Source: a virus
IMG/VR virus record: IMGVR_UViG_3300045918_000157
Location: 22,400 to 86,399 of that record
Length of the DNA stretch: 64,000 nt
Reading direction: 5' to 3' (one strand)
Notes under the pieces: generated by a model
Told to the model about the DNA's origin: nothing
The model's input: the letters and a program-made list of their open reading frames with translations, nothing else
The model's database searches: none
Translations under genes and position numbers: made by a program
Part shown: positions 1 to 64,000 of the stretch, piece by piece
Layout of the letters: every line of letters begins with the position of its first letter
Position numbering within the stretch: position 1 is the stretch's first letter

Positions 1-1
1 A

Positions 2-3000
2 TATGCCATAGAGTCAGTGAGGATTGAAGACTCTCTAGTAGGCTCATTTGAGGATATTAGCTATGAGGTTAAAGGTCCGGGTGAGGCTGTAACGCTGTTT
101 CCTGTTAATGTAGTTAGTAGTATTGAAGTTGCTGGACAGCAGCTTACATGCTATGCTGGAGCATATACTGCGGCAGGGTTTGATGTAGTTGTCACAGCAA
201 TGGCTCACGGGCTTGCTACAGGCATGACAGTCTTCATAGACTTTTTAGTAGACTCTACTGCAGGCTATCTAGCTGGCGGAGAGTGGATAGAAGGACATAG
301 TGAGTCAACTGGCTCCGGTGATAATGACTATGCTTATTGGGTTGATGGCCATTTTAATCCAGTATACACAGTACCACCTGTAGTTGTAGCAGCTGATGGC
401 AGCTACATTGTTACTATATTAGATGCTGATAGGTTCTCTATTACGGCTTCGTCATCTGTAAATAGTAGTGGGGCCTGTAATATATCTCCGTGGATTGGAG
501 GGTTTATTGCATCGGCAGCTGATACCCTGACCAATTACTTAGGCTTTGATTTCATTTGCCCTAAGGGACTATATTACGCCAATGATGATGGTAGCCTTGG
601 GCAAGTGGCATTGCACGTACACGCACAGGCAAGACTAGTTGATAGCGCAACAGGTGCGCCAATATCAGGTGTATGGTTTGATGTCGTATCGAAGGTGTAC
701 GCAGGAGCAACTACAACACCACAAGCAAATTCGGAACGTGTGCAGGTAACGCAAGGTCGCTATCAAGTTCGTGCACGTAGGGTTGACGTTGAACAGACCT
801 CCACTCGATACGGTCACAGCGTAACGTGGGCAGGTCTTAGGTGCTATCTGCATGATACAAGAACGTTTGGAGATGTTACTGTAATAGCTATGCGTATGAA
901 GGCCAGTAATAATCTTAGCGCACAGGCATCTAGGAAAGTTAATGTTATTGCTACTAGGAAGTTACCTATATGGAATGGCAGTTCGTGGAGTGACTTGACG
1001 CCTACAACGTCGATAGCATGGGCATTGGCCTATGCTTGTAAGCAGGTAGGCATGACAGACCAACAAATTGATCTAGCAACTCTTCTTACACTGGATTCGG
1101 TATGGGCTGCACGCGGGGATCAATTTAATGCGCGCTTCGATAATTTCCTGAGCTTTTGGGAGGCTGTGACAAAAATAGCTCAAGCTGGACGCACTAAACC
1201 TTTTATGCAGGGGGGTGTTATACGGTTTAAGCGCGATCAAGCTCAAACACTGCCAGTTGCTATGTTCTCTATGCGGAATATATCAAAGGGAAGTTTCGCA
1301 ATAGACTACCTAATGCCGACTAATGAAACAGCAGACGCTGTTGATGTAAAGTATTTTGATCAATCTACATGGGCACAGGCAAAGGTACAAGCAAAACTTC
1401 CATCAAGCCTGTCAGTTAAGCCTGCTAAGGTAGAGCTTTTTGGAGTTACAGATAGGAATCATGCTCATAGAGAAGGCATGTACCAAGCTGCCAGCAATCG
1501 CTACCGTAGGAGGATGGTAAAGTTTGGCGCTGAGATGGATGGCTTTATCCCAAGTTACGGAGACTTGATTGCTATTCAGCATGATATGCCGGGTTGGGGT
1601 CAGAGTGGAGAATTGGCAGCAGTAAATACTGCAACTAACCTATTAAGGTACTCAGGCCAACTTGATAATCCTGTGTGGGAAAAGTCACTAGGTGCTGCAG
1701 TTACACCAAATGCAGCTATGGCGCAAGATGGAACTATGACGGCAGCGCTTGTAAACTTTAGTAGTTCGGCAAGCATATTAAGACAAGGAGTACCTACAAC
1801 TGCAGGTTTAACTTATACCTTATCTTTTTGGGCAAAGTCTGTTATAGGTGATCCCGGAATACTATGCGACTTTGGTGATGGGATGTCTGTTCCAGCGGTG
1901 CTATCCAGTAATTTGACAAATTTTAGTTTCACAAAAACTGCTACATCAAGTCCACATATTGATATAGCAATGAAAGGTGCTGCGCAAATTATCATATCTG
2001 GAGTACAACTTGAGTTAGGCTCTTTTGCGACACCGACTATTAAGACAGTTGATACGGCTGTTACACAACAGACTCTAACGTTAAGTGAAATTCCAGAGTG
2101 GGGAGAGGGTACGCATAATATCGCTTTACGTAGGCGAGATGGTACTGTGTCCGGCCCTTACACCGTTTTACCGTCTATTTATGACGGTCACCAAGTAATT
2201 ATCGGCGCTTCTGATTTTGTGCCGTACATAGGCGATAGTGAAGAGAGGACGCACTATGCGTTTGGTTGGGCTGAAACTTACCGTACCCGTGCGCTAATAT
2301 TATCCATAAAACCAGATGGTATACATAAAGTAAGCATTGAAGCTGTAGTTGAAGACGATAACGTGCATACAGCAGAGAGCGGGGTTATAGCTCCACCAAT
2401 GGTTACTAGCCAGCTTACAGGGTACACCAGTAAGCCAGTAGTGACTGGTCTTACCGCAAGATTTGCGTTTAACGTGAAGAATAAGGCAGTTATTACCTGG
2501 AACCCTAGCCCTTGGGCAGACCACTACCTTGTGGAGATGTCCGAGGGCAATGGAGCTTGGCAACGAGTTGGAGAAACTGGTGCAACCAATTTTGTAGCAA
2601 CAGCTGTCTACGGAAAAAATACTATTGTCAGGGTTGCTGCGGTAGGTATGGCTAAAGGTATGTGGTCGCAAACCACAATAACAGTTGTACGACCATTTGA
2701 TGTTATTAGCGCTTCCTATACAATTTTACCGACTGGTATTAAGCTAAAGTGGTCAGTGTGGCCGGAAGTCGCTACTTATGAAATTAGAGTTGGTGGAGAC
2801 TCATGGGAGACTGCTGTAAATGTTGCCAGTCTTCAGGCTTCCGAGTATATGTGGGCAATGCAACAAGCCGGAACACTGGTTATTAGGATTAAGGCTGTAG
2901 ATGTCAACGGAAACTATAGCAGTACATCACGAGATGTAAATGTTATTGTGCCAGCACCTTCTGCACCAGCTATGACTTATGAGCTAGCAGGGCCTGATGA

Positions 3001-4726
3001 AGTCCTTCGCTGGTCTATTCCAACTAGCGGCTTTTTGGTAGATAGGTATGAGATACGACACGGCGCAACATGGGCACTTGGTACATTGCTTAGCACTACA
3101 AAGTCAACATCTCATAGACGGAAGGCTGATTTTGGTGGTGATAGGATTTACTGGATTGCAGCTATAGACGTTATAGGTAACGTTGGTGCAGCAGGAACTG
3201 TCACTATCAGAATAGCAAGTCCCGGCTCTGTTCCAAATATGCGTGTAGATGTTATTGACAATAACGCTCTTATCTATTGGGGTACGCCGCTTACTGGAAG
3301 TCTTCCTATTGATAGGTATGAGGCTCGTAAGGGTGCTGCATGGGCTGATGCAGTTGTGATTGGCAGTAATGGAAATAGTACATTTACTACTGTTTTTGAA
3401 CAGCAGAGTGGTATTTACAACTACTGGATTACAGCTGTAGACAGCGCTGGCAACTTTGGCATACCCATATCAGTTCAGGCGATGATTAATCAGCCTCCTG
3501 ACTATGTTTTACGCGCTAGTATTGATAGCAATTTTGAGGGTGGTAATACTAATAGCCTTAGCTATACTGACAAGGCTTCTGACGTTACAGTGTTTAATGG
3601 GCTGCAAGCTACAAGAGCTATCGGTACTGGATATGGAAGTGTTAGAGGGGTTACTGGATTAAGCAATGTCAAAGACTATTGGGAAGTTACAGTACTTTCT
3701 GGTGCTGATATTCTTATTGGAATAGGAAAAGCAGCTGCTAATCTAAATATTTATGTTGGCCTTGACGAAAATGGTTATGGATATTGGAGCGCAGATGGAA
3801 CTTCTAGGTATGCAGGGGCCACTTCAGCACCGCTTGGTGAAGCATGGGGTATAGGAGATACTATTGGATTAGCTGTAGACCTCACACTCGGTGCAAATTC
3901 CATTGTTACATTCTTCAAGAATGGAACGCAGCAAGGGCCTTCTAAGATTGTTGGAGTAGGACCGTGGTTTCCAATGTTGTCACTACCGTCAGCTAGCGCC
4001 AATCTACTATGTAATTTTGGGGGTACTAAATTTGCCTATGCACCACCGACAGGGTATGATGGAAGAGTTAACGTTGTAGATGATGTCTCTAGTTTGCTGT
4101 TACCAATCAACACAACGGAGTCATGGAGTGAACACTATACTGTAAATGGGTTTGCTACGCCTGATGCACAGGTTGTAGCAGGCTTTCCAATATATATCAA
4201 CCCAAGCCTGACGATTGGTAGCTATACAGAGGTAATTGACTACGGTAGCAATTTACCGGCAACAAATGTAACTGTCCTACTAAGCTCTACAGTTATCTCT
4301 GGTACAGTTGGCATTAGTTGCACTATTAGCTACAAACTGCTATCGGGGGATGTGTGGATTGACGGCCCTGTTGGTGCTACTTCTATGTTGGCCACTAACT
4401 TCAGATACATTAAAGTTGCGTATACGTTTACTGCAACGGCGGGAGCCAACTTGCTCAGAGCTAATAGCTTAAGTATAAAGTTAAGCATTAAGCAACGTGG
4501 AGATAATGGTGCTGGCATAGCAGCTATTGGAGGTACTACGGTAAACTTTGGTTATCCGTTCTTATCGGCTGATACGCCAACAGTGCAGCCAAATGGCAGT
4601 GTACCACTGATTCCAGTAGTAATATATGCTGGTGGTGTAAGCCCAACTAGTTTTATAGTTAGACTTTATAATCTAGCTGGCACTGATGTCGGTGGTAGTT
4701 TCTCTTGGACTGTGAAAGGTTATTAA
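2..4726 (+). CDS. Tail-tip / host-specificity protein J-like, 5' partial
   Basis: The reading frame is open to the left window edge, so the first GTG at 17 is probably internal and the gene is cut at its 5' end. At least 1569 residues remain. The region around residues 320-540 (IWNGSSWSD, then the FLSFWEAV and GGVIRFKRD segments, then a YRRRMVKFGAEMDG segment) has the look of the phage tail-tip J family, which closes the tail tip and contacts the host receptor. Residues about 541-680 form a carbohydrate-binding-like jelly-roll module that begins LLRYSGQLDNPVW. Several fibronectin-III-like repeats follow (repeated RYEIRHGA/RYEARKGA and YWITAVD blocks, residues about 880-1160). A SPRY/concanavalin-like stretch lies near residues 1180-1350. 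The S74 fibre gene starts directly at its stop codon. The family call is firm; the receptor is unknown. Confidence 0.85.
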   Translation, partial: YAIESVRIEDSLVGSFEDISYEVKGPGEAVTLFPVNVVSSIEVAGQQLTCYAGAYTAAGFDVVVTAMAHGLATGMTVFIDFLVDSTAGYLAGGEWIEGHSESTGSGDNDYAYWVDGHFNPVYTVPPVVVAADGSYIVTILDADRFSITASSSVNSSGACNISPWIGGFIASAADTLTNYLGFDFICPKGLYYANDDGSLGQVALHVHAQARLVDSATGAPISGVWFDVVSKVYAGATTTPQANSERVQVTQGRYQVRARRVDVEQTSTRYGHSVTWAGLRCYLHDTRTFGDVTVIAMRMKASNNLSAQASRKVNVIATRKLPIWNGSSWSDLTPTTSIAWALAYACKQVGMTDQQIDLATLLTLDSVWAARGDQFNARFDNFLSFWEAVTKIAQAGRTKPFMQGGVIRFKRDQAQTLPVAMFSMRNISKGSFAIDYLMPTNETADAVDVKYFDQSTWAQAKVQAKLPSSLSVKPAKVELFGVTDRNHAHREGMYQAASNRYRRRMVKFGAEMDGFIPSYGDLIAIQHDMPGWGQSGELAAVNTATNLLRYSGQLDNPVWEKSLGAAVTPNAAMAQDGTMTAALVNFSSSASILRQGVPTTAGLTYTLSFWAKSVIGDPGILCDFGDGMSVPAVLSSNLTNFSFTKTATSSPHIDIAMKGAAQIIISGVQLELGSFATPTIKTVDTAVTQQTLTLSEIPEWGEGTHNIALRRRDGTVSGPYTVLPSIYDGHQVIIGASDFVPYIGDSEERTHYAFGWAETYRTRALILSIKPDGIHKVSIEAVVEDDNVHTAESGVIAPPMVTSQLTGYTSKPVVTGLTARFAFNVKNKAVITWNPSPWADHYLVEMSEGNGAWQRVGETGATNFVATAVYGKNTIVRVAAVGMAKGMWSQTTITVVRPFDVISASYTILPTGIKLKWSVWPEVATYEIRVGGDSWETAVNVASLQASEYMWAMQQAGTLVIRIKAVDVNGNYSSTSRDVNVIVPAPSAPAMTYELAGPDEVLRWSIPTSGFLVDRYEIRHGATWALGTLLSTTKSTSHRRKADFGGDRIYWIAAIDVIGNVGAAGTVTIRIASPGSVPNMRVDVIDNNALIYWGTPLTGSLPIDRYEARKGAAWADAVVIGSNGNSTFTTVFEQQSGIYNYWITAVDSAGNFGIPISVQAMINQPPDYVLRASIDSNFEGGNTNSLSYTDKASDVTVFNGLQATRAIGTGYGSVRGVTGLSNVKDYWEVTVLSGADILIGIGKAAANLNIYVGLDENGYGYWSADGTSRYAGATSAPLGEAWGIGDTIGLAVDLTLGANSIVTFFKNGTQQGPSKIVGVGPWFPMLSLPSASANLLCNFGGTKFAYAPPTGYDGRVNVVDDVSSLLLPINTTESWSEHYTVNGFATPDAQVVAGFPIYINPSLTIGSYTEVIDYGSNLPATNVTVLLSSTVISGTVGISCTISYKLLSGDVWIDGPVGATSMLATNFRYIKVAYTFTATAGANLLRANSLSIKLSIKQRGDNGAGIAAIGGTTVNFGYPFLSADTPTVQPNGSVPLIPVVIYAGGVSPTSFIVRLYNLAGTDVGGSFSWTVKGY

Positions 4727-5797
4727 ATGTCAACCGACTTCCTCAAGCCTATAATTTCTGATAACTATGCACTGTTGTTACCAGCGCTTAATACTACGCT
4801 TAATGAAATAGCAAAAGGGTTCGACCCTTCGACTACAGGTACAAAGATCAATACACCCACAGGATGTATTCAGTGGAACTCTGCTGCAAAAAAGTGGCAG
4901 AAATATAACGGCATAAGTTGGGCTGATTTAGAAGCACTATACTCTATAAATATTAGTGGGAATGCAGCTACAGCCAGTGTAGCAAAAGCAGCTACTTTGG
5001 GGTATTTTACGGCTGCGTCATTAGCTGAACCAAAGCTTGAGCTTCACAAGATTGGCGCAATTGCTGCTATGTGGCACATAGGTGCAGGAGACAAGATTGG
5101 TCTAGTACAGACAACAGGTAACGGTGTTGCAACTGGTGCAGATGTGATTACTATTGATGTCAATACTGGAGCTATTACAGCACCCTCTTTTATTGGGACT
5201 GCTTCTCAACTGAGTAGTACACAACAGGTTAATCCGATAATAGGGAAGTCGGCAGCAATTACTATGGCTCTTGGCGCTACAGCCGCTGGTAGTTTTACAG
5301 CTAGAAGTTCTGGTGCTGGCGATGGTAATTTAGCAGGTTATACGCTATACCACGACAGCTACGCTACCCACCTTGCAGTGCGTGGAGATGGATACGTAGG
5401 TATTGGTGGATGGTCGCGTGCAGCATGGTCTTGGTATACAGACCCCTCTGGTAATATGGTTGCAGCTGGCAATGTGACAGCCTATTCGGACCCTAGGCTT
5501 AAAGAGAACATAAGACCTATAGAAGACTCTGTACATAAACTATGCAAGCTGAATGGTGTACACTTTACGTGGAGAAAAAACATTCAGCATGTGGAAGCCA
5601 AGGCTGGAAAGCCTGACATTGGGATACTTGCTAATGACGTAGAGGCTGTGTTTCCAGAAATAGTAACAGAGTCAATTGCAATTGATGGTGAACGCTACAA
5701 GATGGTAGCTTATGAGAAATTGATACCAGTCCTGATTGAGGCGGTTAAAGAGCAGCAGAGGCAGATATTGCTACTTCAACAGTTGATAGGGTCTTGA
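4727..5797 (+). CDS. Tail fibre with C-terminal S74 intramolecular chaperone
   Basis: This 356-residue protein begins at the ATG directly after the J-like gene stop. The N-terminal half is a Gly/Ala/Thr-rich fibre shaft with a W-x-KYNG-x-SW motif typical of phage collars and fibres. The C-terminal 100 residues are a Peptidase_S74 domain: YSDPRLKENI places the catalytic Ser at residue 254 and Lys at 259, followed by VHFTWRK, IGILANDVEAVFPEIV and a terminal coiled coil (AYEKLIPVLIEAVKEQQRQI). In known members this domain trimerises the fibre and then cleaves itself off just before the Ser. Function as a tail fibre or spike is well supported. Confidence 0.88.
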   Translation: MSTDFLKPIISDNYALLLPALNTTLNEIAKGFDPSTTGTKINTPTGCIQWNSAAKKWQKYNGISWADLEALYSINISGNAATASVAKAATLGYFTAASLAEPKLELHKIGAIAAMWHIGAGDKIGLVQTTGNGVATGADVITIDVNTGAITAPSFIGTASQLSSTQQVNPIIGKSAAITMALGATAAGSFTARSSGAGDGNLAGYTLYHDSYATHLAVRGDGYVGIGGWSRAAWSWYTDPSGNMVAAGNVTAYSDPRLKENIRPIEDSVHKLCKLNGVHFTWRKNIQHVEAKAGKPDIGILANDVEAVFPEIVTESIAIDGERYKMVAYEKLIPVLIEAVKEQQRQILLLQQLIGS

Positions 5798-5798
5798 T

Positions 5799-6263
5799 AT
5801 GGCTTTACCATCATACGGTACTATCTCTATTACTGATATAGCAGCTTACTTGGGAATAAGCGCTAATGGCCTAAATCTTAACGATAGTAGAGTACGGAAT
5901 TTAACCAGTAGGCCTTCAGGAATTATTAGCCTTAATGACTGCCGCTATCAGCCTATAAGTGTGAACTGGAACGGTGCATTTGAAGATAATCATCGAAGCT
6001 CGCAACGTACCTTTAATATCAGCTTTCAATGTTCAACTAGTGGTGGACGGATACCTTTGACGTATAGTTGGACATGGCAATCAAACCCTTCAGGCTTTTT
6101 ATTTACTGATAGAGAGTTTGGTAATGGCTCTATTGTATACACCTTTCCAGGCCCTGAACTACCATCTACAGAACATGCGTATGCGACGCTACGTTGTACT
6201 GCAAGCGATGGTATGACAAGTGGCTATACAGAGTGGTACTTCCATTTATACATTTATCCATAA
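5799..6263 (+). CDS. Small tail-associated protein with Ig/PKD-like domain
   Basis: The 154-residue product opens with ISITDIAAYLGIS and then LNLNDSRVRNLTSRPSGIISLND. This is a variant of the 'SLND..VR.LAG.PSG.ISL.DF' motif widely seen at the start of phage minor tail proteins. Residues 50-154 look like a single beta-sandwich (PKD/Ig-like) with a SYSWTWQSNPSG strand pair. The start codon follows the stop of the S74 fibre by one base, so translation is probably coupled. The role is inferred from motif and position. Confidence 0.65.
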   Translation: MALPSYGTISITDIAAYLGISANGLNLNDSRVRNLTSRPSGIISLNDCRYQPISVNWNGAFEDNHRSSQRTFNISFQCSTSGGRIPLTYSWTWQSNPSGFLFTDREFGNGSIVYTFPGPELPSTEHAYATLRCTASDGMTSGYTEWYFHLYIYP

Positions 6264-6267
6264 GACG

Positions 6268-6747
6268 ATGTACGACCAACTAGATACTAACGGCCAAGTC
6301 GTAAGGGCTAACTTCCAACTTGGTATGTACGATACTCTACCAGAAGGGCACTCATGGGTAGAGCACGTAGATACGCTTGATATTGCAAGACAAGCAGCAT
6401 GGATTGGTGTTAAGGCAGAGCGTGAACGGTTATCTAATGACGGCGGTTATAAAGTTACAGTAAACGGCACTGTTAAATGGTTTCATTCAGATTCCACAAG
6501 TCAGAGACAGCAAATGAGTTTAGTTCTGTTAGGAGCCAATGTTCCAGCCGTACAGTGGAAAACTATGGATGGTAGTAAGGTGACAATGACACAAGCATTA
6601 GCTTCTCAAATATTTCAGGCCGGTGTTAGTCAAGGAATGGCTATCTTCGCTGCAGGTGAGGCACACTATAGCGCAATAAAACTATCACTGGACCCGGCTA
6701 GCTATGACTTTAGCAACGGATGGCCTGAAGTATACCTAGGGGTATAG
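6268..6747 (+). CDS. DUF4376-like tail-associated protein
   Basis: The frame extends upstream, but the ATG at 6268, four bases after the preceding stop, is the better start and gives 159 residues. The C-terminal 110 residues match the DUF4376 pattern: ERERLSNDGGYKVTVNG, KWFHSDSTSQRQQ, VQWKTMDGSKVTMTQALASQ and a final WPEVYL. DUF4376 proteins usually sit beside tail fibre genes and are thought to help fibre assembly. The biochemical activity is unknown. Confidence 0.65.
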   Translation: MYDQLDTNGQVVRANFQLGMYDTLPEGHSWVEHVDTLDIARQAAWIGVKAERERLSNDGGYKVTVNGTVKWFHSDSTSQRQQMSLVLLGANVPAVQWKTMDGSKVTMTQALASQIFQAGVSQGMAIFAAGEAHYSAIKLSLDPASYDFSNGWPEVYLGV

Positions 6748-6749
6748 CA

Positions 6750-7067
6750 GTGGCAAAACTAATAACTACAGTCGTAAAAACAGCCCCATTTCAGTTTAGC
6801 GCTAGTGTTGCAAAAGATGGACTACAGGTAGACCTAACTGGCTGGTCTATAAGCAGTCAGGTATGGACACCTGATGGAATTATAGCTGCTGCAGTAACAG
6901 CTACTATTCCAGATCAGGCTGTAAATAAGGGTAAATACACATTTCAAGCCGCTACTGCACAATGGCCAGATGGCAGTAGTCTATGGGATATGGTCTATCA
7001 GTATAGTGATGGAGTTGGAGGATGGGTAGTAGTCTATGACTTCACTACTGTTTGGCAGATATTTTAG
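6750..7067 (+). CDS. Small beta-sandwich tail protein, BppU-N-like
   Basis: This 105-residue protein starts at GTG two bases after the preceding stop. It has an alternating beta pattern (FQFSASVAKDGLQVDLTGWSISSQVW, IPDQAVNKGKYTF, SLWDMVYQY) similar to the small N-terminal domains of baseplate or fibre-attachment proteins such as BppU. The similarity is only at pattern level. Its place between two fibre genes supports a virion or fibre-anchoring role. Confidence 0.55.
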   Translation: MAKLITTVVKTAPFQFSASVAKDGLQVDLTGWSISSQVWTPDGIIAAAVTATIPDQAVNKGKYTFQAATAQWPDGSSLWDMVYQYSDGVGGWVVVYDFTTVWQIF

Positions 7068-7108
7068 CCTGCGTTGTCGATACCAATAGGCAGTATTACC
7101 AAGGTTGT

Positions 7109-7139
7109 TTGCTGTAATTTAAGCAGTAACATTTATAAT
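7109..7139 (+). promoter_or_regulatory. Possible promoter before the giant fibre pair
   Basis: A perfect TATAAT lies at 7134-7139. The only candidate -35 (TTGCTG, 7109-7114) is weak and sits 19 bases away. The 74-base gap is the first in an otherwise tightly packed rightward array. If used, transcription would start near 7146, favouring the ATG at 7172 for the next gene. Confidence 0.3.
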
Positions 7140-7171
7140 CCGTGCCAAAGCACACCAAGGCGTACTTCATA

Positions 7172-7684
7172 ATGACACTCAAAACTGTGAAAGTCGAAGT
7201 AAAGCTCCTAGGCCCTGACTCAATCTCTATTGTCAACGCCTGCGTAGAGGCGTGCCTAAGTAACTACGAGATAGACAATGGTGTTATTGTGCCTGCGCTT
7301 GTTAAAGCATTTACAGATAGCACTGGTACGGTAACTTTGAACCTATGGCCGAATGCAAGAGGCAGCGCTTCGTCCAGCTACTCAGTTAAGGCAACTCGCT
7401 ACGCCAAACTGCTAGATGTAGTGATAGTCGTTCCAGACGTTGACTCATCCATACCTATTCCAATAGAGCAACTGATAAATGCAGAACCTTATCCAACTCT
7501 AGACGCATCTCAGATAGCCCTATTAGGCGTACAGGCTGCTGCCGCTGCCGCGCAGCAAAATCTAGACTCTTCCGTTATGGCTGCAATCGCGCAGTCAGGT
7601 GTAGCCCAAGCCTACATCAATAGTATAAATAACGTTCAAGAGTTACGAACCATGTTTATGTCATACATAGCGAGTCACCCATAA
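7172..7684 (+). CDS. Fibre-associated protein with beta-sandwich N-terminus
   Basis: An in-frame GTG exists at 7142, but the ATG at 7172 begins the conserved-looking part (MTLKTVKVEVKLLGPDSISI) and gives 170 residues. Residues 1-95 look like a carboxypeptidase-regulatory-like beta sandwich (VPALVKAFTDSTGTVTLNLWPN). Residues 105-170 are Ala/Gln-rich helices typical of fibre shafts. The stop codon overlaps the start of the giant fibre (TAATG), so the two are probably translated together and may form one fibre complex. The start choice is uncertain. Confidence 0.6.
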   Translation: MTLKTVKVEVKLLGPDSISIVNACVEACLSNYEIDNGVIVPALVKAFTDSTGTVTLNLWPNARGSASSSYSVKATRYAKLLDVVIVVPDVDSSIPIPIEQLINAEPYPTLDASQIALLGVQAAAAAAQQNLDSSVMAAIAQSGVAQAYINSINNVQELRTMFMSYIASHP

Positions 7685-10600
7685 TGCCTACAGCAATTGA
7701 AAGCCTTACGGCACAAGTAAATGTCCTTGACACCAACACTACTGCGCTTCTTGCAGCAGTTAGTGATGTTAAGACCGACATAATCGCAAGGGTTGCCGAA
7801 GTTTTCGCTACTAATGCGTCAGCTGGTGATGCTGCTCGCAGTGCAGCTGCCGCTCTTATTTCCGCAGCTTTTGCCAGTACTGACAGAGGTTTAGCTTCTG
7901 CTAGTGCTGAGCAAGCTTTAAACAACGCTTCACAGGCACTGGCTATCTATGGCACAACGAATGCCATGAATGCAGCGCTGATTACGGCTGCGGCACAGAC
8001 ACAGCTTGCTCAAACTGCAGCAGTATCTGCTAGCTCGGTATTGCAGCAAGACCTGAGCGCTATCAGCACGGCACTGCATCGTTCGCCGAATCCTGTCACA
8101 GCGCTATTTATCTATGACACCAGTAGGGATAGCGATGGTGGTGCATGGGTGGAGCGTATGCAACATACGTCATGGATGAATGAGCCTTTGTGTGGTGCAT
8201 GGTTGACAGGTGGGTTTGCTTCGGAATTGCTAGCGCGTGGCGATAACCTGCTGCCGTATGCGGAGCAAATTGACAATGCAGCATGGATAAAAGGTGTAGG
8301 TGTATCAGTCATCGGCAATGTGCGTGACCCTATTGGGGGTTTGTCCGCACAGAAGATAGACTGGTCGAGCGCTGCGGTAAATGCAGGCTTTTCTAACAGT
8401 AATGGCAGTGTAGTTGTGCCTACAGGACAGCCGAATATTCGTTCAGTATGGCTGCGGTCTGACACGCCCGGCACCTTGATTATTGGCAACCCTTACTATG
8501 CCGCCGCTAACTTGACGGCCAACATCACGACAATTTGGCAAAAGTTTGAACTGATACAAACTCCAACAGCGACTTCCGACTCTATAGCTGTGCGTAAAGA
8601 TGCAGGGTCACCAGCCACTATTGAAATCTATGCACCGAAGTTAAACAGGGTCGGCGCTCTACCATCTACCTACTCAGCATCGCCTGAGCTTGTTAGTAAT
8701 GGTGGGTTTGATAGTGGGACGGTGGGGTGGACTGCAACAAACGGCGCAACGCTGGCATCAACTGTTAGTGAAATCACAGTCACAGCGGGAACAGCCGCGA
8801 ACGGCTCCGCCTCACAAGCCATTACTACAGTTATCGGGCAGGCTTACTCTATCAATGTAACCGCCAGAAAAGGCACCGCCACTGATGCCCGCCTGTGGGT
8901 AGGCACAACTGCGGGGGCTTTTAATATAGGGTCAGTCGCAGCGCCAACGACTACCAATACCGCACTACAGTTTGTTTTTGTCGCGACAGGGACGACGACT
9001 TATATCTCCCTTACAAGTTTCGGCGCTGTGATCGGCAATACGGCTTTTTTCTCTGCTGTTTCCTGTAAGCAGATCACCACTCTAGCCACTCCCTACGTCC
9101 CCTACAGCACCCAAGCTGGTAGCTACTACCAGTCCAGTGCAGACGGCAAGTTCTACAAACTGGGCGCTACCTACGGAACGCTAGTTGAGGTCTTCCGTGG
9201 CAACAAGGCCAAGTTTCCACGGCTTTCGGCTATTGTGGCCGAAGCCGGTAGTATCACTATATATGACCTGACAGAGAAGGGCTGTCCGATGTGGATGCGG
9301 TTCAAGACCATTGGCACAAGTGTGCAGGCTGCGATATTTTCAGGAACTATTGGTTCGGTGGCCGCTATTAACGGCTTGATGTGCGTTGGCGCGTCGAATG
9401 TCTCATTTGGTCTTTTTGTGCAGATCAATTTTGCCAAAGACACCACGGTAAGCAACAACGGGTCAACTACCGGCTACAACATTCAGGTGGTGTCTCTGAG
9501 AAACTCCACGGCGGGAATGATAGCGACACTTAACTATTTTCCAGCAGCTATCGCCTCGCGTGATGTAAACGCCGTCGCCATGACCGTGCTACCTGACGCC
9601 CCTATTGACATCGCTACCGGCTTGCAAGTTCCTACTATCGCTGTAGGGACACAAGGCGGAACTAGCATTATTCGGCATGATGGCACGATTATAAGTAGCG
9701 CTATTAACCCTACATCGGTAGCTTACACTGTATTTAGCCCTAGTGGGTTATGGGTAAGTCGCAACGCCAGTATAGGCTCTGCTTATTTTTACAGCAATGC
9801 TTCAATATCTGCTGGCGTAATTGCGTCACCAACTGGATTCCTTGGAGGTATTCCAATTCGTGATGGATGGGTCTTCAGACTAGCGGCAAGTAAATCTGTT
9901 ATAGGTCTTGGGTCTAGTAGCCCGGCACTACCTGAGCTTACCTTTGTGCGTACAGGCATTCAGAGCGTTGCGGCTCGGTTGCAGGCTACTATTGCAGATA
10001 GGTACAACACCGGCTACATGACAGGTGACATCCGCCGCTGCTACCTAGCCAATACTATTGTTGAGAGTATTAGCGCGACTGAGTTGGTTACTAATGGGAC
10101 GTTTGATGTTGATACGGCGGGGTGGACACTTATAAATACAGGAAGTGCAACAGCCACTGTTTCAGCAGGGGTGGTGACACTTAATCCTGTGGACATAGCT
10201 GGCATCGCACGCATTCGGCAACAAGTTAATGTGACGGTGGGAAAAGCATACAACATCACTTTCGTAGGACTATCGGAGAGCGGTTCACCGGCAACGGTGA
10301 CAGTTGGGACAGCTGCTGGTGGTGCTGAATACTTCACAGTGCCGTCAGTGAGCAACACTTCAACTTACTCCAAAGTTATTGTAGCTACCAGCGCTCAACT
10401 ATGGATTAGCTACTTTAAGGCGGGCACTGTACTCGGCATATATCAGGTAGACAGCGTTAGCGTCAAAGAAGTCATCGCAGACCGCTCCTACAAAGCAGCA
10501 GGCGCAAACATTTTCGGAACGCTAGTTAAAAGTGCAGTCGGTGTCGGGAGTCAGCTTGTTGCGTACAGCGGTTTTAGTCCTGCCAACTATGCTAGAGAGA

Positions 10601-12294
10601 CATACAGCGCTGATCTGGATGTAGGTACGAATGATTTGAGTGTGAGTGTTTGGGTTAACACCACTGGCTATGGCCCTAGCAGTCTTATGCTGTTTCCAGA
10701 GCAGTTTGACAATGCGGTTTGGATTAAATCCAACATTACAGTAACCGCCAATGCGACGGTTGCACCAGACGGTAGCACGACTGCTGACAAACTTTCTGAA
10801 GGTACATCGGCAGCTATTGTGAATAGGGTATTTCAACTTCCTATGTTCGTAGCAGGCTTATATACATTCTCTGTCTATGCCAAACCTGCCGGAAGACAGT
10901 TTTTCGCTATTAATAGTTTTCAATCAGGTGGGACAGGTTTCTCAGCCATATTTGATCTGTCGTCAGGAACTGCTGTATCAGGTGGCGGGACAATCACGGC
11001 TGATTTGAACGGCTTTTATAGGTGTTCAGTCTCCGTGATCAGCCTTGCAGCAGTTCGTGAATTTGAGATTCGCATACTTTTAAACGCCATCACACCGCTG
11101 TATACTGGTGACGGAGTTTCTGGCATATACGTTTGGGGTGCCATGTGTTCACCGGGCCTACTACAGCCTTACAGGCCCGGCTTAACGACGGCCTATAACG
11201 GTACTGTCGCTTTAGTGGATCGCAGCGCAGCTACCGGACCGTCTTTCATGTTGGGTATGGATGGAAATGCCAAATTAGTTGCTACGCTCTATGACGGCAC
11301 AACCACCCGCACGGTCACCACGACAGCAGCCTACAACACCGGCACACCTACCAAGGCACGCTTGAACTACAGCGCTGGCCGACTGGCAATCAGCGTCAAC
11401 GGGCTTGAGGTGGCAAGCACTGTTGGTGCGCCGCTACTGACGCTGAACAACGCCGCTGCCACGCTGACCATCGGCAACAGCCGCACCCTAGACGCACCAT
11501 TCCCCGGCAGCATAGCCCTGCTCAAAGTCGGTGCAACACTACCTACTCCCGAACAGGCGGTGTTCATGTATGAGCAAGAAAAGCAAATGTTCCGTGACGG
11601 TGCGCAGATTACCTTACCTGCGGCCACAGCTGTTGCAGACCTTGCTTACGATGAACAGTTGGACAAGTGGGTAGCAATTCAGGCAGGAAATGAGTCTTCT
11701 TTCACAGGCTTGATACGTACTGCTACGGGAACACCTAGCTCTGGTAACTTCAGCAATGTTAGAGCGCAATCAGGCGTTAAGTTACTATCACGTATTACTG
11801 CTAACCCCGGTGTTGATGTTACGGTCCCGGCCTATGGATTGCGAGATGAACTGGTACGTAGAGCGGAGGCAGCAGCCAAGGCCAGTAAGACGCTTACGGT
11901 GTTTGATTTTGACGCAGTGGGCTTTACGGCCACTACGACGAACCTGAGCAATCAGTTGACAGTAGTGGCCTCTATTATAGGTACGCCTTACATCGGAATG
12001 GGTATTACAGGTGTTGGTATTCCTGTCAACACCATAATTACAAACATCAATGGTGCTATCTATACCATGAGTGCTAATGCAACGGCTACTGCAAATCTGG
12101 TGGCTATTGGTCAGTCAACATTTCAGACGCCTGCAGGATGGACGGCGACAGAGGTGCTATCGGCTGGTGCATCTAAGCGTGAAGGGCCAACCAAGGATTT
12201 TGTTAGAAACTTTGACGGATTTAGGGAAACCATACGCTTTGCAGTAGCTCCCGGCTCTGCTGCATGGGTCCAGATAACCGCCAAAAAGGAATGA
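7684..12294 (+). CDS. Giant modular tail fibre with CBM-like and split LamG domains
   Basis: This 1536-residue protein starts with an Ala-rich coiled coil (residues 1-150) that probably joins it to the tail. Then come a carbohydrate-binding-like module beginning LLPYAEQIDNAAW (about 189-335), a CBM4/9-like module beginning ELVSNGGFDSGTVGW (about 338-475) and a long beta-rich region. A second CBM4/9-like copy begins ELVTNGTFDVDTAGW (about 800-930). A LamG-like domain (DLSVSVWVNTT, resumed at ALVDRSAATGPSFML) is interrupted by a second jelly-roll module beginning LMLFPEQFDNAVW (about 1000-1165). Near the C-terminus there is a GMGITGVGIPVNTIITNI motif common in phage fibres. It is probably the main polysaccharide- or LPS-binding fibre. 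Confidence 0.8.
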   Translation: MPTAIESLTAQVNVLDTNTTALLAAVSDVKTDIIARVAEVFATNASAGDAARSAAAALISAAFASTDRGLASASAEQALNNASQALAIYGTTNAMNAALITAAAQTQLAQTAAVSASSVLQQDLSAISTALHRSPNPVTALFIYDTSRDSDGGAWVERMQHTSWMNEPLCGAWLTGGFASELLARGDNLLPYAEQIDNAAWIKGVGVSVIGNVRDPIGGLSAQKIDWSSAAVNAGFSNSNGSVVVPTGQPNIRSVWLRSDTPGTLIIGNPYYAAANLTANITTIWQKFELIQTPTATSDSIAVRKDAGSPATIEIYAPKLNRVGALPSTYSASPELVSNGGFDSGTVGWTATNGATLASTVSEITVTAGTAANGSASQAITTVIGQAYSINVTARKGTATDARLWVGTTAGAFNIGSVAAPTTTNTALQFVFVATGTTTYISLTSFGAVIGNTAFFSAVSCKQITTLATPYVPYSTQAGSYYQSSADGKFYKLGATYGTLVEVFRGNKAKFPRLSAIVAEAGSITIYDLTEKGCPMWMRFKTIGTSVQAAIFSGTIGSVAAINGLMCVGASNVSFGLFVQINFAKDTTVSNNGSTTGYNIQVVSLRNSTAGMIATLNYFPAAIASRDVNAVAMTVLPDAPIDIATGLQVPTIAVGTQGGTSIIRHDGTIISSAINPTSVAYTVFSPSGLWVSRNASIGSAYFYSNASISAGVIASPTGFLGGIPIRDGWVFRLAASKSVIGLGSSSPALPELTFVRTGIQSVAARLQATIADRYNTGYMTGDIRRCYLANTIVESISATELVTNGTFDVDTAGWTLINTGSATATVSAGVVTLNPVDIAGIARIRQQVNVTVGKAYNITFVGLSESGSPATVTVGTAAGGAEYFTVPSVSNTSTYSKVIVATSAQLWISYFKAGTVLGIYQVDSVSVKEVIADRSYKAAGANIFGTLVKSAVGVGSQLVAYSGFSPANYARETYSADLDVGTNDLSVSVWVNTTGYGPSSLMLFPEQFDNAVWIKSNITVTANATVAPDGSTTADKLSEGTSAAIVNRVFQLPMFVAGLYTFSVYAKPAGRQFFAINSFQSGGTGFSAIFDLSSGTAVSGGGTITADLNGFYRCSVSVISLAAVREFEIRILLNAITPLYTGDGVSGIYVWGAMCSPGLLQPYRPGLTTAYNGTVALVDRSAATGPSFMLGMDGNAKLVATLYDGTTTRTVTTTAAYNTGTPTKARLNYSAGRLAISVNGLEVASTVGAPLLTLNNAAATLTIGNSRTLDAPFPGSIALLKVGATLPTPEQAVFMYEQEKQMFRDGAQITLPAATAVADLAYDEQLDKWVAIQAGNESSFTGLIRTATGTPSSGNFSNVRAQSGVKLLSRITANPGVDVTVPAYGLRDELVRRAEAAAKASKTLTVFDFDAVGFTATTTNLSNQLTVVASIIGTPYIGMGITGVGIPVNTIITNINGAIYTMSANATATANLVAIGQSTFQTPAGWTATEVLSAGASKREGPTKDFVRNFDGFRETIRFAVAPGSAAWVQITAKKE

Positions 12295-12298
12295 GATT

Positions 12299-12754
12299 AT
12301 GCTGCGATTTGTCAACATGATGGGTAACGATGTGTGGAGCGAAGCAGATTTGAACAACTACGTGAGAGCACTCGTTGGCTCTGGTGTATCGGCTGATAGG
12401 CAACAAGAGCTACGTACAATCATGATTGGACACATATCACGCATGAGGCCAGCAACTGCATCTGAAATGGCAGAAATTGAAGAGGTCAAAGTTCTTACAG
12501 AAAATGCAGGCTTAGCACTTGTACAGGCAAGACTTGACATGATTCTCCTTCAGGAAGTTCTTGATCTTGAACCATCATTGCTCAGGCTAAGACAGCCACT
12601 GGTTATTCTAGACTCTACGACGCCTACAGGAAACAGTGATCTTGTAGAGATAGACTTGGCAGAGAGGGCGGCAGCGCAGTTAGCACTAGATAGCGCTAGT
12701 CCAGAAGCAACAGAGCTATTGAATACTAGAAATCCTACTGAGATGCCCACATGA
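12299..12754 (+). CDS. Hypothetical protein downstream of giant fibre
   Basis: The 151-residue protein has a good ribosome site (AAAGGA) five to seven bases before its ATG. It is mostly helical, with a first segment WSEADLNNYVRALVGSGVSADRQQELRT and a middle leucine-rich coiled coil. No family was recognised. The position directly behind the fibre gene and the overlap with the next start (ATGA) suggest a fibre chaperone or tail accessory role, but nothing in the sequence proves it. Confidence 0.6.
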   Translation: MLRFVNMMGNDVWSEADLNNYVRALVGSGVSADRQQELRTIMIGHISRMRPATASEMAEIEEVKVLTENAGLALVQARLDMILLQEVLDLEPSLLRLRQPLVILDSTTPTGNSDLVEIDLAERAAAQLALDSASPEATELLNTRNPTEMPT

Positions 12755-13233
12755 GAGTTGCTTTATTTATAGGTAATCACGCTGACTCAGCCTTTCTTGT
12801 TAAGCTTAGTGCGATTCTGACAAGGAAGTTCCAGAAGGGGCCTTACTCTAACGTTGTGCATGTAGAAGCTATTCACGAAGAGTTTAGTGATGGCTCTGTG
12901 ACAATTGCTAGTGCATCGTATATGGATAAGGGTGTCCGCTCTAAGATCACTACGCTAAACCCGCTACATTGGATTATGGTTGATGTACCTCAATGGGACG
13001 TAGAGTTATCACAGGATTATCTTTCTATGACAGTTGGGATGCCATACGATAGCCGTGGTGCTCTCGCAACGTGCCTTCCCGGCTCTCCTGACGCTGACAA
13101 GGCATTTTGTAATCAGTGGGTAGGTCATCCATTCCTTAAAGCGTCTGCTACGTTTGGGCCTCATCACTTTGCAGCTATCTGCTTGACAATCGGTAAAGAC
13201 ATCACAAAAGAATTTTTTGCTAGTAGGATATAA
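12751..13233 (+). CDS. NlpC/P60-like (permuted papain-fold) phage hydrolase
   Basis: This 160-residue protein overlaps the previous stop by four bases. The layout fits the permuted NlpC/P60 (YiiX/DUF830-type) family found next to phage fibre genes: VALFIGNHA, YSNVVHVEA, ASYMDKGVRSK, HWIMVDVP, YDSRGALAT and AFCNQWVGHPFLKASATFGPHHFAA. The Cys in FCNQWV would be the nucleophile. The catalytic His that normally follows YS is replaced by Asn, with a His three residues later, so activity may be altered. The likely role is murein or linkage cleavage during infection, or a purely structural one. Confidence 0.6.
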   Translation: MRVALFIGNHADSAFLVKLSAILTRKFQKGPYSNVVHVEAIHEEFSDGSVTIASASYMDKGVRSKITTLNPLHWIMVDVPQWDVELSQDYLSMTVGMPYDSRGALATCLPGSPDADKAFCNQWVGHPFLKASATFGPHHFAAICLTIGKDITKEFFASRI

Positions 13234-13254
13234 CTAACTGTTATCGGCGTCTAT

Positions 13255-13986
13255 ATGACCTTCCCAAAGTCCTCTGGTAATATGCTGCCAATACCAGACC
13301 CAACACCTCTGACAACGGATATGGTGCTGCGTGAAGTTCATGCGCTGCGCGAAGTGCTGGACATGCGGATAGCCGGTAATGATCGCCTGATAGCGATGTT
13401 GCAGGACTCTCTAGCAGAACGCGCAGTAGTTATACGAACACAAGTGGATCATTTACAGCAACTGCAGGACGAAAAGTTCCGCAGCATTCAGACGCAGTTC
13501 GTAGAGAGGGATACCAGAGCAGAACAGACAGCAAAAGATTCAAAAGTTGCGGTGGATGCGGCTTTGCAAGCTGCTAAAGAGGCTGTGGGCGAGCAAAATA
13601 AATCGAGTTCACTGGCTATTTCAAAAAGTGAAAGCGGAACGACAAAGCAGATTGATCAGATCAGCATAAATATAGCAACTAGCAATAGTAATCTGAATGA
13701 CAAGATTGATGATGTGAAGGGCCAGCAAGTAATTTTGAATGGTCAGCTTCTGCTTATGAGCGGTAAAATAGCAGGTGGTAATGATAACAAGGATGATAAC
13801 AGATCAAATATTGGCATTATAGTAGCAGTGTTAGCGGTAGTGGTAGCTGCTGCAGCTATGATTATAGACTTTAAAGGGGCTTCAGGGCCAGTAGGAACTC
13901 CATCTTTATCTGCATCCCCGCCTATTATCTATGTACAGCCGACACCTCAGACACAGGCACCAGTTGTAATTCAGCCTAATAAATAG
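13255..13986 (+). CDS. Membrane-anchored coiled-coil protein
   Basis: The 243-residue product contains a long coiled coil (LREVHALREVLDMRIAGNDR through ERDTRAEQTAKDSKVAVDAA and KIDDVKGQQ). One clear transmembrane segment follows near residues 185-205 (IGIIVAVLAVVVAAAAMII) and then a Pro/Gln-rich tail. This architecture recurs in phage late regions just upstream of lysis genes, where it is usually annotated only as a membrane protein. It could be a virion or lysis-linked protein. The ribosome site is weak. Confidence 0.65.
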   Translation: MTFPKSSGNMLPIPDPTPLTTDMVLREVHALREVLDMRIAGNDRLIAMLQDSLAERAVVIRTQVDHLQQLQDEKFRSIQTQFVERDTRAEQTAKDSKVAVDAALQAAKEAVGEQNKSSSLAISKSESGTTKQIDQISINIATSNSNLNDKIDDVKGQQVILNGQLLLMSGKIAGGNDNKDDNRSNIGIIVAVLAVVVAAAAMIIDFKGASGPVGTPSLSASPPIIYVQPTPQTQAPVVIQPNK

Positions 13987-14014
13987 TTTCCCCGTAGACC
14001 ACAAAAGGAGCTTT

Positions 14015-14038
14015 ATGAACGACCCACCTAAAGGATAA
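14015..14038 (+). other. Seven-codon mini-ORF with strong ribosome site
   Basis: AAAAGGAG at 14004-14011 precedes an ATG that encodes only MNDPPKG before TAA. The AAGGA within its last codons would serve the ATG at 14041. It may be a leader peptide or the relic of a gene whose body was lost by frameshift. Confidence 0.35.
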
Positions 14039-14145
14039 AAATGATTTTTTCAGAAACAATATTGGCATTCTTTGCCACAAAAAGTAAAGATGCCACCATC
14101 ACCAAGCGAAATTTTTCGCGTGTTTTCCACTACCTAGGACATATC

Positions 14146-14397
14146 ATGACCGCAATTTCTGATTTTGCCACGAAACAAGCTGAGTACAGCGCACGCATCG
14201 ACGCAGCATTGACAGGCCTATCGGCTGATGTTGACACACTCAGTGCCAAGGTCGCCGAACTGCAAGCAACGTCGGGTGCTATCACCGCAGAAGACCAAGC
14301 CCTGCTTGACCAAATTGATGCGCAAGTGGCTGCACTCGCTACACGCATCGAGGCTGCTGATGCACTGACACCACCGGCTGCGCCAACGAATCCCTAA
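14146..14397 (+). CDS. Small coiled-coil late protein
   Basis: Two starts are possible, and both have a purine-rich site. The ATG at 14041 would give 118 residues. The ATG at 14146 (AGGA, seven bases upstream) gives 83 residues and begins with the part that looks conserved in other phages (MTAISDFATKQAEYSARIDAAL). The protein is a coiled coil with SADVDTLSAKVAELQ and AEDQALLDQIDAQ heptads and a Pro-rich end. I prefer the shorter form. The function is unknown; small proteins like this often sit between fibre and lysis genes. Confidence 0.6.
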   Translation: MTAISDFATKQAEYSARIDAALTGLSADVDTLSAKVAELQATSGAITAEDQALLDQIDAQVAALATRIEAADALTPPAAPTNP

Positions 14398-14415
14398 GCG
14401 CTAACTGTCGGAAAC

Positions 14416-14446
14416 GTGCCTGTAGCTACGGCTATAGGCACTTTAT
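14416..14446 (+). terminator. Hairpin with UACG tetraloop, possible weak terminator
   Basis: An 11-bp stem (GTGCCTGTAGC / GCTATAGGCAC, one G-U pair) is closed by a C-UACG-G tetraloop, one of the most stable RNA loops, and followed by TTTATAGCTTTT. It lies in the gap before the GH12 gene and may cause partial termination or protect mRNA 3' ends. Confidence 0.45.
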
Positions 14447-14466
14447 AGCTTTTGAAGGAGTTTTTG

Positions 14467-15708
14467 ATGCCTAGTCCAACAAAACCAGAAGCGCAAGCAG
14501 CGCTGGCGGTTGCAGTTGAATATGTGGAAAGCATACCAAATGCCCCACCACCTACACCACCGCCTTTATACCAGTCATGGGTGCAAAACAAGCAGTATGC
14601 AGCTGGAACTATTGTGGCTTTCTCTGATGGCAAGCTCTATCGGGCCAAGTATGCAAATCCGGGGTATGACCCAACGGTAAGTACCTACTATTGGGAAGTG
14701 CACTTGCCTATCCCTGTAACCATCCCTACTACGGTCCCTCTTCCGGTGCCTGTTCCTATTCCTGTTCCTGCTGCTAGTGCCCCTACAGCTGCTCAGATGC
14801 CAGTTACAGACAGAAGTTCATACATTACCCTGCTCGGTAACCCCGCTAGCGGCTCTTTTGTTCTGGAAAACCCGTGGGGCGCTAACGGCATTACTAGAGG
14901 CCCTGCTGCAAATCAGTTTGAGTCTTTGATAGGTGTTCTTCCAACGCAGGGGCCAAATGGTGAAGTAGCATTTCGCTTAAAGTGGAGATGGCCTATACCA
15001 GCACCAGTAGGTACAGAGGTAAAAAGCTACTCAAGTATTATTGGTGGTAGACAGCCGGGTTACTATAGCAGTGATGCACTAATCGACGGTATGCAAGTAA
15101 TTACACCTCAAGGTGTTGTTCAAAGCGTCGCACCTACTGGCCATACACCCGGCACATTCATGCCACTGCAGTTACCGCTACCACCTGTCAAATGTAAATT
15201 TGCTGTATCTAACGTTGTGCCACCAACAGGACAGGGACAACTTGTTTTTGACATCTGGTTGCAAAGCACACCGGGGCAGACACGCGGCTTCAGTTCGGCA
15301 CCGTTTACGCATGAAATCATGATCCCATTGCAAAATTGGGGCAACTATGGCGCGCATAACAAGGGCCGTAATCCTACTTGGTATGACCACGACGCCACTA
15401 TAGGTGGTCGGCTATACCATGTTTACTGCACTAAAAAACCAGATGGTGTCTTTGATTACACTTTCGGAGGACAATGGGGTGCATGGGGCACTGGCTGGAA
15501 AATGGTTGCATTTTTGCCAGATAAGCTACCGATCACTGCAGCGGAAATTGACATCGGTGAGCTTATTAACTATATGACAACCAGAAAGGATGCTAAGGGC
15601 ACTCCATGGGCAACTGGTAAAGAGTACTTAGTAGCAGTTGAGTTGGGCGTTGAGCCGATTGACGGCACTGGTGACATAATTGTTTATGACTATAAGGTGA
15701 AACTATGA
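14467..15708 (+). CDS. GH12-family glycoside hydrolase with carbohydrate-binding module
   Basis: The ATG at 14467 has AAGGAG six bases upstream and gives 413 residues. Residues about 37-77 (YQSWVQNKQYAAGTIVAF, DGKLYRAKY, YYWEVH) match a CBM5/12-type chitin- or cellulose-binding module. A Pro/Val linker (residues 78-110) follows. Residues 115-413 align by eye with GH12 endoglucanases: GSFVLENPWGANG, KSYSSIIGG, FDIWLQSTP, THEIMIPLQNWG, GGRLYHVYC and a final YLVAVELGVEPIDGTG. Glu283 in EIMI and Glu396 in GVEP fall where GH12 has its nucleophile and acid/base. No signal peptide is seen, so it is probably a virion or lysis-released depolymerase. The substrate could be a beta-1,4-glucan capsule, biofilm cellulose or plant xyloglucan. 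Confidence 0.78.
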   Translation: MPSPTKPEAQAALAVAVEYVESIPNAPPPTPPPLYQSWVQNKQYAAGTIVAFSDGKLYRAKYANPGYDPTVSTYYWEVHLPIPVTIPTTVPLPVPVPIPVPAASAPTAAQMPVTDRSSYITLLGNPASGSFVLENPWGANGITRGPAANQFESLIGVLPTQGPNGEVAFRLKWRWPIPAPVGTEVKSYSSIIGGRQPGYYSSDALIDGMQVITPQGVVQSVAPTGHTPGTFMPLQLPLPPVKCKFAVSNVVPPTGQGQLVFDIWLQSTPGQTRGFSSAPFTHEIMIPLQNWGNYGAHNKGRNPTWYDHDATIGGRLYHVYCTKKPDGVFDYTFGGQWGAWGTGWKMVAFLPDKLPITAAEIDIGELINYMTTRKDAKGTPWATGKEYLVAVELGVEPIDGTGDIIVYDYKVKL

Positions 15709-16064
15709 ACAACACAATGACAAACCCAACAATTCTGGCGCTTATCTCCGTTATTAGGGCGATGCTTGTAGCTACAGGTGCAGTACGAGGCTTTATGTCC
15801 GACGATCTTTTAACTGAGTTTATTGGTGGCCTTATGGTGCTAATCCCTGTTCTATGGGCTATTGCTGAGCAGTATTACCTCGACATTAAAGCTAAGCATA
15901 GGGAAGTTATTGCTATTACAGCAGGGATTGTTATAGCAGATAATACAGTAGGGCCAACTCCGACTATCGCACCTATAGATGTACCAGCTACCATTGCAGC
16001 TATCAAGCCTCAAATTGTGGTTACCACACCCACTGCACCTCCTGTAGTGCTAGCTGCAGCGTAA
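15705..16064 (+). CDS. Candidate holin (Pam3 gp28-like)
   Basis: This 119-residue protein overlaps the GH12 stop by four bases. Two membrane-prone segments (ILALISVIRAMLVATGAVRGF and FIGGLMVLIPVLWAIAEQYYL) are joined by a short acidic turn, and a Pro/Ala-rich cytoplasmic tail follows. The MSDDLLTEFIGGLMVLIPVLWAI layout resembles phage holins of the Pam3 gp28 type. It opens the lysis cassette (holin, small membrane protein, endolysin, spanins), which supports the call. Confidence 0.65.
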   Translation: MNNTMTNPTILALISVIRAMLVATGAVRGFMSDDLLTEFIGGLMVLIPVLWAIAEQYYLDIKAKHREVIAITAGIVIADNTVGPTPTIAPIDVPATIAAIKPQIVVTTPTAPPVVLAAA

Positions 16065-16240
16065 TGCCTGATATATTACTCACGCTACTTGTGTATGCTG
16101 TGATCTTCGGTGCAGTGTTTTTGCTCATTTACAAGCTTGATATACCGGAGCCGTGGAAAGAGATACTCAAGATAGCAGCAGTTGTTATCAGTGTATTGTT
16201 TACATTCAGTATGCTATTCAGTGAATTGTGGAGAGCATAA
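16064..16240 (+). CDS. Small two-helix membrane protein, second holin or antiholin candidate
   Basis: The ATG shares its first base with the stop of the preceding gene (TAATG) and encodes 58 residues. Two hydrophobic helices (ILLTLLVYAVIFGAVFLLIY and ILKIAAVVISVLFTFSMLF) flank a short loop KLDIPEPWKE. Size, topology and a place directly before the endolysin fit a small holin or antiholin working with the upstream membrane protein. No specific family was recognised. Confidence 0.65.
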   Translation: MPDILLTLLVYAVIFGAVFLLIYKLDIPEPWKEILKIAAVVISVLFTFSMLFSELWRA

Positions 16241-16242
16241 GT

Positions 16243-16692
16243 TTGAAAGCCTCGCAGAACGCAGTAAAACTTGTCAAGTTGTCAGAAGGCTTTAGCGCAG
16301 TACCTTATAGATGTCCAGCCGGTGTACCTACTATTGGTTATGGCTCTACTCGATACCCTGACGGCAGACGAGTGACTATGGAGGATGCACCAATTTCTGA
16401 GGCTACGGCAGCACTGATGGTGCTTGCTACGCTTGGTGAATATGAGAATGCAGTTAATCGCTATGTCACTGTACCACTTAACCAGAATCAATACGACGCA
16501 TTGACCGACTTCGCATACAATGCTGGTGCAACCAACCTGCGTACAAGCACACTACTCAAGAAACTTAACAAAGGCGACTACATCGGTGCAGCACTTGAGT
16601 TCGGCAAGTGGATTTACGGTGGTGGTAAAAGGCTTTCAGGACTTGTTACTCGCCGTGCAGCAGAGAAGAACCTTTTTAACAAGCCTGTATGA
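16243..16692 (+). CDS. Endolysin, GH24 lysozyme
   Basis: A TTG at 16243 follows GGAG and the upstream stop and gives 149 residues; a GTG at 16228 is in frame but has no ribosome site. The sequence fits T4-type lysozyme (GH24): KLSEGF carries the catalytic Glu, and RCPAGVPTIGYGS forms the active-site beta hairpin. Later blocks (YDALTDFAYNAGATNL, LVTRRAAEKNLF) also match the family. It cleaves N-acetylmuramic acid-N-acetylglucosamine bonds in murein. There is no signal-anchor helix, so release needs the holin. The stop overlaps the spanin start (ATGA). Confidence 0.88.
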   Translation: MKASQNAVKLVKLSEGFSAVPYRCPAGVPTIGYGSTRYPDGRRVTMEDAPISEATAALMVLATLGEYENAVNRYVTVPLNQNQYDALTDFAYNAGATNLRTSTLLKKLNKGDYIGAALEFGKWIYGGGKRLSGLVTRRAAEKNLFNKPV

Positions 16693-17204
16693 CGTTGCCC
16701 TATAAATTGCTAGCTTATGGTGTCCTATTAGCGGCACTAATAGCAGGGTACTTTTCTTGGAGTAGTCACGAACAAGGTGTAGGTGCTGATGCAGAACGCG
16801 CTATTTGGGTAGAGAAGCTTGACAAGCAAAAAGCTGAAGCTGCTGCACTCCTGCTTACTGCACAGGACGAAGCTACTACTGCAAGAGGTAAACTTAAAGA
16901 TACGATAGAAGCATTGGGGAAACAACGTGAACAACTTCAAGCTGAAAACACTGCCAGCCTGCGTAACTATGCTACTACTCACCGCTTGCAGTACACCACC
17001 ACGGGAAGTGGGCAAGGTTGTGGTAACGCCAAAGGCAGAGCGGCAGGCTCCACCAGTGACACAAGCACCACCATCGTACAGCTTCCAGAAAAGATTAACG
17101 GAAATCTTTTCCGACTAGCAGGGGATGCAGACAGTCTCAAAATAGACTACGGCATCCTGTACAACTATGTTAACAACCCTAAGCTTGTCTGCGAGCTACG
17201 TTAG
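16689..17204 (+). CDS. Rz: Inner-membrane spanin (Rz-like)
   Basis: The 171-residue protein begins with a signal-anchor helix (LLAYGVLLAALIAGYF) and continues as a periplasmic coiled coil rich in Lys, Gln and Ala (residues 35-95). This is the standard i-spanin layout. Its partner o-spanin is encoded inside it in another frame. Together they bridge the envelope and fuse the inner and outer membranes in the last lysis step. It overlaps the endolysin by four bases and ends tail-to-tail with the leftward SbcC-like gene, overlapping it by four bases. Confidence 0.82.
   Translation: MTLPYKLLAYGVLLAALIAGYFSWSSHEQGVGADAERAIWVEKLDKQKAEAAALLLTAQDEATTARGKLKDTIEALGKQREQLQAENTASLRNYATTHRLQYTTTGSGQGCGNAKGRAAGSTSDTSTTIVQLPEKINGNLFRLAGDADSLKIDYGILYNYVNNPKLVCELR
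16927..17118 (+). CDS. Rz1: Outer-membrane spanin lipoprotein (Rz1-like), nested in Rz
   Basis: This 63-residue frame starts at a GTG within the i-spanin gene. It has a short signal peptide with the lipobox LLTACST at residues 17-23, then a Pro-rich mature part (QAPPVTQAPPS). Small size, lipobox, proline content and full nesting are the hallmarks of lambda-type Rz1. The lipidated Cys would anchor it in the outer membrane. Confidence 0.8.
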   Translation: MNNFKLKTLPACVTMLLLTACSTPPREVGKVVVTPKAERQAPPVTQAPPSYSFQKRLTEIFSD

Positions 17205-19270
17205 ATACGTATAATGTTCGCAGCGAACGAATCAGCTAGGTCCGAGTGAGTGACAAGCACTACCTGTTCGTAGCCACAAGAAGCTAGCATACCAAGCATT
17301 GCTGTCTCCCTGACATCATCAGCTGCAGCTGCAGGCTCATCGACCAGCATGGTATTGAGACTCCCTAAGAACGTTTTCTGTAACGTCATCCTAATGGCCA
17401 ACCCAAGCGCATCCTTGGTAGAGCCGCTATAGGCCTTGACAGACTTGCCATCCACCAGAAATGTAGAGTCATCTCGGGTGACTACTGAAGGTGTGCCTCG
17501 CACCATGCTAAAGTAGGTTGACACGGCAGCAAGCACAGTACCCCAAAGTTTCTTGGCCACTACGGGCCTTGCATCTCTGAGTTTCTTGATAAGCCTGTTA
17601 TTGTCGCCATACTCTGCCAGCGTGGCGATCAACTCTGCCCGCTTAGCAAGGCCTGCAGCGTGCCTTTCCAGCGCATAATTGTGTGCCTGCACTGCACTAG
17701 CCAGCGCGGCAATTGCGGCGGCTGTGGTAGCCTTGGCGGTGTGCAGCCGAACGGTTGCAGCCCTCGCTTCAACCAGCGCGGCGGCGGCGGCGGGCGCTGC
17801 CAGCGCATCAGCCGGGTCCGCTTCCAGTGTGGGTAGTTCTGCTATAGTCTGCTTTAAATGCTCTGCTGTCACCAATGCCGTAGTTGTTAGTGAGTCGTGC
17901 AGTGCAACCTTGGCTTGATGCTTGCGTAGCGCGTCAATTCGCTTAACGTAGTCATTAGTGTCAAGCTCTTGTACGGCTGTTGGACCTTTCCACGTAACCT
18001 TTGACGGTATGTAAGCGTTGTCAACATCTACATAGGTAACAAGTTGCGCTATCTTCAGCGCTAGTGCGTGGTCAGCAGCATACAGAGTCTTCAGGTGGCC
18101 GTAATCTCTGTCAAGGATAACTCGTTGCGCCTTGAAGTCTGCTATTTTTTCGCTGAGAGCTAAAGCCTCTGCCTGTGCTGCGGCATTCACAGCCGCTACT
18201 TCAGGGACATCTGTAAGGTCTTTACCACACAAGCCGCACGCTGACTGCGTGATGACCTTGGCTAAAGCAGTTGCGCGTGCAAGTTCTGCATTACGCACAT
18301 CAGCCATGCAAGCAGTGATGCTTGACTCAATAGAGAGTACATCGGCCTCTACCGCAGGCCTGTCAAGGTACGACTCTACGATTGGAAGCTCTGCGAACAT
18401 CTTCCACTTGGTTGCAACGACTACCTGAGAGTTCTGCTTAACTAAAGCTGCCGTCAGTGCCTCCATAGTCGATGTTTCATCAGTTACTGGTGCCTGTACT
18501 ACCGCACTTTCCTGTGCGGCTGTCAACTGATTACTCAGCATCTTCCTGCGTATAGTAATTTCCTTTGCGCTATTAATCCTCAAGGTAGCTCGTTCAGCTT
18601 CTACTTTGGCACGCTCATACGCAACATTTGCAGCATCAGCCGCATCAAAAGCCGCAAACTCAACCTGTTTAGCAGCTGTTACGACCGACTCTAGCGCACC
18701 AAAGTCGCCAACAGGGACATCAACAATCGGCAGAGCCTCCAGCTGCGACTCAAAAATCTTGGTGTTGCCGCTAGGTAGCCGTGTTTGAACTCGATCTACA
18801 AGTTCGTCAATCAAGCCCATATTCGACAGTCTCTCAATCAACGAGACTGCACTACCGTCCAGAGATTCTTTTAGCTGGCCCTGTCCTGCAATCATGGTGG
18901 CTACAGCCGTTGCCATATTGCAGTTAAATAGAGCTTCCATGTAACTTGTGACCTCTGAGTGGCCTGATACACGTAAGCTATCAGGTCCAAGCAACTCAGC
19001 ACCACTCTTTTTACGGGTGATGATATAATCGTTGCCGTTGTGCGTGAAGCTGTGCTCTACTTTGAGCGTGTTTACCGACTCACCCCACGTTACTGTGTCT
19101 TCCAAAGAAAGCGGCAAGGCCCGTGCACCGTAGTAGGCGTAAGCAATGGCACTAAATGTGGCACTCTTTCCAGCCTCGTTAGCGCCTCTTAGTACGTTAA
19201 GTCCGCTAGTGAAGTTAACCTCAAGTGCACGATGTTGTTGGAAATTTGTCAGTTTGAGCGAATTAAGCAT
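17201..19270 (-). CDS. SbcC/Rad50-like ATPase subunit of recombination nuclease
   Basis: The ATG at 19270, with GAGG eight bases upstream, is better than the upstream TTG and gives 689 residues. The Walker A motif GANEAGKS sits at residues 29-36. A long Ala-rich coiled coil is broken near its middle by the zinc hook ACGLCGKDL. The C-terminal lobe carries the signature YSGSTKDALGLAIRMTL and a Walker B-like MLVDEPAAAADD. This matches SbcC, Rad50 and T4 gp46. With the upstream SbcD-like subunit it would form a DNA end-processing complex for recombination, host DNA breakdown or hairpin cleavage. Confidence 0.88.
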   Translation of the reverse strand: MLNSLKLTNFQQHRALEVNFTSGLNVLRGANEAGKSATFSAIAYAYYGARALPLSLEDTVTWGESVNTLKVEHSFTHNGNDYIITRKKSGAELLGPDSLRVSGHSEVTSYMEALFNCNMATAVATMIAGQGQLKESLDGSAVSLIERLSNMGLIDELVDRVQTRLPSGNTKIFESQLEALPIVDVPVGDFGALESVVTAAKQVEFAAFDAADAANVAYERAKVEAERATLRINSAKEITIRRKMLSNQLTAAQESAVVQAPVTDETSTMEALTAALVKQNSQVVVATKWKMFAELPIVESYLDRPAVEADVLSIESSITACMADVRNAELARATALAKVITQSACGLCGKDLTDVPEVAAVNAAAQAEALALSEKIADFKAQRVILDRDYGHLKTLYAADHALALKIAQLVTYVDVDNAYIPSKVTWKGPTAVQELDTNDYVKRIDALRKHQAKVALHDSLTTTALVTAEHLKQTIAELPTLEADPADALAAPAAAAALVEARAATVRLHTAKATTAAAIAALASAVQAHNYALERHAAGLAKRAELIATLAEYGDNNRLIKKLRDARPVVAKKLWGTVLAAVSTYFSMVRGTPSVVTRDDSTFLVDGKSVKAYSGSTKDALGLAIRMTLQKTFLGSLNTMLVDEPAAAADDVRETAMLGMLASCGYEQVVLVTHSDLADSFAANIIRI

Positions 19271-20267
19271 TGAGTGCCTCAAGTTTTATCATTTCTTCTT
19301 CTGTCATCAACTCACGCAGCGCAGCCATGACGCTAAATGCTTGCACACCTTCCAGTGCAGTCTCAAACACAGCAGCAGTACCATCCTCTGCAGCTATACT
19401 TACACCATTAGTAATAACATACGCTTGGCTAGTCTGCCGTAATTTACTGATAGCAGTCACTACCTGTGCAGCTTGGTCTGCGGTGGCATTTCCGGTAACC
19501 CGAACAAATTTTGCTTCGCTAAGTCCATCAAGCGCTTGCCAATCCAGTTCGGCAAATCCTCCTGTTGTCTCGACAGGCAACAGGGAGACAACACCTGCAT
19601 CGACAGTAGTGTAGAATTTAACACGTACACCGAGCCAGTCGGAACAACTGCTAGCAATCTGATTTCCGGGGATAAAGACCTTGCCGACACGCTTCGACTT
19701 GTGTTCATGTGCAATCACAATCGCTTCAGCAATTGAGGCCGCTGCCTGCTCTTTGCTGAGGTTGAGTGACTGGTCTGACATCGCAGCAAAGTTATTGTCG
19801 TAGTTGCAGTGCAGGTATAAAACCTTGCACTCAGGTACAGCGGCAAGTGCTGCATCGAAAAGCTGCTGATTTGGTAAATGCGGGATAATATAGCCGTGCG
19901 GAGTCATCAGAGGTGCTTTGACGCTGATGACTGCAGGGCAACTATCCGCAAGCAATGCTGATAAGAAATCAAAGCTTGACATGACGTTACTGGTCTTTGA
20001 CAAATCATGATTTCCGGCAACAAGCCAGCACACTTTACCGGGATTAGCAGCAGCCCATGTTTTCAGTGTGAAGAACGTTTCAAGTACGTCACGGATAGGG
20101 ACGTTAACTGCATCGAAAAGATCACCTAGAAGAAGTAGATCAGTGTTGGTAGGTAAGAGCCGTTTGAAGTCCCGTTGCAGGTGCTGGCGTAGCTCCCACT
20201 GGCTAGTCAGTGTCGTGCCACCGCTTCTGATAGCGCCTAAGTGCTGATCATTATATATTGTTAGCAT
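19263..20267 (-). CDS. SbcD/Mre11-like nuclease subunit
   Basis: The internal ATG at 20267 (MLTIYNDQHLG) gives 334 residues and overlaps the preceding stop by seven bases. The metallophosphoesterase motifs appear in order: NDQHLG, GDLFDA, AGNHD, LYLHCNYD and AHEHK, which together bind two metal ions. This is the Mre11/SbcD/T4 gp47 nuclease fold. The gene overlaps the SbcC-like gene, so the two subunits are co-translated. Confidence 0.87.
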   Translation of the reverse strand: MLTIYNDQHLGAIRSGGTTLTSQWELRQHLQRDFKRLLPTNTDLLLLGDLFDAVNVPIRDVLETFFTLKTWAAANPGKVCWLVAGNHDLSKTSNVMSSFDFLSALLADSCPAVISVKAPLMTPHGYIIPHLPNQQLFDAALAAVPECKVLYLHCNYDNNFAAMSDQSLNLSKEQAAASIAEAIVIAHEHKSKRVGKVFIPGNQIASSCSDWLGVRVKFYTTVDAGVVSLLPVETTGGFAELDWQALDGLSEAKFVRVTGNATADQAAQVVTAISKLRQTSQAYVITNGVSIAAEDGTAAVFETALEGVQAFSVMAALRELMTEEEMIKLEALNA

Positions 20268-20674
20268 AAAAGTTCCGGTAATGTTTTTGGTATTGTATCC
20301 CTCAAATCCCACGAACCGCCTTCGCTGCGGTCGATAAACCTTTCTATGTCGTAGCCTCTCCACTTACCTAATGTAGAGTGATAGACTAACACAAGGCTGT
20401 TGGCACCTGCGTCTTTCCACAATCTCTGCCTTGCAACCTGAGCTTTATCAAAATTCCCGTGTGGTAATCTGAAGTCATGCTTAACTTCCTTGCACTCTAT
20501 TAGATGGAGTACGCCTTTACGCATCAGTAAGAAGTCAGCTAAGGTAGCCCTCATGCTTCCAGCCCTTGCGTCAGGAAGCCTATAATATGCTGTATCACTG
20601 TAGCGACACAGCGTATCAAGGTACTTTTTAAGTAACCCCTCACCTTCCTTGCCTCGATCTGAAGCACTTGTCAT
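20261..20674 (-). CDS. PD-(D/E)XK nuclease, RecU/VRR-like
   Basis: This 137-residue protein contains LADFLLMRKGVLHLIECKEVKHD. The Asp and the E-x-K of IECKE form a PD-(D/E)XK active site, preceded by a conserved YRLPDAR segment. Size and motifs fit small phage resolvase or VRR-type nucleases, which resolve branched DNA. It sits between Pol I and SbcD and overlaps both, so a recombination role is likely. The exact family is uncertain. Confidence 0.72.
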   Translation of the reverse strand: MTSASDRGKEGEGLLKKYLDTLCRYSDTAYYRLPDARAGSMRATLADFLLMRKGVLHLIECKEVKHDFRLPHGNFDKAQVARQRLWKDAGANSLVLVYHSTLGKWRGYDIERFIDRSEGGSWDLRDTIPKTLPELLC

Positions 20675-23600
20675 GCTGTAACTACCTCAAGTTGCTTGGG
20701 TTTCTCCCTATCATACATAGTTGCAAGGCCTTTCAAGATAGCCTCTTCCGTAGGTAACTCTCCTATATCCACCTGAAAAGCTGGCCCAAAGCTTCTACCA
20801 AAGCTGATGCTCGACATGATAGGAACCATCATGTCTCCATACGGTTGCACCATACAAGAGTGCATTGCCGGGATGAATTTTAGCAAGTCTTCGATCATGA
20901 CCGATGCTACGATTTCATCATGCACAGGGAACATAATTTCACAGTCAAACTGCTGCTCAAGTCTAGCCTGCCAGATTCTGCCTTCAGCCCTTTTCGTCAT
21001 CTCGCCTGCTGACCCTTGCACCTTGGTATTCACACCTTGACGCTCTGCCTTACTCATCTTATAGCCATCACCAGATGTCAGTGCTGGAACCAGATGTCGT
21101 ACAGCGCCCATCTTAGTCTTTACATACCCTAATGCTTTAACTTCCTGCTCAATGACCTTGTTTTTCCATAGAACTACATCAGGAAATGCAGACTCCTTAG
21201 CGTCAAGAAATACCTGAGCTTCCTCAACAGTTACCATTAAGGTTTGAGCTAGCTTGGGAGCCATAGCGCCAAATTCGCTAGTGAAGTTTGTCTTCTTACC
21301 TAGCGTTCGTTCTATGTAAGCCACTCCGTGTGCTGGATTTGTCTCATCCTTGACCGCAGCATAGAACTCTTCGTAGCTCATCGCAACATCTGCCCTGTAG
21401 TTATGGATTCCAACACCAGTCAGAGCGTGCATATCCTTCTTATTGTCTCCAATGAAACAGGCAAGCATCCCCTTGTCTTGCGAGTAGTCAGCGATAATCC
21501 TAAGCTCTTGAGCCATGAAGTCCATCGACACCACTACTGCACCTTTTCGGTGCGGAATGAATACTTCTCTAACCTTCGGAAGGTATCCGTCAACCTTCTC
21601 TTGCTTGCTAACCTGCTGCACGTTTGGCTTGCTAGCTGATGCCCTTCTGGTGTTAGTAGAACACTGATTGTGCGAACTATGCACTCGGCCTGTCTTCCAG
21701 TGGACAAAATGCGGATATGGGCTATAGTAGAGACTCCTACGAGTTACTACCATCTTCATACGTATAACAGCGTTTATCGCAAGCGTTTGCTCTGGCGTTG
21801 CTGTCTGCAAGGCATAGGCCATTGCCAAATTGTCGGTCTTTGGAGTACCCTGCCTAAGTCCTGCTGCTCTCATAGTGTCAGTAGGCTGGTTTGCTACTAC
21901 CACTTCAAACCCCATGACCTCATACAACAGCTTCTGCATCTGCTTAGGACTACCACAGTTGAACACTGGTTCATTCTTATAGCGCGATGCAACAAGCTTG
22001 TTTAACACCGAGAAGTCTTTGTCATCTCCAAGTGCTAGCATCCATGCGCCATGCAGGAGCGTCTGGTGACTGATTAAGTCCATCACCTTTTCAGGTAATC
22101 TCACTGAAAAAGTAATCTCTTCACCAGTAACAATGAAGTAGCTCTCCTTAACAAGTGCTGGAGTGAACTCAGTGTACACTGGCGTAACAGTACCTTCCCA
22201 CCCTTTAGTAATCAAGTAGTCCCGCAACTGTGCCCATGCTTCATCATACGTTATGTCATCTTCTGCGCTAATCTTTGCTAGCGTAGCCAAACTGACCTTC
22301 GTTCCGTGGATAAATGACTGGCAGTGCAAATATGATGCGTCTATCTCTACATCTAAATAAACTTGATAGGTGCCCTCAAGCTGCATGAATAGCTTGGCAA
22401 AGTTGTGGAAGCTTGCCGTGCAGATAGTGTCATCGCAGGCATAGCTAAAAACATGGGCTGCTGTCAGTTCCCTCATCTTGAATTTGCGCCGCTCCCACTT
22501 TGCTGTCACTGCCGGAGTTGCTACTACAGGTAATCCCATTACATCTTCATGAGCTAAGACTTCCGGCGTAATCTCTTTGTCAAAGTAGCCAAGTAGCAGA
22601 CCACCTTTGACAGTTCCGGCAGTCCCCTCTTTAGTCGTAACAGTCTTGTAGTCTACCTGATCGTAGTCAAACCACCTTTTAGACAGCTTCTTCAAGCCTA
22701 AAGAGTTGTTTTCGTCTACATACGAGGCCTCAAATTTCGTATCGAGCCAGTTAGGTAGAAGCCCTGCATAGCCGTTGTCTTTCCACTCTTTACCGAACTC
22801 GTGGTAAAGAACAGTCCCTTCAAACTGTGTGTTTTGAATAACAATCTCAAGTTTTTTAGAGGCAATCCACTCAAGCAGTTCCCTGACTTTGACCTTGGGA
22901 ACGTTATCCGTTTCTATATGATCGACTGGTATGTAAACCGTATGCTGCATGTTCTTGCCGAACGTCAGTGACATACCAGTAAGTTCAGAGCCTATCGTGT
23001 CCACACCGTCAGGGTCGTCCTGCGATGCTAGCCAATCATCGGACTCATCTCCTGTACTAGTTTCAATGTCAAGGCTGAGCCAATCACGCTGCAGAATCAA
23101 GGGTTTGACCCACTCTACGAATCCTTCCCACTTAGCAGCGGTAACAGGCCAGCTTTTAGCCGCCCAATGTTTTAGCCGCTCGTCTGCCACCTTGCCGTGC
23201 ACTAAACCGGGGAACCACTGAATCTGGTCTTTGATAGTGTTGCACCACTCTGGATGCAGGCTAGCCAAGCGCCACGAATTGAGGAACTCTTTGCGCCCAT
23301 CGTAAATCTGCTTAACGATCTTGTTGCGTGGTGCCTCTGACTCTAGCTCGTCTAGGCAGTAGAGGTTAGCCAAGCGTACCATCTCAGCCATGCCTGTTTC
23401 GCCAAACTCAGCCTCAAACTTCTCCCATGCTTTGACTCCAAAGCCGGGGATACCGCTGATATTGTCGCCTACATCACCTACCAAAGCTTTGTAGAGGCTG
23501 ATGTACTTATTGTCAAACAGACCATAGGGGTTATTGCTGCACTGCCCGCCGATGCGGGTAATGATGTCAGCACCGTGTTCATTTCTTCCGTCCAGAACAG

Positions 23601-24045
23601 ATAAGTCGCCGTCATTCGATACAATTGTCAAGTCTTCGCGGCTGTGCTTGGCCAGCCACCCTATCACATCATCTGCCTCTACGTTATCACACACTATAGT
23701 CAACGTGCCAAGTCTCTTAAACACCTCGATAACCTGATCGCGTGTAGTCTGAAACGCCTCATACGCATCAGGGTGACGTTTGCCGCGCTTGGCCTTGTAC
23801 GTCATGTTAATCGCTAGCCGGGGAGCCTTGCTGTTGAAGCCCTCCTTAACGAGTATCATGTCAATCGGCGTCAGGTTGAACTCTTTGAGCGCTGCACAGA
23901 TTAAATTGACAATGTTCTCGTAGGCATACTTGGCTGAATTAATCCAGACAGGTTTCCCATCCATCTCAACTTCATGCCCTTCTTTGTCCTTCCCGACTAG
24001 AAGGCACGACCATAAATTACTTGATAGGTCAAACGCGATTTTCAT
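20671..24045 (-). CDS. polA: DNA polymerase I with fused 5' nuclease and 3'-5' exonuclease
   Basis: At 1124 residues this is longer than bacterial Pol I. Residues about 1-300 are a FEN-type 5' nuclease (VEADDVIGWLA, TIVSNDGDLSVLDG, LVGDVGDNISGIPGFG). Residues about 320-590 hold a proofreading exonuclease (LSLDIETSTGDES, NTQFEGTVLYHE, ACDDTICTAS). The polymerase domain has motif A (VVSMDFMAQELRIIADYS), motif B (KKTNFTSEFGAMAPKLA) and motif C (FPVHDEIVAS). In motif B the usual Tyr before Gly is Phe. It is the replicative polymerase of the phage. The 3' half of the dNMP kinase gene overlaps its start by 17 bases. Confidence 0.93.
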   Translation of the reverse strand: MKIAFDLSSNLWSCLLVGKDKEGHEVEMDGKPVWINSAKYAYENIVNLICAALKEFNLTPIDMILVKEGFNSKAPRLAINMTYKAKRGKRHPDAYEAFQTTRDQVIEVFKRLGTLTIVCDNVEADDVIGWLAKHSREDLTIVSNDGDLSVLDGRNEHGADIITRIGGQCSNNPYGLFDNKYISLYKALVGDVGDNISGIPGFGVKAWEKFEAEFGETGMAEMVRLANLYCLDELESEAPRNKIVKQIYDGRKEFLNSWRLASLHPEWCNTIKDQIQWFPGLVHGKVADERLKHWAAKSWPVTAAKWEGFVEWVKPLILQRDWLSLDIETSTGDESDDWLASQDDPDGVDTIGSELTGMSLTFGKNMQHTVYIPVDHIETDNVPKVKVRELLEWIASKKLEIVIQNTQFEGTVLYHEFGKEWKDNGYAGLLPNWLDTKFEASYVDENNSLGLKKLSKRWFDYDQVDYKTVTTKEGTAGTVKGGLLLGYFDKEITPEVLAHEDVMGLPVVATPAVTAKWERRKFKMRELTAAHVFSYACDDTICTASFHNFAKLFMQLEGTYQVYLDVEIDASYLHCQSFIHGTKVSLATLAKISAEDDITYDEAWAQLRDYLITKGWEGTVTPVYTEFTPALVKESYFIVTGEEITFSVRLPEKVMDLISHQTLLHGAWMLALGDDKDFSVLNKLVASRYKNEPVFNCGSPKQMQKLLYEVMGFEVVVANQPTDTMRAAGLRQGTPKTDNLAMAYALQTATPEQTLAINAVIRMKMVVTRRSLYYSPYPHFVHWKTGRVHSSHNQCSTNTRRASASKPNVQQVSKQEKVDGYLPKVREVFIPHRKGAVVVSMDFMAQELRIIADYSQDKGMLACFIGDNKKDMHALTGVGIHNYRADVAMSYEEFYAAVKDETNPAHGVAYIERTLGKKTNFTSEFGAMAPKLAQTLMVTVEEAQVFLDAKESAFPDVVLWKNKVIEQEVKALGYVKTKMGAVRHLVPALTSGDGYKMSKAERQGVNTKVQGSAGEMTKRAEGRIWQARLEQQFDCEIMFPVHDEIVASVMIEDLLKFIPAMHSCMVQPYGDMMVPIMSSISFGRSFGPAFQVDIGELPTEEAILKGLATMYDREKPKQLEVVTA

Positions 24046-24574
24046 ACTGACCTCCCTTATTCACTAAATCAGAAATCTGAGTCTTAAGATTATCAATGTC
24101 TACAGAGTTATCAATAACAATATCAAACGGGTATCTTCTTAACCGTACCTCAGACCTGTGAGACTTTGTACTGCCTACTAAATTTATAGACCTACCAGCA
24201 ATGTGCCACACCTCACCCCCATTGTTGCGAATCCAATCTGCTTCGTTAGTAAATCTAACGTCAGATACGACAACAAGTTTTCTGCCTTTTGTGTTGGCTG
24301 TGGCTAGACTTAGCCAAAACTCTGGGTCTAAATTTCTAGCCCATTCGGTGCCTAGTGTCTGTGCCGCTGTACGGTATGAGTAGTCTTTACCTATAAGACG
24401 TAATTCCTTATCTTCTCTGTTAGTTGGTTCAACAATACCCATCGCGCTAAGTGCTTCCTTTAAAGGCTTAGCGAAAGCGTAACGCCAGTAACCGTACTCT
24501 GACTCAAGTACTAGAGCTACTGTATCCTTACCTGACCCGGCAGGGCCAGCTAAGCCTATGAGGGGTATTTTCAT
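24029..24574 (-). CDS. Deoxynucleoside monophosphate kinase
   Basis: This 181-residue P-loop kinase starts with IPLIGLAGPAGSGKDTVALVLE (Walker A GPAGSGKD). It has YAFAKPLKEALSAMG, YSYRTAAQTLGTEWAR and VVVSDVRFTNEADWI, which match the T4 gp1/T5 dNMP kinase family. It would phosphorylate dNMPs for phage DNA synthesis. It overlaps the polymerase gene and the HNH gene, so it belongs to the same leftward replication operon. Confidence 0.88.
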   Translation of the reverse strand: MKIPLIGLAGPAGSGKDTVALVLESEYGYWRYAFAKPLKEALSAMGIVEPTNREDKELRLIGKDYSYRTAAQTLGTEWARNLDPEFWLSLATANTKGRKLVVVSDVRFTNEADWIRNNGGEVWHIAGRSINLVGSTKSHRSEVRLRRYPFDIVIDNSVDIDNLKTQISDLVNKGGQYENRV

Positions 24575-25242
24575 GGCTGCTCCAAAATTCGTTTATGGTC
24601 CCATCCCATGCGCAACCGTTTAACCAGCTTTTTAGGGTGGTGGCCTGTTTCGTCTGCCCATGTTCTGAGGGGTTTTGTAATTCCATCAACAGTCAACATT
24701 ATCGTGTCACGCTTATTGCGCATCTGTTCCACCTTAGTGGCCCACACACAATTTTCGGGGCCGTACCCAAGACTGTTGTTTGATCTTTCTAGAGACAACC
24801 CTTCAGGCCTTTCGCCCATATCCGCAAAGAAGTTCTCAAATGATTCTGCCCACCTGTCGCACACCGTAATACCTCGTCCGCCGTAGTCCTTGTATTTGGC
24901 ATACTTGGGATTAGTGCACCTGTTGACCATTGCCCGGTATAAGTTGTAGATTGGCGTGTTTGCCATACCATGTGTTAGAGCAACACCTCTCCTGTCATCG
25001 TTAGAGCACTGTTTGCAGCCTAGTGTATTACCCTTCTTTAGATTGTTTGCGTAATACTCTTTAGTCTCACCACAAGTACAGAGGCAGTTCCACATTTTGT
25101 GTGGTGGCCTTCTAGGTGCTTCTGAAATAACCGTCAGTCTTCCGAAAATAGAACCGACAGCAATATCAGCGTAGGTACGTGGTGCCTGTCGCACTGTTGG
25201 TACAGGCAGCGCTATTAGTGTACCAGCGTTACACAAGGTCAT
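24571..25242 (-). CDS. HNH-like protein with N-terminal zinc ribbon
   Basis: The 223-residue product has an N-terminal ribbon (SIFGRLTVISEAP, WNCLCTCGETKEYY, GCKQC) that would hold one zinc ion. A central block (YRAMVNRCTNPKYAKYKDYGGRGITVCDRW, FFADMGERPEG, LERSNNSLGYGPENCVWATKVEQ) is characteristic of phage HNH/AP2-type putative homing endonucleases. Many members lack a canonical HNH triad and may only bind DNA. It is placed between nucleotide-metabolism genes and overlaps both, so it looks domesticated rather than a free-standing intruder. Confidence 0.72.
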   Translation of the reverse strand: MTLCNAGTLIALPVPTVRQAPRTYADIAVGSIFGRLTVISEAPRRPPHKMWNCLCTCGETKEYYANNLKKGNTLGCKQCSNDDRRGVALTHGMANTPIYNLYRAMVNRCTNPKYAKYKDYGGRGITVCDRWAESFENFFADMGERPEGLSLERSNNSLGYGPENCVWATKVEQMRNKRDTIMLTVDGITKPLRTWADETGHHPKKLVKRLRMGWDHKRILEQP

Positions 25243-25754
25243 TTCATAGCCTCACCCTCTTTACCAGTATCCCGGTGGAGCGCCATATAGTCGCTGTACT
25301 TATCACCATAGCGGGCAGCAAGTTTTGCTACGTTGCGTTCAAGACACTTGCTAAGGTCGATGTCAAAGTTGTAGCACATGAACTCAAGCTGTACTTGAAG
25401 GTAGGCTGGTGACATGTAACCTTCAGCTATCGAACCAGCATTAGCTGCCATCTTGAACAGATAGAGTATCAGTTCATCACCTGATTTCTTGTCGCTGCCA
25501 ATGAAATCTAACGCTGCTCCCATTGGATTCTTAGTCACATTAGCAAGCAGGTTTAAATACCAGTAGCAATCTCCAATTTCTTCCTCAAGGTGCACTAGGT
25601 CCAGAGGTTTGCCGTAGATGTAGTGCTTCTTAAAGCAGTCAACAATTTCTCCAACCTCAGTAATCATACCCATGTGGGCATGATGAAAGTCCATGATAGG
25701 CTCAATAAACTTAGCAGTGCGAATTGCCAGCGGAGCATAATCTTGGTAGTTCAT
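25239..25754 (-). CDS. MazG-like nucleotide pyrophosphohydrolase
   Basis: The 171-residue all-alpha protein has the MazG metal-binding pattern EVGEIVDCFKKHY followed by LEEEIGDCYWYLNLLAN. MazG-like phage enzymes hydrolyse NTPs or alarmones and may shift nucleotide pools or blunt the stringent response. It overlaps its neighbours by four bases in the replication operon. Confidence 0.8.
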   Translation of the reverse strand: MNYQDYAPLAIRTAKFIEPIMDFHHAHMGMITEVGEIVDCFKKHYIYGKPLDLVHLEEEIGDCYWYLNLLANVTKNPMGAALDFIGSDKKSGDELILYLFKMAANAGSIAEGYMSPAYLQVQLEFMCYNFDIDLSKCLERNVAKLAARYGDKYSDYMALHRDTGKEGEAMK

Positions 25755-26410
25755 AGGTTCCTCATCTTCTCAAGCGTGTAACGAAGGTTTTTGTCAATGT
25801 CAGATTGAGCCAGCATCCACTCTCTGTAGTCATTAGGTACTCTAAGTATAGTTATACCTTTATATTTACCATGAGGCATCTTAGCTATTAGGTGAGGCTT
25901 ATCTGAACGCTCCAATAGCGTCCTGAAATTAACACCGGCAATAGGTAGTATGTGCAAAAGCAAATCTCTGCATGTATGTACGTCACCAAGTGCTGTATGC
26001 GACTTCTGCTCTGGTAGACCAAGCTCTACTTGTAGAGTGTCTAGCTTGTTGTTTGATGTTCCCTTAATGAACTCTCTTGCAAGTGCAAGTGTGCATAGGG
26101 TCTTGCTAGGTCGTATGAACGGGTCAGTCATCCTGACATCGAAACCCGCGTTGTGGCCGCACCAGATTACAGGCTCAATAAACCACGGCATCCTTGCCGT
26201 GACTTGAGCCATAGTCTCACAGTTAGCTACATCAGCGTCTGTGATTCCGTGAATCTGTGTAGCCCTAGGGTCTATAGGCTTCTCTGGATTGACAAGAGTG
26301 CAGAACTCATCCAATATATTAAGTTCAAAGTCTACTCTCAGGTAAGCCAGTTCAACTACACCGCCTGTTAATCCGCACGTTTCCGTGTCAAGAATGAATA
26401 ACTCGTCCAT
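25751..26410 (-). CDS. DnaQ-like 3'-5' exonuclease with DUF3820-type tail
   Basis: This 219-residue DEDDh exonuclease has LFILDTETCG (Exo I), CGHNAGFDVRM (Exo II) and HTALGDVHTCR (Exo III). Residues about 180-219 (MPHGKYKGITILRVPNDYREWML) match DUF3820, a small module often fused to phage and bacterial exonucleases. It probably acts in proofreading or end trimming beside the polymerase, which has its own exonuclease domain. Confidence 0.85.
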   Translation of the reverse strand: MDELFILDTETCGLTGGVVELAYLRVDFELNILDEFCTLVNPEKPIDPRATQIHGITDADVANCETMAQVTARMPWFIEPVIWCGHNAGFDVRMTDPFIRPSKTLCTLALAREFIKGTSNNKLDTLQVELGLPEQKSHTALGDVHTCRDLLLHILPIAGVNFRTLLERSDKPHLIAKMPHGKYKGITILRVPNDYREWMLAQSDIDKNLRYTLEKMRNL

Positions 26411-26430
26411 ACGTTGCCTTTAAAGTAACA

Positions 26431-26455
26431 GCCACGGCAAACAATTTGCCGTGGC
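26431..26455 (-). terminator. Strong hairpin after the replication-module protein gene
   Basis: A perfect 11-bp stem (GCCACGGCAAA / TTTGCCGTGGC) with a three-base loop lies in the gap between two leftward genes. On the minus strand it is followed by TGTTACTTT, a poor U-tract, so it may act as a weak terminator or mRNA 3' stabiliser. Confidence 0.5.
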
Positions 26456-26462
26456 CTTAAAC

Positions 26463-27266
26463 TTACGCCGTCTTCGCCAATGCTACAGAAGTAAACGTAG
26501 CTTTGGTGTAAACCTTGTCATCCTTGGACGCAAGTTCTGCTACTGCGTCAATGATCTTCAACTCGTCTTCAGTCTTGCGACCTTTACGAATTGCATTGAC
26601 CGAGTTCGCAAGGTAGCGGCTCCACTGTACACGGCTCATAGGTGACAGGTCGAACTGCACCAACTGACCATCGTAAGTGCGGACCTTACCGCTACTGTTG
26701 ATGATTTCACCGACAACAACATTACGCTGCTTCACCGATGCCAGAGGAAAACCACCAGCCTTCAGGAATTCCAGATGCTCAGCAACTGGCGTACCATCGG
26801 AGCAGGTGATCTTGTCATCGCTGTAGCGCACCAACTCCTTAGGTGCCTTGTCATCGCCCGGATCAACCACCCAAGCATCCTGAAACGACAGCAACTCAAA
26901 GCGAATGGTGTCGCCAAGAATCGCTTTCGATTCACGCTCCACAAAGTTCCCGTTAGTGCAGGTCAACTGCGGAAACGTGTTGAAGTCTACCCGCATCGAG
27001 TTTTTCATACCCTCGCTGATAGCGTATGCTGGCGCTGGAATTGCCAACTCAGCCGGTCTAGCCGCCACGATAGCCGGTGCAGGAGCCGCCGGAGCGTCCG
27101 CTGCAGGGGTGACTACCGAAGTAGCGGTTTCGGTGGCTGCAGGAGCCGCCGTGTCAGCCGCCAGTGCCGCTGCGCTTTCCGAGGTCTGCGGCGCACTGGC
27201 GAATACCTCACCGGCAGAAGTTTCGTCGGCCTCAAAAGCGGGTACAGTTTTATCAAGAAGTCCCAT
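26463..27266 (-). CDS. Replication-module protein, possible ssDNA-binding protein
   Basis: The 267-residue protein has an Ala/Pro-rich low-complexity stretch (residues 25-85) and a compact C-terminal part (residues 90-265) with several beta strands: NTFPQLTCTNGNFVERE, DTIRFELLSFQDAWVV, VVVGEIINSSGKVRTYDG. It has its own promoter and is followed by a strong hairpin, as expected for an abundant protein. Position between the primase-helicase and the exonuclease makes an SSB or replication accessory plausible, but no OB-fold signature could be confirmed by eye. Confidence 0.6.
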   Translation of the reverse strand: MGLLDKTVPAFEADETSAGEVFASAPQTSESAAALAADTAAPAATETATSVVTPAADAPAAPAPAIVAARPAELAIPAPAYAISEGMKNSMRVDFNTFPQLTCTNGNFVERESKAILGDTIRFELLSFQDAWVVDPGDDKAPKELVRYSDDKITCSDGTPVAEHLEFLKAGGFPLASVKQRNVVVGEIINSSGKVRTYDGQLVQFDLSPMSRVQWSRYLANSVNAIRKGRKTEDELKIIDAVAELASKDDKVYTKATFTSVALAKTA

Positions 27267-27305
27267 AATAATCTCACTTTCGTTTCAGTTACAGTTACAG
27301 CTATC

Positions 27306-27333
27306 ACTATGCCGGTACTTTCCCCGCTGTCAA
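27306..27333 (-). promoter_or_regulatory. Sigma70-type promoter for the SSB-like gene
   Basis: On the minus strand a perfect -35 TTGACA (27328-27333) is followed after 16 bases by CATAGT (27306-27311), a 4/6 match to the -10 consensus. The predicted start is about 30 bases upstream of the gene. It is one of the few clear promoters in the leftward region. Confidence 0.6.
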
Positions 27334-27364
27334 CCTACCGAAGGCAGGATTTCCAACTCTTTTG

Positions 27365-30262
27365 CTATGGTAAGGTAACATTTTTACCTGACCATTTCGA
27401 TACACCAGACCGTTGCAGTTCGTCAAGGTCGAATATCAAGGTGTCTACTTGTACCCTTGTAGTACCCTTGCCTGCCCTCAAGTACTGAGGTATCTCACGC
27501 ATTGCTTGAATAAATGAATGCTCATTGTGGAAGTAGTACTCCATTCCTGACTGCTTGCAGTGGCCTCTGTACTTATGGTACGCAGCCCTTGGAGCAAGTG
27601 CCAGCACAGGCATACCACCAATCTCTGACAAGTTGTAGTCTTGGCCTTCAACAAGCCTGAGCCTGTCATCTATAGAAAGCTGCGACATGTCGCCCATAGA
27701 GGTCAGCACTTTGATGTACTCTGGACTCATGTTAACTACGCCATCAGAAGACCCTTTCATTACACCGCTTTGCATAGCGGCAAAGTCTGCCTCAAAATGC
27801 TCTTCAAACTCACTCTTAAAAATATCCTTAACAAGCGCCTTTAGCCGTAGCAACCCGAACATTGCTACCGAAGTGTTGAATATCATTCGTGGTGAGTTGC
27901 ACTTCTTAGCCAAAAACTCCTGCGGCGTCATAGTATGCTCTTCCTCAGGCTTGGCTATCATCTTGTCGATAACCTTGTTGTGCAGGCTTTCAAACTTTTC
28001 GTAGAACGAGTCCATGTGCGTATCATGCACTACCTGAGTAGCTACAGAGTGACCTATAGATGTCAGTATGTCTACTCCCTTCATCATCTTCATGTAGTTG
28101 GCAAAGTTGCTGCTGAACCTTGCTGCTGATGGCTTCCTGAAAGAGACAAGTACAGACCTGTCAGCGATAGCATTCTCTGTTTCTGGTGCCTCTGCAACAA
28201 ACACTATAGGCCCTGACATACTGATGCGACTCAGCGCATTGAACGACGACTTGGTTCGGTTACCTCCACCTCGTTGCGTATCGTGCATGTTGTAAGCACC
28301 ACGGAAAATAGCTCTAAACTTTTCAAGGTCTACGGGGTTCATCTTTGCAGGCTTGTACTCATCTAACATAACAGGGATAGAGCTACTTCCACCAACAGAC
28401 TGTAAGAAGCTGAATGGTGTACTTGCCGGTGTTAGCATCTGCGCTTGCTGTTTGTAGTAGAACATACGTAACATAGCAAATGTCATCTCCGACTTACCAA
28501 GTCCAGCAGGACCGTAGATATGTAGTAGCGGAAACTTGTGGTATTTGATATGAAACTGTTGACGCCAGAACGTAGCGACCATCCAACCTACAAGTTTTCC
28601 TATCGCATCGGATTCCTGACTAGCAAATAGCGCCTTCAATGTCTCACGAACTAGCTGCTTATTGCCTGTCTCAGCCTCTATGTATTGCCATATTGTCGGA
28701 GCTAGTGTCAAGTCTGTCTTCATTACTCCTTCAGGGTCTGGATCACCTGAGAACTCAAACTTCGTGTTTGTATCTGTAACAAAGGACGGTGCCCTAACTC
28801 CCGCACCATCGGCCCATACCACAAAAGGGTTACGCAACTCAATGTGTTCTGACGTAGGGACGTTGATGACATTGACACCCTCAGAGTCGATGATGTACCT
28901 TGTGTCTGAGCACTTGTGTAACATGATTTGTAGCACTCCTCTGGCATGTATGTCTGAACCTGTGAATGAGCCTCCATAGATAGAAACCGCACTGTGTAAG
29001 CTGCTTGATCCTGTGAAGTGCGAAGCTGATAGCGTAATCGGTAACAAGTCTCTATCTACGCCAGTCAAAGTCGCCTTAATTCCTACTATCTCTTGTGTCT
29101 TTATCGTTATCAGTTTTACAATGCTGGTAAAAATAAAGTTTGAGATTGGAACATCGCCAGCGTCACCTTTGCTTGACACATATTGCTTACCAATTATTGA
29201 AACCCCATTGCTGAATGCTTCTGTATTGTCAGAGTCAACTAACTCACCTTCAGAGTCATACTGAGGTTCTACAGACCCTTTAGGCAACAGGGCTTTCATA
29301 GGCCCTACGGCATACTCGTATGAGGTGTTGGCCTCAACATAGCCTGCCATGCGCCTTATCTCTGCTTCACGTTTGCTAGGCGTATTATACCTGTTACCAT
29401 CACCGTTATGGGAGTTAATCAGGCCAGCGCAGTTGGCTATTAGAGCATTCTCTGACATGCCAGCATCGCGGGCATAGATAGCAACCTGAATTGCAATATT
29501 GTTGAAGCCAGCGCCTGTAACAACCTCGCCCGCCATAATCTTCTGAATTATGGGAAGATGTAGTTGTATGGTTTTAGCATCAATCGGTTTAGCCTTCTTG
29601 TGAGAAGACCTAGCTACCTTCTGCTTCGCTGCATCGTAGATGAGCGCAAAAGCAGCCCTGAATACTGGAGTACTTACGGCTACAACACGCTTGCTGCGGC
29701 AGAGGTCTTTGTATGACTCAGCATTAAGACCGCGCAATTCAGCAACGGTGATAGGCACCCGGTAGTTATTATTTTCCCGAATGTTGTAACAGGTGCGCAG
29801 CATACGTCCGCTACGTGCTGTATACACCTTGTAATCTGTAGTGTCAGTAGCTAATTTGTAGGCTATCTCTTTGTAGATAGCAGGCAAGTACTGCAGCGGT
29901 ACTTGCTTTTCCATGAACACAACTGGACTAATCAGAATGTGCAAGCCCTTCTTGCCACTCAGGAATATGTCTATGTCAGTTGCCTGTAGACCTTCTGAGA
30001 AGAGCTTATCAATTAACCAGTTAGCATCAGTGATGCTGTCCTCTACATCAACTGAGTCCAAGTCAAAGTACATTGGACCATAGTACTTTGCGCTATCAAG
30101 CAACTCTCTTGTTGGCTTGTCAGCTGGTAGTGTACCTAGCGTGTCAAGTGCGAGAATCGTTGTGAACGTTGGTGAAGCAGCCGTAAGGTCAGCGTCACTT
30201 TTAGTAAGGTGCCAGTCTTCCGTACCGCCTATCAGCTGATAATACTTATATAGTTGTGCCAC
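27365..30262 (-). CDS. AEP-type primase fused to a replicative helicase
   Basis: The 965-residue protein has an N-terminal archaeo-eukaryotic primase-like domain with the catalytic D-x-D in YFDLDS (about residue 72) and SGKKGLHILI, the usual G-x-K-G-x-H block. The C-terminal half carries a P-loop ATPase: Walker A IYGPAGLGKSEM, Walker B-like IPVMLDEYKP and an arginine-containing ADRSVLVSF segment, in the style of DUF927/SF3-type helicases. The combination would both prime and unwind DNA. It lies beside the ligase, SNF2 helicase and polymerase. Confidence 0.83.
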   Translation of the reverse strand: MAQLYKYYQLIGGTEDWHLTKSDADLTAASPTFTTILALDTLGTLPADKPTRELLDSAKYYGPMYFDLDSVDVEDSITDANWLIDKLFSEGLQATDIDIFLSGKKGLHILISPVVFMEKQVPLQYLPAIYKEIAYKLATDTTDYKVYTARSGRMLRTCYNIRENNNYRVPITVAELRGLNAESYKDLCRSKRVVAVSTPVFRAAFALIYDAAKQKVARSSHKKAKPIDAKTIQLHLPIIQKIMAGEVVTGAGFNNIAIQVAIYARDAGMSENALIANCAGLINSHNGDGNRYNTPSKREAEIRRMAGYVEANTSYEYAVGPMKALLPKGSVEPQYDSEGELVDSDNTEAFSNGVSIIGKQYVSSKGDAGDVPISNFIFTSIVKLITIKTQEIVGIKATLTGVDRDLLPITLSASHFTGSSSLHSAVSIYGGSFTGSDIHARGVLQIMLHKCSDTRYIIDSEGVNVINVPTSEHIELRNPFVVWADGAGVRAPSFVTDTNTKFEFSGDPDPEGVMKTDLTLAPTIWQYIEAETGNKQLVRETLKALFASQESDAIGKLVGWMVATFWRQQFHIKYHKFPLLHIYGPAGLGKSEMTFAMLRMFYYKQQAQMLTPASTPFSFLQSVGGSSSIPVMLDEYKPAKMNPVDLEKFRAIFRGAYNMHDTQRGGGNRTKSSFNALSRISMSGPIVFVAEAPETENAIADRSVLVSFRKPSAARFSSNFANYMKMMKGVDILTSIGHSVATQVVHDTHMDSFYEKFESLHNKVIDKMIAKPEEEHTMTPQEFLAKKCNSPRMIFNTSVAMFGLLRLKALVKDIFKSEFEEHFEADFAAMQSGVMKGSSDGVVNMSPEYIKVLTSMGDMSQLSIDDRLRLVEGQDYNLSEIGGMPVLALAPRAAYHKYRGHCKQSGMEYYFHNEHSFIQAMREIPQYLRAGKGTTRVQVDTLIFDLDELQRSGVSKWSGKNVTLP

Positions 30263-30281
30263 TTCGGGACTCCTAATCTAC

Positions 30282-30770
30282 TTATATAGTCTGAATAGCC
30301 CTTGGGTAGTAGTGCTGAAATGTAGCGTACTCAAGTACGTATACATTACCGCGTTCTTTCGGTGACATAGGGTTAGAGAGAGTTCGATAGGCAAGATTAA
30401 ACTTGACGTTAAATCTCCCACGATGCTGATTGAAGTCGATAGTAGTGTGTTGGACATGCCACAAGAAACAGCTTGGTGCTATCTCAAGTGGTGCATGACC
30501 AACCCACTGTTCTCTACCGCTGGAGTCAACCCACATAGAGGCTGTACCTGTGCGAAGACCGACCTTGAAGTCTTGACAGGTGTACACATTAAGCACATCA
30601 GCAGTGCCATTGTCAGTAGTGAAGGCCACTAACTGTTTACCTTGGAAGGCCTGAAACTTATGCCCACTACGGCACGCATACCAGCGATCTAAGGCGTCAG
30701 GTTTTAAAGTACTAGCAAAGTGGTTGCCAAAAGTCAACTCGTCAGCTAGGCTTATTACAGCATTAGTCAT
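30282..30770 (-). CDS. Hypothetical protein upstream of primase-helicase
   Basis: This 162-residue protein is rich in aromatic residues and beta strands (RWYACRSGHKFQAFQGKQLVAF, NVYTCQDFKVGLRTGTASMWV, CFLWHVQHTTIDFNQHRG). No family was recognised. It is the first gene after the 476-base noncoding gap and probably starts the primase transcription unit. Confidence 0.6.
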   Translation of the reverse strand: MTNAVISLADELTFGNHFASTLKPDALDRWYACRSGHKFQAFQGKQLVAFTTDNGTADVLNVYTCQDFKVGLRTGTASMWVDSSGREQWVGHAPLEIAPSCFLWHVQHTTIDFNQHRGRFNVKFNLAYRTLSNPMSPKERGNVYVLEYATFQHYYPRAIQTI

Positions 30771-31246
30771 TTATAGGTACTTATCTACTACTTGTGAAGC
30801 ACCTCTGGTGCTAGGTTCGTTGCTCGGACCGAGATTGTAAGACCTTACCTACATGTTTGTGTACTATATGACGTACTCAATATGCAGATAGTCCAGTACT
30901 ATGCTAGACAAAACCAAATTTAGTTAAGTCCAAGCAAGCATTTACGGTCGGGCTGAGTGTTAGCTTAGAATGTCAGGCAGCGGTACACCTAAGATTAGCT
31001 GGTGATACAGACTATCCTTAGGTACGTGGCTTAACTTGCTGCTGTTTCTGAGCGGCCAAAGACTGCCTGTTGAGGCATGTGGTAATTTCGGCATAGCATA
31101 GCTCCGCAGTCAGGTGGGCCAACTCCGGTGAATGTTGCCGGGCGGCTCGACCTGACGGTCATAGAAATCGGCTCGGAATTGGCCCGCCTGACTACGGAAC
31201 TGCAAAAACTGAGCCACCAATTACGCCATTCACGGCGTGAAAAACA
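30771..31246. other. 476-base noncoding region with multiple inverted repeats
   Basis: No convincing gene lies here. The region holds CTCGG-A-CCGAG near 30823, GTAAG-AC-CTTAC near 30837 and a spaced CCTAAG/CTTAGG pair with flanking GTAC near 30985-31025. There is also a long imperfect inverted repeat of about 22 bp (31103-31124 with 31177-31198) enclosing GACC-TGAC-GGTC. Most mismatches in the long repeat become G-U pairs on the minus strand, which suggests a folded leftward RNA. A TTCACG-G-CGTGAA palindrome lies at its right end. Position inside the replication module makes a replication origin or structured RNA possible. Confidence 0.45.
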
Positions 31247-32704
31247 TTATAGACCCAAAAGGGATTTTCGCAGACTTTCTTTTGTAACCTCTACCTGAAC
31301 CGCACAATCATCGTTTCGTAACAGGTGCTCTAACAGTCGTTCCTGTATTGTTCCAAGTGCAACCCCGATGCGTTGCGTGGGAATATTCTTCTGGCCCATT
31401 CTATCTATCCTTCCTAGGGCTTGCCTCATATATATAGGTACCGTTGTCAATTCAAAGAACAGGCTCTCCCAACACACCTCCTGTGGGTTCAACCCTGCAC
31501 CAGCCGACTGATACTGCGCTACCAGTATACGTGTATTGGGGTCGTGCATAAACGCCTCTACAGACTTCTCCGCATTGGACCCGCCATAGGCAGCAACTGC
31601 TCTGTACCCCTTGTTCAATAGGTACTCAGTTACCCTGCCCGATGTCATCTTGTAGTTGGTCCATACGATCAGCTTACTGGCATCAAGTTCGTTACACCTT
31701 GTCTGCTCAATCGTTAGATCAAGCAGGTCAAAGGTGGTGGACCTCTTCTTCGGGTCATTGCTAAAGTGTTCAAAGTTAGCAACAATCTGTTGTAGAGCGT
31801 GATGCAGTCTGGTTGCCGTTGATGCGTCGATCTTTTCTCCGTTGTCAAACTTTAGCATTTGCTCGTCAACAAGCTTTTCATACAAGTCGGAATGCTCATT
31901 GCTAAGCTCATACGTGCAGTCAGGAAAGTTTGGCGGGTTGTTATACCCGTGCAGTTGAAGCTTGCTTCTAGTGATGGTCTGCAAAGCAAAGTCCCTAGCC
32001 ATCAGATTAAGATGCTGATAGGCTATGGGCTTCTTGAAGAAGTCCTTCTCAGCTACATACATATTCTCGAACTGCCCATAACTCCGGTAGAGTTCTGGCG
32101 TCTTCAAAGTTATGTATGCGTATGCGTCAAGTGGTTTGCTGATAGGTGTTCCGGTAAGCATCTGCAACGACTCACCAAGTGTCATTGCTTGTATGTTACC
32201 GAACAGCTTTGACTCTATGTTCTTCAGTGCGTGTGCCTCATCCAGTATAACCTCTGCATGATTACGCCGGCGAAACTCAAGCTTCAGCCTTGCGTAATCA
32301 ATTCGGTATAGTGAATGACTAACTACAACCCAACGAGCGCCGCTGATCTCAATTTCTCTACGCTCTTTTGGGTTGCCTCGGTACGTAACAACCTTGGACG
32401 AAACTTTATTGAGCCACCTCACCCAAGGTGTTATCAGGATTGGCGGCACCGCAACGATAGTGAAATCGTGGCCTCTCATGAGAGAGACAGCTGTACTTAC
32501 TACGGTCTTGCCACCACCTACAGCATAGAAGTTCCCGCTAACATTCAGCTGCGAAAACTCATTAACGTCTTCAACTTGCAGGGGTGATAGTGTAAAGCCG
32601 CACCTTTCGCTGAATCCATACGCTGCATCAAACTCCGCGAACGTCTTGTAGACCGAGTTGGGCTTGTACTTGGGTAAGTTCTGGACTTCCATTACAGTTG
32701 ACAT
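31247..32704 (-). CDS. SNF2-type DEAD/DEAH helicase
   Basis: The 485-residue SF2 protein has a Walker A variant FYAVGGGKTVVSTAV, the DEAH box VILDEAHALKN, motif III MLTGTPISKP, motif V QYQSAGAGLNPQ and motif VI MRQALGRIDRMGQ. The last is typical of SNF2-family ATPases. Such phage enzymes remodel protein-DNA complexes or help origin opening and recombination. The ATG overlaps the upstream gene by 77 bases; a second ATG lies 12 bases further in. Confidence 0.88.
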   Translation of the reverse strand: MSTVMEVQNLPKYKPNSVYKTFAEFDAAYGFSERCGFTLSPLQVEDVNEFSQLNVSGNFYAVGGGKTVVSTAVSLMRGHDFTIVAVPPILITPWVRWLNKVSSKVVTYRGNPKERREIEISGARWVVVSHSLYRIDYARLKLEFRRRNHAEVILDEAHALKNIESKLFGNIQAMTLGESLQMLTGTPISKPLDAYAYITLKTPELYRSYGQFENMYVAEKDFFKKPIAYQHLNLMARDFALQTITRSKLQLHGYNNPPNFPDCTYELSNEHSDLYEKLVDEQMLKFDNGEKIDASTATRLHHALQQIVANFEHFSNDPKKRSTTFDLLDLTIEQTRCNELDASKLIVWTNYKMTSGRVTEYLLNKGYRAVAAYGGSNAEKSVEAFMHDPNTRILVAQYQSAGAGLNPQEVCWESLFFELTTVPIYMRQALGRIDRMGQKNIPTQRIGVALGTIQERLLEHLLRNDDCAVQVEVTKESLRKSLLGL

Positions 32705-33041
32705 TTGTTTGCATCCAGTTCTTAAACTCTTCTTCAGTGAATAACGTTAGCCACGATGAGAGTGGATGCTTCTCTACTTCAACCCTTGACAGCCTTCCGC
32801 ATGTAACCAATACATCAATGGCTTTTCGGTGGTCCTCAATAGTGGATAGTTCGCCGTTAACAGCGACGTACATCAAGTTGAATGCACCGGGACACTGCAT
32901 GGCAATGATACCAACACCAACCGGCTTACCAGACTCGGGGTGCGGCAGCACGTATGCCGATGGATGTTTTGGGGACCAATGGAACTTGGCAAGTTTTCGG
33001 ACAAGCTCCCTTATTTGCAGGTCGATAGTGTCGGGTGTCAT
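32628..33041 (-). CDS. Hypothetical protein between ligase and helicase
   Basis: The 137-residue product has KFHWSPKHPSAYVLPHPESGKPVGVGIIAMQ and a helical C-terminal part ending FTEEEFKNWMQTN. No family was recognised. Its last 77 bases also encode the start of the SNF2 helicase in another frame, a long overlap even for this compact genome. Confidence 0.6.
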   Translation of the reverse strand: MTPDTIDLQIRELVRKLAKFHWSPKHPSAYVLPHPESGKPVGVGIIAMQCPGAFNLMYVAVNGELSTIEDHRKAIDVLVTCGRLSRVEVEKHPLSSWLTLFTEEEFKNWMQTNVNCNGSPELTQVQAQLGLQDVRGV

Positions 33042-34000
33042 GCTCGTTCCTTAGGGTTACCACCAACCCAATCACATACATCTTCAGGGTTCATATCAGC
33101 CTTATCTCGCCATCCTATCCACCGTCCATGGCGGGCACCGTCATTAGTCATAGCACCATAGCTCATGCTGCGGTACTTAAGGTAGCCACCCTTACGGTGA
33201 AGCGGGTTAAGCACATAAGCCTCCCACTCTGCTATGCGCTCAGCGTGCGTCATCTTGCCAGCGCCAACCTTGAAGATAGTGTTTGTCAGTACGTCGCGCA
33301 CTCTATAGCCGCCAACCATCCCCTTACCAGACTTGTTTTCCGCGTGTGTGCTTCGCTTTGTTTCGCCTACATCGTTGGTATAAGCCTCGTTCTCATTTAG
33401 CATAGCCTCTAGTGTCTCAAGGATTTCACCCTCAAAGTCTTCCTCAGGCTTGAGTTTGATTTGCTCCTGACTCTTTGGCGTAGCCTTTCCGTACTTGTAC
33501 AGGCCGTCAGGGTCAACCAAGATTGCACCCTCGTAGCCTTCTGACAGGTACTTCTCGTACAATTCAAGCATCTGCTCATCATTGCTTACTATGTCTTGCT
33601 CAACAAAGATAATGCGAGGGTTATCCAGTGCAATGCAGACAGTTTTAAGCCAGGCCTTGCGCGCGATTGCAACATCACTACTGTTGCACAAGTCAAACAC
33701 ATAGAAGGCAAACTCTGGTGTACCATTCTGAGTCATGACAGCGCTGAATGTCGTACCGTAGCAAGTCTCAATGTCAGGCTTGCCACTGATCAACTCACCG
33801 TCAATACCATTAGGTACGTTAGACTCTAACCATACCCGCATGTGGTGGTTTGGGATTGGTTTGCCGCTCTTTGTGACGGCCTTGCCTTGGTGTAGGCAAC
33901 AGCGTATGCCGTCGAGCTTACGCGACATCAGTCTAGGATAGCGGATTGGATGCTCTGCCGTGGGTGCTACGCTTCGCATCGGCTTGAATACTTTTACCAT
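33038..34000 (-). CDS. ATP-dependent DNA ligase
   Basis: The 320-residue protein has the adenylation motif RKLDGIRCCL (Lys as nucleophile), motif III GIDGELISG, motif IV EGYEGAILV and motif V EQIKLKP, followed by a small OB-fold (FEGEILETLEAM, GGYRVRDVLTNTIFKVGAG). Length and layout fit T7-type phage ligases. It seals Okazaki fragments and recombination nicks. It overlaps the downstream gene by four bases. Confidence 0.88.
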   Translation of the reverse strand: MVKVFKPMRSVAPTAEHPIRYPRLMSRKLDGIRCCLHQGKAVTKSGKPIPNHHMRVWLESNVPNGIDGELISGKPDIETCYGTTFSAVMTQNGTPEFAFYVFDLCNSSDVAIARKAWLKTVCIALDNPRIIFVEQDIVSNDEQMLELYEKYLSEGYEGAILVDPDGLYKYGKATPKSQEQIKLKPEEDFEGEILETLEAMLNENEAYTNDVGETKRSTHAENKSGKGMVGGYRVRDVLTNTIFKVGAGKMTHAERIAEWEAYVLNPLHRKGGYLKYRSMSYGAMTNDGARHGRWIGWRDKADMNPEDVCDWVGGNPKERA

Positions 34001-34013
34001 ACTTATTCCTTAC

Positions 34014-34181
34014 TTATGTTACTCTGTTCCAAATAGCTTCAAGCTTCTCTATCTGCTTGACAGACAGGCCATTGCCCCTACTAAACTGGACTCCGATTGA
34101 GTCTATAAAACCTCGCTCCCAATCTGACAATTTAGATTCACGTTCCTCGCAGTCGTGTATCATTGCCTCTATCTCATCCAC
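34014..34181 (-). CDS. Small hypothetical helical protein
   Basis: A GTG at 34181 with AAAGGAG six bases upstream gives 55 residues; the longer frame upstream is mostly a shadow of the next gene. The sequence SKLSDWERGFIDSIGVQFSRG and LSVKQIEKLEAIWNRV resembles short phage proteins that end with an 'LS-x-KQ-x-LE-x-IW' helix. Function unknown. Confidence 0.6.
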   Translation of the reverse strand: MDEIEAMIHDCEERESKLSDWERGFIDSIGVQFSRGNGLSVKQIEKLEAIWNRVT

Positions 34182-34197
34182 AGCTATCTCCTTTACG

Positions 34198-34398
34198 TTA
34201 GCGTTTAGGAAGTGGGCACCAAGCTTTCCAAAACTTGTCGCCGTGATACTCGCTGTAAACAAGTACCCCGCCAGCGCCAAGCAGTTGAAGCTTGACGCCT
34301 CTAGGGCAGGCATCCATATTATAGTTTACGCGAACGTGGACGGCTACAGCAACAGTCTTATCTGTATTGATCCTGTAATCGTCTGTGTTAATGGACAT
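34198..34398 (-). CDS. Hypothetical protein
   Basis: The 66-residue protein has alternating beta strands (TVAVAVHVRVNYNM, VKLQLLGAGGVLVYSEYH). No family was recognised. It ends 16 bases before the next start and belongs to the same leftward array. Confidence 0.5.
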   Translation of the reverse strand: MSINTDDYRINTDKTVAVAVHVRVNYNMDACPRGVKLQLLGAGGVLVYSEYHGDKFWKAWCPLPKR

Positions 34399-34400
34399 AG

Positions 34401-34490
34401 CTAACTCTTACGAATCCTGAGGTACACGATCAAGACTGACACGTATATTAACGAAGCAGCTATTACGTATACATCAACCGCATCACGCAT
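34401..34490 (-). CDS. Single-pass membrane microprotein
   Basis: A 29-codon frame starts inside the last codons of the upstream gene and ends two bases before the next one. It encodes MRDAVDVYV followed by a hydrophobic helix (IAASLIYVSVLIVYL) and a basic end RIRKS. It fills the gap exactly and resembles the size class of the microproteins at 38 kb, without obvious sequence identity. Confidence 0.45.
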   Translation of the reverse strand: MRDAVDVYVIAASLIYVSVLIVYLRIRKS

Positions 34491-35025
34491 CGTGTTCGCC
34501 TTTAAGCGCTTTAATCTCAATCTCTTCCTTCTGCTTCTCATCAAGCAGAGGATAGATGTCAACTCCATTGACTTCAGCGCTGACCAAGGTCATAGACTCT
34601 GGATAGTCAGGCTCCATCTGCAGGCCTGAGCCTTGCTCCCGACTACCGCGCTCGGCCTCTTCGTACTCAAGTTCGCACACAACTGGTACAGTCAGGCCAC
34701 CATCCCACTCATACGTGTGGTAGCCAGTAGCAGGAATTGGAGACAGGAATCGGTCTACAATCTCCTGAAAGGCCGGGTGCAAGCCTTGACCCAAGCCCGG
34801 AGCGGGGACTTTTGCAGGTATGGGGTCGATAGCCGGTACAGGCTTTCCGAGAACATCAGCGAGTAACTTGAAGTCATCTCCGCTCATCGTGACCGAGTAA
34901 GTCGTGATCTTTTCGCCGTTAGGGCCTGCCTTGGAGCGGCCTTCGCTGATAACGGCTCCGTAGGCCAGTGCCAAATCGAAGGCTGTGTCTGCTGATCTGG
35001 TCAACTGTATGTCTTTATGTGTCAT
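34483..35025 (-). CDS. Hypothetical protein with phage-typical C-terminal domain
   Basis: This 180-residue protein starts after AAAGGTAG. The N-terminal 60 residues (TAFDLALAYGAVISEGRSKAG) look helical. The C-terminal part (GGLTVPVVCELEYEEAERGS, PESMTLVSAEVNGVDIYPLLDEKQKEEIE) resembles a small beta domain frequent in phage accessory regions. Function unknown. It is the first gene downstream of a clear terminator. Confidence 0.6.
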   Translation of the reverse strand: MTHKDIQLTRSADTAFDLALAYGAVISEGRSKAGPNGEKITTYSVTMSGDDFKLLADVLGKPVPAIDPIPAKVPAPGLGQGLHPAFQEIVDRFLSPIPATGYHTYEWDGGLTVPVVCELEYEEAERGSREQGSGLQMEPDYPESMTLVSAEVNGVDIYPLLDEKQKEEIEIKALKGEHDA

Positions 35026-35144
35026 TACTATCTACCTTTGAGGTTACATTTAAATTACTGCTGATGCTGTGACTAATTATCGTTACCTTTGCTTGGGCTG
35101 TGCTGTGAGTGAGTATCCAATCTTTGATAAGTCCAATATTTGAA

Positions 35145-35172
35145 AACAAAAAAGGCCTCGAATGAGGCCTTT
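35145..35172 (-). terminator. Rho-independent terminator (leftward)
   Basis: A perfect stem AAAGGCCTC / GAGGCCTTT with a four-base loop is followed on the minus strand by a run of T residues. It ends the transcript carrying the partition cassette and its small downstream genes. Confidence 0.8.
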
Positions 35173-35189
35173 AGTGTGCGTATCTGGTG

Positions 35190-35381
35190 TCAGATGGTAG
35201 GGTCTTTAGTTTCCTCCAACGGACTCAGAAAATGTGGGTAATACTCTACGATGTTGTCGTTATCGTCCAAGTCCCAACAGGATTGGCAACCGTGACAGAC
35301 AAAGCCTTTAAAGGTCTTGCCTTCGTGTGTGAACGTTTGCTCACCTCTAAGCTTCTTTTTGCACAGTTCTTCGTAGGTCAC
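35190..35381 (-). CDS. Hypothetical Cys-containing small protein
   Basis: The 63-residue protein has GFVCHGCQSCWDLDDND, a possible partial zinc site with only three Cys and one His. It directly precedes the terminator and overlaps the upstream gene by four bases. No family recognised. Confidence 0.5.
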   Translation of the reverse strand: MTYEELCKKKLRGEQTFTHEGKTFKGFVCHGCQSCWDLDDNDNIVEYYPHFLSPLEETKDPTI

Positions 35382-35545
35382 ACCACCTCCTTTAGTGGGT
35401 CCATTGCATTAAGGCGCACAGCAACCTTCTCTGCATCGCCCTCAAAGTAGTACATCTTGCCAATCATGTTGTCATGTAAGGCGTCGTGTACTTGGTACAT
35501 ACCAGCGTTAACTGGCGTAGGGACTAGTCGTACTGTGTATCTCAT
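35378..35545 (-). CDS. Hypothetical small protein
   Basis: The ATG at 35545, with AAGGAG upstream, is preferred over an upstream TTG and gives 55 residues. The sequence MRYTVRLVPTPVNAGMYQVHDALHDN then MIGKMYYFEGDAEKVAVRLNAM looks like one small alpha/beta domain. Function unknown. Confidence 0.55.
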   Translation of the reverse strand: MRYTVRLVPTPVNAGMYQVHDALHDNMIGKMYYFEGDAEKVAVRLNAMDPLKEVV

Positions 35546-35561
35546 TTGTGTCTCCTTAGTT

Positions 35562-35780
35562 TCAGGCAAGCTCTAGCCGTTTTTCAACTCTCATTAGCCT
35601 ATCTGAGAGTCTGTCTATACTCTGTTGCATCCGATTGAAGTCGCTGTGTAAGTACGACAAACCTGACTCAACCTGAGATAGTCTTGCTACTATGTCAGTT
35701 TGAGAATGCTCCACACGATCCAGCGTGGCCTGAAAATGCTTCAAGTGTTCAAGCATTAGGTTTTCTATTTCGCCTGTCAT
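35562..35780 (-). CDS. Small coiled-coil protein
   Basis: The 72-residue protein is a single long amphipathic helix (LEHLKHFQATLDRVEHSQTD, LSQVESGLSYLH, IDRLSDRLMRVEKRLEL). Similar short coiled coils are common on plasmids and phages. It sits just upstream (in coordinates) of the partition genes and in the same leftward direction. Confidence 0.55.
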   Translation of the reverse strand: MTGEIENLMLEHLKHFQATLDRVEHSQTDIVARLSQVESGLSYLHSDFNRMQQSIDRLSDRLMRVEKRLELA

Positions 35781-35788
35781 ACGTACTC

Positions 35789-35947
35789 CTAGAAAAATTG
35801 CTTTATCAAAATAGCTGTCACAAGGGCTATAACTGCACCTAGCATCCAGTGTGCCTTGTCGAACTTGGCATCGAATTTAGCATCAAGCCTCTCAAGTGCT
35901 GCGTCAAGTCTTACGATGTCAGCCTTGGTTGCCAACTTTGAGTCCAT
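35789..35947 (-). CDS. Small coiled coil with C-terminal membrane helix
   Basis: The ATG at 35947, after AAAGGAAC, gives 52 residues. A coiled coil (KADIVRLDAALERLDAKFDAKFD) is followed by a membrane helix (WMLGAVIALVTAILIKQFF). This resembles DUF1640-type tail-anchored coiled coils. Function unknown. Confidence 0.6.
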   Translation of the reverse strand: MDSKLATKADIVRLDAALERLDAKFDAKFDKAHWMLGAVIALVTAILIKQFF

Positions 35948-36005
35948 AGCTGTTCCTTTTGCCGATGTTAGTACCGCTCTACAATCTCTCATCTAGCTTG
36001 TTAAC

Positions 36006-36239
36006 CTATGAACGTCCTCCCGAAGGCTTTAGAGGCGTTTTAAGGGCCTGCGGAGGGTTCAAGCCACAGCCATATTGGGACAAGAAATTGAGGGCCTTGG
36101 GCGTCGATCTGGAGGCCGTCCAGATTTGAAAACGCTCCGGTAATTCTTGCAATCTAGCCTTTTCCGTACCAGAACCACGAAATTTGACTTCAAGTATTCT
36201 ATCAGTCAAATCGTCAAGACTGCATGGTGAGGCAGCCAT
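36006..36239 (-). CDS. Doubtful hypothetical ORF in partition-repeat region
   Basis: The frame encodes 77 residues but has no ribosome site, and its start lies within the inverted-repeat block. One segment, ERFQIWTASRSTP, resembles NRFQIWMASKGCETP in the protein at 42903-43187, which is the only hint of a real gene. Treat as low confidence. Confidence 0.22.
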   Translation of the reverse strand: MAASPCSLDDLTDRILEVKFRGSGTEKARLQELPERFQIWTASRSTPKALNFLSQYGCGLNPPQALKTPLKPSGGRS

Positions 36240-36280
36240 GCAGTCTTGCAGTCAAACAGTCAAGCTGCCATGCCATCAGA
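36205..36280. repeat. Inverted and direct repeats, candidate centromere site (downstream)
   Basis: A 13-bp perfect inverted repeat (CAAGACTGCATGG / CCATGCAGTCTTG, 36215-36227 and 36236-36248) is followed by GCAGTCAAACAGTCAAGCTGCCATGCC. The block 36232-36259 shares 23 of 28 bases with 37553-37580 on the other side of the ParA cassette. The gap 35948-36275 otherwise holds only one doubtful ORF. Confidence 0.6.
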
Positions 36281-36497
36281 ATCTCAGGCCGCGCTTGGCG
36301 AAGTCAGCCTCAATCAGGCCCATGACATAGCGCTGTATCTTGGTTCTCTCTGCTGTAGTCAGGTGGATGACATGCTCCCACTGGACCCTGTTCATGCGCA
36401 GGGTCAGGTTTACGACATCACCCGGCAGCTTGGCTGGCTTTTCCTCCCTGACAGGTGGAGGAACTTTCATGAAGTCTAAAAGACTTGGCTTAGCCAT
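36276..36497 (-). CDS. Ribbon-helix-helix partition protein (ParB-type CBP)
   Basis: The ATG at 36497 with GGAG upstream gives 73 residues. A Pro/Lys-rich flexible N-terminus precedes VVNLTLRMNRVQWEHVIHLTTAERTKIQRYVMGLIEADFAKRGL, a strand-helix-helix pattern of RHH DNA-binding proteins (the strand is VNLTLRM). In type Ib partition loci such small dimers bind centromere repeats and activate ParA. It is the last gene of the ParA operon and is flanked by the repeats. Confidence 0.68.
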   Translation of the reverse strand: MAKPSLLDFMKVPPPVREEKPAKLPGDVVNLTLRMNRVQWEHVIHLTTAERTKIQRYVMGLIEADFAKRGLRF

Positions 36498-36498
36498 A

Positions 36499-36765
36499 TC
36501 AAACTCCAACCATGTGCTTAACTAACAGACTATCGTACAAAGTGTAAGCCTGCTCAAACTTCCAAGCTAACAAGTCAAGTGTCTTGGACTTCTCTATCTC
36601 TACGCTAAAAGGATTAGAGATAGGCCCACTACGGCTTGGCCTAAGCTTATACTCTCTAAACTGAATGCGAATATTTTCGCATTCAGTGTAGCACTTACTA
36701 AGTTCAAGCATGTAAGCAGCCTGCTCATCGGCAGTTAACTTCTTCCACCTTGCATTAACTAACAT
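36499..36765 (-). CDS. Hypothetical protein in ParA operon
   Basis: The ATG at 36765 overlaps the end of parA by 11 bases and gives 88 residues. The sequence is helical (RWKKLTADEQAAYMLELSKCYTECENIRI, KTLDLLAWKFEQAYTLYDSLL). It sits between parA and the RHH gene, so it may be a partition accessory protein. No family recognised. Confidence 0.55.
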   Translation of the reverse strand: MLVNARWKKLTADEQAAYMLELSKCYTECENIRIQFREYKLRPSRSGPISNPFSVEIEKSKTLDLLAWKFEQAYTLYDSLLVKHMVGV

Positions 36766-37420
36766 GCTCCACCCCACAAGCTTCAATGCTTGTCTCTACT
36801 GCAGCATGTCCGGTGGCTAAGTAACTGAGAATATTTGTGCAAACTTCAGCGACTTCTTTAGCGGGCTTGCCATCCGGTTCAAACTCTGCTACAGCTTGAC
36901 CAGATACTAGTGCCCTCCACATAGATCGCCAATTGTTGACTTGACCCACTACTGGATGACCAGTAGCTTCAAGTGCTATCCTTGTAGCAGAAATCTCAGG
37001 GGCCTTTTGAGGACAGTCAGATAGCAAGAACACGAAGGGCTTGCCACCTATTAGCTTTAGTGCATCAGGCATCGCTGCAAGATCGAGAGGCTCAGGCCTT
37101 ACAGGCACTACTATCAGATCAGCTACTCCAATGATCTGCGCTGTCACTGCTGACACGCTAGGAGGCGAATCAATAATAATCAGGTCGTAACCATCAGCTA
37201 CGGCTCCTGCTATAGCTTGAGGTAAAAAACTTCCAGGTACAGGAACTACCACCGGAGACTCGTTTAGTCTCTGGTTTCTCCATGCAACAGCACTAGCTTG
37301 AGGATCACAGTCAAGGATACATACATTAAGACCTGTACCAATGGCTGCTACCGACAGGTGTACGCAGAGAGTTGTCTTTCCAGCACCCCCTTTTGGGGAA
37401 AAAATGGCAATGACTGGCAC
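36755..37420 (-). CDS. parA: ParA-type partition ATPase
   Basis: A GTG at 37420 with GGAG upstream gives 221 residues; a TTG 15 bases earlier is less likely. The deviant Walker A IFSPKGGAGKTTLCVHL, the switch region CILDCDPQASAVAW and the Walker B-like DLIIIDSPPSVSAV identify the ParA/MinD class. It lacks an N-terminal HTH, as in type Ib (ParF-like) partition ATPases. With the RHH protein and flanking repeats it should segregate a low-copy replicon. Confidence 0.85.
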   Translation of the reverse strand: MPVIAIFSPKGGAGKTTLCVHLSVAAIGTGLNVCILDCDPQASAVAWRNQRLNESPVVVPVPGSFLPQAIAGAVADGYDLIIIDSPPSVSAVTAQIIGVADLIVVPVRPEPLDLAAMPDALKLIGGKPFVFLLSDCPQKAPEISATRIALEATGHPVVGQVNNWRSMWRALVSGQAVAEFEPDGKPAKEVAEVCTNILSYLATGHAAVETSIEACGVEHVS

Positions 37421-37450
37421 GATTTTTGACTCCAAGTTGTTAAGGCTTGG

Positions 37451-37480
37451 ATTATCAGCATATTGGTGTCGTCAAGTCAA
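37451..37480 (-). promoter_or_regulatory. Promoter of the ParA cassette
   Basis: On the minus strand TTGACT (37475-37480) and GATAAT (37451-37456) are separated by 18 bases, each a 5/6 consensus match. The tandem repeats lie about 55 bases upstream, so binding there could regulate the operon. Confidence 0.6.
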
Positions 37481-37533
37481 GAACTCTTTCAGGCATGGGG
37501 CCGATCAGGCGTTAAGGCGTGGGGCCTCTAACT

Positions 37534-37581
37534 CATGCAGGTATGCAGTCAAGCAGCCATGCAGGTATGCAGTCAAGCAGT
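37534..37581. repeat. Tandem 24-bp repeats, candidate centromere (upstream)
   Basis: Two head-to-tail copies of CATGCAGGTATGCAGTCAAG plus CAGC or CAGT differ at one base. Each contains two ATGCAG cores. They lie directly upstream of the parA promoter, the usual place of type Ib parC/parH sites. Confidence 0.65.
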
Positions 37582-37722
37582 CTTCCCGTCCTCCCTACGC
37601 TGCCAGATATGCCGGATCACCAGCTTGTCTCCGTCTCTGAGCAGGCGAATGCGCCCACCACAGATCACACCCCATAGGCCGATAGGGTTTCTCAGATGGC
37701 GTGCCATGTAAATTGGTTTCAT
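37573..37722 (-). CDS. Small basic hypothetical protein
   Basis: This 49-residue frame starts two bases after the upstream stop. It encodes a basic beta-rich peptide (MARHLRNPIGLWGVICGGRIRLLR, DKLVIRHIWQRRE). Its last codons lie in the second tandem repeat. It has no recognised family but keeps the gene spacing of the array. Confidence 0.45.
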   Translation of the reverse strand: MKPIYMARHLRNPIGLWGVICGGRIRLLRDGDKLVIRHIWQRREDGKTA

Positions 37723-37724
37723 GG

Positions 37725-37946
37725 CTAGCTGTTGTCAGTCTTAAAGTTTTCATTCAGCCAGATCAGAAGGCCTTGCTTGTCTGTAGGGATTTCTACAAGC
37801 TCGATAGATGACTCAGCTTTAATGTCAGGCAACGTCTTCAGGGCTACTTTAAGAGCGTTCTCTGCGGAGGGTGCACTATCACGCCAAATTAACGTGCTGG
37901 CTTTCTCGTAGTGGTGTATTCTTACACGGAAGAGTTTGAGTCTCAT
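37725..37946 (-). CDS. Hypothetical protein
   Basis: The 73-residue protein (MRLKLFRVRIHHYEKASTLI, SAENALKVALKTLPDIKAESSIELVEI) looks like a ferredoxin-like alpha/beta domain. It follows the three membrane microproteins with a two-base gap. Function unknown. Confidence 0.55.
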   Translation of the reverse strand: MRLKLFRVRIHHYEKASTLIWRDSAPSAENALKVALKTLPDIKAESSIELVEIPTDKQGLLIWLNENFKTDNS

Positions 37947-37948
37947 GG

Positions 37949-38035
37949 CTATTTCTCACTGTGCTTAATAGCGTACAAAGCTACCAAGGCGTAGATGATG
38001 GTGAAAGCTGTAGTGCTGATAATTAATGGAGACAT
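37949..38035 (-). CDS. Tandem single-pass membrane microprotein, copy 3
   Basis: A 28-residue frame encodes MSPLIISTTAFTII then YALVALYAIKHSEK: a hydrophobic helix ending in the same HSE motif as the two genes before it. It begins eight bases after copy 2 and ends two bases before the next gene. There is little ribosome-site sequence, so it probably depends on coupled translation. Confidence 0.6.
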   Translation of the reverse strand: MSPLIISTTAFTIIYALVALYAIKHSEK

Positions 38036-38043
38036 TATGATTG

Positions 38044-38130
38044 TCACTCACTATGTGTAACTACGTACCATGTAGTAAGTCCTGCAATAACACCGATAAC
38101 TGCGAGGATAATTACAAGCGGTGTTATCAT
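38044..38130 (-). CDS. Tandem single-pass membrane microprotein, copy 2
   Basis: A 28-residue frame encodes MITPLVIILAVIGVI then AGLTTWYVVTHSE. The M-x-PL start, the single hydrophobic helix, the aromatic WYV boundary and the C-terminal HSE match copies 1 and 3. It is spaced five bases from copy 1. Confidence 0.6.
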   Translation of the reverse strand: MITPLVIILAVIGVIAGLTTWYVVTHSE

Positions 38131-38135
38131 GGTGT

Positions 38136-38219
38136 CTACTCACTGTGTTTAGTAACGTACCAAACAATAAGGCAGATAACGGCAGCAGAAACAATCAAGG
38201 TTACGATTAAGGGGGACAT
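38136..38219 (-). CDS. Tandem single-pass membrane microprotein, copy 1
   Basis: A 27-residue frame encodes MSPLIVTLIVSAAVIC then LIVWYVTKHSE. Its ATG overlaps the stop of the upstream two-helix protein (TAATG). It shares the MSPLI start with copy 3 and the WYV-x-HSE end with copy 2, so the three are paralogues. Confidence 0.6.
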   Translation of the reverse strand: MSPLIVTLIVSAAVICLIVWYVTKHSE

Positions 38220-38407
38220 TAGGATGGTTTCCTTAGTTGAAAAGACGCTGAAATTATCACTAAACACCAGAAGAAAAGGCTTGCGATTTCGGCTCCTGAA
38301 ATAAGGCTGTGTCCCGTAGCGCCGACTACAGCACCAATGAAAGCTGCGGCTGCAATGGTATCAAGAAACCTAGCCAAACCTTCTCTTTGCTCTTTGACGA
38401 ACGTCAT
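38219..38407 (-). CDS. Small two-helix membrane protein
   Basis: The 62-residue protein has two membrane segments (IAAAAFIGAVVGATGHSLI and IASLFFWCLVIISASFQL) around a short loop. It heads the run of membrane microproteins and overlaps its neighbours at both ends by one base. Confidence 0.6.
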   Translation of the reverse strand: MTFVKEQREGLARFLDTIAAAAFIGAVVGATGHSLISGAEIASLFFWCLVIISASFQLRKPS

Positions 38408-38646
38408 TACTGATGCTCCTTAGCGTACTTCAATTGTGCGGTAGAAGGGTAGAGGCACACGCCATAGTCAATCCAACCACCGGACATTTCTGTATCATTG
38501 CATGTGTAGCATAGATGCACAATTCTTCCAGCCTGTGCAACTTCCTTCACAGTGTAGATTTGAGCGTCAAGTCTTTCAATAACAACAACTTGCAGGCCGA
38601 TCTTGATGTCAGCAAGTGGTACGTCTTTGGGTTTCTTCTTAGCCAT
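38407..38646 (-). CDS. Hypothetical small beta protein
   Basis: The ATG at 38646 with AAGGA upstream gives 79 residues (MAKKKPKDVPLADIKIGLQVVVIERLDAQIY, then VHLCYTCNDTEMSGGWIDYGVCLYP). It looks like a small beta barrel with three Cys. Function unknown. Confidence 0.55.
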   Translation of the reverse strand: MAKKKPKDVPLADIKIGLQVVVIERLDAQIYTVKEVAQAGRIVHLCYTCNDTEMSGGWIDYGVCLYPSTAQLKYAKEHQ

Positions 38647-38818
38647 GATTATCCTTACAGTGTTTGCTGTCATACCCTTGCTGCCAAAACTTGGCTGCGT
38701 CTGAGCCTTCTCTATAGGGGTTTGTCTGACCTAAAGTTGACTCAATTCCGTGTCTTGTGTACCGTTCCTTGATTAAACGTCGTGCTTCTTCAATTTGTGG
38801 ATGAATTGGCGTTGGCAT
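38639..38818 (-). CDS. Small protein resembling ribosome-modulation-factor-like phage peptides
   Basis: This 59-residue frame overlaps the next start by eight bases. The C-terminal part, NPYREGSDAAKFWQQGYDSKH, has the NPY...W..G spacing of small RMF/CrpP-like phage proteins. The N-terminal half is a charged helix (IEEARRLIKERY). The family link is tentative. Confidence 0.5.
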   Translation of the reverse strand: MPTPIHPQIEEARRLIKERYTRHGIESTLGQTNPYREGSDAAKFWQQGYDSKHCKDNHG

Positions 38819-38821
38819 TAT

Positions 38822-39094
38822 CTACTTCTTTACCATCTCATGATCAATAGTCTTGCGCCACACGTTAACGCTCCACTTCTCTCTGACCCCTGTTAGGTAC
38901 ACATTGAGAAATTCCGCGGACTTGGCAGTATTCCCGAACCACCATTCAAATCTCGCAGAGTCTGCAGCCAGTATGTCGGCCTTGAAAGCCTTCACAGGCT
39001 TGTCAGGGTCAAGAATTAGGATTCCGTCAGGGTCACTTTCAATGTCAGAAGGGTGTCGAGGCTTTCCGGTATAAGGATTGAATAACACAGTCAT
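38822..39094 (-). CDS. Conserved-type phage hypothetical protein
   Basis: The 90-residue protein starts LFNPYTGKPRHPSDIESDPDGILIL, a layout seen in small phage proteins of unknown role, and ends with EKWSVNVWRKTIDHEM. No function can be assigned. Confidence 0.55.
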   Translation of the reverse strand: MTVLFNPYTGKPRHPSDIESDPDGILILDPDKPVKAFKADILAADSARFEWWFGNTAKSAEFLNVYLTGVREKWSVNVWRKTIDHEMVKK

Positions 39095-39109
39095 GCTGTC
39101 TCTCCTTAC

Positions 39110-39301
39110 CTAATCGGACTCATCTACAACAATCCAAGTGAACTTGCACCGTGTGCAGTTGTAGTGGTATCGGTCATAGGCCTCATCGAAGGTGGTATCT
39201 GTTGTGTACCAAACAGTATCACCCTTACACTGCTTGCACAGGAACGGATTAGTACGTCCGGTGTTATCGACCTTACTAGGTAATGACATCTTTCCAGCCA
39301 T
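39110..39301 (-). CDS. Small zinc-ribbon protein
   Basis: Within 63 residues the pairs FLCKQCKG and YNCTRCKF form a four-Cys zinc ribbon separated by a short hairpin (VWYTTDTTFDEAYDRYHY). It may bind nucleic acid or act as an adaptor. Its neighbours are unrelated small genes. Confidence 0.6.
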   Translation of the reverse strand: MAGKMSLPSKVDNTGRTNPFLCKQCKGDTVWYTTDTTFDEAYDRYHYNCTRCKFTWIVVDESD

Positions 39302-39302
39302 G

Positions 39303-39707
39303 CTAATGCTCCGTTATCAAGATCATAGCCACGCGATCACCCTCATTGACAACCTCAAAGACGTACTCACCGTCAGGCATGTCAATGAAGTCAAAGCTTC
39401 TGCGCCAGATCGGCGGTGCATCACTTTGTGGAGTCAGCTGCAGATGCCCCTTGGCGTCCTTTACATGCGCCGAAAACCTGCAGTAAGGTTGGTTATGCTT
39501 TCGCATAGCGTTTGGTATCTCAGTCGCTGCTATCTCAAGCATCCACCTACAGCCCGCATCAGCGCAAGCCTTCACACCATCGCTGTAGTGAAAGCTCTTT
39601 ACAAACCAGTGATGGTAGAACTTGTTGCAGCCGTTGCGTATTTGACTGTACTCTTTTTTAAATGTCTCTGTGTCCATGTCAGTCTTTCTTAAAGTTAATG
39701 ATGTCAT
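39303..39707 (-). CDS. Hypothetical protein
   Basis: The ATG at 39707 overlaps the upstream stop (TGATG) and gives 134 residues; an ATG at 39677 is an alternative. The sequence has an EYSQIRNGCNKFYHHWFVKSFHYSDGVKACADAGCRW block and a C-terminal beta part (DGEYVFEVVNEGDRVAMILI). No family recognised. Confidence 0.55.
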   Translation of the reverse strand: MTSLTLRKTDMDTETFKKEYSQIRNGCNKFYHHWFVKSFHYSDGVKACADAGCRWMLEIAATEIPNAMRKHNQPYCRFSAHVKDAKGHLQLTPQSDAPPIWRRSFDFIDMPDGEYVFEVVNEGDRVAMILITEH

Positions 39708-39925
39708 CAACTAGTGCTGAGAATCTCTTTGGTACCACTATCTTTTTCAGTCATGCTAGCAAGAACCTTGTTGAACCTATCGCTTGCAGAACGGTGAGCG
39801 ATAACAGCGTTTTTCCAATCCTCATCACTGCAAAACGTAGCGTTCATACGTCCCCAAGCCTTGCTTACCTCGACTAGGTGACTTACATGGCCGCGCAAGA
39901 TGTCAGCCTGCTTCCTTGTTAGCAT
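39707..39925 (-). CDS. Hypothetical helical protein
   Basis: This 72-residue helical protein (KQADILRGHVSHLVEVSKAW, DWKNAVIAHRSASDRFNKVLASM) overlaps both neighbours. No function can be assigned. Confidence 0.5.
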   Translation of the reverse strand: MLTRKQADILRGHVSHLVEVSKAWGRMNATFCSDEDWKNAVIAHRSASDRFNKVLASMTEKDSGTKEILSTS

Positions 39926-40361
39926 GGCTAGCTCCTTTAATGCCTAAATTCTTCTCAGCGTGAATACTCATGATTTTACGAGCAGCAGCTTCAGTGTTAA
40001 AGGGTCCATACTCAAAGGCCCATGTCTCGTCGTAGAAGTACCACTCACCACCACGCTTATGCACAGGGTCTTGCCGCACATCAGGTATTCGTAAGGCGTT
40101 AATCTTAGCCAGTTCCTCATCCCACCGATGAAGGAAACTCTCTTCCCCATCATCTCCGCAGATCAGCCAATCTACGCGCTGAATCATAGCTTCGGCTATG
40201 TATGCTGCCTGCGCTGCAAGCTTTAATTTTTCAACGACAGCCGGTGAGAAGCCGTAGCCTAGTCTCTTACTGTTGTCGTCGTTGTCTTTAACGATCTGAG
40301 CTATCTCTTCGGCTATCTCCCGAATGCCCTCTTGCTTGTAGTCGAAGTGTCCACCTGACAT
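39903..40361 (-). CDS. Phage hypothetical of the MSGGHFDYKQ type
   Basis: The 152-residue protein begins MSGGHFDYKQEGIREIAEEIAQIV, a start shared by a recurrent family of uncharacterised phage and bacterial proteins with a helical core and a conserved DDGEESFLHRW segment. The C-terminal third (GGEWYFYDETWAFEYGPF) is extra. Function unknown. Confidence 0.6.
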   Translation of the reverse strand: MSGGHFDYKQEGIREIAEEIAQIVKDNDDNSKRLGYGFSPAVVEKLKLAAQAAYIAEAMIQRVDWLICGDDGEESFLHRWDEELAKINALRIPDVRQDPVHKRGGEWYFYDETWAFEYGPFNTEAAARKIMSIHAEKNLGIKGASHANKEAG

Positions 40362-40362
40362 A

Positions 40363-40674
40363 TTAGGTTCCTTTCAACTTTAGAACTTCGTTATGAAAGC
40401 GCTTAGGAACTTTACGTGTGCGGTGCTGGTAGGCGTCCTCAAAGTATTCAGGCAGTGTGCTATCTTCATTAAGATATGCCCATGAGCGGCTGTCGTTGGT
40501 GTCACAGACAAGAACCGTCACCCACTCTGTTCCGGGGTGGCAGGGCTTGCTAGACTGCTTAACACAATCAGAATACGATTCTTGGAACCAGTGTTCAATA
40601 ACTTCACCTTGCTCATGGTCTTCAGTTTCTTCGCTGGTCACTTCTTCAACATCCCACTCATAGATAGCTGACAT
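40363..40674 (-). CDS. Acidic hypothetical protein
   Basis: The 103-residue protein has a very acidic N-terminus (DVEEVTSEETEDHEQGEVIE) and a beta-rich core (EWVTVLVCDTNDSRSWAYL). Acidic phage proteins sometimes mimic DNA or inhibit host enzymes, but nothing here proves it. Confidence 0.55.
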   Translation of the reverse strand: MSAIYEWDVEEVTSEETEDHEQGEVIEHWFQESYSDCVKQSSKPCHPGTEWVTVLVCDTNDSRSWAYLNEDSTLPEYFEDAYQHRTRKVPKRFHNEVLKLKGT

Positions 40675-40692
40675 GTTAGGCTCCTTTGTTAG

Positions 40693-40971
40693 TTACAGTT
40701 TTATTCCATGCTTATCAAGCACCGATTGCAGGTGCTTGTTGCCTTCTATACGATACCAGTCTGCTCTAGCATGGCCCATCGTTAGCCCAGCTGCTGCGTT
40801 ATACCAAGCGTAGGCTAACGCATCGTTACCAGCGTTAGCCTCAGTTTTAGCTTGCTGTTCACAGCCGTAAGGGGTGCGAGCGTTCTCATAGTCAGCTATC
40901 ATCTGTCCGACTGTTGAGTTGGCGGCTTTTAACTCTGCTAGGTAGGCCGGTGTAAATTTTTGCTTAGCCAT
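40693..40971 (-). CDS. Hypothetical helical protein
   Basis: The 92-residue protein has the blocks TPYGCEQQAKTEANAGNDALAYAWYNAAAGLTMGHARADW. It looks like a helical hairpin. No recognised family. Confidence 0.5.
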   Translation of the reverse strand: MAKQKFTPAYLAELKAANSTVGQMIADYENARTPYGCEQQAKTEANAGNDALAYAWYNAAAGLTMGHARADWYRIEGNKHLQSVLDKHGIKL

Positions 40972-40983
40972 GTTGGCGCTCCT

Positions 40984-41220
40984 TTAAAGTATCTTAATGA
41001 GTGCAGCAACTGCACCTACGGCTGCTACGCTTAACGCCCCAAGCTTTATGACAATTCTCTGCTCAAGCAGCCTTAGCTCAACCTGAAGGTCGTCCTTGGT
41101 TACTAATTGAGAAAACACTTCTTGGTGTGCGGCAACAAGGCACTCAGCCTGCTCTTCACTGAAGCCAGCATCACGCAGCTTCTTTACGAAGGCGTGTGAG
41201 TCGAAAATTAGAGCGGCCAT
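40984..41220 (-). CDS. DUF1640-like tail-anchored coiled coil
   Basis: The ATG at 41220 gives 78 residues; the upstream extension is spurious. MAALIFDSHAFVKKLRDAGF then EEQAECLVAAHQE, LVTKDDLQVELRLLEQRIVIKLG and a C-terminal helix (LSVAAVGAVAALIKIL) match the DUF1640 coiled-coil family common in phages and bacteria. It is probably membrane-associated; the role is unknown. Confidence 0.7.
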   Translation of the reverse strand: MAALIFDSHAFVKKLRDAGFSEEQAECLVAAHQEVFSQLVTKDDLQVELRLLEQRIVIKLGALSVAAVGAVAALIKIL

Positions 41221-41221
41221 G

Positions 41222-41428
41222 TTAGCTCTCCTTAGCTGCGGCTGCAACAACAGCCTTAGCTGCCCATTCGTGCATCTCCCATTCAGCGCTGAAGAACTTC
41301 TCATTTGTAGAAGTAGTTTCACCAAGCACTAAGTCGAACAGCGTGTCTTCACTGTCGTCTGCTTTGAACGCAAAGCCGTACTCGGTATTACCGTTGGACT
41401 TGGCACACATGTATGTTTCGTAGATCAT
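41222..41428 (-). CDS. Hypothetical small protein
   Basis: The 68-residue protein (MIYETYMCAKSNGNTEYGFAF, FFSAEWEMHEWAAKAVVAAAA) has no recognised family. It overlaps its upstream neighbour by four bases. Confidence 0.5.
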   Translation of the reverse strand: MIYETYMCAKSNGNTEYGFAFKADDSEDTLFDLVLGETTSTNEKFFSAEWEMHEWAAKAVVAAAAKES

Positions 41429-41625
41429 TTAAAGCTCTCCGATAGCTGAGCGTTGATTGATTCCTTCAAGAACACAGCGCAAGCCTCGTCGAAGACCGCA
41501 CATCTGTCATCTGTAAGCACAATCACACCGGCGTCACGCATGGCTCTGCACGCAGAGTCACTCATGTCACGCACTATGTTCTTGTTACGTTCGTTCATGG
41601 CGTCGAAGGTGGGCATTAGTGTCAT
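41425..41625 (-). CDS. Hypothetical small helical protein
   Basis: The 66-residue protein (NERNKNIVRDMSDSACRAMRDAGVIVL, DEACAVFLKESINAQL) is mostly helical. No recognised family. Confidence 0.5.
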   Translation of the reverse strand: MTLMPTFDAMNERNKNIVRDMSDSACRAMRDAGVIVLTDDRCAVFDEACAVFLKESINAQLSESFK

Positions 41626-41635
41626 GTTAGCTCTC

Positions 41636-41923
41636 CTAGTTAAGTGGGTCGAGTTCTTCGGCTATAGACATGATGACCCATCCAGCCATAAGTCCGTAGG
41701 CGGGGCCAACAAGCATACCTACAACATTGCGGTGTGCCGTGCGACCAGAGTACCCTAGTGTCTTTCCAGCGGTCATGCTTACGGCGCTGTATTGAGTTTC
41801 ACGCAGGAGTAGCGTATCGCCTACCTGATAATTGCGATCAGCCTTACGCATCTCAAACAGTTTTCGGCTAGCTAGCAACTCCGAGAACGGTTCAGGGTCT
41901 GTCTTTAATTCGTGGATGGTCAT
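41636..41923 (-). CDS. ASCH/DUF3850-like protein
   Basis: The 95-residue protein begins MTIHELKTDPEPFSELLASRKLFEMRKADRNYQVGDTLLLRE. This is the signature of the DUF3850 branch of the ASCH fold, a PUA-like RNA-binding domain. Many phages carry one; proposed roles include binding RNA or modified nucleotides. It is divergent from the serine resolvase gene. Confidence 0.75.
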   Translation of the reverse strand: MTIHELKTDPEPFSELLASRKLFEMRKADRNYQVGDTLLLRETQYSAVSMTAGKTLGYSGRTAHRNVVGMLVGPAYGLMAGWVIMSIAEELDPLN

Positions 41924-41944
41924 GAGTAGCTCCTTTTAGGTCAG

Positions 41945-41974
41945 TTGTCATGTTATCAAAATCGGGTGTATACG
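41945..41974 (+). promoter_or_regulatory. Possible resolvase promoter
   Basis: TTGTCA (41945-41950) and TATACG (41969-41974) are 18 bases apart on the plus strand in the divergent gap. The following leader contains GAGGGG/CCCCTC inverted repeats around 41981-42029, which could be resolvase or regulator binding sites. Confidence 0.4.
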
Positions 41975-42114
41975 AGGCGCGAGGGGTCGTTCTCTTTAGA
42001 CCCCCAAAATTTAGGGTATCCCCTCTCGAAATTAGTTCTCGCCAATTTAATCTGAGAATGCTACCATGTCGGCGGGATTTCCAGAAACTTTCTACAACTC
42101 ACAGAGGCTTTACC

Positions 42115-42684
42115 ATGCTAATCGGCTATGCGCGTGTTTCCACACTAGATCAAGATGTTAATGTTCAACTGGATGCGCTTACCAAAGCAGGCTGTGAGCG
42201 CCTGTTCGATGACAAGATGAGTGGAGCCAAGGTTGACCGTCCCGGCCTGACAAGAGCGTTAGACATGCTTCGTTCAGGCGATTCTCTCGTTGTCTGGAAA
42301 CTTGACAGACTAGGACGTAGCATGAGAAACCTAGTCGATGTCTCTACTGAGTTACAAAAGCAGGGAGTGCAACTGATAAGCCTTACTGACTGCATAGATA
42401 CCAGTACTGCATCAGGTAGGTTTTTCTTTAACGTAATGGCAAGTCTTGCACAGATGGAGCGTGAACTTACTGTAGAGCGGACTCAGGCGGGACTTGCATT
42501 AGCTAGGCTTAATGGCCGTGTCGGTGGTAGGCCTAGATTAATGACTGTCCGTAAGGTTGAAGCTGCCAAAGCCATGCTAGCCAGCGGTATCCCACCGCGT
42601 GACGTAGCTAATAACCTTGGCATCTCAATCCCTACCCTATACCGTTGGATACCAGCGAGTACGGTGCCGGTGCCTACGCTTTAG
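42115..42684 (+). CDS. Serine recombinase (resolvase/invertase)
   Basis: The ATG at 42115 with AGAGG upstream gives 189 residues, the normal size for Tn3/Hin-type small serine recombinases. Residues 1-135 hold the catalytic domain: IGYARVSTLDQD (catalytic Ser), RPGLTRAL, VVWKLDRLGRSMRNL and the TSTASGRFFFNVMASLAQMERELTVERTQAGL helix. The GRVGGRPRL hinge and a C-terminal HTH (RDVANNLGISIPTLYRWI) bind DNA. It is the only rightward gene in the accessory array, so it may be a later acquisition. It could resolve multimers of a plasmid-like genome or invert a segment. Confidence 0.9.
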   Translation: MLIGYARVSTLDQDVNVQLDALTKAGCERLFDDKMSGAKVDRPGLTRALDMLRSGDSLVVWKLDRLGRSMRNLVDVSTELQKQGVQLISLTDCIDTSTASGRFFFNVMASLAQMERELTVERTQAGLALARLNGRVGGRPRLMTVRKVEAAKAMLASGIPPRDVANNLGISIPTLYRWIPASTVPVPTL

Positions 42685-42892
42685 CAAGCTCTTCTCTGAC
42701 TGTCACAACCCACTTGCGCCCATCGCCTTCAATGTCAAAGCTGCCGCCGTGGTATTCAGCTTTGTCAATGACGGCTTTTAATACCGAACTTGTGACATCT
42801 TTCTTTTCTCCAGTAAACGCATTGCCTGATTTGTTCACCCGGCCCTGAAAAATGCGGCCTGTTAGCGGACTCGTTCCGATGTGCGTGGTCAT
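42674..42892 (-). CDS. DUF7446-like hypothetical protein
   Basis: The ATG at 42892 with AGGAG upstream gives 72 residues. THIGTSPLTGRIFQGRVNKSGNAF, KKDVTSSVLKAVIDKAEY and GGSFDIEGDGRKWVVTVRE match a short beta-alpha-beta protein often found in phages. It ends overlapping the resolvase by 11 bases on the other strand. Confidence 0.6.
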   Translation of the reverse strand: MTTHIGTSPLTGRIFQGRVNKSGNAFTGEKKDVTSSVLKAVIDKAEYHGGSFDIEGDGRKWVVTVREELAKA

Positions 42893-42902
42893 GCGTTGGC
42901 TC

Positions 42903-43187
42903 CTAAGAGTTAAACACAAACAGCTTGGCAGCTGTGTCTAACACAGCACCAATTAGAAAAGCAGGCTTGTCACCCTGTTCAAATGGCTTAGTTCGGTACA
43001 CAGCCTGAAGCTCTCCAAGTCCGGTGCTCATGTAGATGTCAACTACAGGGTAGCTAGGCCCCCAACTTGACAGGTAGCCAATAACGCGCTCCATCTCTTT
43101 GTGCGGAGTCTCGCAGCCTTTGGAGGCCATCCAAATCTGGAAGCGGTTAAGTGCATCTTCGTCGTAGTGTAGGGTGATGGTTCTCAT
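42903..43187 (-). CDS. Hypothetical protein
   Basis: The 94-residue protein (DEDALNRFQIWMASKGCETPHKEMERVIGYLSSW) has a small alpha/beta look. No family recognised. Its RFQIW segment has a faint echo in the doubtful frame at 36 kb. Confidence 0.5.
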   Translation of the reverse strand: MRTITLHYDEDALNRFQIWMASKGCETPHKEMERVIGYLSSWGPSYPVVDIYMSTGLGELQAVYRTKPFEQGDKPAFLIGAVLDTAAKLFVFNS

Positions 43188-43378
43188 GATGGCTTACCAG
43201 TCATCTTAGACGTTCCCACACGGTTGCCGTTAACATCCAGCAGCGTGCCAGTCCAGCTGGCTTCGTCGCCAAACCGTGCGATCTTGTCAGCCTCTGCCCT
43301 AAGTATGCGAGCTACTTCTTTGAGTGGGGCGTCTTTGAAGGCGTCATTGTCGCAGTCGATTGTAATTCTGAATTTCAT
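43184..43378 (-). CDS. Conserved-type phage hypothetical protein
   Basis: The 64-residue protein has ITIDCDNDAFKDAPLKEVARILRAEADKI and a final TLLDVNGNRVGT. This pattern (a short alpha/beta unit ending in 'D-x-NGN-x-VG') is seen in many uncharacterised phage proteins. Overlaps both neighbours by four bases. Confidence 0.6.
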   Translation of the reverse strand: MKFRITIDCDNDAFKDAPLKEVARILRAEADKIARFGDEASWTGTLLDVNGNRVGTSKMTGKPS

Positions 43379-43566
43379 GATTCATCTTTCCGTAGTTCAA
43401 GCTCGGTGTTCCCATGCTTGGTGGCGTTAGTTCGTACTATTGTGCATTTCAGGTGCTGCAGGATTAGCCTGATTGCTTCGTCGCGTTCGTAGTTAGTTGC
43501 AATTTCGTAGCTGTAGCTAAACAAATAGGTTTCTACAACCTCATCACCATTTTGGTTAACTATCAT
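43375..43566 (-). CDS. Hypothetical protein
   Basis: The ATG at 43566 with AAAGGAG upstream gives 63 residues. VETYLFSYSYEIATNYERDEAIRLILQHLKCTIVRTNATK suggests a small alpha/beta domain. No family recognised. Confidence 0.55.
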   Translation of the reverse strand: MIVNQNGDEVVETYLFSYSYEIATNYERDEAIRLILQHLKCTIVRTNATKHGNTELELRKDES

Positions 43567-43567
43567 G

Positions 43568-44074
43568 TCATTCTCCTTTAACTTGCCCCCGTGATGCAAG
43601 AAAAGCCTCAAGGACGCTACGAATCGTCATTGAACTCATCACCCATGGGATATGGCGCTTTGCAGCCTCCACCTCCGCATCAGTCACCGGCTGCGCTGGT
43701 ATTTGCTGGGTTTTTTTGATCTCTATGCACTGTTCCCGCCAATAATCACGATCTGCGCCAAGCGCATTTCTGGCCCATGTGAGCGCTGTAATTTTGGCCT
43801 CTGCATCAGGCACCGGCTGCTCGGTGGTTGGTATTAGGTCAGGGTTGTAGTGTGCTGGAATGTCAGCGCGACCCGCCTGCCACCTTGCTAACAAACTCTC
43901 TATCAGTTCACGGCCATCTTCGCGGCTGGCGTTGCTCACATACTGCGCTGTATTGTCTACGCTCACTATCAGAACAAACGCGATTGGCTCACCCGCACTT
44001 TTCTTTAAGTAGTTGCTTACGACTCTAGCAAGCTCTTGCAAAGATAGGCTCACCGCCTTGTATTTGTTGGTCAT
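43568..44074 (-). CDS. Phage hypothetical protein with N-terminal SREDGRELI-type domain
   Basis: The 168-residue protein contains QYVSNASREDGRELIESLLARWQAGRADIPAHYNPDL, a segment recurrent in phage accessory proteins. A helical middle and a C-terminal helix pair (AEVEAAKRHIPWVMSSMTIRSVLEAFLASR) follow. Function unknown. Confidence 0.58.
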   Translation of the reverse strand: MTNKYKAVSLSLQELARVVSNYLKKSAGEPIAFVLIVSVDNTAQYVSNASREDGRELIESLLARWQAGRADIPAHYNPDLIPTTEQPVPDAEAKITALTWARNALGADRDYWREQCIEIKKTQQIPAQPVTDAEVEAAKRHIPWVMSSMTIRSVLEAFLASRGQVKGE

Positions 44075-44093
44075 GTCAGGCTCCTTTTAGTTA

Positions 44094-44209
44094 GTCGGCT
44101 TACTGCTACACACCGTTCGCATAAAGCAGCGTGGTGTTCAAAAGTTAATGCGGTAAATATACACCCTTATTGGAGCTAACCCAACTCGGTGTGCAACACT
44201 AAGCCGACT
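44094..44209. repeat. 23-bp inverted repeat flanking an intergenic segment
   Basis: AGTCGGCTTACTGCTACACA plus CCG (44094-44116) is the reverse complement of 44187-44209 at 20 of 23 positions. The 70-base centre is AT-richer and could hold a leftward promoter or the loop of a regulatory RNA. The gap has no gene. Confidence 0.55.
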
Positions 44210-44217
44210 GTTGTTTG

Positions 44218-44397
44218 TTAGTCCCGCTCTACCTTACCTTCTGCGGTTTCGTGAAAGCTGTCATGGCCGAAATCAAGTGCGGAACTCTTGCACTTCTTGC
44301 ACTTACGGTCTTGGTATGCTAGCGGTATCTTTTTTCCGAACTCAGGGCGTTTGTCCTCTTGGACATGGCCGCACTCTTGACAGGTTCTTGCAAACAT
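44218..44397 (-). CDS. Small zinc-ribbon protein
   Basis: This 59-residue frame encodes RTCQECGHVQEDKRPEFGK and RKCKKCKSSALDFGHDSFH: two CxxC pairs forming a zinc ribbon. The second pair with KSSALDFG is a layout seen in other phage zinc-ribbon peptides. It follows the inverted-repeat gap in the opposite sense (upstream of it in transcription). Confidence 0.6.
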   Translation of the reverse strand: MFARTCQECGHVQEDKRPEFGKKIPLAYQDRKCKKCKSSALDFGHDSFHETAEGKVERD

Positions 44398-44413
44398 TTT
44401 AATCCCTCTGTTG

Positions 44414-44704
44414 TTACGGCATGTCGCCGTTAAGCCAAGGCCTATAGCGCCTATAGCCGCCTTGATGACTGATAATGCCTAGCACCGTATAGTCATCAGG
44501 GCCAAGTCCTTCACAGCTAACTCCGCTGTTGTGTAGCTCTGCCCTGTCTGCCTCATACGCTTCAAGTCTTGACTCTGTACCTGCTCCAATCGCTGTGTCA
44601 GACTTAACAGCAATGGCTACATACTGTAAATCTTGCAGCGTGCTAAAGCCGGTCACACGATGAAGGAACCAGACAGGGCGCATTACTATGACTGTGTAGA
44701 TCAT
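44414..44704 (-). CDS. Hypothetical protein
   Basis: The 96-residue protein (MIYTVIVMRPVWFLHRVTGF, DLQYVAIAVKSDTAIGAGTE, LEAYEADRAELHNSG) appears alpha/beta. No family recognised. Confidence 0.5.
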   Translation of the reverse strand: MIYTVIVMRPVWFLHRVTGFSTLQDLQYVAIAVKSDTAIGAGTESRLEAYEADRAELHNSGVSCEGLGPDDYTVLGIISHQGGYRRYRPWLNGDMP

Positions 44705-44705
44705 G

Positions 44706-44915
44706 TTAGCCCTCTAAGTTAAGACATGAGTGTGGCGTGGGTGCGCCTCCAGCAATCCACTCTCCGGTAGCTTCGACCTGAGTGAATATCCGCTGGTCGC
44801 CTTCTTTGGCGCTTATTGATGCGTCAACGTGACGGTAAGCGTGCACTGTCTGCCCATACAGATCGACAACATGGTAGAGGTAGCCTCTACCATCGTTAGG
44901 TAGTGAGATAATCAT
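44706..44915 (-). CDS. Hypothetical small beta protein
   Basis: The 69-residue protein (GYLYHVVDLYGQTVHAYRHVDASI, RIFTQVEATGEWIAGG) is beta-rich. No family recognised. One base separates it from the next gene. Confidence 0.5.
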   Translation of the reverse strand: MIISLPNDGRGYLYHVVDLYGQTVHAYRHVDASISAKEGDQRIFTQVEATGEWIAGGAPTPHSCLNLEG

Positions 44916-44917
44916 GG

Positions 44918-45121
44918 TTAGCTTCCTAAGATAGGGCGTGGCTGATGGTCGCGCTCTGCTATTAGCCTAAACACTTCGTCAACGCTCTCTTTTACAGTAA
45001 GACCGCCGCTATGTGAAGGGAATAGAATCGTACAACCGCTAGCGTTAGCACACAGCGCCTCAATTTTATCTATGGCTATGTAAACTTCACCTGACGCAGC
45101 AAAAACCTTAATGTACTTCAT
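44918..45121 (-). CDS. Hypothetical small protein
   Basis: The ATG at 45121 with GAGG six bases upstream gives 67 residues; a GTG 12 bases earlier is also possible. MKYIKVFAASGEVYIAIDKIEAL, GCTILFPSHSGGLTVKESVDEVFRLI resembles small immunity-like or flagellar-export-like alpha/beta peptides, with no firm family. Confidence 0.55.
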   Translation of the reverse strand: MKYIKVFAASGEVYIAIDKIEALCANASGCTILFPSHSGGLTVKESVDEVFRLIAERDHQPRPILGS

Positions 45122-45129
45122 GCTAGGCC

Positions 45130-45354
45130 TCACTTGGAAGCAAGACTTGCATCAATCTTGGCCTGAATTGCGGCGATGTACTTCTCGTAGCTGTCTCTTG
45201 GCTTTAAGCCGAACTCAGCAGCTATCCGAGGTCGAATCGCTCCGCTACTGTGCCTGATACCCTTGCTCTCAAGCTTTACCCTGCCTTTGATGGATAGCAG
45301 CCGGAAGTGAGCTATACCGTGGGGCGTGTCAACTACTATTGCTTTGTCAGTCAT
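45130..45354 (-). CDS. Conserved-type phage hypothetical protein
   Basis: The 74-residue protein (AHFRLLSIKGRVKLESKGIRHSSGAIRPRIAAEFGLKPRDSYEKYIAAI) matches a pattern common in small phage proteins: a basic helical motif around 'LKLE..G.R.S.G'. Function unknown. Confidence 0.6.
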   Translation of the reverse strand: MTDKAIVVDTPHGIAHFRLLSIKGRVKLESKGIRHSSGAIRPRIAAEFGLKPRDSYEKYIAAIQAKIDASLASK

Positions 45355-45743
45355 TCAATTCTCCAAGGTGCTGCGTCATAGCCGGGAAGTTTTGCGATGG
45401 CACGGACTTGAAGTTGATCAAGCAAGGCCTTCGCTGTACTGGTTCCCCATTCAGGGTGCTCGTTGCTTTGGTAGGCAAGGCATTGGCACGCCTTAATCAT
45501 CTCAAGTGCGCTGAGGTTTGGTGCGGTGTTGTCGTACACAGCACCAATGGTGTCATCGTGACCTTTGTACCTATGATTGACCGACTTGACGTTCTCTGCG
45601 TACAGCAGATCAACTGTCTCTTGTTCTGAACCAGCAACACTCAGCTTAGTGCTAGGGTTGCCGTGATACAAGTTTACATTGTTTCGACACGCCCATCTTA
45701 CGATAGCGCTGATGTGCCGCTCTGAGCATACAAATGCTGACAT
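45351..45743 (-). CDS. Conserved-type phage hypothetical protein
   Basis: The 130-residue protein begins MSAFVCSERHISAIVRWACRN and has the blocks LLYAENVKSVNHRYKG, IKACQCLAYQSNEHPEW and KLPGYDAAPWRI. This architecture recurs in many phages and prophages as a protein of unknown role, often near DNA-metabolism or anti-defence genes. Confidence 0.65.
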   Translation of the reverse strand: MSAFVCSERHISAIVRWACRNNVNLYHGNPSTKLSVAGSEQETVDLLYAENVKSVNHRYKGHDDTIGAVYDNTAPNLSALEMIKACQCLAYQSNEHPEWGTSTAKALLDQLQVRAIAKLPGYDAAPWRIE

Positions 45744-45751
45744 AATTTTTC

Positions 45752-45985
45752 CTAGTGGAGAGACTTGCTGATCAACGAACTCATCAGATTTTCCGTTGCT
45801 TCACGGGCACGCTCAGAGTCCTTCATGTGCTGAATCATGGCGAAGCGTTTTTGGCACTGCTTGCAGGTCTTTATGTGTGCCATGAACGCTGCCTGCCTCA
45901 AGCGTTCTTTGATCACCTTGATTCTGTACAGTGCTTGGTTCTTTTTGAATGACAGCTTCTCAAGCTGTTTGATGGTGACGGTCAT
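45752..45985 (-). CDS. Hypothetical basic helical protein with CxxC
   Basis: The 77-residue protein is basic and helical (QLEKLSFKKNQALYRIKVIKERLRQAAF) with a KTCKQCQKRF site. It might bind zinc or nucleic acid. No family recognised. Confidence 0.5.
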   Translation of the reverse strand: MTVTIKQLEKLSFKKNQALYRIKVIKERLRQAAFMAHIKTCKQCQKRFAMIQHMKDSERAREATENLMSSLISKSLH

Positions 45986-45999
45986 AGTGCCCTTTTAGG

Positions 46000-46302
46000 T
46001 TAGCGTATGAAATCGACAGCGTACTCAGCGTGAATTTGAGCCTTGGCCTCTTCTCTAGTGTGCGCCCTGACATAGATGACAGTCTCAAGGTCTTCGCTGA
46101 AGGCGCAGTACATGCCCCCATACTCTATTGAGTAGCTGCCCCAATAGGCACCTGATTTATCGTAACACCAATCTACCATAGCCAATGCCTGAATATGCAA
46201 AGGTTGATCGCTGGTAGCTACGCTTGGACGACCCATCGGTGCGCCACGACTGCTATTGACAGGGTGTGCCTTGAGCCAAACGTTAATGTCTTTTACTGAC
46301 AT
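46000..46302 (-). CDS. Hypothetical protein
   Basis: The ATG at 46302 after AAAGGA gives 100 residues. The N-terminal part (VKDINVWLKAHPVNSSRGAPMGRPS) has an AT-hook-like GRPS segment, and the rest is alpha/beta (GAYWGSYSIEYGGMYCAF, VIYVRAHTREEAKAQIHAEY). Function unknown. Confidence 0.55.
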   Translation of the reverse strand: MSVKDINVWLKAHPVNSSRGAPMGRPSVATSDQPLHIQALAMVDWCYDKSGAYWGSYSIEYGGMYCAFSEDLETVIYVRAHTREEAKAQIHAEYAVDFIR

Positions 46303-46510
46303 ATTTTCCTTTAAGGTTTGGTGGATCAATGAACCACCATTTTGTGCAAAGTTCTGCTATCTGACGCTTGTCAAGTTCTACAGGAGGTCTTTGTATTGCG
46401 TAACCTGCTGCTTTTCCTGCTTCATAGGCCAGTGTTACAAGCCTATCGTTGTACGACCCAAAGCCATAGGCTATCGCGGCGACTGCCACCATAGCGAAAA
46501 ACTGTTTCAT
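46283..46510 (-). CDS. Small membrane-anchored protein
   Basis: The 75-residue protein starts with a hydrophobic helix (FFAMVAVAAIAYGFGSY) and has a soluble tail with KRQIAELCTKWWFIDPP. It is the first gene after a strong terminator, so it may have its own promoter in the short gap. Confidence 0.55.
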   Translation of the reverse strand: MKQFFAMVAVAAIAYGFGSYNDRLVTLAYEAGKAAGYAIQRPPVELDKRQIAELCTKWWFIDPPNLKGKYVSKRH

Positions 46511-46540
46511 TGTAGGCCCTCATTTTAAAGGCGGAAATAG

Positions 46541-46567
46541 AAAAGGCTCCCTTGTGGGGAGCCTTTT
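46541..46567 (-). terminator. Rho-independent terminator (leftward)
   Basis: A perfect 11-bp stem AAAAGGCTCCC / GGGAGCCTTTT with a five-base loop follows the 46606-46971 gene. U-rich sequence (TTTTCTATTTCC) lies downstream on the minus strand. It separates two leftward transcription units. Confidence 0.8.
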
Positions 46568-46605
46568 CATGTAAGGGCTTGTTAGCCCTCAATAGAAGAC
46601 GTTGC

Positions 46606-46971
46606 TTAGACGTTTTCCAATTCACCTTGCACTTCTTCCCGTACATTTTCGCCGAAGGCTTCTGACGTAGCGGCCACTGGTGCAGCGGCAGGCGTAGCTG
46701 GCTTGGCATCTTCGAGCTTCCACACGCCGATAACATCCTTGCCGTCAACCTTGGTCACACGGACCGTGAACTTGCTGGTGTCGCCGGAACGCTTGCGATA
46801 AGCGGTCAGAGCGGAGCTAACGCGGCTGTGTGCTTTCTTTGGGTCCACAACCGACGTGTCAACGAGGGCAGGGCCGCCGACAGTCAAGCTGCCGAAGTCG
46901 TACTGGCTACCCTTTTCGCTGAAGCGGGTCAGGGCAGGGATGGCGAGTTGCATGATTTTGAGAGTAGACAT
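46606..46971 (-). CDS. Hypothetical small soluble protein, probably highly expressed
   Basis: The 121-residue protein contains QYDFGSLTVGGPALVDTSVVDPKKAHSRVSSALTAYRKRSGDTSKFTVR, a block recurrent in phage proteins of unknown role, and an Ala/Pro-rich C-terminal part. A dedicated upstream gap (46972-47099, with TATACT on the minus strand) and a strong terminator point to its own short transcript. Confidence 0.6.
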   Translation of the reverse strand: MSTLKIMQLAIPALTRFSEKGSQYDFGSLTVGGPALVDTSVVDPKKAHSRVSSALTAYRKRSGDTSKFTVRVTKVDGKDVIGVWKLEDAKPATPAAAPVAATSEAFGENVREEVQGELENV

Positions 46972-47099
46972 GGTAAAAAATTCCTTGGTGGTTGTTGGTT
47001 GCTGACAGCCTTGAGTATACGCTGTTAATTGAATTCGGGTTTAGCGGCGACGAGATTAGCGCCATTAATTTGTAACAAAACGTGTTTTTGTGTTGGATA

Positions 47100-47318
47100 T
47101 TACTTCATTGATGGTCCTTTTTTAACCGTGATCTTCCTGTAGACCCACTTTCGGTGATCTTCAGCCAATTTCCGTGCTACTGCCGATGCAATATGGATAT
47201 TGAGCGTTAGCATTCTCCGATGTTGCGGTGTAGGCTCTGCGCTTGCAAGCGCTTCTATCCGGTCTGCTAACTGCCGAAGCCTTTTTATTGCAGCATCATA
47301 GGAGGGAGGGTGCATCAT
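47100..47318 (-). CDS. Hypothetical helical protein
   Basis: The 72-residue protein (DAAIKRLRQLADRIEALASAEPTPQHRRMLTLNIHIASAVARKLAED) is helical and basic. No family recognised. It overlaps the next upstream gene by four bases. Confidence 0.5.
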   Translation of the reverse strand: MMHPPSYDAAIKRLRQLADRIEALASAEPTPQHRRMLTLNIHIASAVARKLAEDHRKWVYRKITVKKGPSMK

Positions 47319-47731
47319 TCGTCCTTGAAAAGCTTGTGAAGTTGGCGATATACGTCCCGAGCGTCACCAATGGTCATCGTGTCTATTAGGGTCTTAAACT
47401 TTCTATTCCTAGCTGACCCGTTAGGAGTTTCGTCCTGCTTTGGTACGATGTTAGGTGTCACCTCGACTATCGCATGGTTAGCATTGCCGTTCTTTCGGAA
47501 ATAGCGTACTCCGAATACTCCTTCGGTGCGCATCGCCTCTACCTGACCACTCTTGCCAAGTCCCTCAATGATCTTGACGACTGAGCCAATGCTTGCTCCA
47601 AGCTCAGTAATCTGACTTCCAAGTGCTTTGACAATCTCCATAGCCTTTGCAGGCTCGGTTAAACTGTTGATGTGCGCTATCAGCATGGCACGCACTCTGG
47701 CGGCTCTTACAAGGTCGTGTTCTCGTACCAT
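47315..47731 (-). CDS. Winged-helix-like protein, possible regulator
   Basis: The 138-residue protein has a pattern compatible with a winged helix: VRAMLIAHINSLTEPAKAMEIVKALGSQ, SIGSVVKIIEGLGKSGQVEAMRTEGVFGVRYF (helix-turn-helix followed by a two-strand wing). The C-terminal part is a helical basic segment. It is a candidate DNA-binding regulator in a window with few others, but the call rests on secondary-structure pattern only. Confidence 0.45.
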   Translation of the reverse strand: MVREHDLVRAARVRAMLIAHINSLTEPAKAMEIVKALGSQITELGASIGSVVKIIEGLGKSGQVEAMRTEGVFGVRYFRKNGNANHAIVEVTPNIVPKQDETPNGSARNRKFKTLIDTMTIGDARDVYRQLHKLFKDE

Positions 47732-47971
47732 TTAAGCCTCCGCCTTAACTTCGCGCTTAAAGAGGATTTCGATGTCACCGTTTAAGTGCCGCTTAACCAC
47801 TGCGTGAAGTTCTCCGTTAGCAGAGTCGAAAACTTCAGCGTGCGTGGCTTCGTACTCATTTATCTGTAGCCAGTGCACGCAGCGTAGTACAGCGTTATTA
47901 ACGTGTACTGCACTATTCGTCCGCACTAATTCCTTACGCCGGTAGAACGACGTACTGATTACTCTTATCAT
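47732..47971 (-). CDS. Hypothetical protein
   Basis: The 79-residue protein (IRVISTSFYRRKELVRTNSAVHVNNAVLRCVHWLQ, ATHAEVFDSANGELHAVVKRHLNGDIEILF) is alpha/beta with a strand-rich C-terminus. No family recognised. Confidence 0.55.
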   Translation of the reverse strand: MIRVISTSFYRRKELVRTNSAVHVNNAVLRCVHWLQINEYEATHAEVFDSANGELHAVVKRHLNGDIEILFKREVKAEA

Positions 47972-47998
47972 TTTTATTTCCTTTGAGGTGGGTTGAGG

Positions 47999-48217
47999 CT
48001 AAAGCGGCTTTGAAGTGATCCTTGCTGGCGACCTTGCAGGAACTCTTGGAATAGATGCACACTGAACGTTGCCAATAACAACTCCCTTGTACCTTATTCC
48101 CCATTTTCTCTGACCTGTTAATGCGTAACCTTCAGCGGCAACTGCCAGCATGGAGCGGATAGTGACCCCCATATCGTCCACATCCATGACTTTATCTTCA
48201 GCGTGTAGCATGATCAT
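47999..48217 (-). CDS. Hypothetical protein
   Basis: The 72-residue protein (DDMGVTIRSMLAVAAEGYALTGQRKWGIRYKGVVIGN) has no recognised family. It ends with a basic tail. Confidence 0.45.
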   Translation of the reverse strand: MIMLHAEDKVMDVDDMGVTIRSMLAVAAEGYALTGQRKWGIRYKGVVIGNVQCASIPRVPARSPARITSKPL

Positions 48218-48218
48218 G

Positions 48219-49613
48219 TTATGCCCCTAGAAATTCTTCAAGTGCAGTGACCTGAGCAGCAAGTCCTTTGTAGCGTGCGATAAGGGCACACAACAGGTCT
48301 ATGGAAATCTCAGGATCGCCGTCAACAAGCTCTTGAACATCAGCCCGTGTGTATTCCAAGGCTTGTACAACAAGCCCTCGTTTCACTGTGCTGATAGACT
48401 TCGGAAATGGTGACTTCGGCAACTCAGGCTTGGCTGCTGGTGCCTTCCATCTTTCAGCCTCCTGTTTAGCAAGCCTGTCTTCGTCGTCATCGTACAACTC
48501 AGAGAAACCAAACTGCTTTGGATCGAAAGCGCCGCCTGAAGCTGGAAAATAGCCTTTGCCAAAGGCCGGTTTTACGTAAGGCTTTGGGACTTCAGGCACA
48601 CGGACAGCCTTGAGGCTTTCCCATTTGATTTTCAGACATGCTGCAAGAAGCTTTTCCACGCCATAGGCGTCAACTACCTCGTTAGGCCCATGTTGAGCCT
48701 TGTAGAAGCAACCTACGTTGACGCACTCAGGTATGATGCCTGAATACACCTTGCTATCGGTAAATGACCCACCATGACTAATCACCCAAGGGTCATCAAA
48801 ATCATGCTCATTGAGCGCCTTCACAAGCTGCGCTCCAAACTCAAGTGATGCACACGGTTGGCCACCTTGCGTAAGTATGACCTCTGGTGACTCAAGATGT
48901 TGCACAGCGCGGTCAAACGCTATACAGCGGTCAAAGCCCTTAAGCCACTTTGCCTGTGTTGAAAGGATAGCTCTTGAGCCTATGCCGCCTTTCTCTTCGC
49001 CGGTGTGAAAGACGTACATACCCTTAATCTTCTTCTGCATCATCTTTAGCATGATGTATACGCCTACGCCGTCATCACCACCCAAGCACCCTGATTTTTG
49101 GTCAGAGGCCAGCAGAATATGGCCGAAAGCACTGTCAAACACAAGCTTTTGCTTGCTTCCGTCTGATTCTGCCTTGCTATGGCAGGTATCAACGTGGGAA
49201 CTAAACATCGTAGTGCTCTTCTTGCCTACTTCAACGATGATAGAGCCTTCACTTGCTATCTGCACATTCAGGCCCATCTTCTTGATTTCTGCGTGCAGCC
49301 ACAGCCGGAAGTTTGTATCTCCCGTGCTACTATGGCAACGTTTCGTCTGCAGGATGCTCAGAAGCAGAGCATCAGGCATCGGCGCTTCGGCAGCAGGGGC
49401 AGGGGCAGGGGCAGCAGGGGCAGCAGGGGCAGCAGGGGCAGCAGGGGCAGCAGGGGCAGGGGTTGGATAAGGCCAGCTGGCTGTGGCAAGTGGGGCGGCA
49501 GCAGGGGTTTCGACTACGGGTGATGCAGGTGTAGCAGGTGCAGCGGGCAGAGCTTCAAGTGCCTGCTCTGCAGCGTCAGCTACAGCGTCTTGTGTCATTG
49601 TGTGATTGTCCAT
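48219..49613 (-). CDS. M20/M42-like zinc peptidase-fold protein with Ala-Pro repeat
   Basis: The 464-residue protein has a low-complexity Ala/Pro N-terminus (residues 20-80, including about six tandem APA units). A di-zinc peptidase domain follows: FSSHVDTCHS (H-x-D), CLGGDDGVGVY, FHTGEEKGGIGS (Glu-Glu catalytic pair) and a later ISHGGSFTDSKV/QHGPNEVVD block. The order matches M20/M28/M42 aminopeptidase or deacylase enzymes. Such an enzyme is unusual in a phage; substrates could be peptides, acylated amino acids or a host signal. The C-terminal 100 residues are helical. Confidence 0.72.
   Translation of the reverse strand: MDNHTMTQDAVADAAEQALEALPAAPATPASPVVETPAAAPLATASWPYPTPAPAAPAAPAAPAAPAAPAPAPAAEAPMPDALLLSILQTKRCHSSTGDTNFRLWLHAEIKKMGLNVQIASEGSIIVEVGKKSTTMFSSHVDTCHSKAESDGSKQKLVFDSAFGHILLASDQKSGCLGGDDGVGVYIMLKMMQKKIKGMYVFHTGEEKGGIGSRAILSTQAKWLKGFDRCIAFDRAVQHLESPEVILTQGGQPCASLEFGAQLVKALNEHDFDDPWVISHGGSFTDSKVYSGIIPECVNVGCFYKAQHGPNEVVDAYGVEKLLAACLKIKWESLKAVRVPEVPKPYVKPAFGKGYFPASGGAFDPKQFGFSELYDDDEDRLAKQEAERWKAPAAKPELPKSPFPKSISTVKRGLVVQALEYTRADVQELVDGDPEISIDLLCALIARYKGLAAQVTALEEFLGA
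49390..49463 (-). repeat. Tandem GGGGCAGCA microsatellite in the peptidase gene
   Basis: About five to six copies of a 9-bp unit plus shorter GGGGCA units encode the Ala-Pro-Ala repeats. In-frame slippage could vary the linker length without breaking the gene. Confidence 0.75.
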
Positions 49614-49628
49614 GGGAATCCTTTTAAG

Positions 49629-51641
49629 TTAGTAAGTCGGGGTCAGTTGTGTCGCCATCTCGTTTATAGCGTCTTGTGCAGCTACAATCAAGTCACAGTC
49701 AGGCACCTCAATTAGTGTACTGACCGTCGTTGTATACCTCAGTGGTGCCTCTACTGCACACATTTCAGCGCACGTTACCTCTACAGCATATAAGGCTATC
49801 TGTGCTTCTTTTGTGTCTATCGTAGTACCAATCTTTCTTATGCGAGCTAGTTCGTCTGCAAAAGATAGCGTGTAATCAGGCTGAGAGGTTCTGTACCTAT
49901 CGACATTAATATATGCCCTGAATGATTTGTTGGCAATTCTGTAGTACAGACTAGAGGCCATACAAGACAGGCTACCTGTATCTGACGACTCTGTGCGCTC
50001 TATGCGCTCTTCTCGCACCTCTGCTAGCACCTCAGCAAGCCTCATGTTCCACAGCACAGACCCTTCGCCAGTTTGCATTTGCAAAATCTTTGGTATGTGG
50101 TAAGCTTTGCCAAGTACGTTGACTGTTTTCACATTTCTGTGAAAGTCGTACACACCGTCCCACATCAAGTCCAAGCCGTGCACGCTTGGGTGTACTTTCC
50201 GTCCAGATGGTGTATAGTACAGCTTGGTGTCATACCGGCAGTAGTACTCCGAAGACAGCTTGATGTCCTTTTGCTTGCCAGTCGTAACAAGCTCTAGCTT
50301 GTGAATCTTGCCTGTCTGGTCGTTAGTCATGTACTTAACATGATCCAAAAATTTAATCCTCCGTCCAGACAGCGTAGTGACGCTGGAATTAAGAGAGACA
50401 ACAGCACTGTCACCTACACCGTACCATTCAGGGTCAAGCCTCGTATAGCCGTAATGCTCAACCTGCTCCTTGTCGATGATCTTTCCTCCAACGACTCTTA
50501 CGGTGTCTTCCACTTTCATGTAACGACTGACACGGGTACCCTCAAACCTAGTCAGTGCATACACCCAAGCACCTACCGGCTCATACCTTGTAAGGTGGTC
50601 AACGCCGTCTACGCGAAGATGGTACTCACAATCAAACTTGGACTCTCTGCGCCCTGTAATGTAATCCGTAACTTCAAGCGTACTCAGTGTCACGTTTATT
50701 AGTCTTACGAAGCCTGAAGTTGAAGTGGCGCATGACGAATACATGTTGTTAAGATTTAACAACTTGTTGGCATACTCCTGTGTAATGCCAGTGATAGTGC
50801 CATCAATAAGCGCTACCATAGATGACGAGTTTGAGCCAACAGTCCCCATACCATCAAGATATGGGAATACATATCTTTCGCTCTCACCTCCCCTGTTAGC
50901 AGATATGGTCTTGAACTTCATATCATGCCACGTACCTTTGACATACCCAAGCTTTTTAAGTCTCTTTTCAAGCACCCCATCAGCCGGGTAGCATCTTATG
51001 TAAATCTTATCCGTAGCAGACTTCTCCCATACAAGACTTCGTGTGCTAATCTTGTCACCCTCACCACGTAGAATGGCTAAGCGTATGCCGGGAACATCGT
51101 AAACTGCAGCTGGATTGAATCCACCATATAGGCTGTTATCCTTCGACATACATGCACCGTTGTCACCAAAGAGCTTGTAAGTCTCTGCGATCTTGTCATG
51201 CTCGACAAATTCAACATCATTGTTGAGGTCGGCTGTGTGAAGTGAACACAAGGATTCGATAACTTCGTCACGAAATGCCGGATAGTGCTTGGTGAGAAGT
51301 CTGCCGATAGTGGTCACTACTTGCTTATCATTTTCACCCACATTTTTGTCGGGTGTGTATGCTACACGCAGTGGGTCAAGCTCACTGACGTGTGCGTAGA
51401 TTGGTAGCAGCCTGTTAAGCTGCGCAAGCGGTGGTGTTACCGTGTAAACCCCATTGGCTATGCGAAGACTTTCGCGGTGTGCCCACCAAGCTTGGCGATA
51501 GTTCTGGCCGTTAATGCTGAATGTTCCGTAGTCGTTGTCAACATACACCTCCCCAATAGCTTCGTGCTTTTTCAATATCAGTTGAAGCTGAAACTCAGTT
51601 GTGATTCTGCCTGCCAACTCTTCTACGTATGTCTGTGCCAT
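49629..51641 (-). CDS. Large orphan protein (670 residues)
   Basis: This is the largest gene of the accessory array and was not recognised. The N-terminal third contains GDNGACMSKDNSLYGGFNP, the central block has ISTRSLVWEKSATDKIYIRCYP, and several later segments repeat an odd Tyr/Arg-rich beta pattern (LRVDGVDHLTRYEPVGAWVYALTRFEG, GYTRLDPEWYGVGDSAVV). A 'CMS ... R-x-LVW ... IY-x-R' order occurs in some uncharacterised large phage proteins. No nuclease, polymerase or membrane signature is visible. The long intact frame shows it is under selection. Confidence 0.6.
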   Translation of the reverse strand: MAQTYVEELAGRITTEFQLQLILKKHEAIGEVYVDNDYGTFSINGQNYRQAWWAHRESLRIANGVYTVTPPLAQLNRLLPIYAHVSELDPLRVAYTPDKNVGENDKQVVTTIGRLLTKHYPAFRDEVIESLCSLHTADLNNDVEFVEHDKIAETYKLFGDNGACMSKDNSLYGGFNPAAVYDVPGIRLAILRGEGDKISTRSLVWEKSATDKIYIRCYPADGVLEKRLKKLGYVKGTWHDMKFKTISANRGGESERYVFPYLDGMGTVGSNSSSMVALIDGTITGITQEYANKLLNLNNMYSSCATSTSGFVRLINVTLSTLEVTDYITGRRESKFDCEYHLRVDGVDHLTRYEPVGAWVYALTRFEGTRVSRYMKVEDTVRVVGGKIIDKEQVEHYGYTRLDPEWYGVGDSAVVSLNSSVTTLSGRRIKFLDHVKYMTNDQTGKIHKLELVTTGKQKDIKLSSEYYCRYDTKLYYTPSGRKVHPSVHGLDLMWDGVYDFHRNVKTVNVLGKAYHIPKILQMQTGEGSVLWNMRLAEVLAEVREERIERTESSDTGSLSCMASSLYYRIANKSFRAYINVDRYRTSQPDYTLSFADELARIRKIGTTIDTKEAQIALYAVEVTCAEMCAVEAPLRYTTTVSTLIEVPDCDLIVAAQDAINEMATQLTPTY

Positions 51642-51675
51642 TATTGGCTCCTTTTAAGTGTGTTGCGTGAAAAAC

Positions 51676-51879
51676 TTAGACCGTTTGGCTGTGCCAATCG
51701 ACGGGTGTAGGGTGAATTGCTACGTGCTTAGTGACGGTGACAGGTACGGCAAACAACCATTTTCCGCCCAAAGCCCGTACTGACTTCACCCACTCTCGCC
51801 TGTTATGCCTGTTTACTGCGTCAGGTACGTCAGGGCAATTGAAAAGCTTGCGGACTCGGGTAAGCTGCGCTATTTCCAT
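51676..51879 (-). CDS. Conserved-type small phage protein
   Basis: The 67-residue protein (VRKLFNCPDVPDAVNRHNRREWVKSVRALGGKWLFAVPV) matches a recurrent pattern in phages ('VP..RHN...W..SVR.LG.KWL'). It is basic and may bind nucleic acid or host protein. Function unknown. Confidence 0.58.
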   Translation of the reverse strand: MEIAQLTRVRKLFNCPDVPDAVNRHNRREWVKSVRALGGKWLFAVPVTVTKHVAIHPTPVDWHSQTV

Positions 51880-52184
51880 CGTGTGTCCTTTGTGGTAGTG
51901 GTAATTGAGAGAGACTTGTAGACCTCAAGCTCCGTCTTGAGGTCTTGAACATTCTGCCACAGGCTAATAGTAGAGGCAAGTTCTTTACCAAGCGCCTCAT
52001 GAAGTTTGGCCTTGTCTGCACGCAGTTTGTCAATCTCGGCAGCGACTGCTACAAGCATTTTTACAGGCAGTAGTTGGAATGATGCGCCCATCCATTGCTC
52101 TCCGTTGCGCAGAATCTGCAAGTCTGCGCCATTGTCATGAACTATCGTGTACTTGCCGTTGTCAATATGAGTTTCTGTTCTCAT
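51870..52184 (-). CDS. Hypothetical protein with coiled coil
   Basis: The 104-residue protein has a beta N-terminus (KYTIVHDNGADLQILRNGEQWMGASF) and a coiled coil (VAAEIDKLRADKAKLHEALGKEL). No family recognised. Confidence 0.52.
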   Translation of the reverse strand: MRTETHIDNGKYTIVHDNGADLQILRNGEQWMGASFQLLPVKMLVAVAAEIDKLRADKAKLHEALGKELASTISLWQNVQDLKTELEVYKSLSITTTTKDTRWK

Positions 52185-52930
52185 GCTGGCTCCTCACTAC
52201 GAAACGCCGAAACAACAGGTTGAAAGTATTCTTCTTTGAGAGCCTGCATAGCTTCTTCCATACCAGCAAAACCCCACGCTTCTTGGCCTTCGTCATAGTC
52301 TTCAAGCCACAGCGGAGGACCACCAAGCGACTCAGATAGGTGATATACCTGTACAATACACCTGTACACTTCACCATTAGCCGACGCATTGTAGATGGCA
52401 AGAAACTGCTTGCAGTAGTGCTCTGCTCGCTCACGCCGGTAAGCTATAGGCTCTGGAACTACATGGCCTAGCTGCGACTTGGCAACATCGCTGTCAATCT
52501 GTTCACGCAGGCATTTATCAGGCATCCACACACCAGCGCCGCGTGCTGTGTCGAAACGATCCTGCATACCAGTGCCGCTAATAGACCACATAACGTTGCC
52601 GTGCTGATAGCAGTCAAGCTGTACAGCATCAATGTCAGGCACAATATCATCGCGCCTGATGCCTTCTTCGTCGCGTCCTATAGCTGCCAATCCGGCTTTG
52701 TGATCTTCCTTTGCGGCGTGTTTGTGAAAGCTGTATATATTGCCCATGCAATCACCGATAAGCTCTTCTGTAGTGGTGTCCGAATCTTGCGCAAGATAAG
52801 CGACAACCACTGTATCTCCTACTCGCTCAAAAAGTACAGAATCTCCACCGACAGGCTCGTGGTCGATGACAACTACAACGCCATTGCAGCTGATTAAGTG
52901 GGTGGTGCGCTGGCTGACGATGATTGTCAT
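52181..52930 (-). CDS. Phage hypothetical protein
   Basis: The 249-residue protein has a beta-rich N-terminal domain (LISCNGVVVVIDHEPVGGDSVLFERV) and a helical C-terminal domain with GVWMPDKCLREQIDS, YCKQFLAIYNASANGEVYRCIV and ESLGGPPLWLEDYD. The second half resembles a domain seen in other uncharacterised phage proteins. Function unknown. Confidence 0.58.
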   Translation of the reverse strand: MTIIVSQRTTHLISCNGVVVVIDHEPVGGDSVLFERVGDTVVVAYLAQDSDTTTEELIGDCMGNIYSFHKHAAKEDHKAGLAAIGRDEEGIRRDDIVPDIDAVQLDCYQHGNVMWSISGTGMQDRFDTARGAGVWMPDKCLREQIDSDVAKSQLGHVVPEPIAYRRERAEHYCKQFLAIYNASANGEVYRCIVQVYHLSESLGGPPLWLEDYDEGQEAWGFAGMEEAMQALKEEYFQPVVSAFRSEEPA

Positions 52931-53211
52931 GACAGTCCTCCGTTAGCAGTTGGACACACATCTTGTGCCCATTCAAACACCTCATTCCATGACCAGCGCA
53001 GCCCAAGGTACACGATCATGGCTAGGCTTGGTTGGTCGTGCAGCGCACACACCTGCTCTGCGGCTTGCTGGATTTCCATAGCGTAGTAGCCTCCAACAAC
53101 AATTGCGCCACTCTCATTCACCCTGCCGGGAATCCACGACGCTTCGCGCACCCTCGCAGTATCAATTATCAGGCAGGCGAGCAGCTTTGCTTCCGGTGTT
53201 GCTTTTGTCAT
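52927..53211 (-). CDS. Hypothetical protein
   Basis: The 94-residue helical protein (LLACLIIDTARVREASWIPGRV, MEIQQAAEQVCALHDQPSLAMIVYLGL) has no recognised family. It overlaps the downstream gene by four bases. Confidence 0.5.
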   Translation of the reverse strand: MTKATPEAKLLACLIIDTARVREASWIPGRVNESGAIVVGGYYAMEIQQAAEQVCALHDQPSLAMIVYLGLRWSWNEVFEWAQDVCPTANGGLS

Positions 53212-53212
53212 G

Positions 53213-53665
53213 TCATTTCACCTTGAATTGTGGCAGTGTTTCAAGAAACTCAACAAGATACTTGGCGTATTTAACCAAGTAAAGGTTGCCTTCAATGACG
53301 AAGCTCTCCTGCCGATCCGTTACGGCAAAGGCAAGGTTTCGCTTGAAGTCAGCGAAGCGCTGCGGCGTCCAATCTTGCGGATAACTGTGTTCTGGCTCAG
53401 TCCACTTAGGCTTGTCCTCAGTAACTGGCTTGAACACACCGATGCCGTAGTGTTCACCAAGCTTTTCCTTCAACTCTTTTGCACAGCTGATCCAAGCTTC
53501 AGGGTTGATCATGGACGTAGAGGGGTAGTCTTCTGGCTTTGATACAGCTACAATTTCTGCATACTTGGCTACCCCCTCCATGACCATTGCCTGCATTAAG
53601 GCTCCATGATCTGAATATTCCATTATCTGAGTTAGAAACTCTATGTTGCTTAACCGTTTTTTCAT
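53213..53665 (-). CDS. Phage hypothetical protein of the EFL..M..S..GAL type
   Basis: The 150-residue protein begins NIEFLTQIMEYSDHGALMQAMVMEGVAKYAEIV and includes INPEAWISCAKELKEKL, a pattern found in many phage accessory proteins of unknown role. It is a soluble alpha protein. Confidence 0.6.
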   Translation of the reverse strand: MKKRLSNIEFLTQIMEYSDHGALMQAMVMEGVAKYAEIVAVSKPEDYPSTSMINPEAWISCAKELKEKLGEHYGIGVFKPVTEDKPKWTEPEHSYPQDWTPQRFADFKRNLAFAVTDRQESFVIEGNLYLVKYAKYLVEFLETLPQFKVK

Positions 53666-53674
53666 GTCAACTCC

Positions 53675-53761
53675 TTAAAAGTCGGGTTTGTGGGTAACTG
53701 GAATAGGCTTGCCGTTGTCGTCATACTCCAAGTGCTGCTCTAGTTTTTTCATATCAGCCAT
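53675..53761 (-). CDS. 28-residue microprotein
   Basis: AAAGGAG lies eight bases before the ATG of a 28-codon frame (MADMKKLEQHLEYDDNG then KPIPVTHKPDF). It fills the gap between two genes exactly. It is short and charged, with no membrane helix. Confidence 0.5.
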   Translation of the reverse strand: MADMKKLEQHLEYDDNGKPIPVTHKPDF

Positions 53762-53773
53762 ATCTGTTCTCCT

Positions 53774-53983
53774 TTAAAGTGTAATCGGCTTGCCTGCTGC
53801 AGCCGTCTTGTAGTGGGTGAAGCCCTGATTGCGCAGGTTTTCTTTGAGAGCTTCGGTGCGATCTGATAGCTCACTCTGGTGGCAGGTAGTGGAACACACG
53901 TGCCTGCCGTGATAGTCGGCGTTAATCCAGCTACTGTTAGTTGTGCCGTAGACATGGCCCCAAGTGATGGTGGCGGTTTTCAT
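53774..53983 (-). CDS. Hypothetical small protein
   Basis: The 69-residue protein (MKTATITWGHVYGTTNSSWI, YHGRHVCSTTCHQSELSDRTEAL) has an HVCSTTCH site that could bind zinc. It overlaps the upstream zinc-ribbon peptide by four bases. Confidence 0.5.
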   Translation of the reverse strand: MKTATITWGHVYGTTNSSWINADYHGRHVCSTTCHQSELSDRTEALKENLRNQGFTHYKTAAAGKPITL

Positions 53984-54114
53984 GCAACCTTACCTTCACC
54001 TTTGTCACAAAAGGCACAGCGCTGCTTCCACAGCACTACCTTTACTCCGCCACACTCACGGCAAACGTGGTCAAACTTGTGTATCAGGCGGCTAATCCAG
54101 TATGGGAGTTTCAT
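53980..54114 (-). CDS. Small zinc-ribbon peptide
   Basis: This 44-residue frame encodes MKLPYWISRLIHKFDHVCRE and CRECGGVKVVLWKQRCAFCDKG, that is two CxxC pairs. It overlaps both neighbours by four bases (ATGA), which supports translation. Confidence 0.55.
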   Translation of the reverse strand: MKLPYWISRLIHKFDHVCRECGGVKVVLWKQRCAFCDKGEGKVA

Positions 54115-54476
54115 GGTGTAACCTCTGTTAAAAGCTTGTAGTAGCAAGGCGTAAGGCTTGTGTCAATCGTTGGCACAACTTTGAACTCATGCTTTTCGCA
54201 GAAACCTACAGAGTCTTCGCTAAGACAATTCTCGATGTAGATAGCTTCGATTCCAGCTGCAAGTGCTGCAACCTGTGCCTCTGCAAGCCATGCTGTAAGC
54301 ACACCGCTCCTACGCTTCGGCTCTTTAACCGCCACACTTGCTATGTCAAGGCAGATAACACGACGCTTGTTGATAAGCCGTACAGACCTCCTTACGTAAA
54401 TATTGAGGCTTGCACTGGCTATCCACTCATTTCGCTTATTGCTCTCAATAAACTGCACAATCTTTGAGGTTTTCAT
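54111..54476 (-). CDS. GNAT-like acetyltransferase
   Basis: The ATG at 54476, directly after the upstream stop, gives 121 residues; the longer frame is spurious. ICLDIASVAVKEPKRRSGVLTAWLAEAQVAALAAGIEAIYIENCLSED and VGFCEKHEFKVV follow the GNAT pattern: a central strand, an R-x-x-G-type acetyl-CoA loop (RRSGVL), a helix and a last strand. The P-loop is degenerate. The substrate is unknown. Confidence 0.55.
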   Translation of the reverse strand: MKTSKIVQFIESNKRNEWIASASLNIYVRRSVRLINKRRVICLDIASVAVKEPKRRSGVLTAWLAEAQVAALAAGIEAIYIENCLSEDSVGFCEKHEFKVVPTIDTSLTPCYYKLLTEVTP

Positions 54477-54480
54477 GGTG

Positions 54481-54762
54481 CTACCAGCTGTTAGGGTAGT
54501 CATCAGGGCCGTCATCAGGCAGATGATTGAACGTGTTAACAGCGCTGGTGTACTTGCTGTAAAAGCTGGTAGCCTCTGGATAGATAGCCTGTGCCTCTTC
54601 AACAGTGTCAAATCTGTCGATGAAGCATTTCATTGTCTGCCCTGCGAGGACAGAATTATCAGGGTATGTTCTGAACCCTAGCACATCTGCAGACTGATCG
54701 CTGTTCATGCGAAGTTGATAGAACCTGTAGGGTGTGGTATCGCGTTCTGCTTTAGCCATCAT
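54481..54762 (-). CDS. Phage hypothetical protein of the MKCFIDRFDTV type
   Basis: The 93-residue protein includes RFYQLRMNSDQSADVLGFRTYPDN, GQTMKCFIDRFDTVEEAQAIYPEA and a terminal HLPDDGPDDYPNSW. This order recurs in small phage proteins of unknown function. Good ribosome site AAAGGAG. Confidence 0.58.
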   Translation of the reverse strand: MMAKAERDTTPYRFYQLRMNSDQSADVLGFRTYPDNSVLAGQTMKCFIDRFDTVEEAQAIYPEATSFYSKYTSAVNTFNHLPDDGPDDYPNSW

Positions 54763-54958
54763 TAGGCTCCTTTAAAGTTTGTGGTACAAGGCTGTCAAGG
54801 TAGTCCAACAGCGCTGCCTTTGCCTTCTCTACACCTAGCTTAGTGCCTTCTACTGTCTCATTAGGTCCATGACCCTCTATGACAGCATAAGCTCTTACCC
54901 GGCGTCTTGCAAAGAGATTAGCCAAGCGCATGATTTCAAGTGCTTGCTCTTTAGTCAT
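54752..54958 (-). CDS. Hypothetical helical protein
   Basis: The 68-residue protein (ALEIMRLANLFARRRVRAYAVIEGHGPNET, EKAKAALLDYLDSL) is helical. No family recognised. Confidence 0.5.
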   Translation of the reverse strand: MTKEQALEIMRLANLFARRRVRAYAVIEGHGPNETVEGTKLGVEKAKAALLDYLDSLVPQTLKEPNDG

Positions 54959-54966
54959 GTTGACCC

Positions 54967-55179
54967 CTAAACAATGTGGATGACTGAAGCGCCGCCGCTG
55001 GTCAGCGTGTTAAGCACGATGTTCCGAATACCCTCCGGCGAATGGCCCTTTTGCACCGGCACACGGAAGCAGTAGCTGTCTACCTCATCGTAGTTGTCAA
55101 CTTCCGGCTTGACGCTGGTAACAGCTATGAACTGCCTGTCTCCCTCGTCCTCAATGAATACGTACAGTTTGTTAGCCAT
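54967..55179 (-). CDS. Hypothetical small protein
   Basis: The ATG at 55179 with AAAGGAGG upstream gives 70 residues (MANKLYVFIEDEGDRQFIAVTSVKPEVDNYDEVDSYCFRV). It appears alpha/beta. No family recognised. Confidence 0.55.
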   Translation of the reverse strand: MANKLYVFIEDEGDRQFIAVTSVKPEVDNYDEVDSYCFRVPVQKGHSPEGIRNIVLNTLTSGGASVIHIV

Positions 55180-55181
55180 TG

Positions 55182-55604
55182 TTAGGCCTCCTTTGGAGTT
55201 GTTGGTGTCCACTCCCGAAATGGGTATGCGAACAGTTGGTAGTGATCTTGATAGCGGTGTTCAGCGTCAACGCTGTGCCATACTTTTCCGTTGTACAAGG
55301 CCACAGCAGCCATGCCTTCTCCTGCCATGCAACCGCCTACTCCGTGATACTTCCGTATCATGTCAAGCTTTTCGTCAAGCCACTCTGGCATGTGCTTGAA
55401 CCTGAGGACACTTTCAGTGTAGTCGTACCTATCACCAATATCGTCATAGTAAAAGCACACCGTCGCCGTAACAAGGTCGTCAGGCTTGAGTAGCGACAGG
55501 TCGCTCTTACTGTCTTGCAGAAGCTCACCCACAAAAACCATCTCTACACTATCTGCAACAGGCTCTGGCGCAGGCACACCGAAGAGGTGAACTACGTTAG
55601 TCAT
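55182..55604 (-). CDS. Hypothetical protein
   Basis: The ATG at 55604, overlapping the upstream stop, gives 140 residues; the longer frame upstream is a shadow. The product has DDLVTATVCFYYDDIGDRYDYTESVLRFK and GGCMAGEGMAAVALYNGKVWHSV. No family recognised. Confidence 0.55.
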   Translation of the reverse strand: MTNVVHLFGVPAPEPVADSVEMVFVGELLQDSKSDLSLLKPDDLVTATVCFYYDDIGDRYDYTESVLRFKHMPEWLDEKLDMIRKYHGVGGCMAGEGMAAVALYNGKVWHSVDAEHRYQDHYQLFAYPFREWTPTTPKEA

Positions 55605-55821
55605 TGCCTGACTCCTTTGGTGGCAGGTGATAAAGCTGCCCATCAACGAACTCTGCGTTAACAGGCTCATCCGATGGCACAGAGCGGCACTCGGTGCATT
55701 GTGTCCAACGCATGAACAAGTCCCATGCGTAATCGTCCGATTGCTTTTCAGTAGCGAAGACAAGCTGGTTGCCTACGAAGTCGGCTTCGTCTTTAACCCG
55801 CATCTCTGGTTTGAATGACAT
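55597..55821 (-). CDS. Hypothetical small protein with CTEC site
   Basis: The ATG at 55821 with AAAAGGAG upstream gives 74 residues. DYAWDLFMRWTQCTECRSVPSDEPVNAEFVDG has one CxxC. No family recognised. Confidence 0.55.
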   Translation of the reverse strand: MSFKPEMRVKDEADFVGNQLVFATEKQSDDYAWDLFMRWTQCTECRSVPSDEPVNAEFVDGQLYHLPPKESGND

Positions 55822-55853
55822 GATAACTCCTTTTAAGTGTGTTGTTACGTGGT

Positions 55854-55906
55854 GCCTGCCACCTGTTGTGCAAGTGGCAGGCGTCATGTAGTGGCCTAGC
55901 GGCCAC
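55854..55906 (-). terminator. Two adjacent hairpins between leftward genes
   Basis: GCCTGCCAC/GTGGCAGGC (nine-base stem, 11-base loop) and GTGGCC-TAGC-GGCCAC lie just after the stop of the acidic/basic protein gene. There is no long U-tract, so partial termination or mRNA stabilisation is more likely than full termination. Confidence 0.45.
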
Positions 55907-55912
55907 AATCGC

Positions 55913-56599
55913 TTAGCCTTTGGCTTGCGCGATCATCCGATCTTCTTCAGCCTTGGTGCGCGCCGTCCCAAGCCTGACACGCTTGCCGCCCCGCGAAATC
56001 CGAACGTCCTTCGGATAGGTAGCAGCGGCCTTCGGAGCCTTGGGAGGCTTCACAGTACCTTTGATCGGTTTGGCGGCCTTGGCGAGGGCATCCTTGGCCT
56101 TGGCTTTGACTTTGGCAGGAGGTTTGGCCTTGAAAGTTGGAGCCGCTTCGACTTCAGGAGTCTCTTCGGTAAGCAGGTCGTCAGTTGCAGCTTCTTCCGC
56201 ATCTTCATCGTCTGCATACTCGTCGTCTGCATCCTCTGGAGCGTCTTCGTTGTCTGCATCCTCTGGAGCATCTGGAGCCTCTGGAGCATCTGGAGCCTCT
56301 TCAGTCTCCTTCGGCAAGTCCACTGCCGTCGATACCATCACTGGCAATTCAAGGACAGGCTCAGGTTGACCATCGTTAAATGGCACCCCGCTGTGCTTGT
56401 TCCGAACCACGCAGTACAGCGGGTTGTCTGGTGCCTCCACCGCAATGCGCAACTTGGTCCTGCTACCGATGGTGGGGAACATGCGATGAACCTCTGCCAT
56501 CAAGCGCTTCTTGACAGCTTTGCGCTCGTAGCTGCTGGTAATGCTGCGTGCCTTGTAGAACCGTTCGGCCAATTCGACCGGGATTTTGATTTGAGCCAT
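55913..56599 (-). CDS. Bipolar acidic/Lys-rich protein, possible DNA-binding
   Basis: The 228-residue protein has a folded N-terminal domain (residues 1-90: PVELAERFYKARSITSSYERKAVKKRL, TKLRIAVEAPDNPLYCVVRNKHSGVPF), a highly acidic Asp/Glu/Ala linker (about 100-150) and a Lys/Ala/Pro-rich C-terminus (KPPAKVKAKAKDALAKAAKP). The basic tail resembles histone H1-like nucleoid proteins. It may coat or organise DNA, with the acidic part as a charge brake. It is followed by hairpins. Confidence 0.58.
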   Translation of the reverse strand: MAQIKIPVELAERFYKARSITSSYERKAVKKRLMAEVHRMFPTIGSRTKLRIAVEAPDNPLYCVVRNKHSGVPFNDGQPEPVLELPVMVSTAVDLPKETEEAPDAPEAPDAPEDADNEDAPEDADDEYADDEDAEEAATDDLLTEETPEVEAAPTFKAKPPAKVKAKAKDALAKAAKPIKGTVKPPKAPKAAATYPKDVRISRGGKRVRLGTARTKAEEDRMIAQAKG

Positions 56600-56681
56600 A
56601 TAACCTTTGAGGTTGTGTCTATCTTACTGTTAGTCGAAAAAGAGCAGGCGTCATCAAACGCTAAGCGTCTGCACCATAGGG

Positions 56682-57056
56682 TTAATTGTTTCGTGTAACC
56701 TCCCTTACAAGCCTTTCTAACTCTGTGCGTTCGAGAGTCTCTGCAAGCACTCTCTGCGCCTCCACAACAGTCAGGTTTGCTTGGGCTATGAACTTCTGAT
56801 CCTTGTATATACAGTACTCCATGTAGCAGCATAGCAGAAACAGCACGATCATAACAACCATTGCTGTGTAACTGACAAGTGCAAGCTGTGGCCCTCTGAA
56901 GGCGAAGTAGGCATTGATAGCCACCGTTGCAAGAATTGCAAGTGGTCGAATCGTGTGCTTGAGAGGACTCATCAAGCCTCGTCTGTAAGTGCAGTCACGC
57001 CCTTGGTTACACTTGTCCTGTGCATCTGCGGGACAAGTATCTTGGCAGTCTTTCAT
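56682..57056 (-). CDS. Small membrane protein with N-terminal Cys-rich segment
   Basis: The 124-residue protein begins with a Cys-rich stretch (CQDTCPADAQDKCNQGRDC) and has two membrane helices (LAILATVAINAYFAF and LVSYTAMVVMIVLFLLCCYM) and a coiled-coil tail. The AYFAFR motif also appears in the neighbouring membrane protein, so the two may be paralogues. Confidence 0.6.
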   Translation of the reverse strand: MKDCQDTCPADAQDKCNQGRDCTYRRGLMSPLKHTIRPLAILATVAINAYFAFRGPQLALVSYTAMVVMIVLFLLCCYMEYCIYKDQKFIAQANLTVVEAQRVLAETLERTELERLVREVTRNN

Positions 57057-57352
57057 TTGTCCTCCTTGTTACCTGCACCTTTATCACTTGCTGATAGCAT
57101 CCCATGAAGCCTGTCGTACTCTTCAAACTCTCTGTACACTTTGTCAATGCACTTCTCACGCATCTTGAAGAGCTTGTAAGTAGTGTAGGAAGTCCTAAAA
57201 GCAAAGTAGGCTGTAATAGCAAACACGACAGCTGCAACAAGCCACACAGACATTACAGCTGTCTCATTGCTGTTCTCGAATGCTGCATAGCCACAACCCA
57301 ATGCTGCAACTGCATTGTAAGCTGTAGGTATGAACACAAACTCTTTTTTCAT
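57053..57352 (-). CDS. Small membrane protein
   Basis: The 99-residue protein has two membrane helices (PTAYNAVAALGCGYAAF and MSVWLVAAVVFAITAYFAF) and a charged helical tail (MREKCIDKVYREFEEYD). It shares AYFAFR with the downstream membrane protein and overlaps it by four bases. Confidence 0.6.
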   Translation of the reverse strand: MKKEFVFIPTAYNAVAALGCGYAAFENSNETAVMSVWLVAAVVFAITAYFAFRTSYTTYKLFKMREKCIDKVYREFEEYDRLHGMLSASDKGAGNKEDK

Positions 57353-57361
57353 GCTGCCTCC

Positions 57362-57637
57362 TTAAGTGTGAGTTTCAAACTCAGCGTCGATGCTGCGCTG
57401 AATGACGCCGATAGTGAGCCTGCCTCCACTTGGGCTGATCACGACTACAAGCCATTCAAGCCAGCCGGGGCGCTTGTGGGCCGGTGCGTCAGGTGGTGAG
57501 CGCAGCTGCGGATAGACGCTAATTTCCTTAGCACCTTGTGCGTGCCGTGCCGCTACTTGCATACACTTTTCAAGCATTGGGCCATCAAGCTCCCAATCCT
57601 GCTCATTCCAGATATTGATTGTGCATGTTTTTGACAT
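57362..57637 (-). CDS. Hypothetical protein
   Basis: The 91-residue protein (TINIWNEQDWELDGPMLEKCMQVAARHAQGAKEISVYP, WLEWLVVVISPSGGRLTIGVIQR) is alpha/beta. A similar layout occurs in other phage hypotheticals. Function unknown. Confidence 0.55.
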   Translation of the reverse strand: MSKTCTINIWNEQDWELDGPMLEKCMQVAARHAQGAKEISVYPQLRSPPDAPAHKRPGWLEWLVVVISPSGGRLTIGVIQRSIDAEFETHT

Positions 57638-57671
57638 GTTTTCCTTTTAGGTTGTGGGCATTGCCCGGTTA

Positions 57672-57971
57672 TCAGAATCGTTCGGAGGCTCTTACGCCTT
57701 CACGCTTAATTAACAGCGCCGCTACCTTTAGCGTGCGTATCTTTCCGTCAAGCGTAGGAAAGTCCCCTACAAGCCTGAATAGCGTGGCAGGGACGATGTA
57801 GGCAAGTTGTGCCCACATGTGTATGTCTGTATTGTTGAATGGGAAGTCCTGATCCTGTAGGGCTTGCCCAAAGTGCTTGCGTACCGCAGTCATAACCTGC
57901 GGTGTAGCGAACTGACGGTAATACTCAACGTGATTACCGTCAGGGTTCTTTAGGTAGTCAGCTTTAAGCAT
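57672..57971 (-). CDS. Phage hypothetical protein of the YYRQF..P type
   Basis: The ATG at 57971 overlaps the upstream stop (ATGCTTAA) and gives 99 residues; a start at 58049 would overlap by 86 bases. VEYYRQFATPQVMTAVRKHFG, FPFNNTDIHMWAQL and TLKVAALLIKREG form a recurrent layout in phage proteins of unknown function. Confidence 0.6.
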   Translation of the reverse strand: MLKADYLKNPDGNHVEYYRQFATPQVMTAVRKHFGQALQDQDFPFNNTDIHMWAQLAYIVPATLFRLVGDFPTLDGKIRTLKVAALLIKREGVRASERF

Positions 57972-58398
57972 ACCTGTCAATGCACGAGCAGTACCATGAA
58001 GCGCAAGCTCCACACCAATCCCTCTTGTCAAGGCCCGCTTCCTCTTCATCTTTGGTGAAGAGCGTAGGCTTGAGGTAGTCTGTACTGCTTACTTCTTTGG
58101 TGCGTGGCACATCAAGGCACACGAACTCTGCCTTGGCGTGTTCCTCAGGGCTGTACACAGGCTCTGGCTGTAGCTTGGCAAGCGTTATGAAAGCACAGAC
58201 ACAGCTGCCAACAATGTCAATTCTTACGGTGTCACCGTAATCCTGCTTGTTATGCCGTGGCACTGGCGAGTGATAGCGGTACTGCTTAGCCAGCGTGATT
58301 GCATGGCCCATGTTGCAGCCATCGACTTGATGGCGATCTACCCATGTGTAGTTAGCTTCGCTTGCATACACATCTGTCCACTCTATGTCGTATAACAT
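57964..58398 (-). CDS. Hypothetical protein with C-terminal Cys cluster
   Basis: The 144-residue protein has a C-terminal RDWCGACASWYCSC cluster that could bind zinc. The rest is alpha/beta (GDTVRIDIVGSCVCAFITLAKLQ). No family recognised. Confidence 0.55.
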   Translation of the reverse strand: MLYDIEWTDVYASEANYTWVDRHQVDGCNMGHAITLAKQYRYHSPVPRHNKQDYGDTVRIDIVGSCVCAFITLAKLQPEPVYSPEEHAKAEFVCLDVPRTKEVSSTDYLKPTLFTKDEEEAGLDKRDWCGACASWYCSCIDRYA

Positions 58399-58434
58399 AG
58401 TTACTCCTTTTAGGTTATTGGTAGAAATTTGTAG

Positions 58435-59442
58435 TCACTCCAACGGAGCGTCTGTAGCAAAGTGAACTAAGGGCCTCATTGGAATTAACTCAGCGGCTGC
58501 TATCTCTTCTTCCTCTTTAGCCTTCCTAGCTGCCATTCGCTTATCACTAGCGGCTTTAGCTAGTGCCCTCTCTTCGGTGCGGCTCTCATAATCTGCCACT
58601 TCGTCCTCACCATACTTTTCTACCATATTTGCTCTATTTATAGCAGCTAATTGCTCGGCCGTAAGGTCAGGCATGGCTTCTATGTCAGCAAAATCATTAA
58701 TAACTGCTGGTTGCACAGCTTTAGCCCAAAGACACCCCTCATCCTCATAAGTCACGAAAGTTGACCCTTCAGGCTTCGACTCCATCCACATACGTTGACG
58801 CACAGGACCACCGTCTATAGTAAACAAGTACTGAGCATCATCCTTGTCTGCAAGCTTAAGAGCGCCTTTCGGTATGTATTCTTCGTGAGGCTCTTCATCG
58901 TAGTCTTCAGACACTACCTGCTCAAGCTTTTGTATCCTTGCTGTAGACCGAGGTACTGCAATCTTCCCTTCAGGGTGTATTTCAAGCGTTTTGCTAGGAT
59001 TCGGTCCTAGCATGTCAAACTCTTGAGTATCCTGCTGCCACAGTGGGAATACATGCCACGCACCAAGCCCGTACATCCCCGGCTTGCTCATGCAGACATT
59101 GCCATCACGTATCTCTACCTCAACTCTTTGGTCCTCATAGTAAAAGGTAGGGTTTTTATGCCTCCAAAAAGCTGCCGCTAGCGTGTTTGTTGTAGCCCGC
59201 ATTATTAGCATCTCAAGTACTACAAGTACTTCTGAGTCTTCGACGGGGGTCTTTAAGACCTGCGATGCACTCTTGCCGCTGCACCGTCTGCAACCCTTTG
59301 CTATATGCCTTGCCTCCATCTCACCCTTGTTGCCGCAATCTGCACATGTGAACTTGAACTTTGGTTGGGGTGCCTCTACACGCTCACCGAATATTAGGCT
59401 TCCAAGGCGAATACCTTCAAGGTTTAACTTAGGCCTAGCCAT
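58435..59442 (-). CDS. Zinc-ribbon protein with long charged tail, paralogue of next gene
   Basis: The 335-residue protein opens with EGIRLGSLIFGERVEAPQPKF then KFTCADCGNKGEMEARHIAKGCRRC, a four-Cys ribbon closely related in layout to the N-terminus of the next gene. A folded middle domain (TLAAAFWRHKNPTFYYEDQRVEVEI) also has a counterpart there. The C-terminal 130 residues are charged and helical (RALAKAASDKRMAARKAKEEEE). It is probably a DNA- or RNA-associated accessory protein. Confidence 0.62.
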   Translation of the reverse strand: MARPKLNLEGIRLGSLIFGERVEAPQPKFKFTCADCGNKGEMEARHIAKGCRRCSGKSASQVLKTPVEDSEVLVVLEMLIMRATTNTLAAAFWRHKNPTFYYEDQRVEVEIRDGNVCMSKPGMYGLGAWHVFPLWQQDTQEFDMLGPNPSKTLEIHPEGKIAVPRSTARIQKLEQVVSEDYDEEPHEEYIPKGALKLADKDDAQYLFTIDGGPVRQRMWMESKPEGSTFVTYEDEGCLWAKAVQPAVINDFADIEAMPDLTAEQLAAINRANMVEKYGEDEVADYESRTEERALAKAASDKRMAARKAKEEEEIAAAELIPMRPLVHFATDAPLE

Positions 59443-59866
59443 TCCCGTTCTCCTTTACAACATAAAGTTTTGGTGCAGTGTCCTGTTCGTGCACTGAGTT
59501 AACTATCAGGCCGTCAAGGTCCAAGTATGAGACTACAGCAGCAGACGCTTGCATCTTCACACTCACCCTGCGACCCGCGAGATAGAAGGCGGTATCAGGA
59601 TTGTCCTGCAAGGCCTTGTGCAGTTGAGCAGCAGGCATCTCAAGTGCCCTAGTGCTGGTTACAGCAAGCATCGTAGTTACGGTCGCCTGCGCGTTTGGGG
59701 GGCAATGGCACTTTGGACAACCATTACTTAAGTACCTGTAGTTGCGCTCGCCTTTGTGCTTGCAGTGCAAGCATGTGTAGTGGTATCGGGGTTGGTCGCT
59801 AGGTATTCGCTCACCTATTAGCAGTGTCCCTAGTGTTCGACCGGTTACGTCAAGTTGTTTCGACAT
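59435..59866 (-). CDS. Zinc-ribbon protein, first gene of the leftward operon
   Basis: The 143-residue protein has GRTLGTLLIGERIPSDQPRYHYTCLHCKHKGERNYRYLSNGCPKC, a zinc ribbon, and a second part (ALQDNPDTAFYLAGRRVSVKMQ) that parallels the larger neighbour's YYEDQRVEVEI segment. It is the first gene under the leftward operator-bearing promoter, so it is likely among the earliest expressed products. Confidence 0.62.
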   Translation of the reverse strand: MSKQLDVTGRTLGTLLIGERIPSDQPRYHYTCLHCKHKGERNYRYLSNGCPKCHCPPNAQATVTTMLAVTSTRALEMPAAQLHKALQDNPDTAFYLAGRRVSVKMQASAAVVSYLDLDGLIVNSVHEQDTAPKLYVVKENGNG

Positions 59867-59915
59867 TGGTACGTCCTTTTCAGCACTAAGCAGTTCATGT
59901 TTTCGAGTAAATTTC

Positions 59916-59945
59916 TTTATAACACGATTTTTCGTGTAAATTACA
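59916..59945 (-). promoter_or_regulatory. Leftward extended -10 promoter with operator 1
   Basis: On the minus strand TGT-TATAAA (59916-59924) is an extended -10. The operator TGTAATTTACA (59935-59945) lies 13 bases upstream of the -10 hexamer, over the -35 region. It would drive the large leftward accessory operon. Confidence 0.6.
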
Positions 59946-60454
59946 AAAGTATTGTAATCAATAAATAGGGGGGTCTCCCTCGCGCAAACCGTGTTTTGAA
60001 ATCACATGGTGTACACGGTGTGATTTCAAAACTCTATAAAGAGGTTTTTCAACACCGCACCCTAATTAAATACATAGTTTTGTAATTTACATTTGTATTT
60101 ATACTGTTATTGTAATAAACAAGGTTTTATGAAAAGCTTGTATCAGTTGAAGGTCTTTTAAAGCTTGCTAAAGCCTGTGCAAGTGCCGCAAAATTTCCGA
60201 TAACATGGCAATATAACAGAGCTAAGTAGTTTAATACCAATTCTACAATTGAATCGTGCAAACTTGACAGAAACGGGTTTAATACGTAAGCAAAAATGTA
60301 ATCTATTTTGTAATTTTGAAATAAACACTAAGTCAAGTCAGTTGACCTTACGCGGCGATTTATCAACCTTGCACACCAGTCTTAGATAGCAGCTGTTATT
60401 CTGAACAATTTCATTCATACACTGTGTAAATTACAGGCCGGAGTGTAAATTACA
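59935..60454. promoter_or_regulatory. Four copies of palindromic operator TGTAAWTTACA
   Basis: Perfect copies of the 11-bp palindrome lie at 59935-59945, 60081-60091 (read as TGTAATTTACA), 60425-60435 and 60444-60454. The last two are spaced 19 bp apart, about two helical turns. Extra half-sites (TTGTAAT) are scattered between. Copies 1, 2 and 4 each sit 8-13 bases upstream of a -10-like hexamer. The pattern fits a dimeric repressor or activator. Confidence 0.7.
59993..60032. repeat. 40-bp near-perfect palindrome
   Basis: GTTTTGAAATCACA and its exact reverse complement flank a 12-base centre that itself contains the palindrome GTGTACAC. Eighteen of 20 base pairs match over the full dyad. It lies between operators 1 and 2, and could be a second regulator site, a cruciform or an origin element. 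Confidence 0.75.
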
Positions 60455-60470
60455 AGAATTTTGCTATGAT
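60444..60470 (+). promoter_or_regulatory. Rightward extended -10 promoter with operator 4
   Basis: TGC-TATGAT (60462-60470) is an extended -10. The operator at 60444-60454 ends ten bases before the hexamer and covers the -35 region, so a bound protein would block or replace polymerase contacts. Transcription should begin near 60477. Confidence 0.6.
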
Positions 60471-60476
60471 TTAAAT

Positions 60477-60710
60477 AGCAAAAGTCAAGAATGACAAAGG
60501 GAATGACATTGAGCCTGTGCAAGACTCAATGTTATTGACTCTGATATTGAAATTAGGATTAAAGCTTGCTGGTTTTGTGCTAGGATCGCAGCTTGAAGCT
60601 TTCATTTCGGCCCTTGCAAGACCTAAGAAATGAAAGCTTCAATTACTGACCCTTGGGGATTTCCTGTTGCAAGCTGGAATGAGCCAAGGGTTTTGTTTTT
60701 GGAGCCTCTT
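60477..60710 (+). ncRNA. Structured leader RNA with three hairpins sharing a loop motif
   Basis: Hairpin A is CATTGAG/CTCAATG (60507-60531). Hairpin B is a perfect 16-bp stem (60593-60608 with 60627-60642). Hairpin C is the terminator at 60650-60690. The loops of all three contain TGCAAG (60518, 60614 and 60667). The B and C loops both contain TTGCAAG, which can pair with CTTGCAA, so a kissing-loop is possible. The leader ends at the ATG at 60711. Confidence 0.5.
60650..60700 (+). terminator. Intrinsic terminator/attenuator before the rightward gene
   Basis: CCCTTGG pairs with CCAAGGG (60684-60690), with an inner TTCC/GGAA stem, and is followed by TTTTGTTTTT. It lies ten bases before the ribosome-site and ATG of the only gene in this transcript, so termination there would switch the gene off. 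Confidence 0.7.
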
Positions 60711-61031
60711 ATGACCAACGATGACACTACACGCAACGAAGAAATAACCAGTTGCAAACCAGCCACCTTACACAAGGTAATGAAGAGTCCTTCTAACGTT
60801 AGAAAGATAGATAGAGTGGCTCGAAGTAATTCAGATGTGCAAGGTTATGTCAACTTTCTATTAGGAGCTTCAAAGCTCCGCGAAGAGTACATAGAACTGT
60901 TACTTGAAAGGATCGACCTTTTAAACCTTGAGTTGGACAATAAAGACTTATTGCTTGACGATGTATATGATGGAATCATGGCAGAGCGAGCCAACGAGGA
61001 ACTGACAAAAGGAAATGACATTAGAACTTGA
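60711..61031 (+). CDS. Hypothetical helical protein under attenuator control
   Basis: GGAG six bases before the ATG at 60711 makes this the best start (106 residues); the ATG at 60630 lies inside hairpin B. The protein has a basic middle (HKVMKSPSNVRKIDRVARSN) and an acidic coiled-coil C-terminus (EEYIELLLERIDLLNLELDNKDLLLDDV). No family was recognised. As the only product of the rightward switch promoter it is a candidate regulator or replication factor. Confidence 0.6.
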   Translation: MTNDDTTRNEEITSCKPATLHKVMKSPSNVRKIDRVARSNSDVQGYVNFLLGASKLREEYIELLLERIDLLNLELDNKDLLLDDVYDGIMAERANEELTKGNDIRT

Positions 61032-61053
61032 GTAAGTCCTAATATGCTTGCCT

Positions 61054-61209
61054 CTAAATGATCATCAGGGCGAATTTCAGGTGTTCATGAGCACGTTTAG
61101 CCGCCTCATGCCACGGCAGGCCATCTTTAGCATTGGCAAGCGCTACTCTTGCCCAACGTTTAGCGGCGCGTCTGTGAATCCAGTAATCCCGAATGATAGG
61201 GTCAGTCAT
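61054..61209 (-). CDS. Small basic hypothetical protein
   Basis: This 51-residue frame overlaps the upstream stop (ATGACTGA) and encodes DPIIRDYWIHRRAAKRWARVALANAKDG. It is basic and helical. It converges with the rightward gene. Confidence 0.5.
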   Translation of the reverse strand: MTDPIIRDYWIHRRAAKRWARVALANAKDGLPWHEAAKRAHEHLKFALMII

Positions 61210-61559
61210 GGCGCAGGAAGCAACTGCGCCATGTTCGCAGGATTCAGGTATACAGTAGCCGTAGCTGTCTTCCCACAGAAGACGCCCGTGGCTACGATAG
61301 CGGCACCTTCAGGGATAGACACTATCGGGTCTGTTTTAGGCCCACCAAATTGAGGCGGGTCATATTGCGGCGCACCCTTGGACTGCATTGTTACCAAGTT
61401 GACAGCAGTGTATGTGCTTCTGCTGCCACCGCTCCAATGCGAGCCACCAAGTGACAGTTTCTCGACAGCATTTACTATCGCCTGATGCTTGCGATAAGAA
61501 GGGTCAGCTGCACGTACAACGCGCAGTAGTTCGGGAAACTCTTTAAGCTTGACTATCAT
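61206..61559 (-). CDS. Hypothetical protein
   Basis: The 117-residue protein has YRKHQAIVNAVEKLSLGGSHWSGGSRSTYTAVNL and a beta-rich C-terminus (GAAIVATGVFCGKTATATVYLNP). No family recognised. Confidence 0.55.
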   Translation of the reverse strand: MIVKLKEFPELLRVVRAADPSYRKHQAIVNAVEKLSLGGSHWSGGSRSTYTAVNLVTMQSKGAPQYDPPQFGGPKTDPIVSIPEGAAIVATGVFCGKTATATVYLNPANMAQLLPAP

Positions 61560-61770
61560 TTGAAGGCCCTTGAAGTGGTAGGAAAGGCACTAGCCGACCA
61601 GCTAATGCAAATGCTTCGACCATGTTTTTTGTCAACAGGTCGAATTTAGGCTTGTGCACACCGTTTTCGCAATATCGGACGGTGTAATCTTTAAGTGCAG
61701 CGTGCAAGTAGACCTTGCATGACACGTTAGACACGGCGCAATAACGCGCAAGAATAAGCTTGAGCGCCAT
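61543..61770 (-). CDS. Hypothetical protein
   Basis: The 75-residue protein (LKLILARYCAVSNVSCKVYLHAALKDYTVRYCENG) has no recognised family. It overlaps the downstream gene by 17 bases. Confidence 0.5.
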   Translation of the reverse strand: MALKLILARYCAVSNVSCKVYLHAALKDYTVRYCENGVHKPKFDLLTKNMVEAFALAGRLVPFLPLQGPSNDSQA

Positions 61771-61779
61771 TCAGTACCT

Positions 61780-62001
61780 TCAAGCAGTCGTGACTACTTG
61801 ACTACTTGAAGGCAAACAGGCAGTGTCAACGTACACCTCATTGAAAGTAGGCCCGCCAGCATACGTGCTCCCATAGAGTGTGCTGATAAGCGAACCCCTT
61901 GGCACTTCCCGGTGCTTGCGGTATGTGAATGTTCGCAACCCGCGATGCACGGTGTGGAAAAATCCGACCTTGCTGAAAGGCCCGCTTGAGTATTGGCTCA
62001 T
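61780..62001 (-). CDS. Hypothetical protein behind leader repeat 1
   Basis: The 73-residue protein (GPFSKVGFFHTVHRGLRTFTYRKHREVPRGSLISTLYG) is basic. It is preceded by the repeated hairpin leader and an AAAGGAG site. No family recognised. Confidence 0.55.
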   Translation of the reverse strand: MSQYSSGPFSKVGFFHTVHRGLRTFTYRKHREVPRGSLISTLYGSTYAGGPTFNEVYVDTACLPSSSQVVTTA

Positions 62002-62010
62002 GTCAATCTC

Positions 62011-62068
62011 CTTTGAAGTAGGGCAAAAACGCCTTTGGTAGAGCCTCTCATAAAGGCCTAGCCGAAGA
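62011..62068 (-). promoter_or_regulatory. Repeated hairpin leader, copy 1
   Basis: Contains the shared core GGCGTTTTTGCCCTACTTCA followed by AAGGAG on the minus strand. The hairpin arms are less perfect here than in the other copies. Confidence 0.6.
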
Positions 62069-62072
62069 TGTT

Positions 62073-62291
62073 TTAGCTGCTAACGTCGCGGTGCGCGTGG
62101 ATGGTGTCCACAACCTGCTTTGCCTCGTACAGGCCAAGCTTGTACTGGGCACAGATGAACTTTATCGCAGCGACTTTGTTGTTCTCGGTGACCTTGATAA
62201 GGCGATATTCCGCAGCAGTGATTTCCACGAACTGCTCACGCACAGGATAAGAAACGTTAACCCTGTCGGCCTGACGTTGAACTGAAGCCAT
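62073..62291 (-). CDS. Small protein with L7/L12 C-terminal-like motif
   Basis: The 72-residue protein contains NNKVAAIKFICAQYKLGLYEAKQVVDTI. This resembles the helix-turn-helix of ribosomal L7/L12 C-terminal domains (K.AAIK.....LGLKEAK..VD), the surface that recruits translation factors. It may mimic that surface or simply share a small fold. It follows leader copy 2. Confidence 0.58.
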   Translation of the reverse strand: MASVQRQADRVNVSYPVREQFVEITAAEYRLIKVTENNKVAAIKFICAQYKLGLYEAKQVVDTIHAHRDVSS

Positions 62292-62300
62292 AGCTATCTC

Positions 62301-62353
62301 CTTTGAAGTAGGGCAAAAACGCCTTTGCTAGGCCCTGCCAAGGCCTACCAAAG
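62301..62353 (-). promoter_or_regulatory. Repeated hairpin leader, copy 2
   Basis: CTTTGCTAGGCC pairs with GGCCTACCAAAG, next to the core GGCGTTTTTGCCCTACTTCA and AAAGGAG. It lies directly before the L7/L12-like gene. Confidence 0.65.
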
Positions 62354-62363
62354 CAGTCTTTGA

Positions 62364-62663
62364 TTAATTTGCTGTACGCACCCGCAAAGACGGCACACAG
62401 CCCTCTACGAACCCGAATCGGGCGTAAAGCTTGTACAGCCGATCATGGTCGCCAGAGCGGGCGAATGCAACCACAGCCATGCGCTTATGCCCTTCAGTTG
62501 TAACAAGCTGATTTAGCAGCCTGCTAGCCTCGCCCTGCTTGATGCTTGCCAGGCTTGTGATAACGATGCCGCCGATGCCAGCCGCATCATGAACGTCCTC
62601 AATGTCATCTTCGATAACCTCCCTAAAGAACAGCACGGCGTATTGCGATGATAGTGTTGTCAT
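62364..62663 (-). CDS. GNAT-like acetyltransferase
   Basis: The ATG at 62663, directly after the upstream stop, gives 99 residues. AAGIGGIVITSLASIKQGEASRLLNQLVTTEGHKRMAVVAF and LYKLYARFGFVEGC match the end of the GNAT fold, with a final FGF strand motif. The acetyl-CoA loop is short (IKQGEASRLL). The substrate is unknown; it could modify a host factor. Confidence 0.6.
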   Translation of the reverse strand: MTTLSSQYAVLFFREVIEDDIEDVHDAAGIGGIVITSLASIKQGEASRLLNQLVTTEGHKRMAVVAFARSGDHDRLYKLYARFGFVEGCVPSLRVRTAN

Positions 62664-62664
62664 A

Positions 62665-62856
62665 TCAATACTCGAAGCCGATGCACAATTCAGTGCCACG
62701 CTTCACAAACACCTCACGTGAGATGTCATCGCAATCCTGCAGAGCGTATCTCTTAGTAGACGCATCGTAAGCGCCACGCTTGTACACTTTGCTTGCATCA
62801 GGCTTGCGCTTGACAAATTCACCAGACTTGATGCTCTCAACTTTTGCCGTGTTCAT
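62665..62856 (-). CDS. Conserved-type small phage protein behind leader repeat 3
   Basis: The 63-residue protein (VESIKSGEFVKRKPDASKVYKRGAYDASTKRYALQDCDDISREVFVKRGTEL) shows a layout seen in other small phage proteins ('Y-x-RG-x-YD...KRY...DD'). Its leader carries hairpin copy 3. Function unknown. Confidence 0.6.
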   Translation of the reverse strand: MNTAKVESIKSGEFVKRKPDASKVYKRGAYDASTKRYALQDCDDISREVFVKRGTELCIGFEY

Positions 62857-62863
62857 ATTGTTC

Positions 62864-62916
62864 CTTTGAAGTGGGGCAAAAACGCCTTTGGTAGGCCTTG
62901 GCAGGGCCTAACAAAG
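62864..62916 (-). promoter_or_regulatory. Repeated hairpin leader, copy 3
   Basis: CTTTGGTAGGCC pairs with GGCCTAACAAAG, with GGCGTTTTTGCCCCACTTCA and AAAGGA next to it. It starts six bases after the stop of the upstream zinc peptide. Confidence 0.65.
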
Positions 62917-62921
62917 CAGTC

Positions 62922-63080
62922 TCAGCGTGGCTGGTCGTAGCCGTGCTTCTTAGCGTCCCTGCGCTCTACCTGTTCAATAGCGCGGTCTTGCTCTTCCCAA
63001 CACTCACGGTGCAGCAACTCACCGAAAGGGCCTTTTGTCGTGCAATATTCACCGCACTCAGTGCAAAAACAATCGTCCAT
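62922..63080 (-). CDS. Small Cys-rich peptide
   Basis: TAAGGAG precedes a 52-residue frame with MDDCFCTECGEYCTTKG and ELLHRECWEEQD, five to six Cys and one His that could hold zinc. The C-terminal half is a charged helix. Confidence 0.55.
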   Translation of the reverse strand: MDDCFCTECGEYCTTKGPFGELLHRECWEEQDRAIEQVERRDAKKHGYDQPR

Positions 63081-63227
63081 AACGCTCCTTAAATAACATT
63101 TTTAAAAACAGCGAATTGTTAAAAAAAAATGGGGCTATTTTAACAAAATATTTGTAACAAAATGCACGCATAGCAGTCCCGTTAACCCCCAACCCATACC
63201 CATCACAAACCCTCAAACCCAACAATA

Positions 63228-63461
63228 TCAGCCCTCACACACCAAAGAGCAGGCCTTAAACCCGAGAATAGCGAGCACAGCCACGCAAACAGAGACAATA
63301 GCAGGGTGCAGCCCGCTATCACCGTCAGCGTAAGCACACGCCATCATCGTCAGCACGCCCATGCCAATGAGGCAGGCGATGGCGAGGCTGAACAGCGCGT
63401 AGTTCATGATGTTTGAAGTACCGGCGCGTCTGCGCCTTTGGGTTTCGTAGTGGGTGCGCAT
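63228..63461 (-). CDS. Small two-helix membrane protein behind leader repeat 4
   Basis: The 77-residue protein has a basic N-terminus (THYETQRRRRAGT) and two membrane helices (YALFSLAIACLIGMGVLTMM and IVSVCVAVLAILGFKACSL). The start follows AAAGGA and the hairpin leader. Function unknown. Confidence 0.58.
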   Translation of the reverse strand: MRTHYETQRRRRAGTSNIMNYALFSLAIACLIGMGVLTMMACAYADGDSGLHPAIVSVCVAVLAILGFKACSLVCEG

Positions 63462-63468
63462 GATTTTC

Positions 63469-63522
63469 CTTTGAAGTAGGGCAAAGTCTGCCTTTGGTAG
63501 GCCCGTGAAGGCCTACAAAAAG
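63469..63522 (-). promoter_or_regulatory. Repeated hairpin leader, copy 4
   Basis: CTTTGGTAGGCC with a slightly diverged partner GGCCTACAAAAAG, and TTTGCCCTACTTCA then AAGGA. The GGCGTTTTT part is changed to GGCAGACTTT. Confidence 0.6.
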
Positions 63523-63528
63523 TTCGTC

Positions 63529-63777
63529 TTATGCGCTAACGCCGGCTATTGCGATGTACGCGCTAACAGCCTTGCAGGCCTGTTCAAGTTCGTTTTGCGC
63601 CACACGTTGCGCTCCATACGCCAGCATCAGCGCATCATGCGTGGTGGCGTTGTTATGCTGCCAATGCACCTCTTCCGCTAACTGCACCGCAATAGTGCAG
63701 TTTACGTACTCAAGGCCCGCATTAGCTGCAAGCACACGCATATCAAGCGGGATAGATTGGGTATCAAGTGGTTTCAT
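63529..63777 (-). CDS. Hypothetical helical protein
   Basis: The 82-residue protein (VNCTIAVQLAEEVHWQHNNATTHDALMLAYGAQRVAQNELEQA) is helical. AAAAGGAG precedes the ATG. No family recognised. Confidence 0.55.
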   Translation of the reverse strand: MKPLDTQSIPLDMRVLAANAGLEYVNCTIAVQLAEEVHWQHNNATTHDALMLAYGAQRVAQNELEQACKAVSAYIAIAGVSA

Positions 63778-63935
63778 GGATAGCTCCTTTTAAGTTTCAA
63801 TGCCTGCTTACGCAAGCTCTTTGGCCCAAGCACACGTATGCTAGGCCCGTTGCCTATTACTGTAGGCTGCACAGGCCGCACATGATTCTTACCTATGTGC
63901 GGGACGTACTTGTGCTTTTCCCTTGCTGCGCCCAC
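63774..63935 (-). CDS. Small basic hypothetical protein
   Basis: A GTG at 63935, after AAGGG, gives 53 residues of basic sequence (GAAREKHKYVPHIGKNHVRP, RVLGPKSLRKQALKLKRSYP). Its stop overlaps the next start (ATGA). The frame is also open upstream to the window edge, so a longer form is possible. Confidence 0.42.
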   Translation of the reverse strand: MGAAREKHKYVPHIGKNHVRPVQPTVIGNGPSIRVLGPKSLRKQALKLKRSYP

Positions 63936-63937
63936 GA

Positions 63938-64000
63938 TTAAGCCCTTGCGTCCATGACAGCCAGTTCCTCTGCCGTGGGGTAACGCAGGCCCGTGAAGGG
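63938..64000 (-). CDS. 3' end of a gene cut by the window edge
   Basis: The last 20 codons of a leftward frame read LRYPTAEELAVMDARA before TAA. The next start follows three bases later. Too little is present to name it. Confidence 0.38.
   Translation of the reverse strand, partial: PFTGLRYPTAEELAVMDARA

What the first reader, a model, noticed from the sequence alone, without database searches (positions are those of the whole stretch)
59867..60710. Divergent switch region with four identical palindromic operators
TGTAA-W-TTACA occurs perfectly four times within about 520 bp. Copies 1 and 4 overlap the -35 zones of opposed extended -10 promoters, and copy 2 lies 8 bases before a TATACT. This symmetrical layout is that of an early-gene or lysis/lysogeny switch. 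The cognate regulator was not recognised; the winged-helix-like protein at 47.3 kb and the 60.7 kb product are candidates.
Basis: partly seen in the sequence, partly recalled or inferred. Interest (0 to 1): 0.75.

Follow-up and report, generated by a model that had tools for sequence, protein, structure and literature searches.

The report
Four-operator control region of a phage
In the main control region of a little-known 86-kb bacterial virus, one short mirror-symmetric DNA word occurs exactly four times and nowhere else in the genome, most likely as the docking sites of an unidentified switch protein that sets when the early genes are on; this is a normal kind of phage switch, with some unusual DNA and RNA hairpins around it.

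Summary
Observation confirmed. TGTAAWTTACA occurs exactly four times (59935, 60081, 60425, 60444), with no one-mismatch copy, and nowhere else in the 86-kb circular phage genome. Shuffles give 0.05 per window; 0 of 5000 simulations of the AT-rich region itself reach four. The copies lie in an 844-bp non-coding gap between the start of a long leftward early operon and a one-gene rightward unit (60711-61031), the most AT-rich 500-800 bp of the genome.
Best reading: operators of a dimeric regulator controlling divergent early promoters. Clusters of the same word in several unrelated phages and one plasmid-like contig also sit upstream of promoters or of regulator/ParA genes, although no shared regulator was found. 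The regulator is unidentified. The proposed promoters are weak consensus matches, fewer than chance expects. "Lysis/lysogeny" is only indirectly supported, by a ParA gene with centromere-like repeats and a resolvase.
A replication origin overlapping the operators is the main rival. New member of a known kind; moderate interest.

The parts
59935..59945 (.). Operator copy 1 (TGTAAATTACA), 13 bp upstream of the TATAAA of a TGtTATAAA extended -10-like site on the - strand
60081..60091 (.). Operator copy 2 (TGTAATTTACA), 8 bp upstream of TATACT on the + strand
60425..60435 (.). Operator copy 3 (TGTAAATTACA), starts 19 bp before copy 4
60444..60454 (.). Operator copy 4 (TGTAAATTACA), 10 bp upstream of the TATGAT of TGcTATGAT on the + strand
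59916..59924 (-). Putative leftward extended -10 (TGTTATAAA), early operon promoter P_L; weak consensus
   Evidence: sequence; not confirmed by promoter scan
60462..60470 (+). Putative rightward extended -10 (TGCTATGAT), promoter P_R; overlaps an inverted repeat TTTTGCTAT/ATAGCAAAA
   Evidence: not confirmed by promoter scan
59935..60091 (.). Nested inverted-repeat structure: copies 1 and 2 are the ends of 18-nt outer arms (94% complementary) whose centre (60013) coincides within 0.5 nt with that of the inner 40-bp palindrome
   Evidence: I2, I3; ssDNA folding of 59930-60125 z = -5.5
59993..60032 (.). 40-bp near-perfect palindrome GTTTTGAAATCACATGGTGT|ACACGGTGTGATTTCAAAAC
   Evidence: (I2)
60063..60162 (.). 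Most AT-rich 100 bp of the genome (79% AT), beginning just before copy 2
60477..60710 (+). Structured leader of the rightward transcript: hairpins 60506-60532, 60593-60642 and 60650-60691 with TGCAAG in or at the apex, the last followed by TTTTGTTTTT (terminator-like)
   Evidence: RNA fold z = -3.5, 0 of 200 shuffles as stable; loop motif; the last hairpin is not listed by the simple terminator scan
60711..61031 (+). Only rightward gene of the unit, 106 aa, ribosome-binding site GGAG; predicted 65-residue helix (residues 41-105); orphan
59435..59866 (-). First gene of the leftward early operon: 143-aa zinc-ribbon-like protein (CxxC...CxxC)
58435..59442 (-). Second gene: 335-aa paralogue of the 143-aa protein (31% identity)

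Best explanation
The four palindromes are binding sites (operators) of one sequence-specific, dimeric transcription regulator, probably phage-encoded. It acts at the phage's central divergent control region: bound at copy 1 it controls the leftward promoter of the early/replication operon (which starts at 59866 and runs to about 17 kb), and bound at copies 3 and 4 it controls the promoter of the rightward unit, a structured leader plus the 106-aa gene. Copy 2, placed symmetrically with copy 1 around a 40-bp dyad, would allow looping or paired binding, or control a minor rightward promoter. Shown: number, identity, uniqueness, location and flanking structures of the sites. Inferred: that a protein binds them, that it represses rather than activates, which promoters it controls, and that the switch serves a plasmid-like carrier state.
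For: Exact fourfold occurrence far above chance and confined to this one region of a complete genome. Position in the non-coding gap between divergent units. Copies 1, 2 and 4 lie 13, 8 and 10 bp upstream of -10-like hexamers. Clusters of the same word in unrelated DNA: two copies upstream of an S24-type phage repressor gene (L007, Pfam Peptidase_S24 7e-25), four upstream of a KfrA_N gene (L008, 8e-23), three near a KorA/TrfB-like gene (L132), twelve mostly upstream of TTGAC...TATAAT promoters between small genes (L134), three upstream of a ParA gene in a Mammaliicoccus contig (L137). These show the word being reused at promoters. The 36%-identity (PolA) relative G005 has its own, different array of palindromes in a large non-coding gap next to early leftward genes.
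Against: No cognate regulator was found; the promoters are weak and not above chance by consensus; relatives close enough to align the early region were not found, so there is no conservation test of the sites themselves. The G005 array is flanked by leftward ORFs on both sides, so it is not a divergent region. The region also has origin-like features.
Confidence: 0.6

Rival explanations
1. The region is the phage's replication origin: the palindromes are initiator-binding sites, the 40-bp palindrome and AT-rich stretch are the unwinding/priming structure. It may be an origin and an operator region at the same time.
For: Most AT-rich 500-800 bp of the genome; cumulative GC-skew minimum at 63.4 kb and maximum at 13.9 kb, the maximum about 40 and 46 kb from the region by the two ways round; nested inverted repeats; G005 has a long hairpin plus a palindrome array in a non-coding gap.
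Against: Skew largely follows gene direction here; no Rep/initiator gene was found; sites lie irregularly (146, 344, 19 bp), unlike phased iterons; three of four sit at promoter-like positions.
Confidence: 0.22
2. The palindromes are sites of a host regulator that the phage exploits (host-encoded sensor control of early genes).
For: No phage regulator identified; AT-rich palindromes are common regulator targets (general knowledge).
Against: Host unknown; the stricter pair pattern (GTGTAAATTACA twice within 30 bp) was found in only two genomes of the 84,980-species collection, neither proteobacterial; single sites were not surveyed.
Confidence: 0.08
3. The palindromes are a partition centromere for the ParA system at 36.3-37.4 kb.
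For: The phage has ParA and a putative ribbon-helix-helix partner; in L137 three copies stand directly upstream of a ParA gene.
Against: ParA here has its own candidate centromere: 8-bp tandem repeats (YATGCAGN) at 37534-37580, with the same CATGCAG word in a hairpin at 36215-36248 next to the partner gene. The palindromes are 23 kb away.
Confidence: 0.06

Closest known systems
N15 / phiKO2 / PY54 immB region (telomere phage-plasmids; PMC4488713)
   Same: Palindromic operators between divergently transcribed units in phages carried as plasmids; in N15 two further sites lie upstream of repA
   Different: There repressor and cro genes flank the operators and the N15/phiKO2 operators differ from each other; here four copies of one 11-bp word, and no repressor or cro gene recognised
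KfrA-type autoregulation (RA3 KfrA operator; PMC7783346)
   Same: Iterated sites at a promoter; a viral contig (L008) has four TGTAAWTTACA copies directly upstream of a KfrA_N gene
   Different: RA3 KfrA uses five 9-bp direct repeats; no KfrA_N domain in this phage
Lambda OL/OR type switch (general knowledge)
   Same: Operators overlapping opposed promoters of divergent early units
   Different: No CI/Cro pair; identical rather than graded sites; irregular spacing
Pseudomonas phage Lana (Lanavirus) and PMBT3 group
   Same: Structural/replication gene order, PolA, primase, ligase, helicase and exonuclease; long leftward operon and a 0.9-kb divergent gap (84.5-85.4 kb of Lana)
   Different: Lana's gap holds no TGTAAWTTACA; early genes hardly shared; no ParA match over the family cut-off among the relatives

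Membership tests
Multi-operator divergent phage control region | Repeated identical or similar dyad-symmetric sites confined to an intergenic region | tested here: met
Multi-operator divergent phage control region | Divergent transcription units on both sides | tested here: met
   leftward genes up to 59866, rightward gene 60711-61031
Multi-operator divergent phage control region | Sites overlap functional promoters | tested here: inconclusive
   -10-like hexamers at copies 1, 2 and 4, but no excess of promoter matches; needs 5'-end mapping
Lysis/lysogeny switch (CI/Cro type) | Repressor gene with HTH and/or S24 domain adjacent to the operators | tested here: not met
   flanking genes have no such domain
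Lysis/lysogeny switch (CI/Cro type) | Temperate life style | tested here: inconclusive
   ParA, resolvase and centromere-like repeats present; no provirus or plasmid relative found with PolA in genome contigs; relative PMBT3 described as virulent
KfrA autoregulated operator | KfrA_N protein encoded in the element | tested here: not met
Partition centromere | Repeats next to the par operon | tested here: not met
   palindromes 23 kb from parA, which has its own 8-bp repeats
Replication origin with iterons | Initiator gene and regularly spaced binding sites | tested here: not met
   spacings 146, 344, 19 bp; no initiator family hit in the scanned early proteins
Replication origin with iterons | AT-rich unwinding element and skew minimum nearby | tested here: met
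   the skew minimum is about 3 kb away and skew follows gene direction

The most novel reading that the evidence does not exclude
A combined switch in a phage-plasmid: one unknown regulator family binds four identical sites that control both the early promoters and an overlapping replication origin, while the rightward unit is further gated by a leader RNA. The leader's TGCAAG-apex hairpins resemble two further intergenic hairpins of the same genome (55.84-55.90 kb and record position 1456-1494) whose loops, read on the opposite strand, are complementary, so RNA-RNA loop pairing is possible.
Probability: 0.08. Interest if true: 0.7.

Novelty: new member of a known kind. Interest (0 to 1): 0.36.

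Why it matters
It marks the likely master control region of a poorly known group of 80-90-kb phages whose early genes are almost all orphans, gives a defined probe (TGTAAWTTACA) for pulling out the regulator, and, with the ParA system, raises the testable possibility that a Lana-like phage can be carried as a plasmid. If the leader hairpins act as suggested, it would also be a two-layer (DNA plus RNA) switch.

Tried and rejected
Relatives of the 335-aa, 670-aa and 60.7-kb proteins in IMG/VR: none. tblastn of the two flanking genes and blastn of the region in phages: none. PolA relatives found, but the closer ones (G001 59%, G003/G004 42%) appear to be fragments lacking the early region, and none of 14 records has TGTAAWTTACA. 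Bacterial genomes with PolA: none. KfrA_N in this genome: none. Fold model of the 47.3-kb protein: pLDDT 42, unusable. Fold search of the 106-aa protein: no match better than E 7. Rfam: nothing. Literature for both spellings of the word: nothing relevant. Centromere reading rejected because ParA has its own repeats. The mid-gap transcripts (60100-60420 on the + strand, 60150-60480 on the - strand) fold no better than shuffles, so structure is limited to the leader and the 59.93-60.12 kb dyad.

Full report
What was checked. The word TGTAAWTTACA is present four times exactly as described (59935, 60081, 60425, 60444), with no near-copies. The window is positions 22400-86399 of an 86,399-bp virus record. 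The two ends of that record overlap by 267 bp at 96% identity, and a second contig, identical over nearly all shared genes, bridges the junction (G002), so the genome is essentially complete and circular or circularly permuted (about 86.1 kb). No further copy exists anywhere in it. The cluster is far above chance under whole-window shuffles and under a model of the AT-rich region itself (0 of 5000). Among palindromic words with 5-8-bp arms it is the only one in non-coding DNA seen at least three times within 1 kb; the other clustered words lie in the GCAGC-rich coding repeat at record positions 16.5-17.1 kb.

Setting. Genes from 59866 down to 17.2 kb read leftward and include PolA, primase, SNF2-type helicase and ATP ligase. 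To the right there is a single rightward gene, 60711-61031 (106 aa, start ATG with GGAG before it), convergent with another leftward block at 61.05-63.9 kb. The gap 59867-60710 is non-coding and the most AT-rich 500-800 bp of the genome. The phage is a distant member of the Pseudomonas phage Lana group (PolA 26-31% to Lana, 36% to G005, 42% to G003/G004, 59% to G001). Structural and replication genes are shared, while the early genes at 34-63 kb are nearly all orphans. The relatives therefore cannot test conservation of the sites; none of 14 relatives has the word.

Anatomy inside the gap. Copies 1 and 2 are not just two sites: they end an 18-nt inverted repeat (94% complementary) whose centre (60013) coincides with that of a 40-bp near-perfect palindrome at 59993-60032. 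The whole 59930-60125 stretch folds as a single strand far better than shuffles (z -5.5). Copies 3 and 4 start 19 bp apart and precede TGcTATGAT. The putative promoters are plausible by position (8, 10 and 13 bp between site and -10 for copies 2, 4 and 1), but their consensus is weak and a scan finds no excess over shuffles. The rightward transcript would begin with a 234-nt leader that folds better than shuffles (z -3.5) into three hairpins. All have TGCAAG in or at the apex, and the last is followed by TTTTGTTTTT and stands just before the ribosome-binding site: an attenuator or terminator by appearance, although the simple terminator scan did not list it.

Same word elsewhere. Scans of IMG/VR and of bacterial genomes for two copies within 30 bp returned few loci. 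They include two copies ahead of an S24 phage repressor gene (L007), four ahead of a KfrA_N gene (L008), three near a KorA/TrfB-like gene (L132; L129, L131 and L133 carry a related arrangement), twelve distributed between small genes and mostly upstream of sigma-70-like promoters (L134), and three ahead of a ParA gene in Mammaliicoccus (L137). Some hits are not informative: L130 lies inside a structural gene, L009 has no clear neighbour, and the Saprospiraceae hits (L135, L136) were not followed. The informative ones have different candidate regulators, so this is probably reuse of a good dimer-binding word. They do support the reading 'regulator-binding site at a promoter'. They do not identify the regulator here: KfrA_N is absent and no CI, Cro or S24 family was recognised in the scanned early proteins.

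Candidates. The 106-aa product is the natural positional candidate, but it is an orphan predicted as one long helix (residues 41-105, pLDDT about 90), with no convincing structural relative. The first two leftward genes encode paralogous zinc-ribbon-like proteins (31% identity; weak matches to endonuclease-associated and zinc-ribbon profiles).

Life style. ParA (36755-37435), a small putative ribbon-helix-helix partner (36276-36497, by eye; no family hit), 8-bp tandem repeats upstream of parA and a serine recombinase (41950-42684) look like plasmid maintenance genes. They make a plasmid-like carrier state, and so a need for a repressor, possible. No repressor or provirus relative was found, and the described relative PMBT3 is virulent (PMC8421299).

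Rivals. An origin in the same stretch is the main rival (AT-richness, nested dyads, skew minimum about 3 kb away), and the two are not exclusive. The centromere reading is disfavoured because ParA has its own repeats 23 kb away. A host regulator cannot be excluded.

Verdict. Real, non-random, and best explained as the operator set of the phage's central control region. The switch protein and the decision it controls remain to be found by experiment.

Noticed in passing
window 60506-60532, 60593-60642, 60650-60691; 55841-55895; record position about 1456-1494 (window -20944 to -20906): Five stable non-coding hairpins with TGCAAG in or near the apex; three of the five strongest non-coding hairpins of the genome have it. 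The last two lie just after the stops of leftward genes; their leftward-RNA loops (CUUGCAC) would be complementary to the leader loop (GUGCAAG). Not seen in relatives.
   Followed up: partly
window 60158-60183 versus 60512-60523 and 60559-60570: Two exact 12-bp words of the leader (TTAAAGCTTGCT, AGCCTGTGCAAG) are repeated side by side in the middle of the control region.
   Followed up: no
window 36276-37580: ParA gene with a small putative ribbon-helix-helix gene behind it, 8-bp tandem repeats (CATGCAGG TATGCAGT CAAGCAGC ...) upstream and a hairpin with the same CATGCAG word downstream: a probable plasmid partition locus in a Lana-like phage.
   Followed up: partly
window 37949-38219 (- strand): Three tandem micro-ORFs of 27-28 codons (MSPLIVTLIVSAAVICLIVWYVTKHSE and relatives), each a single hydrophobic segment ending in KHSE/THSE; a 92-nt repeat unit.
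   Followed up: partly
window 41950-42684 (+): Serine recombinase (resolvase/invertase type) on the opposite strand to its neighbours.
   Followed up: no
record G007 (IMGVR_UViG_3300044878_000218), 79926, 80217, 80450: A Lana-like phage carries three copies of TGTTCCACGTGGAACA, which resembles bacterial parS, with no ParB_N domain found in that record.
   Followed up: no
record G005 (IMGVR_UViG_3300037244_000020), 31450-32600: Array of long TTAGCCTAC(N6)GTAGGCTAA palindromes plus a long hairpin in a 1-kb non-coding gap.
   Followed up: partly
L134 (IMGVR_UViG_3300033463_008284): Twelve TGTAAWTTACA copies between small genes, mostly just upstream of TTGAC...TATAAT promoters: looks like a phage-wide regulon.
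   Followed up: no
both ends of the record (267 bp): Ends overlap at 96% rather than 100%, suggesting strain variants in the assembly.
   Followed up: partly

What the first reader, a model, noticed from the sequence alone, without database searches (positions are those of the whole stretch)
59867..60710. Divergent switch region with four identical palindromic operators
TGTAA-W-TTACA occurs perfectly four times within about 520 bp. Copies 1 and 4 overlap the -35 zones of opposed extended -10 promoters, and copy 2 lies 8 bases before a TATACT. This symmetrical layout is that of an early-gene or lysis/lysogeny switch. The cognate regulator was not recognised; the winged-helix-like protein at 47.3 kb and the 60.7 kb product are candidates.
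Basis: partly seen in the sequence, partly recalled or inferred. Interest (0 to 1): 0.75.

Follow-up and report, generated by a model that had tools for sequence, protein, structure and literature searches.

The report
Phage operator hub with unknown regulator
A roughly 840-base non-coding stretch of an uncultivated bacterial virus carries four identical protein-docking palindromes beside two outward-facing promoters; it looks like a genuine but fairly ordinary local gene switch, and the protein that reads it has not been identified.

Summary
TGTAAWTTACA occurs perfectly at 59935, 60081, 60425 and 60444 and nowhere else in the 86.4-kb virus record. Chance gives 0.004 copies in this region, and 0 of 3000 shuffles repeat any such palindrome four times. 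Copies 1 and 4 sit 13 and 10 bases from outward-facing extended -10 elements.

I read it as a local operator hub, probably repressed. A dimeric regulator covers the -35 zone of a leftward promoter (start about 59909), which drives an operon opening with two paralogous zinc-ribbon genes. It also covers a rightward promoter (start about 60477), which makes a structured 224-nt leader with an intrinsic terminator directly before a 106-aa gene. Variable operator-to--10 spacing (13, 10, 8) favours steric repression over fixed-geometry activation.

A lysis/lysogeny switch is not shown: no integrase, HTH_3 repressor or protelomerase was found, and the main divergence of structural and early genes lies elsewhere. 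A parA cassette with iterons and a serine recombinase make plasmid-like persistence possible.

The same palindrome flanks regulator genes of unrelated families elsewhere (XRE, S24, KfrA_N, PadR), so it does not identify the regulator. The array is absent from the nearest relative examined. New member of a known kind.

The parts
59935..59945 (.). operator copy 1, TGTAAATTACA (spans about -26 to -36 of the leftward promoter)
60081..60091 (.). operator copy 2, TGTAATTTACA (inverted relative to copy 1; 18-nt flank shared at 94%)
60425..60435 (.). operator copy 3, TGTAAATTACA, tandem with copy 4 (19 bp start to start)
60444..60454 (.). operator copy 4, TGTAAATTACA (spans about -33 to -23 of the rightward promoter)
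59916..59924 (-). extended -10 TGTTATAAA of the presumed leftward promoter; predicted start about 59909
   Evidence: consensus match only
60462..60470 (+). extended -10 TGCTATGAT of the presumed rightward promoter; predicted start about 60477
   Evidence: consensus match only
60100..60105 (+). TATACT, possible third -10 after copy 2; weak
59924..59939 (.). ACACGATTTTTCGTGT inverted repeat between copy 1 and the leftward -10
59993..60032 (.). 40-bp near-perfect inverted repeat (20-bp arms, 90%), strong hairpin between copies 1 and 2
60459..60483 (.). inverted repeat TTTTGCTAT-N7-ATAGCAAAA spanning the rightward -10 and start
60477..60710 (+). presumed structured leader RNA of the rightward transcript; fold z-score -3.3
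60506..60532 (+). leader hairpin 1, loop CCTGTGCAAGA
60593..60642 (+). leader hairpin 2, perfect 16-bp stem, loop with CTTGCAAG
60648..60700 (+). leader hairpin 3 plus TTTTGTTTTT: intrinsic terminator directly before the gene
60711..61031 (+). 106-aa gene, only rightward gene here; GGAG at 60701-60704; short helices then one long predicted helix; no homologue found
59435..59866 (-). first leftward gene, 143 aa, N-terminal zinc ribbon; candidate regulator
58435..59442 (-). second leftward gene, 335 aa, paralogue of the first over 135 aa (E 5e-17)

Best explanation
The stretch 59867-60710 is a local transcription hub inside the leftward early block of a phage distantly related to Lanavirus. A phage-encoded homodimeric DNA-binding protein recognises TGTAAWTTACA. 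Bound at copy 1 and at copies 3-4 it covers the -35 zone of two outward extended -10 promoters, and most likely represses them, possibly cooperatively across the tandem pair and by looping through copy 2. The leftward promoter would start the operon beginning with two zinc-ribbon paralogues. The rightward promoter would make a structured leader of about 224 nt ending in an intrinsic terminator, with read-through giving the 106-aa protein. Shown: the palindromes, their uniqueness in the record, the predicted hairpins and the gene layout. Inferred: promoter activity, dimer binding, repression, attenuation. Unknown: which protein binds; the neighbours are the first candidates by analogy with other TGTAAWTTACA loci.
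For: Palindromes far above chance and confined to this region. Non-coding, 36% GC against about 49% around it. Outward extended -10s at both outermost copies; only 31 such elements occur on both strands of the 64-kb window. Copies 1 and 2 share 17 of 18 bases in inverted orientation. Operator-to--10 gaps of 13, 10 and 8 are not helical multiples, which suits steric repression better than an activator with fixed geometry (inference). The leader folds better than all 200 shuffles. In unrelated replicons, TGTAAWTTACA arrays lie directly beside regulator genes: an S24 repressor (L011), KfrA_N (L012, L019; four copies), HTH_3 (L021, L023, L041, L042), PadR (L035).
Against: No DNA-binding family was recognised in either neighbour. 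Promoters are consensus matches only, and the outward pair has about a 2% chance level given the AT-rich composition. The relative G002 lacks the motif even with one mismatch, so there is no comparative conservation. A replication or partition role cannot be excluded by sequence.
Confidence: 0.55

Rival explanations
1. Activator-dependent middle promoters: the palindrome replaces the -35 element and a phage activator bound there recruits host RNA polymerase to an extended -10, as MotA does in T4.
For: Both promoters have poor -35 hexamers (4/6 at 19 bp, 3/6 at 15 bp) with good extended -10s; the palindromes occupy the -35 zone.
Against: Spacing to the -10 differs by 3 bp between the two promoters, about 100 degrees of helix; extended -10 promoters can work without a -35. 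A search for operator plus extended -10 across IMG/VR gave a 10-bp spacing peak that proved to be conserved coding sequence.
Confidence: 0.18
2. Lysis/lysogeny (or plasmid-prophage maintenance) switch: mutually exclusive divergent transcription under one repressor.
For: Divergent operator-bearing promoters; parA flanked by 8-bp iterons and a serine recombinase fit extrachromosomal prophage life.
Against: No integrase, HTH_3 repressor or protelomerase in six frames; rightward arm is one gene behind a terminator; the main early/structural divergence is elsewhere; Lanavirus-type phages are not known to me as temperate (memory).
Confidence: 0.12
3. Replication origin or other replication/segregation site: the palindromes are initiator or condensation sites in an AT-rich, hairpin-rich stretch, and the rightward RNA is a primer.
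For: AT-rich non-coding stretch with strong hairpins; extra TGTAAT half-sites at 59953, 60111, 60309.
Against: GC skew follows gene strand and gives no origin signal; the likely centromere is the iterons beside parA; copies are irregularly spaced, unlike iterons.
Confidence: 0.1
4. Sites for a host or co-resident plasmid regulator rather than a phage protein.
For: No regulator recognised in the record; several bacterial regulators have the same operator beside their genes; KfrA_N absent from the record.
Against: Host unknown; those regulators belong to unrelated families, so the motif is generic.
Confidence: 0.05

Closest known systems
Phage divergent operator/promoter regions (lambda OR, N15/PY54 immB, phi29 A2b-A2c/A3 with p4 sites)
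   Same: Several identical inverted-repeat sites within about 0.5 kb overlapping opposed promoters (family knowledge).
   Different: No CI/Cro-type protein recognised; lies inside the early block; rightward arm is one gene behind a structured leader and terminator.
KfrA autoregulation on plasmids (RA3, R751) and the KfrA_N gene of L012/L019
   Same: L012/L019 carry four TGTAAWTTACA copies just upstream of a KfrA_N gene. RA3 KfrA represses its own promoter through a repeated TGTA-containing operator (TGTATTGTA, five copies; PMC7783346).
   Different: No KfrA_N domain in six frames of this record; copies here are dispersed over 520 bp instead of packed.
S24/CI-type repressor with a tandem TGTAAWTTACA operator (IMG/VR contig of L011)
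   Same: Same palindrome, directly upstream of a phage-type repressor.
   Different: Two copies 15 bp apart, single promoter; no HTH_3 protein found here.
T4 MotA middle promoters
   Same: Binding site in place of the -35 with an extended -10 (family knowledge).
   Different: MotA box is a fixed-position, non-palindromic site; here palindromic with variable spacing.
Lanavirus (Pseudomonas phage Lana)
   Same: Overall genome layout: rightward structural genes, long leftward early block, non-coding gap in the early block.
   Different: DNA polymerase about 26% identical; no palindrome array.

Membership tests
Repressor-operator divergent switch | Repeated identical operators overlapping opposed promoters | tested here: met
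   (promoters by consensus only)
Repressor-operator divergent switch | Cognate repressor gene in or next to the region | tested here: inconclusive
   No known DNA-binding family in the neighbours; zinc-ribbon paralogues are candidates
Repressor-operator divergent switch | Protein binding and regulation | not testable with these tools
   needs EMSA or reporter assays
Lysis/lysogeny switch (lambda-type) | CI/Cro-type HTH regulators | tested here: not met
   PF01381 absent in six frames at E 1; no HTH repressor among called early proteins
Lysis/lysogeny switch (lambda-type) | Tyrosine integrase or protelomerase | tested here: not met
   a serine recombinase exists at 42115-42684
KfrA-type autoregulated operator | KfrA_N protein | tested here: not met
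   PF11740 no match at E 10
T4 middle-type activated promoter | Fixed distance from activator box to -10 | tested here: not met
   13, 10 and 8 bases
Replication origin with iterons | Regularly spaced directly repeated initiator sites | tested here: not met
   start spacings 146, 344, 19; mixed orientation

The most novel reading that the evidence does not exclude
The palindromes are read by a DNA-binding protein of an undescribed type, either one of the two zinc-ribbon paralogues or the 106-aa helical protein, and the rightward leader is an RNA attenuator, giving a two-layer (operator plus terminator) switch for a plasmid-like phage.
Probability: 0.15. Interest if true: 0.55.

Novelty: new member of a known kind. 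Interest (0 to 1): 0.33.

Why it matters
If confirmed, it marks the control point of an early operon in a phage lineage with almost no annotated regulators, and gives a compact bait (one 11-bp palindrome) with which to fish out an unrecognised regulator. The comparison also shows that TGTAAWTTACA arrays occur next to regulator genes of unrelated families (XRE, S24, KfrA_N, PadR), so the motif alone should not be used to name the regulator.

Tried and rejected
(1) A shared phage promoter class 'operator + extended -10': 84 IMG/VR contigs matched with a sharp spacing peak at 10, but the matches are a conserved coding sequence (reading ...KPNFVNYMFKDDMI...) and a second repeated coding sequence, so rejected. 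(2) KfrA_N as regulator: strong in L012/L019, absent here. (3) The small protein encoded beside parA (36276-36497), which looks like a ribbon-helix-helix protein by eye, as the binder: parA has its own 8-bp iterons and no TGTAA palindrome. Pfam RHH_1 did not match and a single-sequence model gave no RHH fold. (4) Winged-helix protein at 47.3 kb: no support from Pfam, NCBIfam or PDB. (5) Long palindrome 59993-60032 as a telomere site: no protelomerase. (6) A second copy of the region elsewhere in the record: none. (7) Relatives by DNA or by flanking proteins in INPHARED and IMG/VR: none for the region; a near-identical 45-kb contig does not cover it. (8) Rfam: nothing above threshold.

Full report
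What was checked. TGTAAWTTACA is present perfectly four times, at 59935, 60081, 60425 and 60444. The window is bases 22400-86399 of an 86,399-bp IMG/VR virus record, and the record holds no further perfect copy. In dinucleotide shuffles of 59867-60710 the mean count is 0.004, and in 3000 shuffles no 5-N-5 palindrome of any sequence reached four copies. Allowing two mismatches adds nothing over expectation (20 against 18.7), so this is a local array and not a genome-wide operator. The stretch has no good ORF and is 36% G+C in a genome of about 49%.

Promoters. On the - strand TG-T-TATAAA (59916-59924) lies 13 bases beyond copy 1. On the + strand TG-C-TATGAT (60462-60470) lies 10 bases beyond copy 4. 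TATACT (60100-60105) lies 8 bases beyond copy 2. Extended -10 elements of this quality are rare in the window (31 on both strands), and two of the three in this region face outward from the outermost palindromes. Composition-matched shuffles give both in 115 of 5000 cases. The promoters are therefore likely but not proven; a plain -35/-10 scan finds no surplus, and -35 hexamers are poor. Because the palindrome-to--10 distance differs by 2 to 5 bases among the three, a protein that blocks polymerase is a better fit than an activator that must touch it in a fixed way (inference).

Surroundings. The leftward arm starts an operon with two tandem paralogues (59435-59866 and 58435-59442; 28% identity over 135 aa, E 5e-17). 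Both begin with a CxxC...CxxC zinc ribbon (weak HypA, FmdB and zinc-ribbon matches). The rightward arm is a leader of about 224 nt with three hairpins, one a perfect 16-bp stem. It folds better than all 200 shuffles (z -3.3). It ends in a hairpin followed by TTTTGTTTTT at 60691-60700, immediately before a GGAG and the ATG at 60711. That ATG opens a 106-aa gene; the mechanical ORF starts at 60630, inside hairpin 2, and is less likely. The 106-aa protein has no homologue in INPHARED, no useful Pfam or PDB match and a single-sequence model of two short helices and one long helix with no PDB neighbour. Attenuation of this gene is a plausible but untested second layer.

Place in the genome. Structural genes run rightward and a leftward block of about 47 kb follows. 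The block's start and the divergence from the structural module lie at L005 2117-2971, which has its own repeats spaced 38-39 bp. Pseudomonas phage Lana has the same plan, though its DNA polymerase is only about 26% identical. A closer relative, IMG/VR contig G002 (terminase 67% identical), keeps a similar order of early genes and has a gap of about 520 bp in the equivalent place, but no TGTAAWTTACA even with one mismatch and no repeated palindrome. The array is thus recent or fast-changing in this lineage, and comparative support for its function is missing.

Other users of the palindrome. Pairs of TGTAAWTTACA 6-12 bases apart were sought in 84,980 bacterial and archaeal genomes, and pairs up to 30 bases apart in IMG/VR. 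Directly beside some of these arrays lie genes for HTH_3 proteins (L021, L023, L041, L042), PadR (L035), a Phd-type antitoxin (L024), an S24 repressor (L011) and KfrA_N (L012 and L019, four copies each). RA3 KfrA is known to repress its own promoter through repeated TGTATTGTA elements (PMC7783346). So the palindrome looks like a recurrent operator whose regulator often lies next door, but the regulators belong to unrelated protein families. In the present record KfrA_N, HTH_3 and RHH_1 were not found. The neighbours are therefore the first candidates, and may be an unrecognised type of DNA-binding protein.

Lifestyle. A lysis/lysogeny switch is not established. No tyrosine integrase, HTH_3 repressor or protelomerase is present. 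There is a ParA (NF041546, E 9e-43 but below that model's cut-off) whose relatives include one in phiHAP-1, which I recall as an extrachromosomal prophage (memory). It is flanked by 8-bp tandem iterons, and a serine recombinase lies at 42115-42684. Plasmid-like persistence is possible, and then a maintenance switch would be needed, but nothing ties it to this region.

Verdict. The specific reading (lysis/lysogeny switch) and the named regulator candidates are not supported. It is a new member of a known kind of thing, with an unidentified regulator and an uncharacterised structured leader as its more interesting parts.

Noticed in passing
window 36191-37584: parA (36755-37435, -) and a small neighbouring gene are flanked by 8-bp tandem iterons: six copies at 37534-37581 (CATGCAGG TATGCAGT CAAGCAGC ...) and related motifs at 36191-36272. 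This looks like a centromere of a ParA partition cassette in a Lana-like phage.
   Followed up: partly
window 42115-42684 (+): Serine recombinase/resolvase (PF00239, E 8e-45), a lone rightward gene inside the leftward block.
   Followed up: no
window 63774-63935 and L005 41-202: The record's two ends carry the same 53-aa ORF with two amino-acid differences, so the record probably overlaps itself (imperfect terminal repeat) and is close to a complete genome.
   Followed up: no
L005 2287-2570: AT-rich divergence region before the terminase genes with repeats (CTTACATRRGACTGACA-like) 38-39 bp apart: probably the main early control region or another origin candidate.
   Followed up: no
L015 5558-10275 (IMGVR_UViG_3300033463_008284): Unrelated phage contig with 12 TGTAAWTTACA copies in front of about nine small genes, many as a composite module: two palindromes around TYCCGGA, then TTGACA and TATAAT. 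A repeated two-operator promoter worth its own study.
   Followed up: partly
L005 1455-1493 and window 60506-60532, 60593-60642, 60648-60692: Several of the strongest hairpins of the record share a loop motif like YKTGCAAG; whether this is a common terminator loop or a protein or RNA contact is unknown.
   Followed up: partly
window 60558-60569 and 60669-60680: ATTAAAGCTTGC can pair with GCAAGCTGGAAT (83%); this would be incompatible with the nested terminator hairpin, a possible antiterminator. It may be chance.
   Followed up: no
window 62073-62291 (-): 72-aa protein with a ribosomal L7/L12 C-terminal-like domain (best Pfam E 7e-5 in the set scanned; assigned to this protein by eye).
   Followed up: no
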